Shown here piece after piece: positions 1-37,755 of a stretch of DNA of 37,755 nucleotides. The position numbers and the translations under genes are program-made. Position 1 is the stretch's first letter; every line of letters starts with the position of its first letter. The stretch is from the NCBI GenBank assembly GCA_021414115.1, contig JAIOPD010000033.1, positions 1 to 37,755 on the forward strand. The letters run 5' to 3'. Origin of the DNA: Planctomycetia bacterium. Its GTDB lineage: Bacteria; Planctomycetota; Planctomycetia; Pirellulales; UBA1268. The notes under the pieces are model-generated. The model was not told the DNA's origin, did not search any database, and saw nothing but the letters and a program-made list of their open reading frames with translations.

Positions 1-425
1 CAGGATGCCGAAGCGCAGGCAGCATCGAGTGAGCGAAGTCCAGGATGGACGGAGCGAACGTCCGGCTCTCGGGGAACGGGAAGCCCCGACCCGCCACTCG
101 GGTCCCCGTCTGGCGATAGACCAAAGTCGGATGCGCTCTAGCCTGGTGCCGTGCGTCCACGCACTGCCTCGATCTCACCATCACGATACATGTACTCCCA
201 ACGCTGCACGAAGGCTCGACTGCGGCCTACGGTGCCAGCGACTTCGAGCGCCTCCCGACCCTCAACAAGCCAATCCTGCGCCGCCGCGAGGCAACCCGTC
301 TACCCCGCGCTCGCGCTTGGGGCTTCCCGAAAGGAAGCGCGGCTCGACAGGGTATTTCCCCCTGTCGCCATGCCACCCGTATTCCCCGCGGTCGCGCGGA
401 AGGCTCATGTGGGAGCCGTATCAGG
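1..425 (+). repeat. Interspersed structured repeat, copy A (left end cut by window)
   Basis: Non-coding. It is colinear with copy D (24527-24825). Bases 1-88 match the right half of the D hairpin, including the arm ending CTCTCGGGGAACGGGAAGCC. Homology then breaks at about 105 and resumes at about 268. It continues through a CCCCGCGCTCGCGCTTGGGG unit (about 303-325), a second GTATTCCCCGCGGTCGCGCG unit (about 379-398) and the conserved tail hairpin GGCTC...GAGCCGTATCAGG at 402-425. The roughly 160 bp between 106 and 267 are absent from copy D and look like an insertion. The left arm of the first hairpin would lie upstream of the window. Confidence 0.7.
138..283 (-). pseudogene. Possible HTH transposase remnant inside repeat A
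   Basis: Read on the minus strand, this stretch encodes about 48 residues ending at a TAG (138-140). The pattern WLVEGREALEVAGTVGRSR followed by AFVQRW and GEIEAVRGRT resembles the N-terminal helix-turn-helix of IS630-type or related transposases (usual form: W..EG.S..EVA...GVSR..V.RW...Y..GGIEAL.DR). There is no start codon and no catalytic domain, and the stretch coincides largely with the segment missing from copy D. It is best read as insertion debris. A chance translation cannot be excluded. Confidence 0.3.
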
Positions 426-462
426 TGCTCGGGAAGCCCGGAGCAGGACCGGCGAACGCGTT

Positions 463-996
463 TCAAAGCACCAGTTTTCGGACCGCCTGAAACTGCGGAT
501 GCTCGGCGGTGCGACACCATTCGAAGAGCACCGCCTCGGTCGTGGTGAGGATGGCGCCGCCCGACTCCAGCCGCCGGAGTGCGACGTCGTGGTCGATCGT
601 ATGCCGCGACGCTACGGCATCGACCGCCACAAACACGGCGAAGCCCCGGGCGAGGAGGTCGAGCGCCGTCTGCGCGACGCAAATGTGGGTCTCGATGCCG
701 CAGAGCACGATGCTCCCGATACCAGGCGGAATCGAACGGGTAAAAGCGTCGGAGCCGCAGCAACTGAATGCCATTTTGTCGAGCGGAGGCGGCAGGACGG
801 CGGCCAGCGCCGGGGCCGTGGGGCCGAGACCCTTGCGATATTGTTCCGTGAGGATCGCGGCGATTCCCAGCAGCCTCGCCGCCTCGGCGAGCCGCCCGCA
901 CCGGGCGATCACACGGTCGGCATCGGGCAGCGTCGGGAGCAGCCGTTCCTGGACGTCGATGACGCAGAGCACCGATGTGGCGGGATAGAGTCGCAT
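463..996 (-). CDS. Isochorismatase-family cysteine hydrolase
   Basis: A cytosolic single-domain hydrolase of 177 residues, the usual size for the family. The catalytic triad is visible: Asp14 in CVIDVQE, Lys74 in PLDKMAFSC and Cys106 in GIETHICVAQ, the last preceded by the family's non-proline cis-peptide region. Members hydrolyse isochorismate, nicotinamide or related amides. The substrate cannot be set from sequence, and the short form with GIETHICV resembles the YcaC/ISOC group rather than siderophore enzymes. It is the last gene of the minus-strand run that starts with the Mur ligase, 24 bp after the FtsQ-like gene, but a link to the cell wall is not implied. Its stop codon lies close to repeat A. 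Confidence 0.85.
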   Translation of the reverse strand: MRLYPATSVLCVIDVQERLLPTLPDADRVIARCGRLAEAARLLGIAAILTEQYRKGLGPTAPALAAVLPPPLDKMAFSCCGSDAFTRSIPPGIGSIVLCGIETHICVAQTALDLLARGFAVFVAVDAVASRHTIDHDVALRRLESGGAILTTTEAVLFEWCRTAEHPQFQAVRKLVL

Positions 997-1020
997 CGCA
1001 CGGTCTCCAGGGCCGCTGAT

Positions 1021-1905
1021 TCAGCCGGTGGGAATCGACGGAACGACTGGCGGTGTCTCGGGCTCGACGGTGAGATCGACCGTCGTTTTCGACGCCGCCT
1101 CCTTCGGCAGCGAACGCAATCGGGCGATCTTGGCGGCTGCCGTCGGTTCGCCCGCCCGCTCATGCCCCGGTGCCGATCCAAAGACGATCGTTCTCCCCTC
1201 GGCGCCGATCAGATGCCAGGCCTGCACATCGCCTCCTTTGGTGAGCACGGGCCGGCACTCGACGAGTCCGAGCGGCTGCCAGTCGGGGCCCAGGGCCGCG
1301 GCCAGCGCCGCCCCCTGCTCCACGACGAGATCGCCCCAGGGAAAGCCCACCGTTCCCTGAGGGCCCGAGCCCACACCACTGATCTTGGGATAGGCGGCGG
1401 CCGCCTCCGCGGTGAAGTCGTCGCTCGGCAGCACCACCCCCTCGGCGTCGACGGCGAGCAGCCCGCCCGGCACGCCCACCATCGCCACCGGCTCGCGACA
1501 CCGCACCTGCACCCGCGCTCCGGCTGGATGCCACACGTTCACCGAAACCACCTCCCGCACCCACGGATGCATGGCGAACGCCCGAGCGAGCCGACGGACG
1601 AGCTCTGAATCGTCGAGCGGCAGGCCGTCGGCAAGACTCGCGTCGCGGAGCGCCTCCAGTTTGAGATCGCCCCGGATCCAGGGCGCCACGCCCTCGAGTT
1701 CGATCGCGTCGGCGTGGAGCACGAGATCGGCATCACCTCGCACGCGCTCGCCGAGCCGCGACCATGCCATCCATCCGCCGAGCACGGCCGCAGCGACGAC
1801 GACGATCGACGCCAGACCGGCACGGTGCTCGTCGAGGAAGCGGCCAACGCCGCTCACCGTGGGCGGCTCGGGCGGCTGTTCGCGGCGGCGTGACGGAGGG
1901 TTCAT
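1021..1905 (-). CDS. ftsQ: FtsQ-like single-pass membrane protein with POTRA-type domain
   Basis: This 294-residue protein has a proline- and arginine-rich cytoplasmic N-terminus, one transmembrane segment (about residues 30-48) and an extracytoplasmic part. Around 60-135 that part fits a POTRA/FtsQ domain: a ...WVREVVSVNVWHPAGARVQV core followed by CREPVAMV. FtsQ normally bridges early and late divisome proteins in the periplasm. The start at 1905 is chosen because the longer reading frame runs back into murB, and MNPPSRRR directly precedes the membrane segment. It follows murB by 23 bp in the same direction, the classic dcw-cluster placement. Planctomycetes as a group lack FtsZ, so the division role here is open. 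The family assignment rests on architecture and context, with weak sequence signal. Confidence 0.65.
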   Translation of the reverse strand: MNPPSRRREQPPEPPTVSGVGRFLDEHRAGLASIVVVAAAVLGGWMAWSRLGERVRGDADLVLHADAIELEGVAPWIRGDLKLEALRDASLADGLPLDDSELVRRLARAFAMHPWVREVVSVNVWHPAGARVQVRCREPVAMVGVPGGLLAVDAEGVVLPSDDFTAEAAAAYPKISGVGSGPQGTVGFPWGDLVVEQGAALAAALGPDWQPLGLVECRPVLTKGGDVQAWHLIGAEGRTIVFGSAPGHERAGEPTAAAKIARLRSLPKEAASKTTVDLTVEPETPPVVPSIPTG

Positions 1906-1928
1906 GGCACCCCGGGGATCGGCGCGGC

Positions 1929-2858
1929 TCACCAGACCTCGATCTGGGGCGTGAGCTCGATGCCGAGCTTCTCCCGCACCCGCGCCCGCACGGTCTCGAC
2001 GAGCGTGCGAACGTCGTCGTCGGAGCAATGCGGACCAGCCACGACATAGTTGGCGTGCGGCGCGTAGACGGCGGCGTCGCCGGCCCGTAAATCCCGCGCT
2101 CCAGCCTGGACCACGAGTGATTCCGCGGTGGTCCCGAGCGGATCTTTGAACATCATGGCAACGCTCCGCGTGCCACTCGGTTGCGCCGAGCGTCCGACGA
2201 TCCACTGCTTCTGCATCCGTTTCGTGAGCAGGGCCGGATCCTCCTCGTCGAGGTCGAGCCGGCAGCCGACGATGATGCAGTCGTCGAGGTTGCTCCAGCG
2301 CGACTCGAATGCCAGCCGCGACCGCTCACGAACCTCGAGCGTGCCGTCGCCGAGCATCACCGTCACGTCGGCAACCCGCTCACCGATGTCGCCGCCATGC
2401 CCGCCGGCATTGCCCACGAGAGCCCCGCCGACGGTGCCCGGCACGTCGACCAGCGTCTCCAGACCGCTCAGGCCCGCCTGCACCGCGGCCGACACCACGT
2501 GCACGAGTTTCGCCCCGGCGCCGGCCCGGATCACGGGCGACTCCACGTGGATGCCGCAGAACGAGGGGGCGGAAAGCCTCACGACCATGCCCGCGAAGCC
2601 CGCGCCGGGAACGAGCACGTTGGAGCCGCCACCGATCACGCGCAGGGGGATGCTCTTGTCATGGCACCGCTTCACCACGCGGGCCAACGCCTCGACGTCG
2701 ACCGGCTCACAGAAAAACTCTGCGGCGCCGCCGATTCCGAGCCAGGTGTGATGGGCCAAGGGCTCGAGGCAGGAAACGGCCATCCCGAGGTCGTCAAACG
2801 GCGTGGCTGCCGTGGACCTCGGCTCGGCGGCGGGTGTCGATCGGGAACGCTGATTCAT
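1929..2858 (-). CDS. murB: MurB-like UDP-N-acetylenolpyruvoylglucosamine reductase with altered catalytic residues
   Basis: MurB reduces UDP-GlcNAc-enolpyruvate to UDP-MurNAc with NADPH and FAD in the cytosol. The FAD-binding half is well preserved: HTWLGIGG, RVIGGGSNVLVPGAGF, and GLSGLETLVDVPGTVGGALV followed by NAGG. The catalytic half is not. The usual (S/C) of the G(S/C)xFKNP motif is Met in SVAMMFKDP, and the C-terminal catalytic Glu (usually PEv) is Gln in LTPQIEVW. The Arg of the YRxS substrate motif is kept (ESRWS). The start at 2858 has AGGAAA upstream, and the extra 34 codons back to 2960 are low-complexity with poorer codon bias. It sits between a Mur ligase and an FtsQ-like gene. 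It may be a divergent lineage type or a second, inactive copy. Confidence 0.8.
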   Translation of the reverse strand: MNQRSRSTPAAEPRSTAATPFDDLGMAVSCLEPLAHHTWLGIGGAAEFFCEPVDVEALARVVKRCHDKSIPLRVIGGGSNVLVPGAGFAGMVVRLSAPSFCGIHVESPVIRAGAGAKLVHVVSAAVQAGLSGLETLVDVPGTVGGALVGNAGGHGGDIGERVADVTVMLGDGTLEVRERSRLAFESRWSNLDDCIIVGCRLDLDEEDPALLTKRMQKQWIVGRSAQPSGTRSVAMMFKDPLGTTAESLVVQAGARDLRAGDAAVYAPHANYVVAGPHCSDDDVRTLVETVRARVREKLGIELTPQIEVW

Positions 2859-2980
2859 CACTCGATTTCCTCGCGGCCCGCGGCCGCCCCGGCCGTTGGA
2901 CGGGGTCGGGGCAACGCTCGCGGAACCAGATTGTGCATCACCGCGCGGTGCATCGTCCATGCCTCTCCCGCACGGGCGGC

Positions 2981-4480
2981 TCAGGCAGCCCGCCGACGGT
3001 CGAACGGCGCCACGGGAGGATGGGCGAGTTGCAGCCAGCCGTCGACGAGGACCCCCAGGGAGGCCCGGCCGGCACAGGGGCCGGCAGGCCCCGGCTCGCG
3101 AGGCACGTGGCCGAAAACGACGGCGCAGTCGTGCTCGCCAAGCGCTGCAAGGAGCCGGTCGACGCGGGCATAGGCGGTGATGTCGGCCTCCGATGGATCG
3201 TCAGACGCCACCGAGGAGGGGACGACGAGGCAGTCGTCGCACCACCGCTCGAGACGCCGACCGAACCACCGGCCTCCGAGCCGCGCGGCCAGCCGTTCGT
3301 CGGCGAGCACGACCAAACGGCCTCTCGTGAGTCGTCGCAGGCTCGAGAGCGTCGCCGAAACCGCATGCATGGTCGATGGCGCGTCGATGAACACGGGCAT
3401 GTCCTGACCGCGGTCGATCCGCTCCATCCGGCCCGGCACGCTCGTCGTCGCCTCGATGCCGCGGACGGCCCGCTCGAGCGTCACGCCATACCTCGCGGCA
3501 ACAGCGGCAGCCAGGAGCGCATCGCGCACGAACGGCACCGTCGGCGTGTCGATGGTAACCGGCACCATCTGGCCGCCGCATCCCATGAGAAACGTCCTGC
3601 CACACAGGCTGCCTTCCACCGGCCGGGCCCAGACATCGCATTCGGCATTGAGTCCCGCGGTGAGGCACGTGGCCGACTCCGGACCGGCGGCGAGGATGCG
3701 GCTGCGTTGCCGGGGGCTCATGCCGGTCACGAGGCAGCCCCCCTCGGACAGCGTGCCCATGACCCGCGACGTGATCTCGCGATAGGCGCGGTGCGAGCTG
3801 TGTCGGTCGAGGTGGGCGGCAGCGAGATTGGTGACCACGACGGTGTCGCACACCATGCCGGCCGTGGCGTGCGCCGCGAGCATCCGGCTCGAGACTTCGA
3901 CGATCGCGTGCGAGCAGCCTCCGGCTGCGAGCCGGGCCAGCCAGCGGGCGAGCGCCGCCGGCGAACACACATCGTCGGGCACGGCCTCGGTGTCATCGGG
4001 GCCAAGACATCCGAGATCGGAGAGCACGCCGACGCGGTGCCCCCCCTCGGCGAGAGCCGCGGCGGCAAGCCAGGCCGTCGTCGTCTTGCCGCTCGTGCCG
4101 GCGACCGCGATCACCCGCATCTCGCGGGACGGATCGCCGACGAGCGCGTGGCAGAGACGGGCCATCGCCCAGTCGCTGTCGGAAACGAGACACAGCGGCA
4201 CGCCGTCGGTGGAAACGATCCGCTCGGCGATCACGCCCGACGCTCCGCGGGCGATGGCCCGCGACACCGCCTCGTGTCCGTCGCCCCGCTCGGTGAGCCG
4301 TGCCACGAAGACGTCGCCGGTGCGGCACTCGTCCGGATCGTCCTGGCAGCGTCGTACCACGATGTCGTCGCAGGCGATGAACCGGGCTCCGGGGATGACC
4401 TCGGAGAGCCGCACTCCGCGAGCCTCGCCCCGGCTCTCTCCGACCGGACGAACCCGTGAACCCTTCGACGCATCACGCAT
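2981..4480 (-). CDS. MurE-like Mur ligase with degenerate acceptor-binding motifs
   Basis: A 499-residue protein with the three-domain Mur ligase plan. The N-terminal domain is of MurE type (GDVFVA followed by DGHEAV and IARGASGVI). The P-loop GTSGKTT lies at about 128-134, followed by VEVSSRMLAAH, VTNLAAAHLDRH and PGRMERID, all at MurE positions. MurE joins the third amino acid, usually meso-diaminopimelate, to UDP-MurNAc-dipeptide. However, the DYAHTP motif is replaced by DAPSTM, the GGDRD..KRP region is unrecognisable, and the DNPR motif that holds diaminopimelate is absent (SSVASDDPSEADI). The start is supported by AGGAGG five bases upstream. It leads the run to murB and ftsQ. It is either a specialised ligase or a pseudoenzyme, and the functional murE may be elsewhere. 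Confidence 0.75.
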   Translation of the reverse strand: MRDASKGSRVRPVGESRGEARGVRLSEVIPGARFIACDDIVVRRCQDDPDECRTGDVFVARLTERGDGHEAVSRAIARGASGVIAERIVSTDGVPLCLVSDSDWAMARLCHALVGDPSREMRVIAVAGTSGKTTTAWLAAAALAEGGHRVGVLSDLGCLGPDDTEAVPDDVCSPAALARWLARLAAGGCSHAIVEVSSRMLAAHATAGMVCDTVVVTNLAAAHLDRHSSHRAYREITSRVMGTLSEGGCLVTGMSPRQRSRILAAGPESATCLTAGLNAECDVWARPVEGSLCGRTFLMGCGGQMVPVTIDTPTVPFVRDALLAAAVAARYGVTLERAVRGIEATTSVPGRMERIDRGQDMPVFIDAPSTMHAVSATLSSLRRLTRGRLVVLADERLAARLGGRWFGRRLERWCDDCLVVPSSVASDDPSEADITAYARVDRLLAALGEHDCAVVFGHVPREPGPAGPCAGRASLGVLVDGWLQLAHPPVAPFDRRRAA

Positions 4481-4708
4481 GACGGCCTCCTGCCGGCGGG
4501 ACCGGGGCTGCCGAAGCGGCCCACGATCGGTGAAACGAGTCCTTCCTTGGACGTCGCTGGCGGCGGATTGTCACCAGACGGAAAAGTGGGTCAAGGCCGC
4601 CTGTCCGCGAATCACGGCCGACCGGCGCCCCGCCCTCGCAGACAACCCGCCTTGCCACCAGAAGCAGCTCCAGACTACCGTCGAGCCGTCTTCAGGAGAC
4701 GCCAAGAC
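4481..4708. promoter_or_regulatory. Divergent intergenic region
   Basis: 228 bp between the minus-strand Mur ligase and the plus-strand gene at 4709. It must hold promoters for both directions. No clear -35/-10 pair or inverted repeat stands out by eye. Confidence 0.3.
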
Positions 4709-5566
4709 GTGAACGACCCGAGTCTCGATCAACCCGTCGAGCCCGTTCGGCCAGCCGTGCTGTGGGTCGGCGCGTGCGACGATCCAGAACTGGCCTTGGC
4801 GCGGACGTGGGCCGACGAGTTGGCGGATGTCTTCGAGGCGCCGACGCCGGATGCAGCCGTCGCGTCGCCGCCCGAGGCGTTCCTGGAGCGCTCGCCGGCC
4901 GCCGTCGTGCTCGCATCGCCGACTCCGGCCCGCTGGTCCCTCGTTGACTGCATCACGCTGTCACGCCGCTGGCCGCTGGCCCCCCTGGTATCGGTCGCAG
5001 GCAGCCTGGTCGAAGGGCGGCGGCGGAGTGGGCCGGCCCTGCCCGGCGTGGAAGAGGTCGCCTGGAACGAACTCCCCGGGCGGATGGCGTGGTGGATGCA
5101 CGATTGCGCTCGAGGACGCCCGGGGTCTCTGGGAATGCCTACCACGTCGCGCCGCGAGGAGCGGTTGCTCGAGGCCGCCGGACGGGTGGCCGACTTCGCC
5201 ACCCAACCGGGACGACGGGTGTCGGTGGCGGCATCGCGGGCGAGCGACGTCGAGGGCCTGGCCGATGTCCTGACCGCAGCCGGACGGCCGCCGCTGCGGC
5301 GCACCTGCGGAAGGCCAGCGCTCGACGAACCGGCCGACATCCTGGTCTGGGACGTCTCGGAGGTTTCCACCGTCGACCTGACGTGGCTGGCCATGCTCAC
5401 CGCAAACCGCCCAAGGCTCGCCGTCGTGCTGCTCGACTCCTTCCCGAGAAGCGATTCGACACTGGCCGTTCTCCGCGCCGGCGGTCGGGCGGTCCTCTCC
5501 CGGCCGATGTCGCTGGAAACCCTGGCGGGGATGCTCTTGCGGCTGGAAACGTTGCTGCCAGCATGA
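4709..5566 (+). CDS. Hypothetical protein with two degenerate receiver-like domains
   Basis: 285 residues, cytosolic, with no membrane segment. The C-terminal half reads like the second half of a response-regulator receiver: ADILVWDVSEVST (strand with Asp), LAVVLLDSFPRSDS (strand with a Thr/Ser-like end), then a strand ending VLSRPMSLETL, where RP stands in for the usual KP. The N-terminal half (WVGACDDPELALARTWADEL ... AAVVLASPTP ... PLAPLVSVAG) has a similar pattern. No complete DD/D/T/K set is present, so phosphorylation is unlikely. A GTG start at 4709 with GGAG upstream is preferred over an ATG at 4547, which would add a low-complexity leader. The role is unknown. Another reading is a DNA- or nucleotide-associated Rossmann protein. 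Confidence 0.6.
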   Translation: MNDPSLDQPVEPVRPAVLWVGACDDPELALARTWADELADVFEAPTPDAAVASPPEAFLERSPAAVVLASPTPARWSLVDCITLSRRWPLAPLVSVAGSLVEGRRRSGPALPGVEEVAWNELPGRMAWWMHDCARGRPGSLGMPTTSRREERLLEAAGRVADFATQPGRRVSVAASRASDVEGLADVLTAAGRPPLRRTCGRPALDEPADILVWDVSEVSTVDLTWLAMLTANRPRLAVVLLDSFPRSDSTLAVLRAGGRAVLSRPMSLETLAGMLLRLETLLPA

Positions 5567-5611
5567 ACCGCTGGGTTTGACCTGGCCGGCGGGTTTCCCT
5601 ATTTCTCCGGC

Positions 5612-6490
5612 ATGATTCCCGTCCGCATCCTCTGCATTCTGGCCGTGCCCGCCCTGGCCACCGCGATTGCGGGCTGCGCGCATCTTGCCAGCCACCCCGG
5701 CCTCCCCGCCGGCATGGCGGCCACTCTCGTTGCGGTCGGCGGCGACTCCGGCCTCCCGGCTCGCAGCGAAGTCACGGCAGGGCAACTCGTCATCCACGCC
5801 GATTTCCCGATCGCCGGCCAGCACCGGCTGGTCCGCGAACTCGACTCGCTGCGGACCGACGTCAGCCAGGAACTCGCGCTTCCCATCTCCGACGAGCCCG
5901 TGCACCTCTACCTCTTCGAGAGCACGTCCCGCTACGACGCCTTCGTCGCCCGCCAGTATCCGACGTTCCCGGCACGCCGCGCCTTTTTTGTCGAGACCGA
6001 CACCACGCTCTCCGTGTTCGCGGTCTGGCAGGATCGTGTCGCCGAAGACCTGCGTCATGAAACGACCCACGGCTATGTCCACGCCGTCGTGCCCGCCGTG
6101 CCGCTCTGGCTCGACGAGGGGATCGCGGAGTTTTTCGAGACGCCCCGCGGTGAACAAGGCCTCCACCGCGGCCACGTGGCCCATCTTGCCGGCCGACTGC
6201 TCGAGGGCACGTGGCGGCCCGACATGGATCGGCTCGATGCGGTCACGTCACCGGGAGAGATGTCACAAGACCACTACGCCGAAGCCTGGTGCTGGGTCCA
6301 TTGGCTGCTCCGCTCGACCCCGGAGCGCCGCGAGCTGCTGCAAAACTATCTACTCGACGTCCGCCGCGATCCCGACACCCCGCCGCTCTCCGCGCGACTG
6401 CGTCACGAGCTCCGGCCGTCGATCGACGCGGCGGCCGAGGTGAAGGCGCATCTTTCCCGGCTCGCGGCCGCCGCCTCGACCGAACGCTGA
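5612..6490 (+). CDS. Lipoprotein with gluzincin-type metallopeptidase motif (DUF1570-like)
   Basis: 292 residues. The N-terminus is a lipoprotein signal: Arg, a hydrophobic stretch (about 6-20), then AIAGC with Cys21 as the predicted lipidated residue, so the protein is probably anchored in a membrane facing the periplasm. A zinc-peptidase motif HETTH lies at about 150, and 18 residues later LWLDEGIAEFFE supplies the downstream Glu typical of gluzincins (DUF1570 and peptidase MA-like families common in planctomycetes). The substrate is unknown. It follows the receiver-like gene by 45 bp and may be cotranscribed. Its stop is one base from the stop of the convergent GNAT gene. Confidence 0.75.
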   Translation: MIPVRILCILAVPALATAIAGCAHLASHPGLPAGMAATLVAVGGDSGLPARSEVTAGQLVIHADFPIAGQHRLVRELDSLRTDVSQELALPISDEPVHLYLFESTSRYDAFVARQYPTFPARRAFFVETDTTLSVFAVWQDRVAEDLRHETTHGYVHAVVPAVPLWLDEGIAEFFETPRGEQGLHRGHVAHLAGRLLEGTWRPDMDRLDAVTSPGEMSQDHYAEAWCWVHWLLRSTPERRELLQNYLLDVRRDPDTPPLSARLRHELRPSIDAAAEVKAHLSRLAAAASTER

Positions 6491-6491
6491 A

Positions 6492-7439
6492 TCAGCCGCG
6501 GCGATAGAGCGTGCCGTGACCGGTCGTCTGGAAGCCGAGTTTCAGAAAAAGCTGCATCGCCGCATCGTTCGCCGCGGCGACATGCGCCTCGGCGATGGTC
6601 ACCCCCTCCTGCGCGAGGTCGTGGAGTGCCTCGGCGATGAGGTAGTTGGCGAGGCCGCGACGCCGTCGATCCCCCTCGATGTCGACTCGCATCAGACCGG
6701 CGGCCGTCACCCCCCATGCCGTGGCGAGCGGCTGCATGTCCCAGAAGGATCCGGCGCCAAGCAACGCCTCGTCCTCACCGCGGAGCTCGTACCGCCGCAG
6801 AGCGATGCCTGTGGTCGTGGCGGCCTCCCACCAACTGCGGCGGGCGGGTTCGTCGATCACGCGGAGCGTGGTCGACCGCCGGATGGCCAGCTGCAGCCGG
6901 TTGACCGGCGGCCGGAAGCCGGCCAGCGAACGCCGCATCACGGCGATTCGCTCGGTGACGGCGTAGCCGGACCGCACAAACACCTCCTGCATGCGCGGCG
7001 ACGAATCGAGGATCCCGGGCAGGCCCGACCCGCCGTAGAGCCCGAGATAGAAGCCTCCGATGTCCGGCGAACCGCCGCCGAGGATCGTCTGCGAGCCGCG
7101 GCGCCGGAGATAGTCTTCGCACCGGGCGAGCAAGGCGTCGCCGATCGCCTGGTGCTGGTCGTGGGGCACGACGACGACCAGCATCGTCGTGCCGGTCGCA
7201 GTCTCGATCCCCGACTGCGACGCATTGGGGCCGAAGGCCGCGTGCGCGAAGCCGACGGCCCGGTCGCCATCGAGGGCCACGATCAGCCCCTCGCGATCGA
7301 AGTAGGGCCGCGAAAACACGCAGGCCTCGAGCCAGGCGGCCGTCATCGGCTGAAACGCGGCCGGGCCGAGATCCGCCGTTCGCCAGATGTCGGCGAGCCG
7401 CGGCGGGTCTTCGTTGCGGAAGCAGCGATACTCGATCAT
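6492..7439 (-). CDS. GNAT N-acetyltransferase with two GNAT-like halves
   Basis: 315 residues, about twice a single GNAT domain. The C-terminal half is clear: a V/TAAGLMRVDIEGDRRRRGLA acetyl-CoA loop (R/Q-x-x-G-x-A type), then LIAEALHDL, and VAAANDAAMQLFLKLGFQ as the NxxAxxLYxxLGF motif. The N-terminal half (IEYRCFRNEDPPRLADIW ... VGFAHAAFG ... LLVVVVPHDQHQAIGDALL) has a weaker GNAT pattern. The family transfers acetyl groups from acetyl-CoA to amines; the acceptor is not predictable. The start at 7439 overlaps the stop of the Rieske gene (ATGA), which suggests translational coupling. Confidence 0.8.
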   Translation of the reverse strand: MIEYRCFRNEDPPRLADIWRTADLGPAAFQPMTAAWLEACVFSRPYFDREGLIVALDGDRAVGFAHAAFGPNASQSGIETATGTTMLVVVVPHDQHQAIGDALLARCEDYLRRRGSQTILGGGSPDIGGFYLGLYGGSGLPGILDSSPRMQEVFVRSGYAVTERIAVMRRSLAGFRPPVNRLQLAIRRSTTLRVIDEPARRSWWEAATTTGIALRRYELRGEDEALLGAGSFWDMQPLATAWGVTAAGLMRVDIEGDRRRRGLANYLIAEALHDLAQEGVTIAEAHVAAANDAAMQLFLKLGFQTTGHGTLYRRG

Positions 7440-7786
7440 GCCTGCCGCTCCGTCGCGGCCGGGTCGGCGGCCGCGAGCCTCACGAAAATCGTCCCTTCGC
7501 GCTCGCAGACTTCGTGCACCGCCTGATGCACGGTGGGCGAGATGCGGTGCCGCCCGGTGGTGACGTCGAACTGCCAGCCGTGCCAGGGGCAGGTGAGGAC
7601 GGTGCCGCAGAGCATCCCGGTGCCGAGCGGGCCGCCCTGATGCGGACACAGCCCGTCGATCGCATGGAGCGTGCCAGCGACGTTGGCGATGGCCACCATG
7701 CGATCGCCGGCGACCCGTTCGATGCTCGTTCCCGGCAGGCATTCCGACGCCGCGGCGACGGGGATCCATTCAGGCATGGCGGGCAC
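7436..7786 (-). CDS. Rieske [2Fe-2S] ferredoxin-like protein (NirD/HcaC type)
   Basis: A 116-residue soluble Rieske protein. Both cluster-ligand motifs are present: CPHQGG (Cys-x-His) at about 49-54 and CPWHGWQFD (Cys-x-x-His) at about 67-75. The spacing and the absence of a membrane anchor match ferredoxin components of dioxygenases or the small subunit of nitrite reductase. No oxygenase or nitrite reductase lies nearby, so the redox partner is unknown. An alternative start nine bases downstream (MPEWIPV) is equally plausible. It overlaps the acetyltransferase by four bases and probably shares its mRNA. Confidence 0.85.
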   Translation of the reverse strand: MPAMPEWIPVAAASECLPGTSIERVAGDRMVAIANVAGTLHAIDGLCPHQGGPLGTGMLCGTVLTCPWHGWQFDVTTGRHRISPTVHQAVHEVCEREGTIFVRLAAADPAATERQA

Positions 7787-7828
7787 ACACAGGCGGGGCG
7801 AGGGACTCGAGCGGCGACCGCGCTGCGA

Positions 7829-8770
7829 TCAGGCGGCAGGCCGCGGTTTGGCCTTTTTAGCCTTTCCGGGCCGACACCGCCATCGGCGATGAACCCACCA
7901 ATACTGCGCCGGCTCCCGCCGGATGGCCTGCTCGAGGAGCGTCGTGTACCACTGCGACAGGGCCGTGAGGTCGCCGGTCTCCGGGCCGCCCGCCGCCTGA
8001 TCGGCGATGCCCTCGAGCCGGAGGTCGTAGTCGAACAGCCCCTTGCGGCGGGTGGCCGTGCAGACGAGCACCGGTGCCGAGGCCGACAGAGAGAAGACGC
8101 CGATCGCCTTGTGAACGCTCGCGGGCTTGCCGAAGAAGTTCACCCAGCAGCCCCGCGGGCCGGCCGCCTGGTCGCCGAGCAGGCCGATGGCCCCGTTCTC
8201 CTCCATCACCTGGGCCACGTCGGGCGCGCTTCCCTTCTTGGGAAGAATCCGCTGGCCACGCGACTCGCGAAACTCGGTGACGAACCGATCGAGCAATGGA
8301 TTGTCGAGTTCCCGGGCCACCGAAAAGATGCGAAAGCCGAACAGCCCGAAGAGGTAGGCGGCCAGTTCGAAGTTGCCGTAGTGTCCCGACAAGATCACGG
8401 TCGGCCGGTCGAGCCAGAGCTGCCGCACGAACTGCTCCATGCCGTGAATCCGCAGGTGCCGCCGCCAGGTGGTCTTGTGGATCACGCGATTGGCATGGGC
8501 GATCTCCACGACCATCAAGAGCAGGTGCTCCCACATTCCCTGCGCGGTCCGCCGCCGCTCGTCGGCAGTCATCTCTGGAAACGCGGTCTGCAGGTTTTCA
8601 CGGACGACCGCTCGCCTGATCCGCACCCGATTGGCGAGAAGACTCGAGAGCCTTTTCGCGGCCCGCTCGCACGTGCTCCGCGGAAGCGACTGGATGATGC
8701 AGATCGACACACGGACCGCCGCGTACACGATCCGGTCGAGGCAGCGAGTGGCGAGCGTGCGGCGGCGCAA
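7829..8770 (-). CDS. LpxL/HtrB-type lysophospholipid acyltransferase
   Basis: 313 residues of the lipid A late-acyltransferase family, which transfers an acyl chain from acyl-ACP to a lipid A precursor or related lipid at the inner membrane. The HX4(D/E) catalytic motif is visible in LSGHYGNFELA (about 132-142). Supporting family features are LPKKG, GAIGLLGDQAAGPRG and the C-terminal QYWWVHRRWR (normally WxHRRF/WK). A hydrophobic N-terminal stretch (CLDRIVYAAVRVSICIIQSL) probably anchors it. The basic Lys- and Arg-rich tail (GKAKKAKPRP) is common in this group. It shares strand with the Rieske and GNAT genes, 42 bp upstream of them. The natural acceptor in planctomycetes is not established here. 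Confidence 0.85.
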   Translation of the reverse strand: MRRRTLATRCLDRIVYAAVRVSICIIQSLPRSTCERAAKRLSSLLANRVRIRRAVVRENLQTAFPEMTADERRRTAQGMWEHLLLMVVEIAHANRVIHKTTWRRHLRIHGMEQFVRQLWLDRPTVILSGHYGNFELAAYLFGLFGFRIFSVARELDNPLLDRFVTEFRESRGQRILPKKGSAPDVAQVMEENGAIGLLGDQAAGPRGCWVNFFGKPASVHKAIGVFSLSASAPVLVCTATRRKGLFDYDLRLEGIADQAAGGPETGDLTALSQWYTTLLEQAIRREPAQYWWVHRRWRCRPGKAKKAKPRPAA

Positions 8771-8910
8771 AAGAGGTCGTCCCTGACGGCTGGGGGATCC
8801 GGGGCCCGCCTTCGCGGACAGGCCACCATGGTCGCGAATTCGGGCCCTGCGGGGCCAGATCGGTTTGTCGCGGCGTGCCGGATGAATCGGCCTGACATGG
8901 GCCGCACGGT

Positions 8911-9738
8911 TCAGCCGGCCGGTCCGGTCACGGGCTGCGCCAGCAGCAGCACGACGCTCACCGCGTTGAAGAGAGCATGGAGCAGAATGCAGGGCACGAT
9001 CGACCCCGTCCTCTGGGCGATGAATCCGAGCACGAGCGAAAACGGAAAGAGCGGCACGTAGGCCAGTCCCTGCCCCGTATGCGCGGCAGCAAAGGCGAGG
9101 CTCGAGAGCAGCACCGGGGCCAGTTCGTCGCTGGCGAGATGCTTTTCGAGCCAGCCCTGGAGCACCCGCCGAAAGAAGAGCTCCTCGGCCAGCGGTGCCA
9201 CGACGACCGCCGACACGATCACGAGCGCGACGGCCCTCCAGTCCCGCTCGCCGTCGAGGAAGTCGACGATCGGATGCCGGTAGCGGACCAACGCGTTGAG
9301 CGCCGCCGCGAGCATGAGCAGCGGGAACACGACCAGGGCGACGCCTCCCACCGCCGTGCGCACGTCCTCCCGCCAGTGGCCGCCGACGAAGCCGAGTTCA
9401 TGCCACGTCGCGCCACGCAAGAGCAGCCAGGCAATCGTGCCGCCGGCCACGCTCAGCGAGAGGCCGACGTTGGCCAGGAGTCGGTCCGCCAACGGGGCCT
9501 CCGCGGAGATGACTTTCGCGATCAGAGTCGCGACGAGCAGGTAGGCAACCACCGCAAGCGCCACATCGCCCCCCTGCCAGATCACCGGTGCATGGGGCCG
9601 CTCTGGCACGAGCGGCTGCCCGTGAGCGAGCCGCCGCCGGGCGGCCGCGACCGCCCACACGAACGACACGACGGCGAGCGCCAGCACCGAAAGCTGCGGC
9701 AGCACGTCACCGATCTCGGGCACCGCCGCGTCGGCCAT
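8911..9738 (-). CDS. CPBP-family intramembrane glutamic endopeptidase
   Basis: 275 residues with several hydrophobic segments. The CPBP (Abi/CAAX protease and bacteriocin-processing) motifs are in order in the second half: EELFFRR (EExxxR), LAFAAAHTGQG (FxxxH-type) and ILLHALFNAVS (HxxxN). In this family Glu and His residues catalyse proteolysis in the membrane; bacterial substrates are mostly unknown. The start at 9738 is taken at MADAAVPE, where the ATG shares one base with the pgsA stop (TGATG). The longer frame is only the shadow of pgsA. It is the last gene of the ispG-rimO-pgsA run. Confidence 0.85.
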   Translation of the reverse strand: MADAAVPEIGDVLPQLSVLALAVVSFVWAVAAARRRLAHGQPLVPERPHAPVIWQGGDVALAVVAYLLVATLIAKVISAEAPLADRLLANVGLSLSVAGGTIAWLLLRGATWHELGFVGGHWREDVRTAVGGVALVVFPLLMLAAALNALVRYRHPIVDFLDGERDWRAVALVIVSAVVVAPLAEELFFRRVLQGWLEKHLASDELAPVLLSSLAFAAAHTGQGLAYVPLFPFSLVLGFIAQRTGSIVPCILLHALFNAVSVVLLLAQPVTGPAG

Positions 9739-10298
9739 CACCGCACCAGCGACCGGGCGGCCACCAAATATTCGAGCCCCGACCAGACGGTCGCGACGAC
9801 GGCGGCCCACGCCGCCCAGCCCGCGATGTCGGCGAGAGGCAGCCCGCCCGGGGCGAGCCCTGGCCAGGCCCGCTCCGCCAGCACGAGGCCGATCGTGAGG
9901 CACTGCAGCACCATCTTGAGCTTGCCGGACAGGGCCGCCGAGAAGTCGCGGCCCGATTTCTCCATCTCCGCCCGGATGGCGGTCACGACGAGTTCGCGCA
10001 CGACGACCACCACTACCATCCAGGGCGCGATCGCGGAGCCCGCGCCGGCGAGCAACACATACGAACCGCAGACGATCACCTTGTCGACGAGCGGATCGAG
10101 GATCCGGCCGAGACGGCTCACCTGGCCAAACCGCCGGGCCCACCAGCCATCGACCCAGTCGGTCGAAGCGGCCACGACGAACAGCCAAAACGCCGCCGTC
10201 GGCAGCCCCCGCTCCATCGCCACGAAAAGCACGACCGCCAGCAGAAGCCGGGTCAGCGACAGGATGTTGGGGATCGTCCAGATGCGGTCGGATGCCAT
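9738..10298 (-). CDS. pgsA: CDP-diacylglycerol-glycerol-3-phosphate 3-phosphatidyltransferase
   Basis: This enzyme makes phosphatidylglycerol phosphate from CDP-diacylglycerol and glycerol 3-phosphate at the inner membrane. At 186 residues it has normal length. The CDP-alcohol phosphatidyltransferase signature DG(x2)AR(x8)G(x3)D(x3)D is complete, starting at DWVDGWWARRFG (about 47) and ending ILDPLVDKV. The N-terminal IPNILSLTRLLLAVVLFVAM is typical of PgsA rather than Pss or Cls-type enzymes. About four membrane segments are predicted. It is flanked by rimO three bases upstream and overlaps the CPBP gene by one base. Confidence 0.92.
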   Translation of the reverse strand: MASDRIWTIPNILSLTRLLLAVVLFVAMERGLPTAAFWLFVVAASTDWVDGWWARRFGQVSRLGRILDPLVDKVIVCGSYVLLAGAGSAIAPWMVVVVVVRELVVTAIRAEMEKSGRDFSAALSGKLKMVLQCLTIGLVLAERAWPGLAPGGLPLADIAGWAAWAAVVATVWSGLEYLVAARSLVR

Positions 10299-10301
10299 CG
10301 T

Positions 10302-11756
10302 TCAGGCCTCCGCGGGCACGCCGGCAAGGTCGTAGCCGCTGGCCGCGACGATTTCGACCGGCAGGATGCGACCCGTGAGCGGAGTCTTGGGCGAGGTGCC
10401 GGCCGCCGTCAGGTAGACCACGCAGTCGATATCGGGGGCGTCGGCCTTCGTCCGGGCGATCCAGACGTCGTCCCGTTCGCCGCTCGGACGATCGACGATC
10501 ACGTCGTGCATGCGGCCCACTTGCCGACGAGCGTGGTCGTGGGCGATCCCCTGCTGCACGAGCATCAGCTCATCGCGGCGGGCCGCCTTCTCCTCCTCGG
10601 GCAAGTGCCCGTCGAGCCGGGCAGCCGGCGTATCGGGCTCGAGCGAATAGGGAAACACGCCCACCCGCTCGAACCTCCAGCGCTGCACGAAGTCGACCAT
10701 CTCCTGAAACTGCTCCCGCGTCTCCCCCGGAAAACCCGTGATGAACGTCGTGCGGAGAACGAGATCGGGGATTTGCTGCCGGAGTTTGCCGAGGAGTTCC
10801 TCGGTCGCCGGCCGGTTGACCCGCCGCTGCATCCGCTTGAGCACCGGGTCGCTGGCGTGCTGGAGCGGCATGTCGAGGTAAGGCACGATCTTCCGGCTCG
10901 TCGCGATCTTCTCGATCAGCCGGTCGGTGAAGTACATCGGGTAGAGATACATCAGCCGGATCCATTCGAGTCCCTCGACCTGCTCGAGGGCATCGAGCAG
11001 TTCGACGAGCCGAGTCTCGCCGTAGAGGTCGAGGCCGTAATAGGTCGTGTCCTGCGCGACGATCACGAGCTCCTTCACCCCGTCCGCGGCCAACTCGCGA
11101 GCCTCGCGAACGACCTCCTCGATCGGCTTGGTGGCATGCTTGCCCCGCATCTTCGGAATCGCACAGAACGTGCAGGTCCGGTCGCAGCCCTCGGAGATCT
11201 TGAGGTAGGCCATGTGCCGGGGCGTGACCCGCATGCGGCCCGAATCGTCGAGGGCCCGCGCGGGCGCCGGCCGGAAGATGCTCCGCTGGTCGCCGAGTCC
11301 GCCGATCAGCCGCTCCGCCGCCTTCGCGATCTCGTCCCGCGAAAACACGCCGATCACGGCATCGAGCCCGGGCAACTCCTGGAGCAGCCCCTCCTTCTGC
11401 CGCTCGGCGAGGCATCCCGACACGATCACGCCCCGCGTCTCACCCCGTTTCTTGAGCTCGAGCATCTCGTGGATGGCCGCATACGACTCGGCCCGCGAGG
11501 TGTCGATGAAGGCGCACGTGTTGACGATCACGATATCCGAGCCCTTGGGCTCCGCGACGAGCTGCCAGCCGTCCTGGCGGAGCAGCCCCAGCATCCGCTC
11601 GCCATCGACGAGATTCTTGGGACAGCCCAGGCTCACCATCGAAAACGTGCCCCGGCAGGTGGCGGGGTCGAGGGCCGCCACGGACGGCAACGGGGCTCCT
11701 CCCGTGCCGCAGGCCCCGCCCCCGGCGTCGACGATCGGCAGCCCCTTCGTGCTCAT
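10302..11756 (-). CDS. rimO: Ribosomal protein S12 methylthiotransferase RimO
   Basis: A radical-SAM enzyme that adds a methylthio group to Asp88 of ribosomal protein S12. The N-terminal UPF0004 cluster cysteines sit in [15 protein letters not shown] and NTCAFID. The radical-SAM motif CxxxCxxC is CDRTCTFC in [19 protein letters not shown], diagnostic of RimO over MiaB. The C-terminal TRAM domain begins near GRMHDVIVD. At 484 residues it is slightly longer than E. coli RimO because of a roughly 38-residue N-terminal extension before the first cluster motif. Its start codon overlaps the ispG stop (ATGA), so the two are translationally coupled. Confidence 0.95.
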
Positions 11757-12910
11757 GCCCGCTCCGCGATGATCTTGTCGAGTTCGTCACGAAGCCGGGG
11801 CAGGATCGCCTCGTAGGGAAAGGCCCCGAGCTCAACGCTTCGCTTCTTGAGGTTCACGTGCGTGGGCCCGCACCACAGGCCGAGATCGGCGTCGTCGGTC
11901 TCACCCGGCCCGTTCACGCGGCAGCCCATCACCGCGATCGTGATCTTGTGGTCGCTGGCATAGGCGGTCATCTCCTTGACCTGCTTCGCCAGTTCGATGA
12001 AGGCCTCGTTCTCGACCCGCGAGCAGCTCGGACAGGAGATGATGTTGAGCGACGCCAGGCCGTAATCGACCACGCTCCGCACGCGGCCCGCGGCGATGTC
12101 GGCGAGGATCGCCTGGGCTGCGGCGATCTCCTGCGGCTTGTCGGCATTTGGCACCGTGAGCGACACCCGCACGGTGTCGCCGACGCCCCGGGAGATCAGC
12201 TGCTCGAATGCGATCCGCGTCTTGATGATCCCATCGGGGGGCATGCCCGCCTCGGTCACGCCAAGATGGAGCGGCACATCGGGCCGCTGCTCGGCAAACC
12301 GGCGGTTCACCTCGATCACCTTCTGGGGATCGGAGTCTTTGAGCGACACGGCATACCGCGTGAACCCGATCGAATCGAGCAGCTCGCAGTGTTCGAAGGC
12401 GCTCGCGAGCATCGGCCCGATCGAGTCGTCCTCCGCAAACTGCTCCTTCTTGGCCGGATCGACGCTGCCGCAGTTCACGCCCACCCGGAGGGCGCAGTCG
12501 TTGTCACCGGCCACGCCGGCGATGAACCGCACCTTCTCCTGCCACGGCTTGGTCGGCTCGTGGTGGTAGAGGTGGCCGGGGTTGTAGCGGAGCTTGTCGA
12601 CGTGTGGGGCAACGTCGAGGGCGAGCCGATAGTTTTCCTGGAGGTCGATGGCGAGATTGGCCGGGGTGCCGGCCCGGATGGCGACGAGCGCGGCGGCGTC
12701 CTTCTTCGAGTCGACGGCGATCCGCACCACCCCCGCCCCCGCCGCATGGAGGGCGTTGGCCTGTTCGAGCGTGGCGGCGATGTCCTGCGTGTGGGTGGCC
12801 GTCATGCTCTGCGGGGCGATCGGGTGCCCGGCCCCGATCGTGATGCTGCCGATCCTCACCGCCCGCGTCGGATTTCGCTTCAACTCGACCACGGCCTCTC
12901 CTCTCGACAA
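11753..12910 (-). CDS. ispG: 4-hydroxy-3-methylbut-2-en-1-yl diphosphate synthase (IspG/GcpE)
   Basis: This enzyme catalyses the sixth step of the MEP isoprenoid pathway, converting MEcPP to HMBPP with a [4Fe-4S] cluster. The cluster cysteines are in [13 protein letters not shown] and [11 protein letters not shown], and the third sphere Glu follows. The N-terminal TIM barrel shows the [14 protein letters not shown] and [20 protein letters not shown] signatures. At 385 residues it is the short, E. coli-like form without the extra middle domain found in plant and chlamydial enzymes. It leads the ispG-rimO-pgsA-CPBP operon and is divergent from trmL across 79 bp. Confidence 0.95.
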
Positions 12911-12989
12911 ACTGTGCCTGGCCGCCGGCTCGTCCGGCGGCGATCACCCTCAAAACAATAGCAGACGCCGTCCGGCCGGCGATACGCCC
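12911..12989. promoter_or_regulatory. Divergent promoter region ispG/trmL
   Basis: 79 bp separate the two start codons, so promoters for the ispG operon and trmL must lie here or within the gene ends. The only AT-rich patch is CAAAACAATAG near 12952-12962. No confident -35/-10 pair is called. Confidence 0.3.
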
Positions 12990-13469
12990 ATGCGGTACCA
13001 ACCCCGCCTTCACATCGTCCTGCACGAGCCGGAAATCCCGCCCAATGCCGGCAACGTCGGCCGAACCTCGGTGGCGATCGCCGCCAAGATGTGGCTCGTG
13101 CGGCCGCTCGGTTTTCAGATCGACGACTACTACCTCCGCCGCGCCGGCCTCGACTATTGGGACGAGCTGGAATGGGAGGTGGTCGACTCGTGGGCCCACC
13201 TCGAGGAACGGCTGGCGGCCAGCGGTGCCGGCAGGATGTGGTTCTTCTCCGCGAAAGCCACCAAGTCGTATCTCGACGCGACCTTCGCCGAGGGAGACGT
13301 GATCGTGTTCGGCAAGGAGTCGCAGGGACTTCCCGCCGAGATCACGTCATTGCACCCCGACCGGCTGCTGACGATCCCGTCCCGGCCGCAGGTCAGGAGC
13401 CTCAACGTCGCCAACTGCGCCGCCATCGTCGCCTACGAAGCGATCAGACAATGGGGCGGCACGGTCTGA
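12990..13469 (+). CDS. trmL: tRNA (cytidine(34)-2'-O)-methyltransferase TrmL
   Basis: A 159-residue minimal SPOUT methyltransferase (TrmL/YibK). It methylates the 2'-O of the wobble nucleotide of leucine tRNAs. The three SPOUT motifs are clear: EIPPNAGNVGRTS near the N-terminus, VIVFGKESQGLP at about 110-121, and RSLNVANCAAIVAYEAIRQ at the C-terminus, which forms the SAM-binding trefoil knot. The start MRYQPRLHIVLHEPE begins right at the first strand; the longer frame upstream is antisense to ispG. Its stop is 10 bp from the convergent small membrane protein gene. Confidence 0.92.
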   Translation: MRYQPRLHIVLHEPEIPPNAGNVGRTSVAIAAKMWLVRPLGFQIDDYYLRRAGLDYWDELEWEVVDSWAHLEERLAASGAGRMWFFSAKATKSYLDATFAEGDVIVFGKESQGLPAEITSLHPDRLLTIPSRPQVRSLNVANCAAIVAYEAIRQWGGTV

Positions 13470-13479
13470 CGCGGCGCGT

Positions 13480-13773
13480 TCAGCGGTAGCTGCTGTCGCC
13501 GTACTGCCGCACCCGTTCGGCGGCCTTGTAGGCCTCGCCCCGCAACTCGGTGCCGACGGCGGCGGCGCGGTCCTTGTTGAAGTTGAACGTGGGCATGCCG
13601 CCGTTGAACGTGACGGTGAGGATTCCGCTCGCGATCAGAAACGGAATCAACAGGAGCAGGAGCTTCGACCCATACTTCGACGCCGCGACTTTCTGCACGG
13701 GCGCCGGAAGGCCCATCGTGGCCATGCCGACGATCTGCTGCGAGTAAGTGGTCTTCGACTTCTTCTTGGCCAT
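13480..13773 (-). CDS. Small hypothetical membrane protein
   Basis: 97 residues: a lysine-rich N-terminus (MAKKKSKTTYSQQ), an amphipathic stretch, one transmembrane segment (about 37-55, LLLLLIPFLIASGILTVTF), and a polar tail probably outside the membrane. A strong Shine-Dalgarno (AGGAGG, about seven bases upstream) fixes the start at 13773, inside a longer frame. No family is recognised. Similar small KKKSK-starting proteins seem common in planctomycetes, but I cannot confirm homology. It is isolated between trmL (convergent) and repeat B. Confidence 0.7.
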   Translation of the reverse strand: MAKKKSKTTYSQQIVGMATMGLPAPVQKVAASKYGSKLLLLLIPFLIASGILTVTFNGGMPTFNFNKDRAAAVGTELRGEAYKAAERVRQYGDSSYR

Positions 13774-13937
13774 GTCGCGGTTCCTCCTGGGGTCTTTCAA
13801 AGGAGATCGGCCATCGACCCGCCAGCGCGTGAACCGCCGCTCCATCGCGGGCAGGGATGCCGCGGCCCGCGGGGCTTGCGCAGAAGCCCCAGCTTCCAGC
13901 CGCGTACGTCCGTGACACGGAGAGCCACGCTTCTTCG

Positions 13938-14052
13938 TCGGGAAGCCCCAAGCGCCAGCGCGGGGAAGACGGCCTCCACCCCAACCCGCTCCACGGCACC
14001 CTCACGCACAGCCACCCGTCTACCCGTCGCTCGCGATCCGGGCTTCCCGAGG
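13938..14052 (-). repeat. Interspersed structured repeat, copy B (one hairpin module, inverted orientation)
   Basis: The reverse complement of this 115-bp block aligns end to end with module D1 (24348-24462): both run CTCGGGAAGCCCGGA..., through a GC-rich middle containing GGGTGGCTG/GGGCGGCTG and GGGGTGGAGG, to CTTGGGGCTTCCCGA / CTTGGGGCTGCCCGA. The two ends are imperfect inverted repeats of each other (about 30 bp), so the block can fold into a long hairpin. It occupies most of the otherwise gene-free 13774-14104 gap. Confidence 0.7.
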
Positions 14053-14104
14053 ACCTGAGGCCACGGCTTTCGGATCGGCAGGACGGTGATTCTGCAAGTG
14101 TCAA

Positions 14105-15718
14105 TTAAGGCGCAGACGCTGCCTCCACCGCCGCATCGCCGTAGATCGGGAGATGGCGGTAGTAGACCTCGAGCATGTAGGTGCAGAAGCAGGTCACGAA
14201 CAATCGGCCGCCGATGTGCCCCCACTTGTCGAGCGACGGATCCCAGGAGCCCGCCTCGGCGCCTTTTCCGACCTGCTCCCTCGGCAACACCTCCCGCATG
14301 CGATCGTTCCACCGCCGCCACGGGTCGGCCCCCATGTGGTGCGCGACCTGCGTGATGTAGTACCACGCATAGACGTCCTTGTCGTTTTCCCAGTCGATGA
14401 ACTTCGACGCGAGCAAAAGTTCGATCCCCGCATTCATTCTGGCGTCGTCGCGACGCCAGCCCAGATACTGCCTGCAGAGCAGCCCCTCGGCCGAGATCGC
14501 GTCGGTCACCTGCACGGGCGGCTTCTGCGGTGAATCGAGTCGATAGCCGTAGCGGGCGCCCTTCTCCACCGCCACGCTGTCGAGAAACGTCGTGATCCCC
14601 TCGAATGCCTGCGGCGGCACCTCGAGGCCGGCCATCTCGCCGCTCTTGAGCGCCATCATGTACCAGCCCGTCACCGACATGTCGCCGTCTTCGCGAGGCT
14701 GGTAGCGCCACGCCCCATTGCGGCCCTGCGCCGCCACCGCGTAGGCCAACGCACGGCGGGCCGGCTCCGCGTGAAATGCGTTCTTCGTCATCCCGAAGAG
14801 TTCGCAGGCAGCGATCGTGGCCTGCGCATGCGAGTAGAGCGCATGGTGCGAGGGAATCGGGGGGCTGAAATCGAAATGGCCGTCGGGCAGTTGCCTGGCG
14901 ACGAGTGCCTTCCAGCCCTTCGCCACGACGGCCTTGTGCTTTCCCTCGCGCGGCGTGTTGCCGGCGCCTTGGAAGGCGAGCAGCGCCATCGCCGTCGCCG
15001 CGAGCCGGTTCTCCTGCGACCCGCCGTCAACGTATGGCCCCTGGAGGCTCCAGAGCCCGTCCTTCCTGTCCTGCTGCTTGGCGAGCCACTCGAGCGCACG
15101 GGCCACGGCCGCCTCCGTCGCGTCGCTGCCACCAAACGCGTTGACCAGCGCCTCGCGGCGGCCGATGTTGCGGCCGTCGAGGAGTGAGCCCACGACCGGC
15201 GCCGTGGCCTCCGCGGTGGCGGCCCCCGGGGCTTCGATCGGTTCGGCAATGGCCGGCGGCGCCGCGATCGGATCCTCGACGGGCGGCTCCTCCGTCTTCA
15301 CCTCCTCGGGCTCGGGCTCCTCGACCGGTTCGGGCTGCGGCACGATTTGCACGCCGGGGTCGGGGGCCTCGACGACCTCGGTGGACGCGAACGACAGGTC
15401 GAGCACCGGTCGCTCCGGCTTCCGCACACGCACGACCCAGAGCGCCAGCGCGAGCAACGCGATGACATGCACGATGAGGCTCGCGGTCAGCGGTGGACTC
15501 CGCCGCACCAGTTCGTCGAGGCGGGCGGGAAAACTCGCGGGGCCGGCTGGCTCATCGCCATCGCGGCGCGACAGATCGTCCGAAACCACCGGCATGCCCG
15601 GCACCGCGCCGTCGGGCACCGGCGGTGCAGCCCACGGCAAACCGCCGACGAGCGTCGTGCGGCCCTGTCCACCGGTGGCGGAAAGACCACGCGGTGGCGG
15701 CGGGGGCTGCGGATTCAT
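14105..15718 (-). CDS. Membrane-anchored protein with prenyltransferase/squalene-oxidase-like repeats
   Basis: About 537 residues. The N-terminus is proline-rich and cytoplasmic, followed by one transmembrane segment near 83-104 (SLIVHVIALLALALWVVRV) and a Pro/Glu-rich linker rich in EPEP. The C-terminal alpha-toroid shows squalene-cyclase-type repeats: ALEWLAKQQDRKDGLWSL, KALVARQLPDGHFDF, ALAYAVAAQGRNGAWRYQP. The catalytic DxDD of cyclases is not seen. Planctomycetes carry many such anchored toroid proteins of unknown function; the TonB-like layout (membrane anchor plus Pro-rich linker) suggests an envelope-spanning role, which is inference. The start at 15718 is preferred over 15733; neither has a clear ribosome site. 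Confidence 0.8.
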   Translation of the reverse strand: MNPQPPPPPRGLSATGGQGRTTLVGGLPWAAPPVPDGAVPGMPVVSDDLSRRDGDEPAGPASFPARLDELVRRSPPLTASLIVHVIALLALALWVVRVRKPERPVLDLSFASTEVVEAPDPGVQIVPQPEPVEEPEPEEVKTEEPPVEDPIAAPPAIAEPIEAPGAATAEATAPVVGSLLDGRNIGRREALVNAFGGSDATEAAVARALEWLAKQQDRKDGLWSLQGPYVDGGSQENRLAATAMALLAFQGAGNTPREGKHKAVVAKGWKALVARQLPDGHFDFSPPIPSHHALYSHAQATIAACELFGMTKNAFHAEPARRALAYAVAAQGRNGAWRYQPREDGDMSVTGWYMMALKSGEMAGLEVPPQAFEGITTFLDSVAVEKGARYGYRLDSPQKPPVQVTDAISAEGLLCRQYLGWRRDDARMNAGIELLLASKFIDWENDKDVYAWYYITQVAHHMGADPWRRWNDRMREVLPREQVGKGAEAGSWDPSLDKWGHIGGRLFVTCFCTYMLEVYYRHLPIYGDAAVEAASAP

Positions 15719-15855
15719 CCGTGCGGCCTGCAAAACAGTGGGGTTATGCCGAGAGTTCCACTCCGGGCTTCTTTTTCGTGCGCCGAGCGTGTATTATTCC
15801 GAACAGTTGATTCGTCGGATACGTCATCCATGGCGATTTGACCACCCAATACTGT

Positions 15856-15915
<60 letters not shown>

Positions 15916-15929
<14 letters not shown>

Positions 15930-15960
15930 CTTTACGCCCGCCGGGCCATCCATGGCCCCG
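15916..15960 (+). repeat. attL-like direct repeat at tRNA-fMet 3' end
   Basis: 45 bp that include the last 14 bases of the tRNA gene and the start of its terminator hairpin. They recur at 16807-16851 with a single mismatch (C at 15924, T at 16815). Duplicated tRNA 3' ends are the usual footprint of tyrosine-recombinase integration, with this intact copy reconstituting the tRNA. Confidence 0.6.
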
Positions 15961-15972
15961 GCGGGCATTTTC
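15935..15972 (+). terminator. Intrinsic terminator after tRNA-fMet
   Basis: GCCCGCCGGG pairs with CCCCGGCGGGC around a CCATCCATGG core, followed by ATTTTC. The stem is strong and the U-run short. It lies five bases after the tRNA gene. Confidence 0.65.
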
Positions 15973-16010
15973 ATGCGCGGAGCTCGCCCTCCAGGCGAGC
16001 AATCTTGCGT

Positions 16011-16048
16011 AGCCGGGCCATCCATGGCCCCTGCCGGCTGTTTTTTTG
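16011..16048 (+). terminator. Second terminator-like hairpin, related to the first
   Basis: AGCCGGGCCATCCATGGCCC continues to CTGCCGGCT, forming a stem with the same CCATCCATGG core as the hairpin after the tRNA. It is followed by seven T residues, a textbook intrinsic terminator on the plus strand. It appears to be a diverged copy of the tRNA terminator. Confidence 0.6.
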
Positions 16049-16091
16049 GCGGCGTCCCGCGACTACCACTGCGGGCGACAAGATAGGGACT

Positions 16092-16373
16092 CTACGCCAG
16101 TGGGCTTTCGGTCGGTGCCTGTCGTCGGATCGCGAGGGCGAATATTCGCGGGCGCTGAATTGGCCTGGCGGTCGACGGCTTCGGGAGACCGATCTCGGCC
16201 CATCCCTGGAGCGGAACATCAAACGGATCACGCGGCTCGTGCGTCGTGATCCGGGCCAGCAGAAGATCGTTGGAATCGATTGCCAACACTACGCCAGGCC
16301 GCCGCTTCCGTCACTGCATGTCCGTGAAGGGAAACTCTACGGACACTACTTCCCCAACCCTAAATGCTGTCAT
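16092..16373 (-). pseudogene. MazF/PemK-like toxin gene broken by an in-frame TGA
   Basis: The frame starts at an ATG (16371-16373) that overlaps the antitoxin stop. It reads MTAFRVGEVVSVEFPFTDMQ, then TGA (16311-16313), then RKRRPGVVLAIDSNDLLLAR and ITTHEPRDPFDVPL, followed by GWAEIGLPKPS. This matches the MazF/PemK endoribonuclease plan (GDVVxVxFPFTD, KRRPxVVL, PITS...DVPL, GLPKPS). Codon 21 is a stop where family members have a Ser or similar residue. After GLPKPSTAR the C-terminus (PIQRPRIFALAIRR...) also diverges from the family. No full-length toxin can be made without readthrough. Neither a sequencing error nor decay of an inactivated toxin can be excluded. Confidence 0.7.
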
Positions 16374-16545
16374 ACACCGAGTCGTCCGGGGAGTCGTCCT
16401 TGAAGAACTCTTCGATGGCCAGTCGCTGCCAGTCGAGTTCTTCCGGTGCGCTGCCAATCAAGTGTGGCAGGTCACGATACAGCCGAAGTTGATCAGCGAG
16501 GGGCAACGCCTCAATCGCTTTTTCAATTTCTTGAACGGTAGTCAT
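16360..16545 (-). CDS. Antitoxin-like small protein
   Basis: 61 residues, MTTVQEIEKAIEALPLADQL at the start and an acidic C-terminus (EEFFKDDSPDDSVYDSI). The pattern of an EIEKAIEALP helix followed by a W and an acidic tail is typical of short addiction-module antitoxins. It overlaps the broken MazF-like toxin frame (toxin ATG inside its last codons), the normal antitoxin-first TA order. A palindromic element lies upstream. The frame is intact, so it may persist as an orphan antitoxin. Confidence 0.65.
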   Translation of the reverse strand: MTTVQEIEKAIEALPLADQLRLYRDLPHLIGSAPEELDWQRLAIEEFFKDDSPDDSVYDSI

Positions 16546-16800
16546 GGGTTGCCGACTTTTGCCGTGATGCCTGCGCAGGCGATTTATAGTCGCTCTACCA
16601 GTTGGTAGCGCTACCATCGTGGACGCGGTAGCGGCCGTGAGCCTTGCCAGCACAGCCACCCGCTCGTCCTCCGAGATCGCCATGCCCGCTATGAGGGCCA
16701 CCGCCTGTGCAAGCAGCTTGATCCGATCGGGTGAAATTGCGTCGCATTCTGCGTCGCAGACAGACTCGACCCCCTGCTTTCCCGAGTGAAACCACGTTTG
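16546..16800 (-). other. Possible coding remnant upstream of the antitoxin
   Basis: An open minus-strand frame, continuous with the antitoxin frame, reads CDAECDAISPDRIKLLAQAV, then ALIAGMAISEDERVAVLARL. This looks like genuine helical protein, perhaps the C-terminal tail of a larger protein such as a recombinase. No start or domain is present, and the frame runs out of the attR-like repeat. The identity is not established. Confidence 0.3.
16583..16615 (-). promoter_or_regulatory. Candidate autoregulatory operator and -10 box of the TA locus
   Basis: Three alternating half-sites overlap: CTACCAGTTGGTAG (16595-16608) and GGTAGCGCTACC (16604-16615) are each perfect palindromes sharing a GGTAG. 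On the minus strand TATAAA (16583-16588) follows, about 38 bp before the antitoxin start. Such arrays are usual for antitoxin-DNA autoregulation. No good -35 is seen. Confidence 0.5.
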
Positions 16801-16806
16801 TTCGGT

Positions 16807-16851
16807 TCCTGTCCTCGCCACTTTACGCCCGCCGGGCCATCCATGGCCCCG
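16807..16851 (+). repeat. attR-like direct repeat of tRNA-fMet 3' end and terminator
   Basis: 44 of 45 bases match 15916-15960, including the tRNA tail CGCCACTTTACGCCCGCCGG and the CCATCCATGG hairpin core. The rest of the tRNA is absent here. The distance between the copies (891 bp) defines a small putative element holding the TA remnant. Confidence 0.6.
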
Positions 16852-16960
16852 GGCATCGCCGGTCTCGAGGCCGAGAGCTGGGTGCTGGGGCGAGGTATGG
16901 AAGTGGCTAAATAGGCTGAGCCGTTTCGCCCGCCATTCAAAATGCCGCGGCTCTGCCTCG

Positions 16961-17228
16961 GGAAATCCAGCCATGGAGCCTTCAAGGACAGATTCATGTC
17001 CCGGATAAAGAACACGAGCGATCCGATCATGGAGCACATGCACCCGACGAAGAGCGCGACGATCACACCTGCGATCTCGAGCCTGAAGAGCGCACCGCAG
17101 AACAGCATGATCACGAGCACGGCCACGAGGAGCACGCTGCAGGCTGCCAGGGCGATACTGGCCCGCAGGATTCTCGCCCGCCGTGAAAGAACTCCCAGAT
17201 TGAAGGAGCAGACGGCGAGCAGTTCGGC
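16961..17228 (-). pseudogene. Fragment of a DUF2721-family membrane protein
   Basis: The minus strand reads FNLGVLSRRARILRASIALA, then ACSVLLVAVLVIMLFCGALF and, further on, GSLVFFIRDMNLSLKAPWLDF: two membrane segments and the closing FxRDMxLSLxAxxLDF of DUF2721 proteins (function unknown). The N-terminal part is missing and the sequence begins abruptly at about 17228, exactly where the autotransporter-repeat fragment stops. No start codon or ribosome site fits. Confidence 0.55.
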
Positions 17229-17470
17229 CCGAGCCGCCGAGCTCGGCCGCGGCGAGGACCATCACGGCCGACTCGCTCAGGACCCCGTTGACCGACAGCC
17301 GGCCCGCGGCGACGGAGGTGGTGCCGGTGTGGCTACTCGTGCCAGCCAGGACGAGATTGCCAGCGCCCTGCTTCGTGACCGTGCCGGTGCCGCTGATGGC
17401 GCCGGAATAAGACACGTCGTCGGAACGTTTGAAGACCACTGCGGCGTTCGTGACAAGATCGCCTGCCACC
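17228..17470 (-). pseudogene. Fragment with autotransporter-associated beta-strand (PATR) repeats
   Basis: About 80 residues: VTNAAVVFKRSDDVSYSGAI, SGTGTVTKQGAGNLVLAGTS, then HTGTTSVAAGRLSVNGVL and AAAELGGSG. This is the PATR repeat (TIGR02601), typical of very large secreted beta-helix proteins of planctomycetes. Neither a signal peptide nor a C-terminal domain is nearby. It ends at the junction with the DUF2721 fragment, so two unrelated gene pieces have been joined. Confidence 0.55.
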
Positions 17471-17736
17471 GAACCGGTCGGACATCTCAGCGATCTACTT
17501 GTCGGGCCGAGTGGCTCTCGCGCCAACCTCCGCCCCCATGCCGACCCAGTTCCGCACTTTCGCGAACCGACCTCGGCAAAACTGCGGAACCGATTCGATT
17601 CCTTCTCTAGGTCTTTCTCTTCTTAGCCCGCGCTGAACTTCACATAGCGGGCGGCAGGTGACTGGCCCTTCACGCTAACCCGTCGATCACGCCCGCCTGG
17701 TCCGCCCGGCATTTATAGAAGGGGTGTGGCTTTATC
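17471..17736. other. Gene-free stretch
   Basis: No convincing gene. A 29-codon minus-strand frame (17623-17712, ending PAARYVKFSAG) begins at an ATG but matches nothing I recognise. Codon usage and composition are mixed, in keeping with continuing gene debris. Confidence 0.3.
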
Positions 17737-18342
17737 TCACAATCCGCCTCTGCTGCTTTTGGCTACCCCAAGCCGCTGCACCTCCTCGCAGACGGTTCGC
17801 GGATACCGGGCGAGCAGATCGGCGGAGATCTCCAGCGAGTCAAGCCTCCGAAACGTGTAGAGGCTTCGTGGCGCGAGCCCGCGGCGGCGGAGCACGCAGA
17901 CGAGGTCGCAGACCGCCTGGGCCGCGTCGGCGACCGCGCCCTGTGGCCACGAGTAGACCCGCGGGCTCGCACAGATGAACACCAGCGTGCCGAAGGGCGT
18001 CGCACGGCGGCGGGAGCGATTGTGCCGGCGCTGCGTGAAGCAGTCGATCTCCTGCGGGATCTGGGTGATGTATCCGTGCTGAAAAAGGGCGTATGCTCCC
18101 GTGACGTAGGCGTCGGGGTCGATGCTCGCCACGAGTTCTTCCACCGCCACGCCTTCGGGCAGACCATATCTGCCCGGCGCGTAGCGCCGAATGACGCCCT
18201 GCCTTACCAGCCGCCCCAGCTCGACGTTGATGACTGCCGGCGACGCATCGGCGACGTTCGCCAGTTCCGTGCACGTGAAGATCCCCTTCCCGTGCTGCCG
18301 CTGCTGCCGCGACAGAAAGTGCAGCCACGCAACCGTCTTCAT
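17737..18342 (-). CDS. AbiEi-like antitoxin / transcriptional regulator
   Basis: 201 residues. An N-terminal winged-helix region (about 20-60: GKGIFTCTELANVADASPAV, then LGRLVRQGVIRRYAPGRYGL) is followed by the AbiEi C-terminal domain (VASIDPDAYVTGAYALFQHG, then TPFGTLVFICASP). AbiEi-type proteins repress their own operon and counter the AbiEii nucleotidyltransferase toxin (type IV TA, phage abortive infection). The start at 18342 has AGGAGG five bases upstream; the longer frame is a shadow of the upstream gene. It lies 10 bp downstream of the AbiEii-like gene, the reverse of the usual antitoxin-first order. Confidence 0.7.
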   Translation of the reverse strand: MKTVAWLHFLSRQQRQHGKGIFTCTELANVADASPAVINVELGRLVRQGVIRRYAPGRYGLPEGVAVEELVASIDPDAYVTGAYALFQHGYITQIPQEIDCFTQRRHNRSRRRATPFGTLVFICASPRVYSWPQGAVADAAQAVCDLVCVLRRRGLAPRSLYTFRRLDSLEISADLLARYPRTVCEEVQRLGVAKSSRGGL

Positions 18343-18352
18343 GGCAGCCTCC

Positions 18353-19147
18353 TCATGACGACGCCTCGCGACTCCGACCAAACAGCGTCTCGAGCAGCTG
18401 CCGCACGGCCTCCAGCACGATCCGACCACCGCCTGCCGCGGCGAGCGCTGCGGCTGCTTCCGGATCGAGCTGTTGGCTGACGACGGCGTCGATGCCAGCG
18501 GCGTGATGACCACCTGCCGTAGCCAGGTCATCGAGGCGGGCAGCGACGCGAGAGGCGTCGATATTCAGCCGCCGACATTTCTCTGCAAGCCGTGGGTGAG
18601 CATCGGGAGCCGCATGGCTCGCAAACAGGAAGAGATCGACGAGATCGCGGTATTCGAGAAACGTGCGACTGACGACGGCGATCGCCTTCGCCTCGAGCAT
18701 GTCGGCGTCGGATGCCGTCCGGTACACCACACCACCGGCTGTCCGCACCGTAGGTGAGTCGAGGCACTCGATGCGGATGATGTCCACAGGGATCTCGATC
18801 CGGCCCAGTGTTGAACCCAGGTTCCAGAACGCCAGGTCCACCACTGCCGTGGCGACCGACTCCACGGCCCCTCCGCGCGGTGCGGCCACGCTTCCATCAA
18901 GGCCCAGCCGCCGCCGCACGTCGGGCAGCAGCCGCCGCTCGAAGAGCCGGATGAGCTGGGTTTGCTTGTCGGCCAGGTCGCCATCCCAGTGGTAGTCGAT
19001 ATCGACCGAACGCCGGGCGCCATTGTCGAGAAATCGGTACCGGAACCCGCCCACGAGACAGAGCCCCGCACCGACAGGGTGCGTGGCGACCAACGACACC
19101 ACCATGCCCTGGATCTGCTCGATCACGGCCGTCCGGTCATCAGCCAA
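18353..19147 (-). CDS. AbiEii-like nucleotidyltransferase (putative toxin)
   Basis: 264 residues of the AbiEii/AbiGii nucleotidyltransferase group. The nucleotidyltransferase core shows LVGGFRYRFL followed by RRSVDIDYHW (GG...hDhDh motif with two carboxylates at about 48-50). Further features are IPVDIIRIECLDSP and a helical half ADMLEAKAIAVVSRTFLEYRD, matching the family's K..A...R....DLxDL motif. Known AbiEii enzymes transfer nucleotides and arrest growth. A TTG start (19145-19147) with GAGGTG upstream is used. It is the first gene of the pair, directly behind a palindromic promoter. Confidence 0.75.
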   Translation of the reverse strand: MADDRTAVIEQIQGMVVSLVATHPVGAGLCLVGGFRYRFLDNGARRSVDIDYHWDGDLADKQTQLIRLFERRLLPDVRRRLGLDGSVAAPRGGAVESVATAVVDLAFWNLGSTLGRIEIPVDIIRIECLDSPTVRTAGGVVYRTASDADMLEAKAIAVVSRTFLEYRDLVDLFLFASHAAPDAHPRLAEKCRRLNIDASRVAARLDDLATAGGHHAAGIDAVVSQQLDPEAAAALAAAGGGRIVLEAVRQLLETLFGRSREASS

Positions 19148-19163
19148 TCACCACCTCATTTCT

Positions 19164-19204
19164 CGTAACAAAGTGAATCATAATCGCTATGATTCGTTAC
19201 GCAA
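19164..19204 (-). promoter_or_regulatory. Promoter with overlapping inverted repeat upstream of AbiE-like pair
   Basis: Unusually AT-rich for the window. On the minus strand, TTGCGT (19199-19204) and TATGAT (19177-19182) are separated by 16 bp. A perfect inverted repeat GAATCATA/TATGATTC (19175-19182 and 19188-19195) and an outer CGTAAC/GTTACG pair (19164-19169 and 19196-19201) cover the promoter, as expected for repression by the AbiEi-like protein. Confidence 0.6.
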
Positions 19205-19264
19205 GAATGCGATGGCGAGGTCGCTACTCCAGGCCGTGGAGAGCACGGTCGTGCGGTCACCCAC

Positions 19265-19738
19265 GTGCCAGCGGAAGTCGTACTGCCACAGGTGTTGACG
19301 GCGGTTGAAAACGGCGTCGCGCGACGATTCATCGACCTCAATCCGCGCGGACGGGTGCTCGTTGTGACCGGCCAGACGAGCGACTTCGTCTGCCCAACCT
19401 GGTTGAACCCGAATCTCCAGGCCCTGATCAGCAAGGACGATGCGTTCGATTCGCTCCGCTGCGAACTCGATGATCTGACGGGTTCGGAAACGCGGCCGGC
19501 ATCCAGCCAAAACACCTCGACGCAGGCTCTTACGGAACGCGAGGCCGAGGTCTTCGGCTTGATCGGCGACGGGTTGACCACCCGCGAGATCGCGGAGCGA
19601 CTCGGGCTCTCGGAGCACATGGTCCAGACCCATCGGAAGCGGATCGCGACGAGACTCTGCACGTCCGGCGCGAGCGTGACGTCAGCGGGTAGCAACGAGG
19701 GGTCGGGGTGTGCGGGAGCCAGGGGTGAGTTGAAATAG
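19265..19738 (+). pseudogene. Truncated LuxR-family response regulator
   Basis: The C-terminal half has a clear LuxR helix-turn-helix: LTEREAEVFGLIGDGLTTRE, then IAERLGLSEHMVQTHRKRIA. Before it lies only the second half of a receiver-like domain (RVLVVTGQTSDFVCPTWL ... LISKDDAFDSLRCELDDL). The phosphoacceptor Asp half is missing, and no plausible upstream start restores it. The tail after the recognition helix (CTSGASVTSAGSNEGSG...) looks out of frame. A GTG at 19265 is the only start offered. It is likely a decayed regulator; a short DNA-binding protein remains possible. Confidence 0.5.
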
Positions 19739-19766
19739 CATCGGGGGGCTGCTGGCCCCCCGATGC
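19738..19766. terminator. Strong hairpin, probable terminator
   Basis: A perfect 12-bp stem GCATCGGGGGGC/GCCCCCCGATGC with a five-base loop, located between the convergent LuxR fragment and the cysteine-rich gene. It lacks a long U-run on either side (TATTTCAA on the minus strand), so it could serve both directions. Confidence 0.6.
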
Positions 19767-19793
19767 GTCATTCACAACGCCTCCCAGTTGCGA

Positions 19794-20003
19794 CTACTGG
19801 TTGCTCTTGCAGCAAGCAGACGTCGCACTGGCACGGTCACAGCCGTCGACGCAGCATTCGCAGGTGCATGCCTTGCACGTGCACTCGCCGGTCTCACAGC
19901 AACCGCAGCAGTCACACTTGGGGCAGCCCGCGTTGCTCACGCTGACCGCCGCAGCACCGAATGGGACGACGGCAAGCGACGCCCACAGGATCAGACTTTT
20001 CAT
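19794..20003 (-). CDS. Exported metallothionein-like cysteine-rich small protein
   Basis: 69 residues. The N-terminus is a signal peptide (MKSLILWASLAVVPFGAAAV, cleavage near VSNA-G). The mature part of about 43 residues has 15 Cys in dense CxC, CC and CxxC patterns (CPKCDCCGCCETGECTCKAC, then TCECCVDGC and a final CCKSNQ). The density resembles metallothioneins, which bind Cu, Zn or Cd through thiolates, but those are normally cytosolic, so an exported one is unusual. No histidine is present. The start at 20003 has GGAG upstream. It shares strand and neighbourhood with another exported Cys-rich protein (20120-20554). Metal binding is inferred from composition only. Confidence 0.7.
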   Translation of the reverse strand: MKSLILWASLAVVPFGAAAVSVSNAGCPKCDCCGCCETGECTCKACTCECCVDGCDRASATSACCKSNQ

Positions 20004-20119
20004 CGCAGAATCTCCATACCGAAGGGAACTGAACTCATAGACGCCATGCCGCAACACACGACATGGGCAAGCACATCCACTCCCGCATGCCGTTGGGCAG
20101 ACAGGAGGCGGCGTCTGAT

Positions 20120-20554
20120 TCAGTTCCGCCAGACCCCGAACACGATGCGAGGTGGGCGATAGGGAATGGTCTCTCCAGCCGCAAGAGCCAACCGCATCAA
20201 CTCGGCAGATGCCTCTGCCGAATCGTCGGAGACCCGTACGACTGCGTAATGGTCAGGGAGCTGAAGATCGAGCGCCGCGTGCCCCTCAACCGTGGTCGCC
20301 GAATCGTGCCGAGCCTTCAGGTGACAGTGACACGGCGGCGCAGGCCGCTGCTCGGTTTGCTGCGGTCTGCACAGCGAACACTGTGCGCCGAAGTCCTGCT
20401 CGGCTGACAGGATGTGCTTGCAGCAGGATTGGCTCGCCGATGCCGAGCAGCACGATTTGCCGCACGCCCAGACGGCCGACGCGGGAATGAACTGCCCGAT
20501 GACCGCCGCAAGGGTGATCAGAAACCGACCTGCGTGAAAACGAGTCGGAAACAT
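20120..20554 (-). CDS. Exported hypothetical protein with cysteine-rich segment
   Basis: 144 residues. A signal peptide (MFPTRFHAGRFLITLAAVIG, cleavage near ASA-VWA) is followed by a Cys- and His-containing region (CGKSCCSASASQSCCKH, then CSLCRPQQ and CHCH) and a Cys-free C-terminal half with predicted mixed secondary structure (AALDLQLPDHYAVVRVSDDS). No family is recognised. CxxCC, CxxC and CHCH patterns suggest metal or redox chemistry in the periplasm. It lies 116 bp upstream of the metallothionein-like gene in the same direction, so the two may be one transcript. Confidence 0.6.
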   Translation of the reverse strand: MFPTRFHAGRFLITLAAVIGQFIPASAVWACGKSCCSASASQSCCKHILSAEQDFGAQCSLCRPQQTEQRPAPPCHCHLKARHDSATTVEGHAALDLQLPDHYAVVRVSDDSAEASAELMRLALAAGETIPYRPPRIVFGVWRN

Positions 20555-21111
20555 AGGCGGCCGTAACCTCTCTTCAGATCATAGGCCGGTCAGGCCATGT
20601 GGGGCAAGGTTTTTACACCCGGTTTCATCGCTCTCCCCGCAGGCCGGATGGGCGAAGAACGGCAGCGACGCCAACACAGCGCCCACCAGTGGGCCAGCCG
20701 GGTAGCTGAATGGCTCGTAGACGATCAGGGGCGGCCTCGGCCGTGGCGACAGCGAGCACGATCGCGGAACGTTCAGGCAGCCGATTCCGTCTCAACCTTG
20801 CCCGGGAGTTTGCTGAGAGGAATCCTCACAAGCGACTCATACGAACCCCACTTAATCCTCAGGCGTGATCAACCGGGTTTTTCAGATCGATCGGATGGCT
20901 TTTTTACGAGACGTCCGGTGGCTCCTGATGGCTTTCTGGACGAGAGCCTGCTCGACGGCCGCGAATCCTAGATCGACTTGCGTCCATGCCGACGGATGAC
21001 GGTCGGCCGCGATCCCACGCCAGCTGGAAAGATGACCATGCCGACAAGATCGTGGTTCGCAGGGAACCATGCCTGCGGCGTCGTTCTTCTGGGCGAACGA
21101 GGAGACCGTGA
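20555..21111. other. Gene-free region
   Basis: Open frames here (for example 20597-20971 plus) have low-complexity, Arg-rich translations without family features. I see no RNA gene or promoter that I can support. The stretch leads into repeat copy C. Confidence 0.3.
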
Positions 21112-21334
21112 GGGGCTACCCGTGCCCCGGGAGCCGGCGTTGGCGGCCAGCGGAGACAGGATGTCGAAGCGCAGCCGGCATCGAATGAGTGGAGGGCAGG
21201 ATGCCCGCAGCGAACGTCCGGCGGCGGGGTATGGTAGCCCCGAACACACGCGAGCAGACGTTCACCGCCAGCAACGCAGGATCACCAACACACCGGGCCC
21301 GGGCGCGCGAGGATCAAGTGGGAGCCGTATCAGG
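21112..21334 (+). repeat. Interspersed structured repeat, copy C
   Basis: The left arm GGGGCTACC (21112-21120) pairs with GGTAGCCCC (21233-21241); inside, GAGCCGG/CCGGC and CCCC/GGGG continue the stem. In copy D the same position is G-C (GGGCTGCC/GGCAGCCC), so the stem changed on both sides. The interior ATGTCGAAGCGCAGCCGGC and GCCCGCAGCGAACGTCCGGC match copies A and D. The tail AAGTGGGAGCCGTATCAGG ends the unit. The CCCCGCGCTCGCGC module of A and D is missing. Confidence 0.7.
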
Positions 21335-21508
21335 GATGCGGTCCAAATGTGCCTGAACGGAAGCTGGAGCCTTCTCCAGTTCGGCACTTCAGAGACTCCG
21401 GGCCTTGCGGCCGAGCGCAGTTGGCTGCGTGTGGTACTCTTTCGCCCCGACAGCCCGCTGGACAGCGGTGCTGGAGTCCGACCGCAGAGAATCAAAGGCC
21501 AACACTCC

Positions 21509-21889
21509 ATGAAAGACCCGACCGTTCGCGGCGTCGTCCACCTGATCGAGGAGACCAAGGCCTTCGGGCAGAAGGGCTTTCGCAAGCGCCTGGTGGTACT
21601 CGAGCAGTCCAAGGGCACGTTCACCAACTTCATTCCCGTCGAGTTCGTGAAGGACGGCTGCGACGCGGTGGACGACCTGGCCGTTGGAGACGAGATCGAG
21701 GTGACCTACCGCCTGAGCGGCCGCCGCTGGCAGAAGGATGAGGCCAGCGAGGCCAAATATTTTCTGAGTGCCGAGGGCCTCTCGTTCAAACGGTTATCCG
21801 CGAGTGGACGGACGAATGACGGCTCGAACGACGCCATCGACCCCAACGACGCCCTTGCCGAGGCCGGTGAGGATGACGTGCCGTTTTGA
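21509..21889 (+). CDS. DUF3127 / SSB-like OB-fold protein
   Basis: 126 residues. The core (VRGVVHLIEETKAFGQKGFR, then KRLVVLEQ and NFIPVEFVKDGC, VGDEIEVTYRLSGRRW) matches DUF3127, an OB-fold family related to single-stranded DNA-binding proteins. The C-terminus is an acidic disordered tail ending EDDVPF, like the SSB tip that recruits repair and replication proteins. A ssDNA-associated role is therefore likely, probably as an accessory or element-borne SSB. The start at 21509 begins at the fold; the longer frame upstream runs through repeat C and is not coding. The gene stands alone between repeat copies. Confidence 0.75.
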   Translation: MKDPTVRGVVHLIEETKAFGQKGFRKRLVVLEQSKGTFTNFIPVEFVKDGCDAVDDLAVGDEIEVTYRLSGRRWQKDEASEAKYFLSAEGLSFKRLSASGRTNDGSNDAIDPNDALAEAGEDDVPF

Positions 21890-22362
21890 GGTGGCCTTCC
21901 GCGATCTCCCTTTCGCCGGGTGACCCGTCATGCCCTTCGGGCTGATCACTCGCGACGTCAGATCGCGAGGAATTCATGGCACTTCATGAACCTCCTGGCT
22001 CATGGACCGGACCGTCTGCAGGATCTCCTCGGTGCGTTCGGAGTTGGGCGAGGCGGACTGGCGGGTGGGCGTCACTACTCCACCAGCCGCAGCTCACTGG
22101 CGACGACCCGCACGACAGGCGTCCGGGTAGGAGCGCGATGGCATGGGGCGCCGCGTCGCCGTTTTCGACCGCCGCCAACACGGCTCACATGAAAGCCGTA
22201 TCAGGGCACGTAGGGGAACGACTTCCAGTTCGAAAAGGCAGGCTCACCTTCCAACGAGAGGCGTGCGCACCTATAAGCCTCCTTCACTGCCGGCCGCGGG
22301 CACCAACCCTCTGGGCCGTCAGGAACGACCGAACCACACGTGTCGACCAAGGAAGCCATCCG
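21890..22362. other. Gene-free region with a partial repeat copy (E)
   Basis: No gene is supported. At 22182-22205, CGGCTCACATGAAAGCCGTATCAGG is a diverged copy of the repeat-family tail hairpin (GGCTC...GAGCCGTATCAGG at 402-425, 21311-21334 and 24802-24825), with CGGCT/AGCCG stem pairing retained. The last bases hold the asnB ribosome site. Confidence 0.5.
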
Positions 22363-24222
22363 ATGTGCGGGATTGTGGGAGTCTGGCGGCAACGGGACGG
22401 AGAGCGTGCCGATCCTGCCCTCGTCGATCGCATGTTGGCGACCATTCTGCATCGTGGGCCGGATGGCGGAGGCGTCTGGTCGGAAGGTCGTGTCGCACTC
22501 GGGCATCGTCGGCTTTCGATCATCGACCTTTCTGCGGCCGGTCACCAACCGATGCTGAGCTCAGACCGCCACGGAGTGCTCACCTACAACGGCGAGATCT
22601 ACAACTATCCAGAACTCCGCCTACAGCTGGAAAAAGAGGGTGTTGCCTTCGTCGGCACGTCCGACACCGAAGTTCTCCTCGCGGCGCTTCACTCCTGGGG
22701 ACCGGAGCGAACCATACCCCTGCTCAACGGGATGTTCGCTTTCGCCTACCTCGACCTCCGCTGCGGAGCGTTGTGGCTGGCCCGCGACCGTCTTGGCATC
22801 AAGCCGCTCTACGTGGCGGACACCGGCGAGGATCTGCTCTTCGCCTCCGAGGTCAAGGCCATCCTCGCCCATCCCCGCATGGTGAAGAGGGTCGATGAGG
22901 CGGCCCTGAGCCGGGCATTTCTCGTCACGCGACGTTCCCACGACACCCTCTTCGCCGGCATCACCGGCATGCCGTCCGGCTGTTGGTGGAAGGTGACTTG
23001 CGACGGCATCACGAAGCATCGTTACTTCGAAGTCGAGACCGCGATCGATCGTGATCGTCTGACGCGGAATCACCGCTCGATCGACCTGGGCTCGGTCACC
23101 GAGGCGCTGCAACGCAACCTCCGGGAGAGCGTCCGCATCCATCTCGCGAGCGATGCCCCAATCGCCGCGATGTGCAGCGGCGGAGTCGACTCGAGCCTCA
23201 TCGCGGCCTACGCCGGCGACGACAGGCCGGACATGGTCGGTTACGTCGCCGACGCCCCCGTCGGCAGCGGCGAGGCAGCCCAGGCGCTGCGGGTCGGCCG
23301 CCATATCAACGTCCCGATCCGCGAGGTAGCGGTGCCTCGCGAGGACTACCTGCGGCTCTGGCCGGTTTGCGTTCGGCATCTCGACAGCCCTGCCCACCAT
23401 CGCAGCGAGCCCGCCCTGCTCGCCGTCGCGCTCGCCTGCCGAGCCGACGGAATCAAGGTGCTCCTCACCGGAGAGGGTGCCGACGAGCTCTTCGGCGGCT
23501 ATCCGTGGCACGCCGCTGCTCACCGCTCCTGGCGCGATTGGCCATGGCTGTCGGCAGTCGTGCCGCGGTCTCTCGGGGGACGTGCGTCATCCCGCCATCG
23601 CGCCTTTCCTCTGCAGCCGCCCGGCATGGGCGGTTCGCTCCACAGGTTGAGATCCCGTCTGGCTCTCGCCGTCGATGCCGAACGTGAGCTGCTCTCCCGC
23701 AGGCTCTTCGAAAGCCTCGCGGGAATCGATCGGCTTCCCGACCGTGCCCTGGTCGTTTCCGGCCTGGCCGACCTCGTCGACCACCTGTCCTGGGTTCTCC
23801 ACCGGCACGATCACATCAGCATGGCCGCCTCGGTCGAGATGCGGGTGCCGTTTCTCGAAAACCACCTGATCGACTTCGGCATGCATCTTCCCGGCCCGGT
23901 CAAGCTCCGCCGCGGCCAGGGAAAGTGGGCGTTGAAAACCGTCGCCCTCGATCGCCTCCCGCGTGACGTCGTCCATGCCCGCAAGAAGGGTTTTCCGATC
24001 CCGCACGCCTATACGGACGGCACCGAACGCATCCTGCTGAACGGACTCCTGGCCGATCAACTGCAGTGGTCAACGGCGACGACGCGGCTCCTCGTCGATG
24101 ACATGCGGCACGACTTGGATCTCCGTTTTCTCATGGTCGGCATGGAAATCTGGCTGCAACTGCTCTTCGGCAACGAGACGACTGATGCCGTCGGTGAGAA
24201 ACTCGTGGCCCACGCCAGGTAA
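22363..24222 (+). CDS. asnB: Asparagine synthase (glutamine-hydrolysing)
   Basis: 619 residues. The enzyme makes asparagine from aspartate, ATP and glutamine. The N-terminal Ntn glutaminase domain begins MCGIVGVW, with Cys2 as nucleophile after Met removal, followed by LGHRRLSIIDLSAAGHQPM and YNGEIYNYPELR. The synthetase domain has the PP-loop CSGGVDSSLIAAY (about 271-283) and LTGEGADELFGGYPWH (about 368-383). The start at 22363 is fixed by the need for Cys2 and by AAGGAAG upstream. It is flanked on both sides by structured repeats and has no same-strand partner. Stand-alone AsnB paralogues also occur in exopolysaccharide loci, but no such genes are near. Confidence 0.93.
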   Translation: MCGIVGVWRQRDGERADPALVDRMLATILHRGPDGGGVWSEGRVALGHRRLSIIDLSAAGHQPMLSSDRHGVLTYNGEIYNYPELRLQLEKEGVAFVGTSDTEVLLAALHSWGPERTIPLLNGMFAFAYLDLRCGALWLARDRLGIKPLYVADTGEDLLFASEVKAILAHPRMVKRVDEAALSRAFLVTRRSHDTLFAGITGMPSGCWWKVTCDGITKHRYFEVETAIDRDRLTRNHRSIDLGSVTEALQRNLRESVRIHLASDAPIAAMCSGGVDSSLIAAYAGDDRPDMVGYVADAPVGSGEAAQALRVGRHINVPIREVAVPREDYLRLWPVCVRHLDSPAHHRSEPALLAVALACRADGIKVLLTGEGADELFGGYPWHAAAHRSWRDWPWLSAVVPRSLGGRASSRHRAFPLQPPGMGGSLHRLRSRLALAVDAERELLSRRLFESLAGIDRLPDRALVVSGLADLVDHLSWVLHRHDHISMAASVEMRVPFLENHLIDFGMHLPGPVKLRRGQGKWALKTVALDRLPRDVVHARKKGFPIPHAYTDGTERILLNGLLADQLQWSTATTRLLVDDMRHDLDLRFLMVGMEIWLQLLFGNETTDAVGEKLVAHAR

Positions 24223-24347
24223 TAGGGCGTCACACGTGAGCCTCGCGCGTACCCCATCGTGTTGCATGGATTGAACGGACTTCTGCCCGACGGAGCCGGC
24301 GGTGGCTCCTCTTCGCCTCTTGAGCTGTTTCGCGGTAGGCCATCAGG

Positions 24348-24462
24348 CTCGGGAAGCCCGGAGCGCGAGCGGTGGGTATCCGGGCGGCTGAGCGTGCGGG
24401 TACCGAGGCACAAGACGGGGTGGAGGGCGTATTCCCCGCGCTCGCGCTTGGGGCTGCCCGAT
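24348..24462 (+). repeat. Interspersed structured repeat, module D1
   Basis: 115 bp. The left end CTCGGGAAGCCCGGAGCGCG and right end CGCGCTTGGGGCTGCCCGA are imperfect inverted repeats over about 30 bp. Homologous in full to copy B (13938-14052, opposite orientation). Confidence 0.7.
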
Positions 24463-24526
24463 CGGAGGCAGCGCCGAGGGTCACTCCAGCACCGTCTCGA
24501 GGCGGTCCGTATACTCCGCGCGCGTG

Positions 24527-24825
24527 TGGGCTGCCCGTGCCCCGAGAGCCGGGCTCGGCGGCCAGCGCAGCCCGGATGGCGAAGCGCAGCCGGCGTGCAG
24601 AGAGCGGAGGGCATTGATGCCCGGAGCGAGCGTCCGGCTCTCGGGGCACGGGCAGCCCCGCCCCTCGGGAAGCCAATCCGGCGCCACCAAGAGGCAACCC
24701 GTATACCCCGCGCTCGCGCTTGGGGCTTCCCGATCGGAGGCAGCGCCGAGGGTCAATCCGGCGTCACCAAGAGGCAACCCGTATTCCCCGCGGTCGCGCG
24801 AGGCTTCAGTGGGAGCCGTATAGGG
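24527..24825 (+). repeat. Interspersed structured repeat, copy D (most complete)
   Basis: A perfect 25-bp inverted repeat opens the copy: left arm 24528-24552 (starting GGGCTGCCCGTGCCCC), right arm 24634-24658, enclosing about 80 bp of structured interior. Two AGGCAACCCGTAT(A/T)CCCC units follow (near 24692 and 24772), each leading into CGCG(C/G)TCGCGC, then the tail hairpin GGCTTCAGTGGGAGCC at 24802. Copy A shows the same order. No open frame is conserved between copies. Confidence 0.75.
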
Positions 24826-25018
24826 GTTGCGACGCAGAGACACCGCTCTGACGGGGGCGGGGATTTCCGCGGAGCAGCCCCATCCCGCACGCGTCCAGGA
24901 AAATTTTTCCGTGCGGTGCGTGACACGCCAGGTCGCTACGGCAACTCATCTCTCGACAGCCGGGCCCGGCGGAAGGCTCGGCACGCGAGGATCATCTTCA
25001 CAGGAAAGACAGACAACC

Positions 25019-25306
25019 ATGGACCCCCAGATCATCAGTTGGATCGTGAGCCTCATCGCCGGTGGCGCCGGTGGAAACATCGTCGGCGCACTGCTCAAAA
25101 ACCGGAATCTCGGACCGATGCTCAACACGGTGCTCGGCCTCGTGGGCGGCGGCCTCGGCGGCAAGGTGCTGCCCATGCTGGTGCCGGCCCTGGCCGGGCT
25201 CGTCGGCGGTGGTGACAGCCTCGTCGGCACAGGCGGACTCTCGGCGATCGTGGGAGCGATCCTCCCCTTGATCGTCAGCTTCCTCAAGAAGCCGGCCACC
25301 GCCTGA
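25019..25306 (+). CDS. Small glycine-rich hydrophobic protein
   Basis: 95 residues: MDPQIISWIVSLIAGGAGGN, then IVGALLKNRNLGPMLNTVLG, several GGGLGG turns and a last hydrophobic stretch (SAIVGAILPLIVSFLKKPATA). Two or three hydrophobic helices with Gly zippers suggest a membrane or membrane-associated protein. Short proteins with this IISxIVxLIxGxxGGNxxGxLLKN opening are widespread in bacteria, and none has a function I can name. The start follows AGGAAA by about 12 bases; the longer upstream frame lies in non-coding DNA. Confidence 0.65.
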   Translation: MDPQIISWIVSLIAGGAGGNIVGALLKNRNLGPMLNTVLGLVGGGLGGKVLPMLVPALAGLVGGGDSLVGTGGLSAIVGAILPLIVSFLKKPATA

Positions 25307-25381
25307 GCAATGCAGTCTCGTCCTGCCGCTGCAGGAACCGAGGTCGGGGAAAGTCGAGGCCCGCGGGGAATCCCTTCCCTT

Positions 25382-25413
25382 CGCCGCCGAGGCTTTCACC
25401 GACCTCGGCGGCG
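25382..25413 (+). terminator. Hairpin after the glycine-rich protein gene
   Basis: A perfect 11-bp stem CGCCGCCGAGG/CCTCGGCGGCG with a ten-base loop, 75 bp after the stop codon. No U-run follows, so Rho-independent termination is uncertain. Confidence 0.4.
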
Positions 25414-25575
25414 GTGCGGGTGGCAACGCTCGCCGCGATTGCGACGGCAGCCGTATGTGACGACTTTGTGGCTTCTCTGGGCGACGGCACCGTCGGATCG
25501 CGATCCGACTCGGTTCGACCGATCGAACTCCACGGCGACGCACGGATGCGATGCCATCTCCCGGAGTCACAGGAC

Positions 25576-26319
25576 ATGGATGTCTGCCGCGTTGGCGCCG
25601 TCGTCTGCGCCGTCACGTCCGCGGTCATCGCGTGCGTCCCGCACCAAGGCGTCGCGGCAGACCCGTCGTTTTACGTCTCGGGCATGATCGGATCGTCGTT
25701 CGCGACGCTCGCCGACTCCTATCATGAGACGTATGCCGGCAGCGACGGCAGCATCAATGGCAGCCTCTTCACGGCGGGCGGTGCCGCCGGCTACGCGTTC
25801 CAACGCGAGAACGGCCGCCTCCGCTTGGAGGTCGAGGGTCGTGGCCGCGACGACCTCACGGCTCGGGCAGGCATCGTCGATCCGGGCTTTTCCAACACGG
25901 CCACCTGGTCGGCGAGCAACGGCTGGTCGGTGCTGGCGAACGCCTGGCGCGACATCACCCTCACCGACAAACTCGCCCTCTATGCCGGTGGCGGCATCGG
26001 CGGTGGAGGCTATGACTACAACCTCGCGAACCGGCTGACGGCCGGGCCGTTCACGGAGTCGTTCACGGCATCGGCGAGCGTCGCGACGTTTGCGTGGCAG
26101 GCCGGCACCGGTGTGATCTATCGGCTCTCTGACCGCGTCGAGTTCGATGTCAGCTACCGGTTCTACGCAACCGAGCAGGCCGACACCGCCATCTCCATCA
26201 CACCGGTGTCGGGTCCACCGCCCGTGCCCTCTGGATTGACGGCCCAGCACGGATTCTCGGCCAGCGAGATGCTCTTCGCCCTGCGGGTCTACGAGCCATT
26301 CCGCGGACTGCGCCGCTAG
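25576..26319 (+). CDS. Outer-membrane beta-barrel protein
   Basis: 247 residues. A signal peptide (MDVCRVGAVVCAVTSAVIAC, cleavage near GVAA-D) precedes a string of alternating-hydrophobic strands: FYVSGMIGSSFATL, AAGYAFQRENGRLRLEVEGR, WSVLANAWRDITLTDKLALY, AGGGIGGGGYDY, FAWQAGTGVIYRLSDRVEFD. This is the pattern of an eight-stranded OmpA/OmpW-like or surface-antigen porin fold. The protein ends in SEMLFALRVYEPFRGLRR rather than a canonical C-terminal Phe. The start at 25576 is placed directly before the signal peptide, with GGAG upstream; starts at 25414 and 25546 are possible but add a non-signal leader. Function unknown. Confidence 0.7.
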   Translation: MDVCRVGAVVCAVTSAVIACVPHQGVAADPSFYVSGMIGSSFATLADSYHETYAGSDGSINGSLFTAGGAAGYAFQRENGRLRLEVEGRGRDDLTARAGIVDPGFSNTATWSASNGWSVLANAWRDITLTDKLALYAGGGIGGGGYDYNLANRLTAGPFTESFTASASVATFAWQAGTGVIYRLSDRVEFDVSYRFYATEQADTAISITPVSGPPPVPSGLTAQHGFSASEMLFALRVYEPFRGLRR

Positions 26320-26447
26320 GATGGATCGAACCGGCGGCGTCTCGAGTGGTTCCAGGACCATCCGAGTCCGAATCCCATCATGGCACGCAACCCTTCCACA
26401 GTCCCGCCACTTTGGGCACACCACCTGACAGAAAGGATCCCGAGACG

Positions 26448-26753
26448 ATGCCGCATTTTGAAATCGAGGGTGAAGCGGACATTTTCGAGAACGCCGAAGA
26501 CATCCACGTCAACGGCGACATTGCCCGCTACTCATTCGTCACGGCGGAGAAGGGAGACGGCAACACGGTCCTGCTCACCCCGGTCGATCCGAAGGATCTC
26601 TGTGACTTTGAGGGGCTCCTCTTCCAGGTGGACATCGACGAGGAGGAAGACTCTGTCATCCTCCGGCAGGTCCAGATGTTTTTTTGGCCGTGGGAAGACG
26701 ACGCGGAGTTCGAAGACGCCGACTCGCCCGACGCAGACCCCGATATCGCCTGA
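26448..26753 (+). CDS. Small acidic hypothetical protein
   Basis: 101 residues, strongly acidic, soluble. It has one compact predicted beta-rich domain (MPHFEIEGEADIFENAEDIH ... ARYSFVTAEKG ... NTVLLTPVDPKDLCDFEGLL) and an Asp/Glu-rich tail (DDAEFEDADSPDADPDIA). AAAGGA lies 11 bases before the ATG. No family is recognised. It converges on the DUF4239 gene with a 21-bp gap. Confidence 0.6.
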   Translation: MPHFEIEGEADIFENAEDIHVNGDIARYSFVTAEKGDGNTVLLTPVDPKDLCDFEGLLFQVDIDEEEDSVILRQVQMFFWPWEDDAEFEDADSPDADPDIA

Positions 26754-26774
26754 GGACAACCGCCGCCAGGGCGA

Positions 26775-27590
26775 TCACAACCTGCTGAGCTGTGGTGCCG
26801 ACTCTTCCTGATCCATGTCGACCATCAGTATCTGCAGATCATCGGGCCCGACCGCGAACTGGCCGAGATAGGGCCGCGTGTACGCGAACAGGATCACGAA
26901 GCAGCAGCTGATCCCGATCGCCACCATCCCCAGCGCCATCCGCCGTGCCCGCCGGGAATCGGCGTGAATCAACCCGACGCCGAGCAGCGTGAGCATGGCC
27001 AGCACGCCCACGATGCCCCAACGGGCCGGAGGCGGACGAGTGGCGGCGATCCGCAACCTCGTTTCACGGGCGTCCGTCGCCCTGCGATAGAGATCGCGAA
27101 GCTCGCTGTGCAGCGGACCGTCCGGCAGCGCGTGGATGCTGCCTCGCAGCTCCCGCAGAGGAGGCGCGGTAATCCGAGGGCTGAGCAGATGGGCCAACTG
27201 CGGCCATTCCGTGGTGACGATGAACCCGATCGCGTTCCGCACCGAGTCGTGCAGCGGCCGTTCATCAACGCCCCCGGTCTCTTCGATCGACTCGGCCATC
27301 TCGCGGTAGGCCGCCGCCTCGCTCCGAGCCGCCTCCTGGGCGAGATTGTGCTGTTCCCAGACCGGCATCGCGATGAACGAGACCAGGAGACCGAACGCGA
27401 GCCCGATCTGAGCAGGGACCTCCGCCTCCAGCCTGCCGAGCCGCTTGCCTTCGCGGCCCGCGATCCAGGGCACGAGATACCGGTGAACGACCAGCGCGAG
27501 TGCGCCCCAGTAGGCCAGGAGAAACAGGACCAGCACCGGCATCGGAAGCGCGAGAAAGAAGTCGAAGCAGGCGGGAAGTCTGGTGATCAT
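26775..27590 (-). CDS. DUF4239 (bestrophin-like) membrane protein
   Basis: 271 residues with about four membrane segments: two near the N-terminus (VLVLFLLAYWGALALVVHRY and GLAFGLLVSFIAMPVW) and two near the C-terminus (WGIVGVLAMLTLLGVGLIHA and GMVAIGISCCFVILFAY). The central soluble part has EAAAYREMAESIEE, typical of DUF4239, a family distantly related to bestrophin channels. It ends in YTRPYLGQFAVGPDDLQILM, also a family hallmark. AAAGG lies upstream of the ATG at 27590. It follows the DUF4410 gene by 43 bp, so they may be cotranscribed. Transport activity is not proven for the family. Confidence 0.75.
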   Translation of the reverse strand: MITRLPACFDFFLALPMPVLVLFLLAYWGALALVVHRYLVPWIAGREGKRLGRLEAEVPAQIGLAFGLLVSFIAMPVWEQHNLAQEAARSEAAAYREMAESIEETGGVDERPLHDSVRNAIGFIVTTEWPQLAHLLSPRITAPPLRELRGSIHALPDGPLHSELRDLYRRATDARETRLRIAATRPPPARWGIVGVLAMLTLLGVGLIHADSRRARRMALGMVAIGISCCFVILFAYTRPYLGQFAVGPDDLQILMVDMDQEESAPQLSRL

Positions 27591-27633
27591 GCGGAAAGAC
27601 CTTTCGAGTGCGAGCCAAATGAGGAGCGCCGGG

Positions 27634-28413
27634 CTATCGCGCCGGAGTCGCGGCGTGAAGACTGACGGCCTCGGCGACTGCCTTGGCGATTTCATCCGCC
27701 AACCGTCGCTGCTGAGTGATGTCGGCGATCCCGCTACTGGAGGCCGCCAGCTTGCCCACGACGACGTACGGGTTGAATCCGGCCACGGCTGCGACCGACA
27801 GCGTGCCGGGCATCTTGCGGCCCTTGTCGGACGTATCGAGGATGAAGAAGGCCTGACCGTCCGCTGTTTTGGGATCGGACATCGCCACGTCGATGCCGAT
27901 GCTTTTGTTGCCGACACCAAAACCGATCATGTTCCTGGCGGCGGCATTGCCGTCATCGAGGCTGACCACCTGCCCGCCGAGCCGCCAGCCGTCCGGTGGG
28001 GGCGGAGTGGGCTCACTCCAGAACACCGCCGGCCATCCCGCCTGAGCGAGTTCGTCCGCCAGCAGTTTTGCGATCGTGGTTCCGACCGGAAGACTGGGGT
28101 CATTCCCCATGACCATGTCGGCCACGCGGGGCCTCGCCGCGAACAGTTTCCTCACCGGCCCCTGCGGGATCACGGTGGCTTCGGCCTGTTGCTGCAGTTG
28201 TTCCTGCAGACCTGGCTCCATGGCGAACGGGATCACGTAGATTCTCGCCGGAGGAGTGGCGGGCCAGCCCGTCGCCACCGGGACGGCCGTCGCCACCGTG
28301 GGGCCGAAAGCCGACTGCTGTCCATGAGACACCGCGGCGAAAAGCCAGGCCGCGACCGCCAACGCCGGCAGGCAGCCCCTCTCGTGCCCACACAGTCGGA
28401 TGCCTGATTTCAT
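27634..28413 (-). CDS. DUF4410 exported protein
   Basis: 259 residues. An N-terminal signal sequence (CLPALAVAAWLFAAVSHGQQ, cleavage near SHG-Q) is followed by the DUF4410 domain: RIYVIPFAMEPG, VGTTIAKLLADELAQAGWPA, then GWRLGGQVVSLDDGNAAARN and MIGFGVGNKSIGIDV. DUF4410 proteins are periplasmic or lipid-linked and of unknown role. GGAGG lies seven bases before the ATG at 28413, which decides against the earlier start at 28431. It is upstream of the DUF4239 gene on the same strand. Confidence 0.75.
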   Translation of the reverse strand: MKSGIRLCGHERGCLPALAVAAWLFAAVSHGQQSAFGPTVATAVPVATGWPATPPARIYVIPFAMEPGLQEQLQQQAEATVIPQGPVRKLFAARPRVADMVMGNDPSLPVGTTIAKLLADELAQAGWPAVFWSEPTPPPPDGWRLGGQVVSLDDGNAAARNMIGFGVGNKSIGIDVAMSDPKTADGQAFFILDTSDKGRKMPGTLSVAAVAGFNPYVVVGKLAASSSGIADITQQRRLADEIAKAVAEAVSLHAATPAR

Positions 28414-28542
28414 GCGCACCTCCAACGCCACGCGAACCGTGTCCCGGCGTCTTGCCTTCTGAACGACGGGCGGAGGGTAGGCGGCAGACCAGACCCGCGG
28501 AAGGCCACTTTCCCACGGCGGCGAGGCTCTTCGGACCGAGGG

Positions 28543-29286
28543 CTACCGGCCCGAGTCGGCACTGCGGCAGGACGCATCCTGCAACTCGACGAGCGCGTTC
28601 GACGCGGCTCGTTGCTCCGCTTCCTTCTTGTTACGGCCCCAGGCCGGAGCGTAGCGGCGGCTGCCAATCTGGGCGGAGATGTGAAAACTCTTGCTGTGAT
28701 CGGGGCCCGTCTCCTCGATCACTTCGTAGGTCGGCGTCACCCCGAAATCCCGCTGGGCCCACTGCTGCAACAGCGACTTGTGGTTCGAGCCCATCTCGCC
28801 GCTCACCACCTTCCCGATCTCGGGCTCCAGCATGCGGGCCACGAGAGGTCGCACGGCCTCGATGCCACCATCGAGATAGATCGCCGCCACCAGCGACTCG
28901 AAGAGATCGGAGAGCACCGACGGCGGCACCGACCGATTGTTCACCGAGAGCCCCTTGCCCACGATCAGGAAGTCGATGAGTTGCAGTTGTTCGCTGATCC
29001 GGCTGCAGGTCTCTCGGCTGACGACCACCGACTTGATCCGCGTCAGGTCACCCTCGAGCGAATCGGGAAACAACCGATACAGCGTCTCGCAGACGAGGAA
29101 CCCCAGGATCGCATCACCGAGAAACTCGAGCCGCTCGTTGGAGGCGAGGCGATGCTGGGCACCGGAGGCGTGGGTCAGGGAGGCCACCAGGAGGGAGGGG
29201 TCGCGAAACACATAGCCGATCCGACGTTGGCACTCCGCCACGTCAACGCCGGCGTCGATGGGTGATTGATGCTCCTGTCCAGCCAT
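28543..29286 (-). CDS. rnc: Ribonuclease III
   Basis: 247 residues, normal length. RNase III cuts double-stranded RNA, processing rRNA precursors and mRNAs in the cytosol. The catalytic signature is ERLEFLGDAILGF (about 51-63), with the second carboxylate cluster in SDLFESLVAAIYLDGG, giving the D/E metal ligands. A C-terminal double-stranded RNA-binding domain follows (KSLLQQWAQRDFGVTPTYEV ... AWGRNKKEAEQRAASNALVE). The start at 29286 is the first Met before the domain; the much longer frame upstream is antisense to the protease gene. It is divergent from the DegP-type gene. Confidence 0.95.
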   Translation of the reverse strand: MAGQEHQSPIDAGVDVAECQRRIGYVFRDPSLLVASLTHASGAQHRLASNERLEFLGDAILGFLVCETLYRLFPDSLEGDLTRIKSVVVSRETCSRISEQLQLIDFLIVGKGLSVNNRSVPPSVLSDLFESLVAAIYLDGGIEAVRPLVARMLEPEIGKVVSGEMGSNHKSLLQQWAQRDFGVTPTYEVIEETGPDHSKSFHISAQIGSRRYAPAWGRNKKEAEQRAASNALVELQDASCRSADSGR

Positions 29287-29520
29287 ATGAATGCAGTCTC
29301 TCGGTTCACCGGCAAAATAGGCCGCGTCCCCTCCGCCTGTCAACGCGATGCTCCAGCCCGATCGCCACCGGGGCAGCGCCGCGAACCACCCGGGAGCCTG
29401 CTTCGTAGAGACAGGAAACGTGTCCTTTCCAGTTCCCGCCGACCTCTGGGCCGGCCGGTGCCGTTTGGCCGTGAGACGACTACACTTTCCGGGCACAACC
29501 GCCCCTCCATAGGTGTTTTT
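29287..29520. promoter_or_regulatory. Divergent region rnc / DegP-type protease
   Basis: 234 bp between divergent starts. GACTACACTTT at about 29488 could contain a -10 box (TACACT) for the protease gene, but no matching -35 is visible. Confidence 0.3.
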
Positions 29521-31080
29521 ATGACCATGAATGTGCGTCCGTCCCGTCCATCCGCCGTCTCCGGCGGCAGTCGTCCCTCGCGGACGTTCTGCGTCTTCTG
29601 TGCGGCCGCCCTCTCCGCGGCCGCCGTCGTGGCCGCGCTGGCCCCGACCGCCGGCCGCGCAGCAGAAACCGCCACCGACGACATCACCCACGCCAATGCC
29701 CTTTCGAAAGCCTTTCGCCGGGCCGCCGAGATGACGACGCCCGCGGTTGTCGTCGTGCGGAGCGAAGCGAAGCCCAAGAAGGCGGCGGCCCGCGGTCCGC
29801 GGCGCGGCGGCGGCGGCGAGAATCCTTTCAAGGGCACCCCGTTCGAGGGCATGTTTCCGGAAGGGCTGCCGGAGGGCTTCGAGTTCAACATGCCCGAGGG
29901 GGGGCAGATGCCCGGCCGCTCGGGCGTCGGTTCGGGCGTGATCGTCGATGCCAGCGGCATCGTGATCACCAATAACCATGTGGTGGAGGGCGCCGACGAA
30001 GTCCTGGTCGAACTCTCCGACGGTCGTGAGTTCAAGGCGGCCGAGATCAAGACCGACCCCGAGAGCGATCTGGCGGTCATTCGCCTGGTCGATGCGAAGG
30101 ATCTGCCGACCGCGAAGCTCGGCGACTCCGACAAGCTCGAAATCGGCGACTGGGTGATCGCCATCGGCAACCCGTTCGAGCTCGAGACGACCGTCAGCGC
30201 CGGGATCATCAGCGGGAAAGGCCGCGAGCTCGGCGGCATCCGCCGCGCGCAGTTTCTCCAGACCGATGCCGCGATCAACCCCGGCAACTCCGGCGGCCCG
30301 CTGATCAATCTGGCCGGTGAAGTCATCGGCATCAACACCGCCATCGCGTCCAACAGCGGCGGCTACCAGGGGATCGGGTTCGCCATTCCGGTAAACCTCG
30401 CCCGCTGGGTGACCGACCAGCTCATCGCCAAGGGAACCGTGCAGCGGGCGTACATTGGCGTGCAGATGGGTCCGCTCGACGCCCGCATGGCCGCAAAGCT
30501 CGGCGCCAAGGATCGCAACGGCGTGTTGGTCAACGATGTCGTGCCGGGTTCCCCGGCCGCCGCGGCTGGCGTTCAAGATCTCGACATCATCACCGCCTTC
30601 GATGACCAGCCCGTCAAGGGCACGCGGTCGCTCCAGGAGATCGTCGAGCGGTCGGCGATGGGCAAGCCGCACACCCTCACCGTGTTTCGTGACGGCGGAC
30701 AGGTGACGCTCACGATCAACGTGGAGCCACTGCCGGCTGACATTTCCAAGGTGGGCCGCGGGGTCAAGCCCGAGGCGGAAGGGGGCGCTGAAACCTTCTA
30801 TTCCGAAGAGTTCGGCCTGGAGGTCCGCGACAAGGGCTCGCTGGCCGAAGATGCCTACGCCGACTTCGAGGGCGTGGTGATCGATCGCGTCGATGCCGAC
30901 GGCGTGGCAGCCGCGGCAGGACTCGGGCCGGGGGCGCTCATCCGCAAGGTCGGCAAGACTCCGGTGACCAACCTTGCCGACTTCGAAAAGGCGATCGATC
31001 AGGAGTCGGCCGCAGAGGGGGTCGTCCTGCAGGTGCGCACACCACGCGGCAACGCCGTCGTGCTCTTGAAAAAGGAGTAG
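29521..31080 (+). CDS. DegP/HtrA-type periplasmic serine protease
   Basis: 519 residues. A signal peptide with an Arg-rich start (cleavage near 46-49, GRAA-E) exports it to the periplasm. The trypsin-like domain has His153 (NNHVVEG), Asp183 (ESDLAVI) and Ser257 (NPGNSGGP), the full catalytic triad. Two PDZ domains follow: [15 protein letters not shown] ... [13 protein letters not shown] (about 315-400) and a second ending near LLKKE, with [21 protein letters not shown] Gly-, Arg- and Pro-rich insert (about 84-131) precedes the protease domain, where E. coli DegP has its LA loop region. It degrades or refolds misfolded envelope proteins. pdxJ follows after 23 bp. Confidence 0.9.
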
Positions 31081-31103
31081 CCGACAGCGACGCTGAGGCT
31101 GGT

Positions 31104-31820
31104 ATGAGCACCCTCGGCGTCAACATCGATCACGTCGCCACCGTCCGGCAGGCTCGCCGGACGGTGGAGCCCGACCCCGTCTGGGCGGCGGCGCTTGCGG
31201 AACTCGGCGGCGCCGACGCCATCACGGTGCATCTCCGCGAGGACCGCCGGCACATCCAGGACCGTGACCTCGAGGTGCTGCGCCGTACAGTGCAGGTGAA
31301 ACTCAACCTCGAGTGCGCGATCGCCCCGGCGATGATCGACATCGCCTGCCGGGTGAAGCCCTGCCAGGTGACGCTCGTGCCGGAAAAGCGCGAGGAAGTC
31401 ACGACCGAGGGCGGGCTCGACGTGGTCGCGCATCGGGCCGCGACGGAGGAGGCCATCCGCCGGCTGCAGGACGCCGGCATCACGGTGTCGCTGTTCGTCG
31501 ATCCCTGCCCGCGGCAGATCGACGCCTCCGTGGACCTCGGCGTGGCGGCCACGGAACTCCACACCGGCTGCTATGCCAATGCGACGACCGACGCGGAGCG
31601 GCACGATGAGCTCGTGAAGCTGTCGCGGGCCGGGGCAATGGTCAGGCTCGCCGGACTCGAGCTCAACGCAGGCCATGGTCTCACCTACCGCAACGTCGTA
31701 CCGGTCGCCCGGCTCGAGGGCATGGGTGAACTCAACATCGGCCACTCGATCGTGGCCCGCGCCGTGTTCGTCGGCCTTTCCCAGGCCGTCCGCGAGATGA
31801 AGTCGCTGATCAGCGGCTGA
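31104..31820 (+). CDS. pdxJ: Pyridoxine 5'-phosphate synthase PdxJ
   Basis: 238 residues. PdxJ condenses 1-deoxy-D-xylulose 5-phosphate with 3-amino-2-oxopropyl phosphate to pyridoxine 5'-phosphate, the last ring-closing step of the DXP-dependent vitamin B6 pathway. Signatures: [20 protein letters not shown] (the NIDHVATxRxAR active-site start), [30 protein letters not shown], and [10 protein letters not shown] followed by LNAGHGLTY and [14 protein letters not shown]. It is downstream of the DegP-type protease. Its last 11 bases overlap the convergent alkaline phosphatase gene. Confidence 0.95.
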
Positions 31821-33540
31821 TCGCGCCGGCAAACGCCTCGGGCTCGTCGAGCACGAAGGCGTGCCCGTGGTCGCTGGTCACGATCACGACCGCGTCGGCC
31901 CAGGCGTCGTGCCGCTCGAGCCACTTCACGATCGCCTGAAACGCGGCGTCGCCTGACTTCACGGCACCGATCGCCGTGTCGATGTTGTTGGCATGCGACG
32001 CCCAGTCGACATCCCCCGCCTCCACCATCAGCCAGAATCTGCCCCGCGACGCGAGCACGTCGAGCGCCGCGCGGGTCATGTCGGCGAGCGAGGGGTTTTC
32101 GTCAAGATCGGCCACCGTGTAGTGGATGGCGGAGCCATATTTCTTGCGGAGCGGGTCGACCTCGCCGCGGTCGGCCGCCTCGATCCCGGCCGCGGGATCG
32201 AAATCGCCGTTGGCGGTCTGGAACGGCAGGTGTCCCTCCGCCGCACCGAAAAACCCGAACAGCCGCAGTCTCCGCTGAATCGCGTCGGCCGCGGCCGCGG
32301 CCAAGACCTCGTCGCCGCGGCGGCCCGGGGTCCGCAGGGCCACCCGGTAAGGCCCGCCGTGCGCCGCGTCGATCGCCCGCAGCGTCGACTCGGCGACATA
32401 TTTATTGCCCGGCTCGTAGTTTCGTCCCTGGTCCTTCTCGTCCTTGCCAGGCACGCCGCAGCCTCCGCCGAGGAGCACATCGAGTCCGGGCAGAGGGGTG
32501 CCGCGATGGGAGATCGACGGCTGGCCGAGGAGGTCGCGAGACAGGTCCTGGTAGTCGTCGCGGGTGACGTTGTGGGCATAGGAGCACGCCGGCGTGGCAT
32601 GAGACACCGGCACGCTCGTCACGGCGCCCACCGCGTAGCCGCGTTTCTGCAGCAGATGTGCCACGGTCTCGAGTTGCTCCCCCTTCACCCCGACGTTGAT
32701 CGCGTCATTGTAGGTCTTGCGCCCGGTGCAGAGCGAGGTGGCCGACGCCGCCGAATCGGTCACGGCATGCGGCAGATCGCGATCCTTGCCTATCAGGTAG
32801 GGAATGCTGGCCCGCGGATCCCAGGCATTCGCTCCGCCCAACCGCGGATCGTAGCCGCCGGCCAGTTCACCCCCCGGATTGAGCACCGCCTGCGCATCGA
32901 CGTCGAACTTGGTGCCCTTGTTGGCAGGGCTGGTCACGCACAGTCCGAAGTCCGTCGGCGCTCCTCGATACTCCTGGAACTGAAAACCGCTGCCGCGGCC
33001 CTCGTCGTAAGCCACCCTGCCGCTGGCGGCGATCGCGGCGGTCCTCGTCGTGTGCCAGTCCATGCCGTCGAAGACCATGAGCACGATGTATTTCTTACCC
33101 GCATCGGCCGCCATCATCTGCAGCCGCGCCACGTCGGTCTGGTCGAAGTAGTCGGCCTCCGGATTGAGTGACCGCTCGGGCAGCCGTCCATACAGGGCCT
33201 GGAGGCGGGCCTCGTCGCGGTAGACGCTCTTTTCGCCCCGGACGGCGTCGAGCGTCATGCCGAACGAATACACCGGGATCAGCCGATTCGAATGGTTCGA
33301 CCACGACACATAGCGAGCCGGCTGGTCGCCCCAATGCCCCCACGCCGCGCGGCCCGTCGCCTCGGCGTCGGACTGCATCTGGCGAATACGGTCCGGTGCG
33401 GCCACGTGCAGGTCGGCCGCGGCCGGCCCGGTCGCGGTCACGGGTTCCTCCGCAGCCCCGATGGCACCCGCGAGAGTCGCCAAGGCAAGCAAGCACACCA
33501 CGAGGGACGGCGGTCGGTGAGGCGGACGGCGATGTGTCAT
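31810..33540 (-). CDS. Secreted alkaline phosphatase (PhoA superfamily)
   Basis: 576 residues with a signal peptide (about 1-30, ending IGAAEE). The metal and catalytic sites of the alkaline phosphatase superfamily are in order: [13 protein letters not shown] (first metal Asp), [19 protein letters not shown] with the phosphorylated Ser (DSAASAT), [15 protein letters not shown] (metal Asp and His) and VTSDHGHAF (metal Asp and His). It hydrolyses phosphomonoesters in the periplasm and is usually phosphate-regulated, but no Pho box is called. Length is greater than E. coli PhoA (471). The start at 33540 precedes the signal peptide; the longer frame is not coding. Its 3' end overlaps pdxJ by 11 bp. 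Confidence 0.88.
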
Positions 33541-33737
33541 GTCCGCAGCATACCGGGGACCGGCGACGGCCGACTGCCTACGGATGAGGCAGCGCGGTGC
33601 CTCCCGCTTGCCGCTCGCCGATGGCGGCCGGCCGACGGCCGTTCCCGTCATCACTGTATTTCCCGAACGAACGGGCCTGCCCGCGACTTCTTCCGGCTGA
33701 CACCAGCACGGCGCGGACTTTGCAGGGGAAAGATGGC
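33541..33737. promoter_or_regulatory. Divergent region alkaline phosphatase / ppc
   Basis: 197 bp between divergent start codons. It contains the ppc ribosome site AGGGGAAAG (about 33724). A moderately AT-rich patch, TCACTGTATTTCCC (about 33650), is the only promoter-like signal. Confidence 0.3.
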
Positions 33738-36557
33738 ATGATTTCCGCCGCCCCCACCCAGCCCCGTTCGGCCCGCCTTCCTTCCGCCGGATCCTCCCCC
33801 GTGCCCCACGACGAACTGCTTCACCGCGACGTGCGGTTTCTTGGCGACATGCTCGGTTCGGTGATTCGCGAAATCGCCGGCGATGAGGCGTTCGCCCTCG
33901 TGGAGGAAGTCCGGGCGCTGAGCCGGGACCGCCGGCTGGGCCGCCACGACGCTGAGCCGGCCCTTGCGGCCCGGATCGAGTCGCTCGACGAGCAGCAGGC
34001 GACGGTCGTGGCCCGGGCGTTCAGCATCTTCTTCGACCTCGTCAACATCGCCGAGGATCGGCAGCGAGTCCGCGTGCTGCACGACCGGGAGCGGACACGA
34101 CATCCCGAATCGCTCGGCGAATCGCTGCCGGCCGGGATCGCCGAGCTCAGGTCGCTCGGCGCCCCCGCGGAAGACGTTCAGCAGATTCTCGACCGTTTGT
34201 CGGTGGAGCTCGTCTTCACGGCGCATCCGAGCGAGGCCAAGCGGCGGTCGATCCGCGCCAAACTCCGGCGGATGCGGAAGAGTCTCCAGACGCTCGATTC
34301 TCCCGATCTGCTCCCGCGGGAGCGGTCGCGGCACGAGGCCGACATGAGAAGCGAGCTCGTGCTTCTCTGGCAGACCGAGTTTCTCCGTCCCACGCGGCCG
34401 ACGGTGCTCGATGAGGTTGACCGCGGGCTCTCGATCATGCCTCGGATCTGGGAGGCGGTGCCGCAGGTTCATGCCTCGCTGCGTCGTGCGCTCGACGAGC
34501 ATTACCCCGGCCATGCGTTTCGCGTCCCTCCGTTTCTGTCGTTCGGCTCCTGGATGGGGGGCGACCGTGACGGCAATCCTTTCGTGACGGCCGACATCAC
34601 GACGCAGACGCTCGTCCGACTCCGCAACGAGGCGATCGCGCAGCACGTGGCCTGGTGCCATCGCCTGCACGATCTCCTCACCATCTCGATTCACACTGCG
34701 GCCGGCGCGAAGCCGCTGGCCGGGCGGCTCGACGACCTCGCGGCCCGCTGGCCGGAGCTAGCGGCCGCCATCGAACCGATCGCACCTCACGAGATCTACC
34801 GCCGCTGGGTGCGGATGCTGCGATTCCGCCTCGAATCGTCGCGGGTCGAGTCACTCGCCGTGGCGGCACCCTCGTGGGCATACCGTGCCGGTGACGACCT
34901 CGAAGCCGACGTCACGGCCCTTCTCGACTGTCTCGCCCGCGATCATGCCGCCTCCGGCGAATCGCCACCGCAGGCCTGGCTCGACCTCGTCCGCACGTTC
35001 GGCCTTCACATGACGCGGCTCGACGTTCGGCAAGACGCCCGGGCCTACCGCGAGATCATGGGCGACATCCTCGCCGCCGTGGGGCTCGTGCCCGATGCCG
35101 AGGCCTACGAGTCGCTCGACGATTCCGCCCGCTGCCGGATGCTCGTCGACTCGCTGGGACTCGTGGGCGACGTGCCCGAGGATCGGCTGCGGCCGCTCGC
35201 CCTCGATTCGCTCCGGCTTTTCCGCGTGCTCCATGCGGCGAGCGTCCGCTTCGGCCCGCAGAGCGTCGGCGGCGCGATCGTGAGCCTCACCCGCTGCCCC
35301 GCCGACGTGCTCTCCGTGCTCTGGCTGTGGCGGTGGGCGCAGGGCCGCGCGGCAGCCGCCGGCGAGACCGTCGCCGAGACCGACATCGCCGTGGTGCCGC
35401 TGTTCGAGAAAATCCACGACCTCGCCCAGGCGCACGAGACCCTCGCCACGATCCTCGACGAGCCCGCCTACCGCGCGCATCTCCGCGGCCGTGGTGACCG
35501 CCAGATGGTGATGGTGGGCTACTCCGACAGCACCAAGGACGGTGGCTACCTGGCGGCCTGCTGCGGCCTGCAGACAGCGCAGAGCAATCTTCACGCGACC
35601 GCCACGGCCCGGGGCGTGTCGCTCACGTTCTTTCACGGTCGTGGCGGCTCGCTCGGCCGTGGCGGCGGCCCCGCGGCCCGGGGCATCCTCTCGCTCCCGT
35701 CAGAGACGCTCGACGGGTCGCTGCGACTCACCGAGCAGGGCGAGGTGCTCGCCGAGCGGTACGACGACGCGGAGATCGCCCGCCGGCATCTGGAGCAGGT
35801 GACGTGGGCCACGATGGTGGCGTCGAGCGTGCGGCGGACGGAGCCGAAGCCCGACTGGGCCGCCGTCGCCGCGCGGATGTCCGAGCGTTCGTGGGCGGTC
35901 TACCGAGAGCTCGTCGATCAGCCGGGCTTCATCGGCTACTTCTCGCAGACCACCCCGATCGACGACATCGAAAACCTCCCCATCGCGTCCCGGCCCTCCC
36001 GCCGCCGGGGAGAGCGGACGCTCGACGATCTCCGCGCGATCCCCTGGGTGTTCGCCTGGACGCAGAGCCGCTGCATGATCCCGGCGTGGTATGGCCTGGG
36101 CACGGCGCTCGCCGAGGTGAAATACGAGGACCGCCGGGCATGGCAGGCCGTCTGCGACATGTATCGCCAGTGGCCTTTCTTCCAGGCCACGATCGACAAC
36201 GCCACGCTCGCGCTGGCCAAGGCCGACATGTACATCGCCCAGCGTTACTCGGAGCTCGCCGTCGACGACGATGCCCGCCGACGGATCTGGCAACGGATCG
36301 CCGCCGAGCGTGACCGCACCCGTCAGGCGATCCTCGACATCGTGGGAGGCGGCGAACTGCTCGCCACCACGCCCTGGTTCCAGCGGTCGATCGAGGCCCG
36401 CAATCCCTACGTCGATCCGCTCAATCTGATGCAGATCGAGTTCATGCACCGGCGCCGGGCCGACACGGAGGCCGACGCCACGGCGGCCGACAACCATCGG
36501 GATCTGCTCCGGCTCTGCGTGCAGGGAATCGCCGCCGGCATGAGGACCACGGGATGA
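33738..36557 (+). CDS. ppc: Phosphoenolpyruvate carboxylase
   Basis: 939 residues. PEPC carboxylates phosphoenolpyruvate with bicarbonate to oxaloacetate, refilling the TCA cycle. Key motifs: [14 protein letters not shown] with catalytic His163, [22 protein letters not shown] and [15 protein letters not shown] with the catalytic Arg near 635. Inhibitor-site residues are partly conserved: AKADMY (Lys) and [10 protein letters not shown] (Arg). However, the C-terminal MRNTG, whose Asn binds aspartate in E. coli, is MRTTG here. The start at 33738 follows GGGGAAAG; a later GTG near VPHDELL is possible. Its TGA overlaps the pfk start. Confidence 0.95.
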
Positions 36558-37755
36558 CCACGCGGATCACGATGAGCGATTTGGCCATTGCCTCCCTCGG
36601 CCCCTGCCGGATCGACTCGCCACTCAGACCGCTGATTGAAGCCCGGAAGACCAACGTCCACTACGTCGAGGAGGAAGATCGCGTGCTCTTCCCCGACACG
36701 GCGAGCCTCGTGGCCGCCGCCGGGGTGAAGGCGGAATCACTGCCTGGCTTCGAGCCCGCCGGGCCGCGCACGAGCATCTTCTTCGACCCGCGAAAAATGC
36801 GGGCGGGGATCGTGACCTGCGGCGGCCTCTGCCCGGGAATCAACAATGTCATCCGCGGCCTCGTGATGGAACTGACGTTCCATTACGGCGTGCACCGAAT
36901 CCACGGCTTCAAGAACGGCTACCAGGGCTTCATCGCGCGGCATGGCCACAATGTGGTCGATCTCACGCCCGAACTCGTCAGCAACATCGACGAGGACGGC
37001 GGCACGATCCTCGGCACGTCACGAGGCGGCCAGGATGCGCAGGAGGTTGTCGATTGTCTCGAACGCATGAACATCTCGGCGCTGTTCGTGATCGGCGGCG
37101 ATGGGACGCTCCGTGGCGCGATGCAGATCGCGACGGTCGCTGCTGAGCGTGGCCTGCGGCTCGCCGTAGTCGGCATCCCGAAGACGATCGACAACGACAT
37201 CCCCTACATCGACCAGAGCTTCGGATTTCAGACCGCCTTCGCCGAGGCGACGAAGTCGATCCGCTCGGCCCACGTCGAGGCGAAGGCCTCGCCCAACGGC
37301 GTCGGCCTCGTGAAACTGATGGGCCGTCATTCGGGCTTCATCGCCTGCTATGCGTCGCTGGCCGAGCCCGATGCCAACTACGTGCTGATCCCGGAGGTTC
37401 CCTTCTGCCTCGACGGTCCCCACGGGTTCCTCGAGCACCTCCTCGACCGGGTTCGCAGCCGTGGCCATGCGGTGATCGTCGCGGCCGAGGGGGCCGGACA
37501 GGACCTGATGGCGGAGCATTCCACGGGCGTCGATGCCTCGGGCAACCGCAAGCTCAACGACGTTGGGATTTTTCTCCGCAGCAGAATTGCCGACCATTTC
37601 GCGGCGGCGGGCGTAGAACTCAACCTGAAATACATCGACCCGAGCTACGCCATTCGCAGCGTCGAGGCCAATCCATTCGACAGCGTCTACTGCCTCCGCC
37701 TCGCCCAAAACGCCGTGCATGCCGCGATGGCAGGCCGCACTTCGATGGTGGTGGG
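36554..37755 (+). CDS. pfkA: 6-phosphofructokinase (3' end outside window)
   Basis: The first 400 codons of a phosphofructokinase that phosphorylates fructose 6-phosphate in glycolysis. The start overlaps the ppc stop (ATGA). Motifs: VTCGGLCPGINNVIR (nucleotide-binding loop), GTSRGGQD, VIGGDGTLRGA, VVGIPKTIDNDI and LMGRHSGFIA. The donor-determining residues are Gly in GGDG (position 104 of E. coli PfkA) and Lys in PKTIDND (position 124). That pair occurs in the plant- and trypanosome-type ATP-dependent enzymes, while PPi enzymes usually have Asp at 104. ATP is thus more likely. About 70 residues precede the usual fold start, as in that clade. The C-terminus is beyond 37755. Confidence 0.88.
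   Translation, partial: MTTRITMSDLAIASLGPCRIDSPLRPLIEARKTNVHYVEEEDRVLFPDTASLVAAAGVKAESLPGFEPAGPRTSIFFDPRKMRAGIVTCGGLCPGINNVIRGLVMELTFHYGVHRIHGFKNGYQGFIARHGHNVVDLTPELVSNIDEDGGTILGTSRGGQDAQEVVDCLERMNISALFVIGGDGTLRGAMQIATVAAERGLRLAVVGIPKTIDNDIPYIDQSFGFQTAFAEATKSIRSAHVEAKASPNGVGLVKLMGRHSGFIACYASLAEPDANYVLIPEVPFCLDGPHGFLEHLLDRVRSRGHAVIVAAEGAGQDLMAEHSTGVDASGNRKLNDVGIFLRSRIADHFAAAGVELNLKYIDPSYAIRSVEANPFDSVYCLRLAQNAVHAAMAGRTSMVV

Follow-up and report, generated by a model that had tools for sequence, protein, structure and literature searches.

REP-like repeats, the mosaics they form and the structures that accompany class 3 Y1 transposases are known, and the usual account of REP-like repeats is one of short, single hairpins without a known direction. 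According to the excerpts of Bertels and Rainey (2011, PMC3116915) on which we rely, REPINs or BIMEs are doublets of REP sequences that are moved by TnpA-REP. In the excerpted text of a second paper (PMC3733652), the REPs tagged with GTAG or CGTC are single hairpins of 20-40 bp that lie behind genes or between convergent genes, Planctomycetes included, and the CGTC type is presented there as having no dedicated transposase. For class 3 TnpA-Y1, the excerpts of Quentin et al. (2018, PMC6006769) name Planctomycetes as the main hosts, with 11 of 24 proteins, and describe a Y----Q spacing and genes flanked by high-copy atypical hairpins with a CnGA foot; the same text states that IS608-type elements use the lagging-strand template.

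We analysed a stretch of 37,755 nucleotides (the window) from a Planctomycetia bacterium, in which a preliminary description had reported five loci, A to E, as one family of repeats with ordered modules. The repeats are real and the modules do recur between the loci; what had been taken for one family consists of three nested palindromic element types (M0, M1 and M2), which we told apart by reading 23 stretches side by side. Used as a query, the D block gave 136 matches (E <= 0.001) in the host assembly (4.35 Mb in 144 contigs, 95% complete), and the M2 part folded as single-stranded DNA had z-scores of -7.8 in copy D and -3.9 in copy C (200 dinucleotide shuffles each), so the repeats are not due to chance. 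On balance, and by a narrow preference, we read the window as a mosaic of REP/REPIN-like non-autonomous mobile palindromes, mostly inserted behind genes.

The ends of M0 follow the pattern TGATACGG[GC]TCACACGTGAGCCTCGCGC, for which 25 matches were found at up to 3 mismatches and none with the reversed control. Pairs of M0 ends span 174, 245, 231 and 2218 bp, the last being so long because a group II intron lies inside. M1 measures about 114 bp and has the ends TCGGGAAGCCC and GGGCTTCCCGA, each a hairpin around GCGCGAGCG; it is nearly symmetric. M2, of about 131 bp, is composed of a 25-bp inverted repeat with two inner hairpins. No known transposon was found of which the repeats are terminal parts, and an autonomous long M0 element was rejected as a candidate, the only long pair (on contig C22) enclosing the intron and no transposase. 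The intron, at about 1001-2900 of that locus (L235, G000:C22), matches RVT_1, GIIM and RF00029 and adjoins an M1-type hairpin within M0. The repeats may be targets of the intron.

At copy D, an M0 on the + strand (about 24220-24823, some 604 bp) encloses an M1, an M2 and half an M1. Its ends, TAATAGGGCGTCACACGTGAGCCTCGCGCG on the left and GCGCGAGGCTTCAGTGGGAGCCGTATAG on the right, are imperfect inverted repeats of the M0 end consensus. The left end (24220-24249, + strand) was identified by direct reading and was missed by a fuzzy scan allowing up to 6 substitutions; it is thus more diverged than the right end (24796-24823, - strand), the unit earlier given as GGCTC...GAGCCGTATCAGG, which is 5 substitutions away from the M0 pattern. 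The gene just upstream is asparagine synthase-like (Pfam Asn_synthase and GATase domains), and its stop codon TAA (24220-24222) lies in the left end, where the sequence is TAATAGGG (consensus TGATACGG). Within copy D, repeat alignment and a full-copy scan place M1 at 24347-24462 (+ strand) as two inverted hairpin ends, TCGGGAAGCCC... and ...GGGCTGCCCGA, and the half M1 at 24698-24733 (+ strand) is one hairpin end made of CCCCGCGCTCGCGCTTGGGG and CTTCCCGA. The M2 between them (24527-24660, + strand) comprises a 25-bp stem P1, a helix P2 with an apical hairpin and a hairpin P3; its fold was computed, and it scores 127.8 bits with R1, a covariance model of M2 built from 69 copies with 44 pairs. 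The 5' arm (24528-24552) and the 3' arm (24634-24658) of P1, both given on the + strand, form the perfect 25-bp inverted repeat that had been claimed for this copy.

Copy C is a full M2 (21112-21242, + strand, 129.9 bits with R1) near an M0 end (21305-21332, - strand, 1 mismatch to the M0 pattern). The double change reported in its P1 stem was confirmed, with GGGGCTACC.../...GGTAGCCCC in copy C versus GGGCTGCC.../...GGCAGCCC in copy D. Copy A contains an M2 truncated at the contig start, of which the 3' part is left (1-88, + strand, 68.8 bits with R1 at model positions 46-132), a half M1 recognised as a shared module by direct reading (296-330, + strand) and an M0 end with 3 mismatches (396-423, - strand). 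Copy B is a lone M1 (13938-14051, - strand), as judged from the inverted repeat, the alignment and the full-copy scan, and copy E is only a diverged M0 end (22176-22203, - strand, 6 substitutions). The annotated start of the reading frame at 21976-24222 is probably too far upstream; its homologues align only from residue ~129, and a start further downstream would leave the M0 end of copy E outside the gene. Two further observations were made in the window. Another palindrome, GCCGGGCCATCCATGGCCCCGGC, unrelated to M0-M2, occurs at 15945-15965, 16017-16037, 16836-16856 and 36590-36610, and likewise at locus L194. The 3' end of a tRNA-Met with its flank (15909-15961) is duplicated 891 bp downstream at 16800-16852 with 94% identity, which resembles a possible attachment-site duplication.

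Searching the host and its relatives with the repeat modules revealed dispersed copies, and the repeats are not limited to this genome, being present genus-wide and in 11 genera of the family. D-like DNA matches were obtained in all 22 genus members, the host included, weakly in one of three other genera of the family, and in none of 15 genomes from other families. The alignment A1 held 69 of 73 M2 copies, four diverged or interrupted copies being excluded. Of the 150 candidates scored with R1 in the host assembly, 144 matched M2, and all 22 genus genomes contained M2, with 4 to at least 150 matches each, a range in which some of the assemblies are only half complete. In 296 genomes of the order, 59 were positive with R1, all of one family (59 of 66 sampled family genomes, no M2 being listed for 7 members), and M2 was found in none of 230 genomes of the order's other families (13 listed, 217 by listing order) with the stricter filters of this search, by which weak matches can be lost. 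The inner motif AGCGNAGCCAGGATGGCGNAGCG was present in at least 114 stretches of named genomes; among the 80 matches listed, 74 had titles of Planctomycetota (Pirellulales, Planctomycetaceae and bins titled Kuenenia) and 3 had titles of other phyla. One of these three records, titled Candidatus Eisenbacteria (L112), has two inverted M2-like folds of 70.9 and 60.7 bits (4310-4444 and 4542-4678), a second, titled Candidatus Eremiobacterota (L108), has one of 49.1 bits (5540-5672), and the third (L115) has no real M2-like fold (15.5 bits). The folds in the first two records have the same inner motif as M2 and different stems; wrong binning is possible.

The fold of M2 is kept while its sequence changes. 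In the orientation of copy D, the + strand of M2 folds into two inner hairpins enclosed by a stem of about 26 bp. Both hairpins are built alike, from GC through a GNA/GNA internal loop and three variable pairs to a short GA-containing loop. Across the 69 copies, 96.2% of the cells were paired, compared to 34-43% in controls with slid partners, and both-side changes were seen in 26 of the 44 pairs versus 11.2 in shuffles. When 28 predicted pairs were followed on a tree, 125 compensatory double changes on single branches were counted, where 12.9 +/- 3.4 were expected from 60 simulations keeping the changes per column (maximum 21). This analysis and that of all pairs used 186 of 189 copies after filters on length, gaps and identity. 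An unrestricted covariation scan of all column pairs placed two pairs above the E ~0.05 line, so single pairs are mostly not significant alone, though their sum is. The covariation extends to the short inner hairpins (helices 3, 5, 6 and 7), and at the level of the whole fold it is well beyond the controls and exceeds the chance level that would have spoken against the preliminary description.

The mismatches in stem P1 differ between the two strands. Among 189 distinct copies there were 247 G.T versus 47 A.C mismatches, and when the copies were grouped by genome or locus, 83 groups were richer in G.T, 4 were richer in A.C and 22 were equal. Tree events starting from Watson-Crick pairs led to G.T 125 times and to A.C 38 times (p 5e-12). 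A corresponding bias was not seen at unpaired sites, where C>T occurred 87 times among 3508 C cells and G>A 127 times among 6023 G cells. A G.T mismatch becomes A.C when read from the opposite strand, so selection acts on the strand in D orientation. With DNA energies, computed for 187 of the 189 copies, the + strand was predicted to be more stable than the - strand in 182, by a mean of only about 5 kcal/mol of 47, and RNA energies gave the same preference in 178 of the 187. The strand-specific wobble pairs do not tell RNA from single-stranded DNA.

M2 is found mostly outside genes and most often between convergent ones. A home-made gene caller placed 121 of the 189 copies between two genes, leaving aside 49 at the edges of loci and 19 within predicted genes; of the 121, 73 were between convergent genes, 23 and 22 between tandem genes in the two orientations and 3 between divergent genes. 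Counting every gap of at least 150 bp in the same loci, also those that hold an M2, gave 105 convergent, 157 tandem and 52 divergent ones (p 5e-7 and 2e-5 for the placement of M2 against this background), and M2 thus shuns promoters, prefers gene ends and is indifferent to the direction of its neighbours. M1 preceded M2 in inverted orientation at 46 of 185 motif hits (redundant loci); its orientation was untied to that of M2, with 22 opposite and 16 same. Inverted pairs of M2 standing 26-45 bp apart were seen on contigs C124, C82, C114 and C100. Such M1-M2 composites and inverted M2 pairs are habits of REP-type mosaics.

The M2 of one locus (L089) is absent at the same place in 8 relatives identified by flank matches, 6 of which were aligned, and at another place three species share an M2 in the same orientation (L020, L069 and L168). 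Three homologues of the gene upstream of copy D (L073, L074 and L093) match up to 24223 and are wholly different from there on; the sequence downstream of them is unrelated, and therefore no insertion junction can be read at copy D. The preliminary description, which matched the repeats to no described family, had left two possibilities: a palindromic element that is non-autonomous, or a structured RNA whose fold is under selection. Both halves of this proposal hold as far as tested, on the basis of the dispersal in 11 genera, the absence at the same place in relatives and the covariation. Of the two, we favour mobile DNA as the more probable.

If M2 were a structured RNA, it would be a small RNA or an element of mRNA 3' ends made from the + strand and spread by an unknown route. 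The strong covariation, the tolerance of G.U on one strand, the preference of the RNA energies for the + strand in 178 of 187 copies and the location at gene ends all agree with this, and we consider it a possible, yet distinctly less probable, explanation. Such an RNA fits poorly with the lack of orientation bias to the neighbouring genes (23 vs 22 tandem), and a copy number that reaches at least 150 in one genome also speaks against it. At gathering scores, Rfam 15 matched nothing in the window except a tRNA, and at E <= 5 it matched nothing in 24300-24850, which likewise counts against an RNA.

Our preferred reading, for which we see slightly better than even chances, is that M2 belongs to REP/REPIN-like non-autonomous mobile DNA that spread by a replication-linked single-strand route, probably via Y1 (HuH) transposases. 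M2 would pass through single-stranded DNA at replication, and a Y1 (HuH) transposase of the TnpA-REP type would recognise the element through its hairpins. This enzyme would most likely belong to class 3, a divergent group of Y1 proteins that is known to occur in Planctomycetes, and a host without a Y1 gene would retain old copies.

Y1 genes above the Pfam cut-off were present in 9 of 22 genus genomes, and three class 3-like Y1 genes sit between hairpins in the host genus. Two of them (L254 and L256) have M1-like hairpins on both sides (2 of 10 Y1 loci), and the third (L253, G015:C177) lies between AAGCCCCCGGCGGGAGCCGGGGGACACC hairpins, again on both sides; the flanks were read by eye at 4 of the 10 loci. 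The three proteins are related, with 49% identity between L253 and L254, and show, as read by eye, the Y----Q spacing as YVRECQ (L254), YVVECQ (L256) and YVAELQ (L253). A Y1 gene at another locus (L255, G010:C105) carries CCGTAGGCCTGTTGCTCCGCAACGGGC repeats on its flanks, which are another hairpin family. In the host assembly there was no match to Y1_Tnp (PF01797), and no canonical RAYT was found in the host. With 24.5 and 22.1 bits, the class 3-like genes come close to the Pfam cut-off, L256 falling just below it (22.1 vs 23), so divergent class 3 Y1 genes can be missed, in the host as well. An M2 match was present at 0 of the 10 Y1 loci fetched, and the copy number of M2 does not track the presence of Y1, three genomes without a Y1 match having 144 (G000), 128 (G012) and 139 (G006) copies. 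There is thus a fair case for the Y1 link of M1, whereas for M2 the link is an extension.

The direction of M2 follows the replication skew in the two genomes measured, the host and G011. Adjacent M2 copies more than 5 kb apart had the same direction in 33 of 41 cases in the host (p 2.5e-4), 34 of 48 in G016 (p 0.003) and 30 of 36 in G011 (p 8e-5), or 97 of 125 when pooled (p 4e-10); copies less than 5 kb (or 1 kb) from the previous copy were dropped from these counts. The polarity of M1 is uninformative, as M1 is nearly symmetric and many of its copies were found on both strands. The skew was determined on 20 kb stretches that were hand-picked on M2-bearing contigs, several on one contig in some cases (C65 and C78 in the host; C14, C11, C6 and C1 in G011), and oriented by the M2 majority of the contig or by the copies within the stretch. 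On the M2 + strand, the GC skew was negative in 19 of 21 host stretches and 17 of 20 in G011, and the AT skew was positive in 19 of 21 and 15 of 20. The effect persists once the gene strand is allowed for (t = -6.2 and 5.0); neither the skew of host intergenic sequence alone (14 of 21 negative, p 0.19) nor the host third-position skew alone (p 0.59) was significant. Co-orientation with genes was rejected as the source of the polarity, the gene strand bias being opposite in 21 of 41 stretches.

The elongation-factor genes gave a mixed picture as direct calibrators of M2 direction and were set aside for that use. On the sense strand of the EF-Tu and EF-G regions, G exceeded C in 5 of 5 and the AT skew was mixed, so the M2 + strand is probably lagging-strand sequence; that is, it would probably stand on the leading-strand template, if G-rich marks the leading strand here. 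This appears to conflict with the IS608 model, which predicts the lagging-strand template. The conflict could be explained by survival of the better-folding strand, by a misread sign of the skew or by the fold acting as RNA. It is for this reason that our confidence in a Y1-linked mobile DNA stays only slightly above even, and that an RNA and a polar signal remain live rivals.

M2 could also be a new kind of element, a tentative idea to which we give about the same modest weight as to the RNA. It would then be a strand-specific unit of DNA (or RNA) with several helices and about 131 nt, its orientation would be fixed by replication, and it would be retained for its fold, whether the host uses it as a polar signal or a new enzyme moves it as mobile DNA. 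In the sampled order it would be restricted to one family, with two distant look-alikes in other phyla.

We regard it as unlikely that M2 is a polar chromosome signal, a binding site whose orientation along each replication arm the host would use in the manner of short polar motifs, with direction and fold under host selection. The polarity in three genomes and its tie to the skew, the retention across the family and the same-place copies in three species (L020, L069 and L168) would be expected of such a signal, whereas a copy number ranging from 4 to at least 150 among species of one genus would not. Long palindromes are also an unusual form for a polar chromosome signal.

The orientation might instead reflect survival and not insertion, if strong hairpins on the lagging-strand template get lost during replication and the + strand, which folds better, is therefore kept away from that template. 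This would remove the conflict with the strand of IS608 and agrees with the better folding of the + strand in 182 of 187 copies, its position on the C-rich strand and the positive GC skew of the EF-Tu/EF-G sense strand in 5 of 5 regions. A mean difference of only about 5 kcal/mol of 47 is small for such an effect, and the palindromic M1, although nearly symmetric, is untied to M2 orientation (22 opposite, 16 same); we consider it improbable. It is highly improbable that the paired changes are copying errors in which template switching makes one arm of the palindrome copy the other, since this could give perfect arms and double changes without function, but leaves Watson-Crick pairs and cannot yield the excess of G.T over A.C (125 vs 38), and the covariation is also found in the short inner hairpins.

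With mobile DNA moved through a single strand as the preferred reading, M2 provides a repeat family that exceeds a hundred copies per genome in several species, in which compensatory mutation reveals the fold and wobble pairs show the folding strand. It can therefore be tested from sequence alone whether REP-like repeats act as DNA or RNA, and whether replication sets where and how they insert or survive. Additionally, the poorly studied class 3 Y1 proteins of Planctomycetes are tied to concrete repeat families.

Compared with REPINs and BIMEs as portrayed in the excerpts of Bertels and Rainey (2011, PMC3116915), the repeats are similarly extragenic, abundant and palindromic, form mosaics and inverted pairs, and M1 corresponds to their doublets as a pair of inverted hairpin ends. 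They differ in that the GTAG/GTGG foot is missing, that the inner hairpins of M2 covary and that its orientation follows the replication skew; GT[AG]G was absent from the ends read, which are TGATACGG for M0, TCGGGAAG for M1 and GGGGCTG/CAGCCCCG for M2. The GTAG/CGTC-tagged REPs, as far as the excerpts of PMC3733652 describe them, are likewise palindromes behind and between convergent genes, whereas M2 is a three-helix unit of 131 nt. In the open-access literature searched, no paper described the M2 repeat or a replication polarity of REP-like repeats, and a multi-helix unit of 131 nt with measured covariation, strand-specific wobble and replication polarity had not been described there. In relation to the class 3 structures in the excerpts of PMC6006769, M2 is far longer and multi-branched, and Y1 genes were found neither next to M2 nor in the host assembly; M1 and M2 fit the CnGA foot only loosely, and the M0 end CTGATAC has C-T-G-A ahead of its hairpin, which may correspond to this foot. 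With respect to IS608 in the same excerpts, M2 is without a transposase gene, and the strand on the presumed lagging-strand template is opposite to that expected. M2 nevertheless resembles the IS200/IS605 elements of that text in that single-strand, replication-coupled movement would give both an orientation bias and hairpins formed on a single strand.
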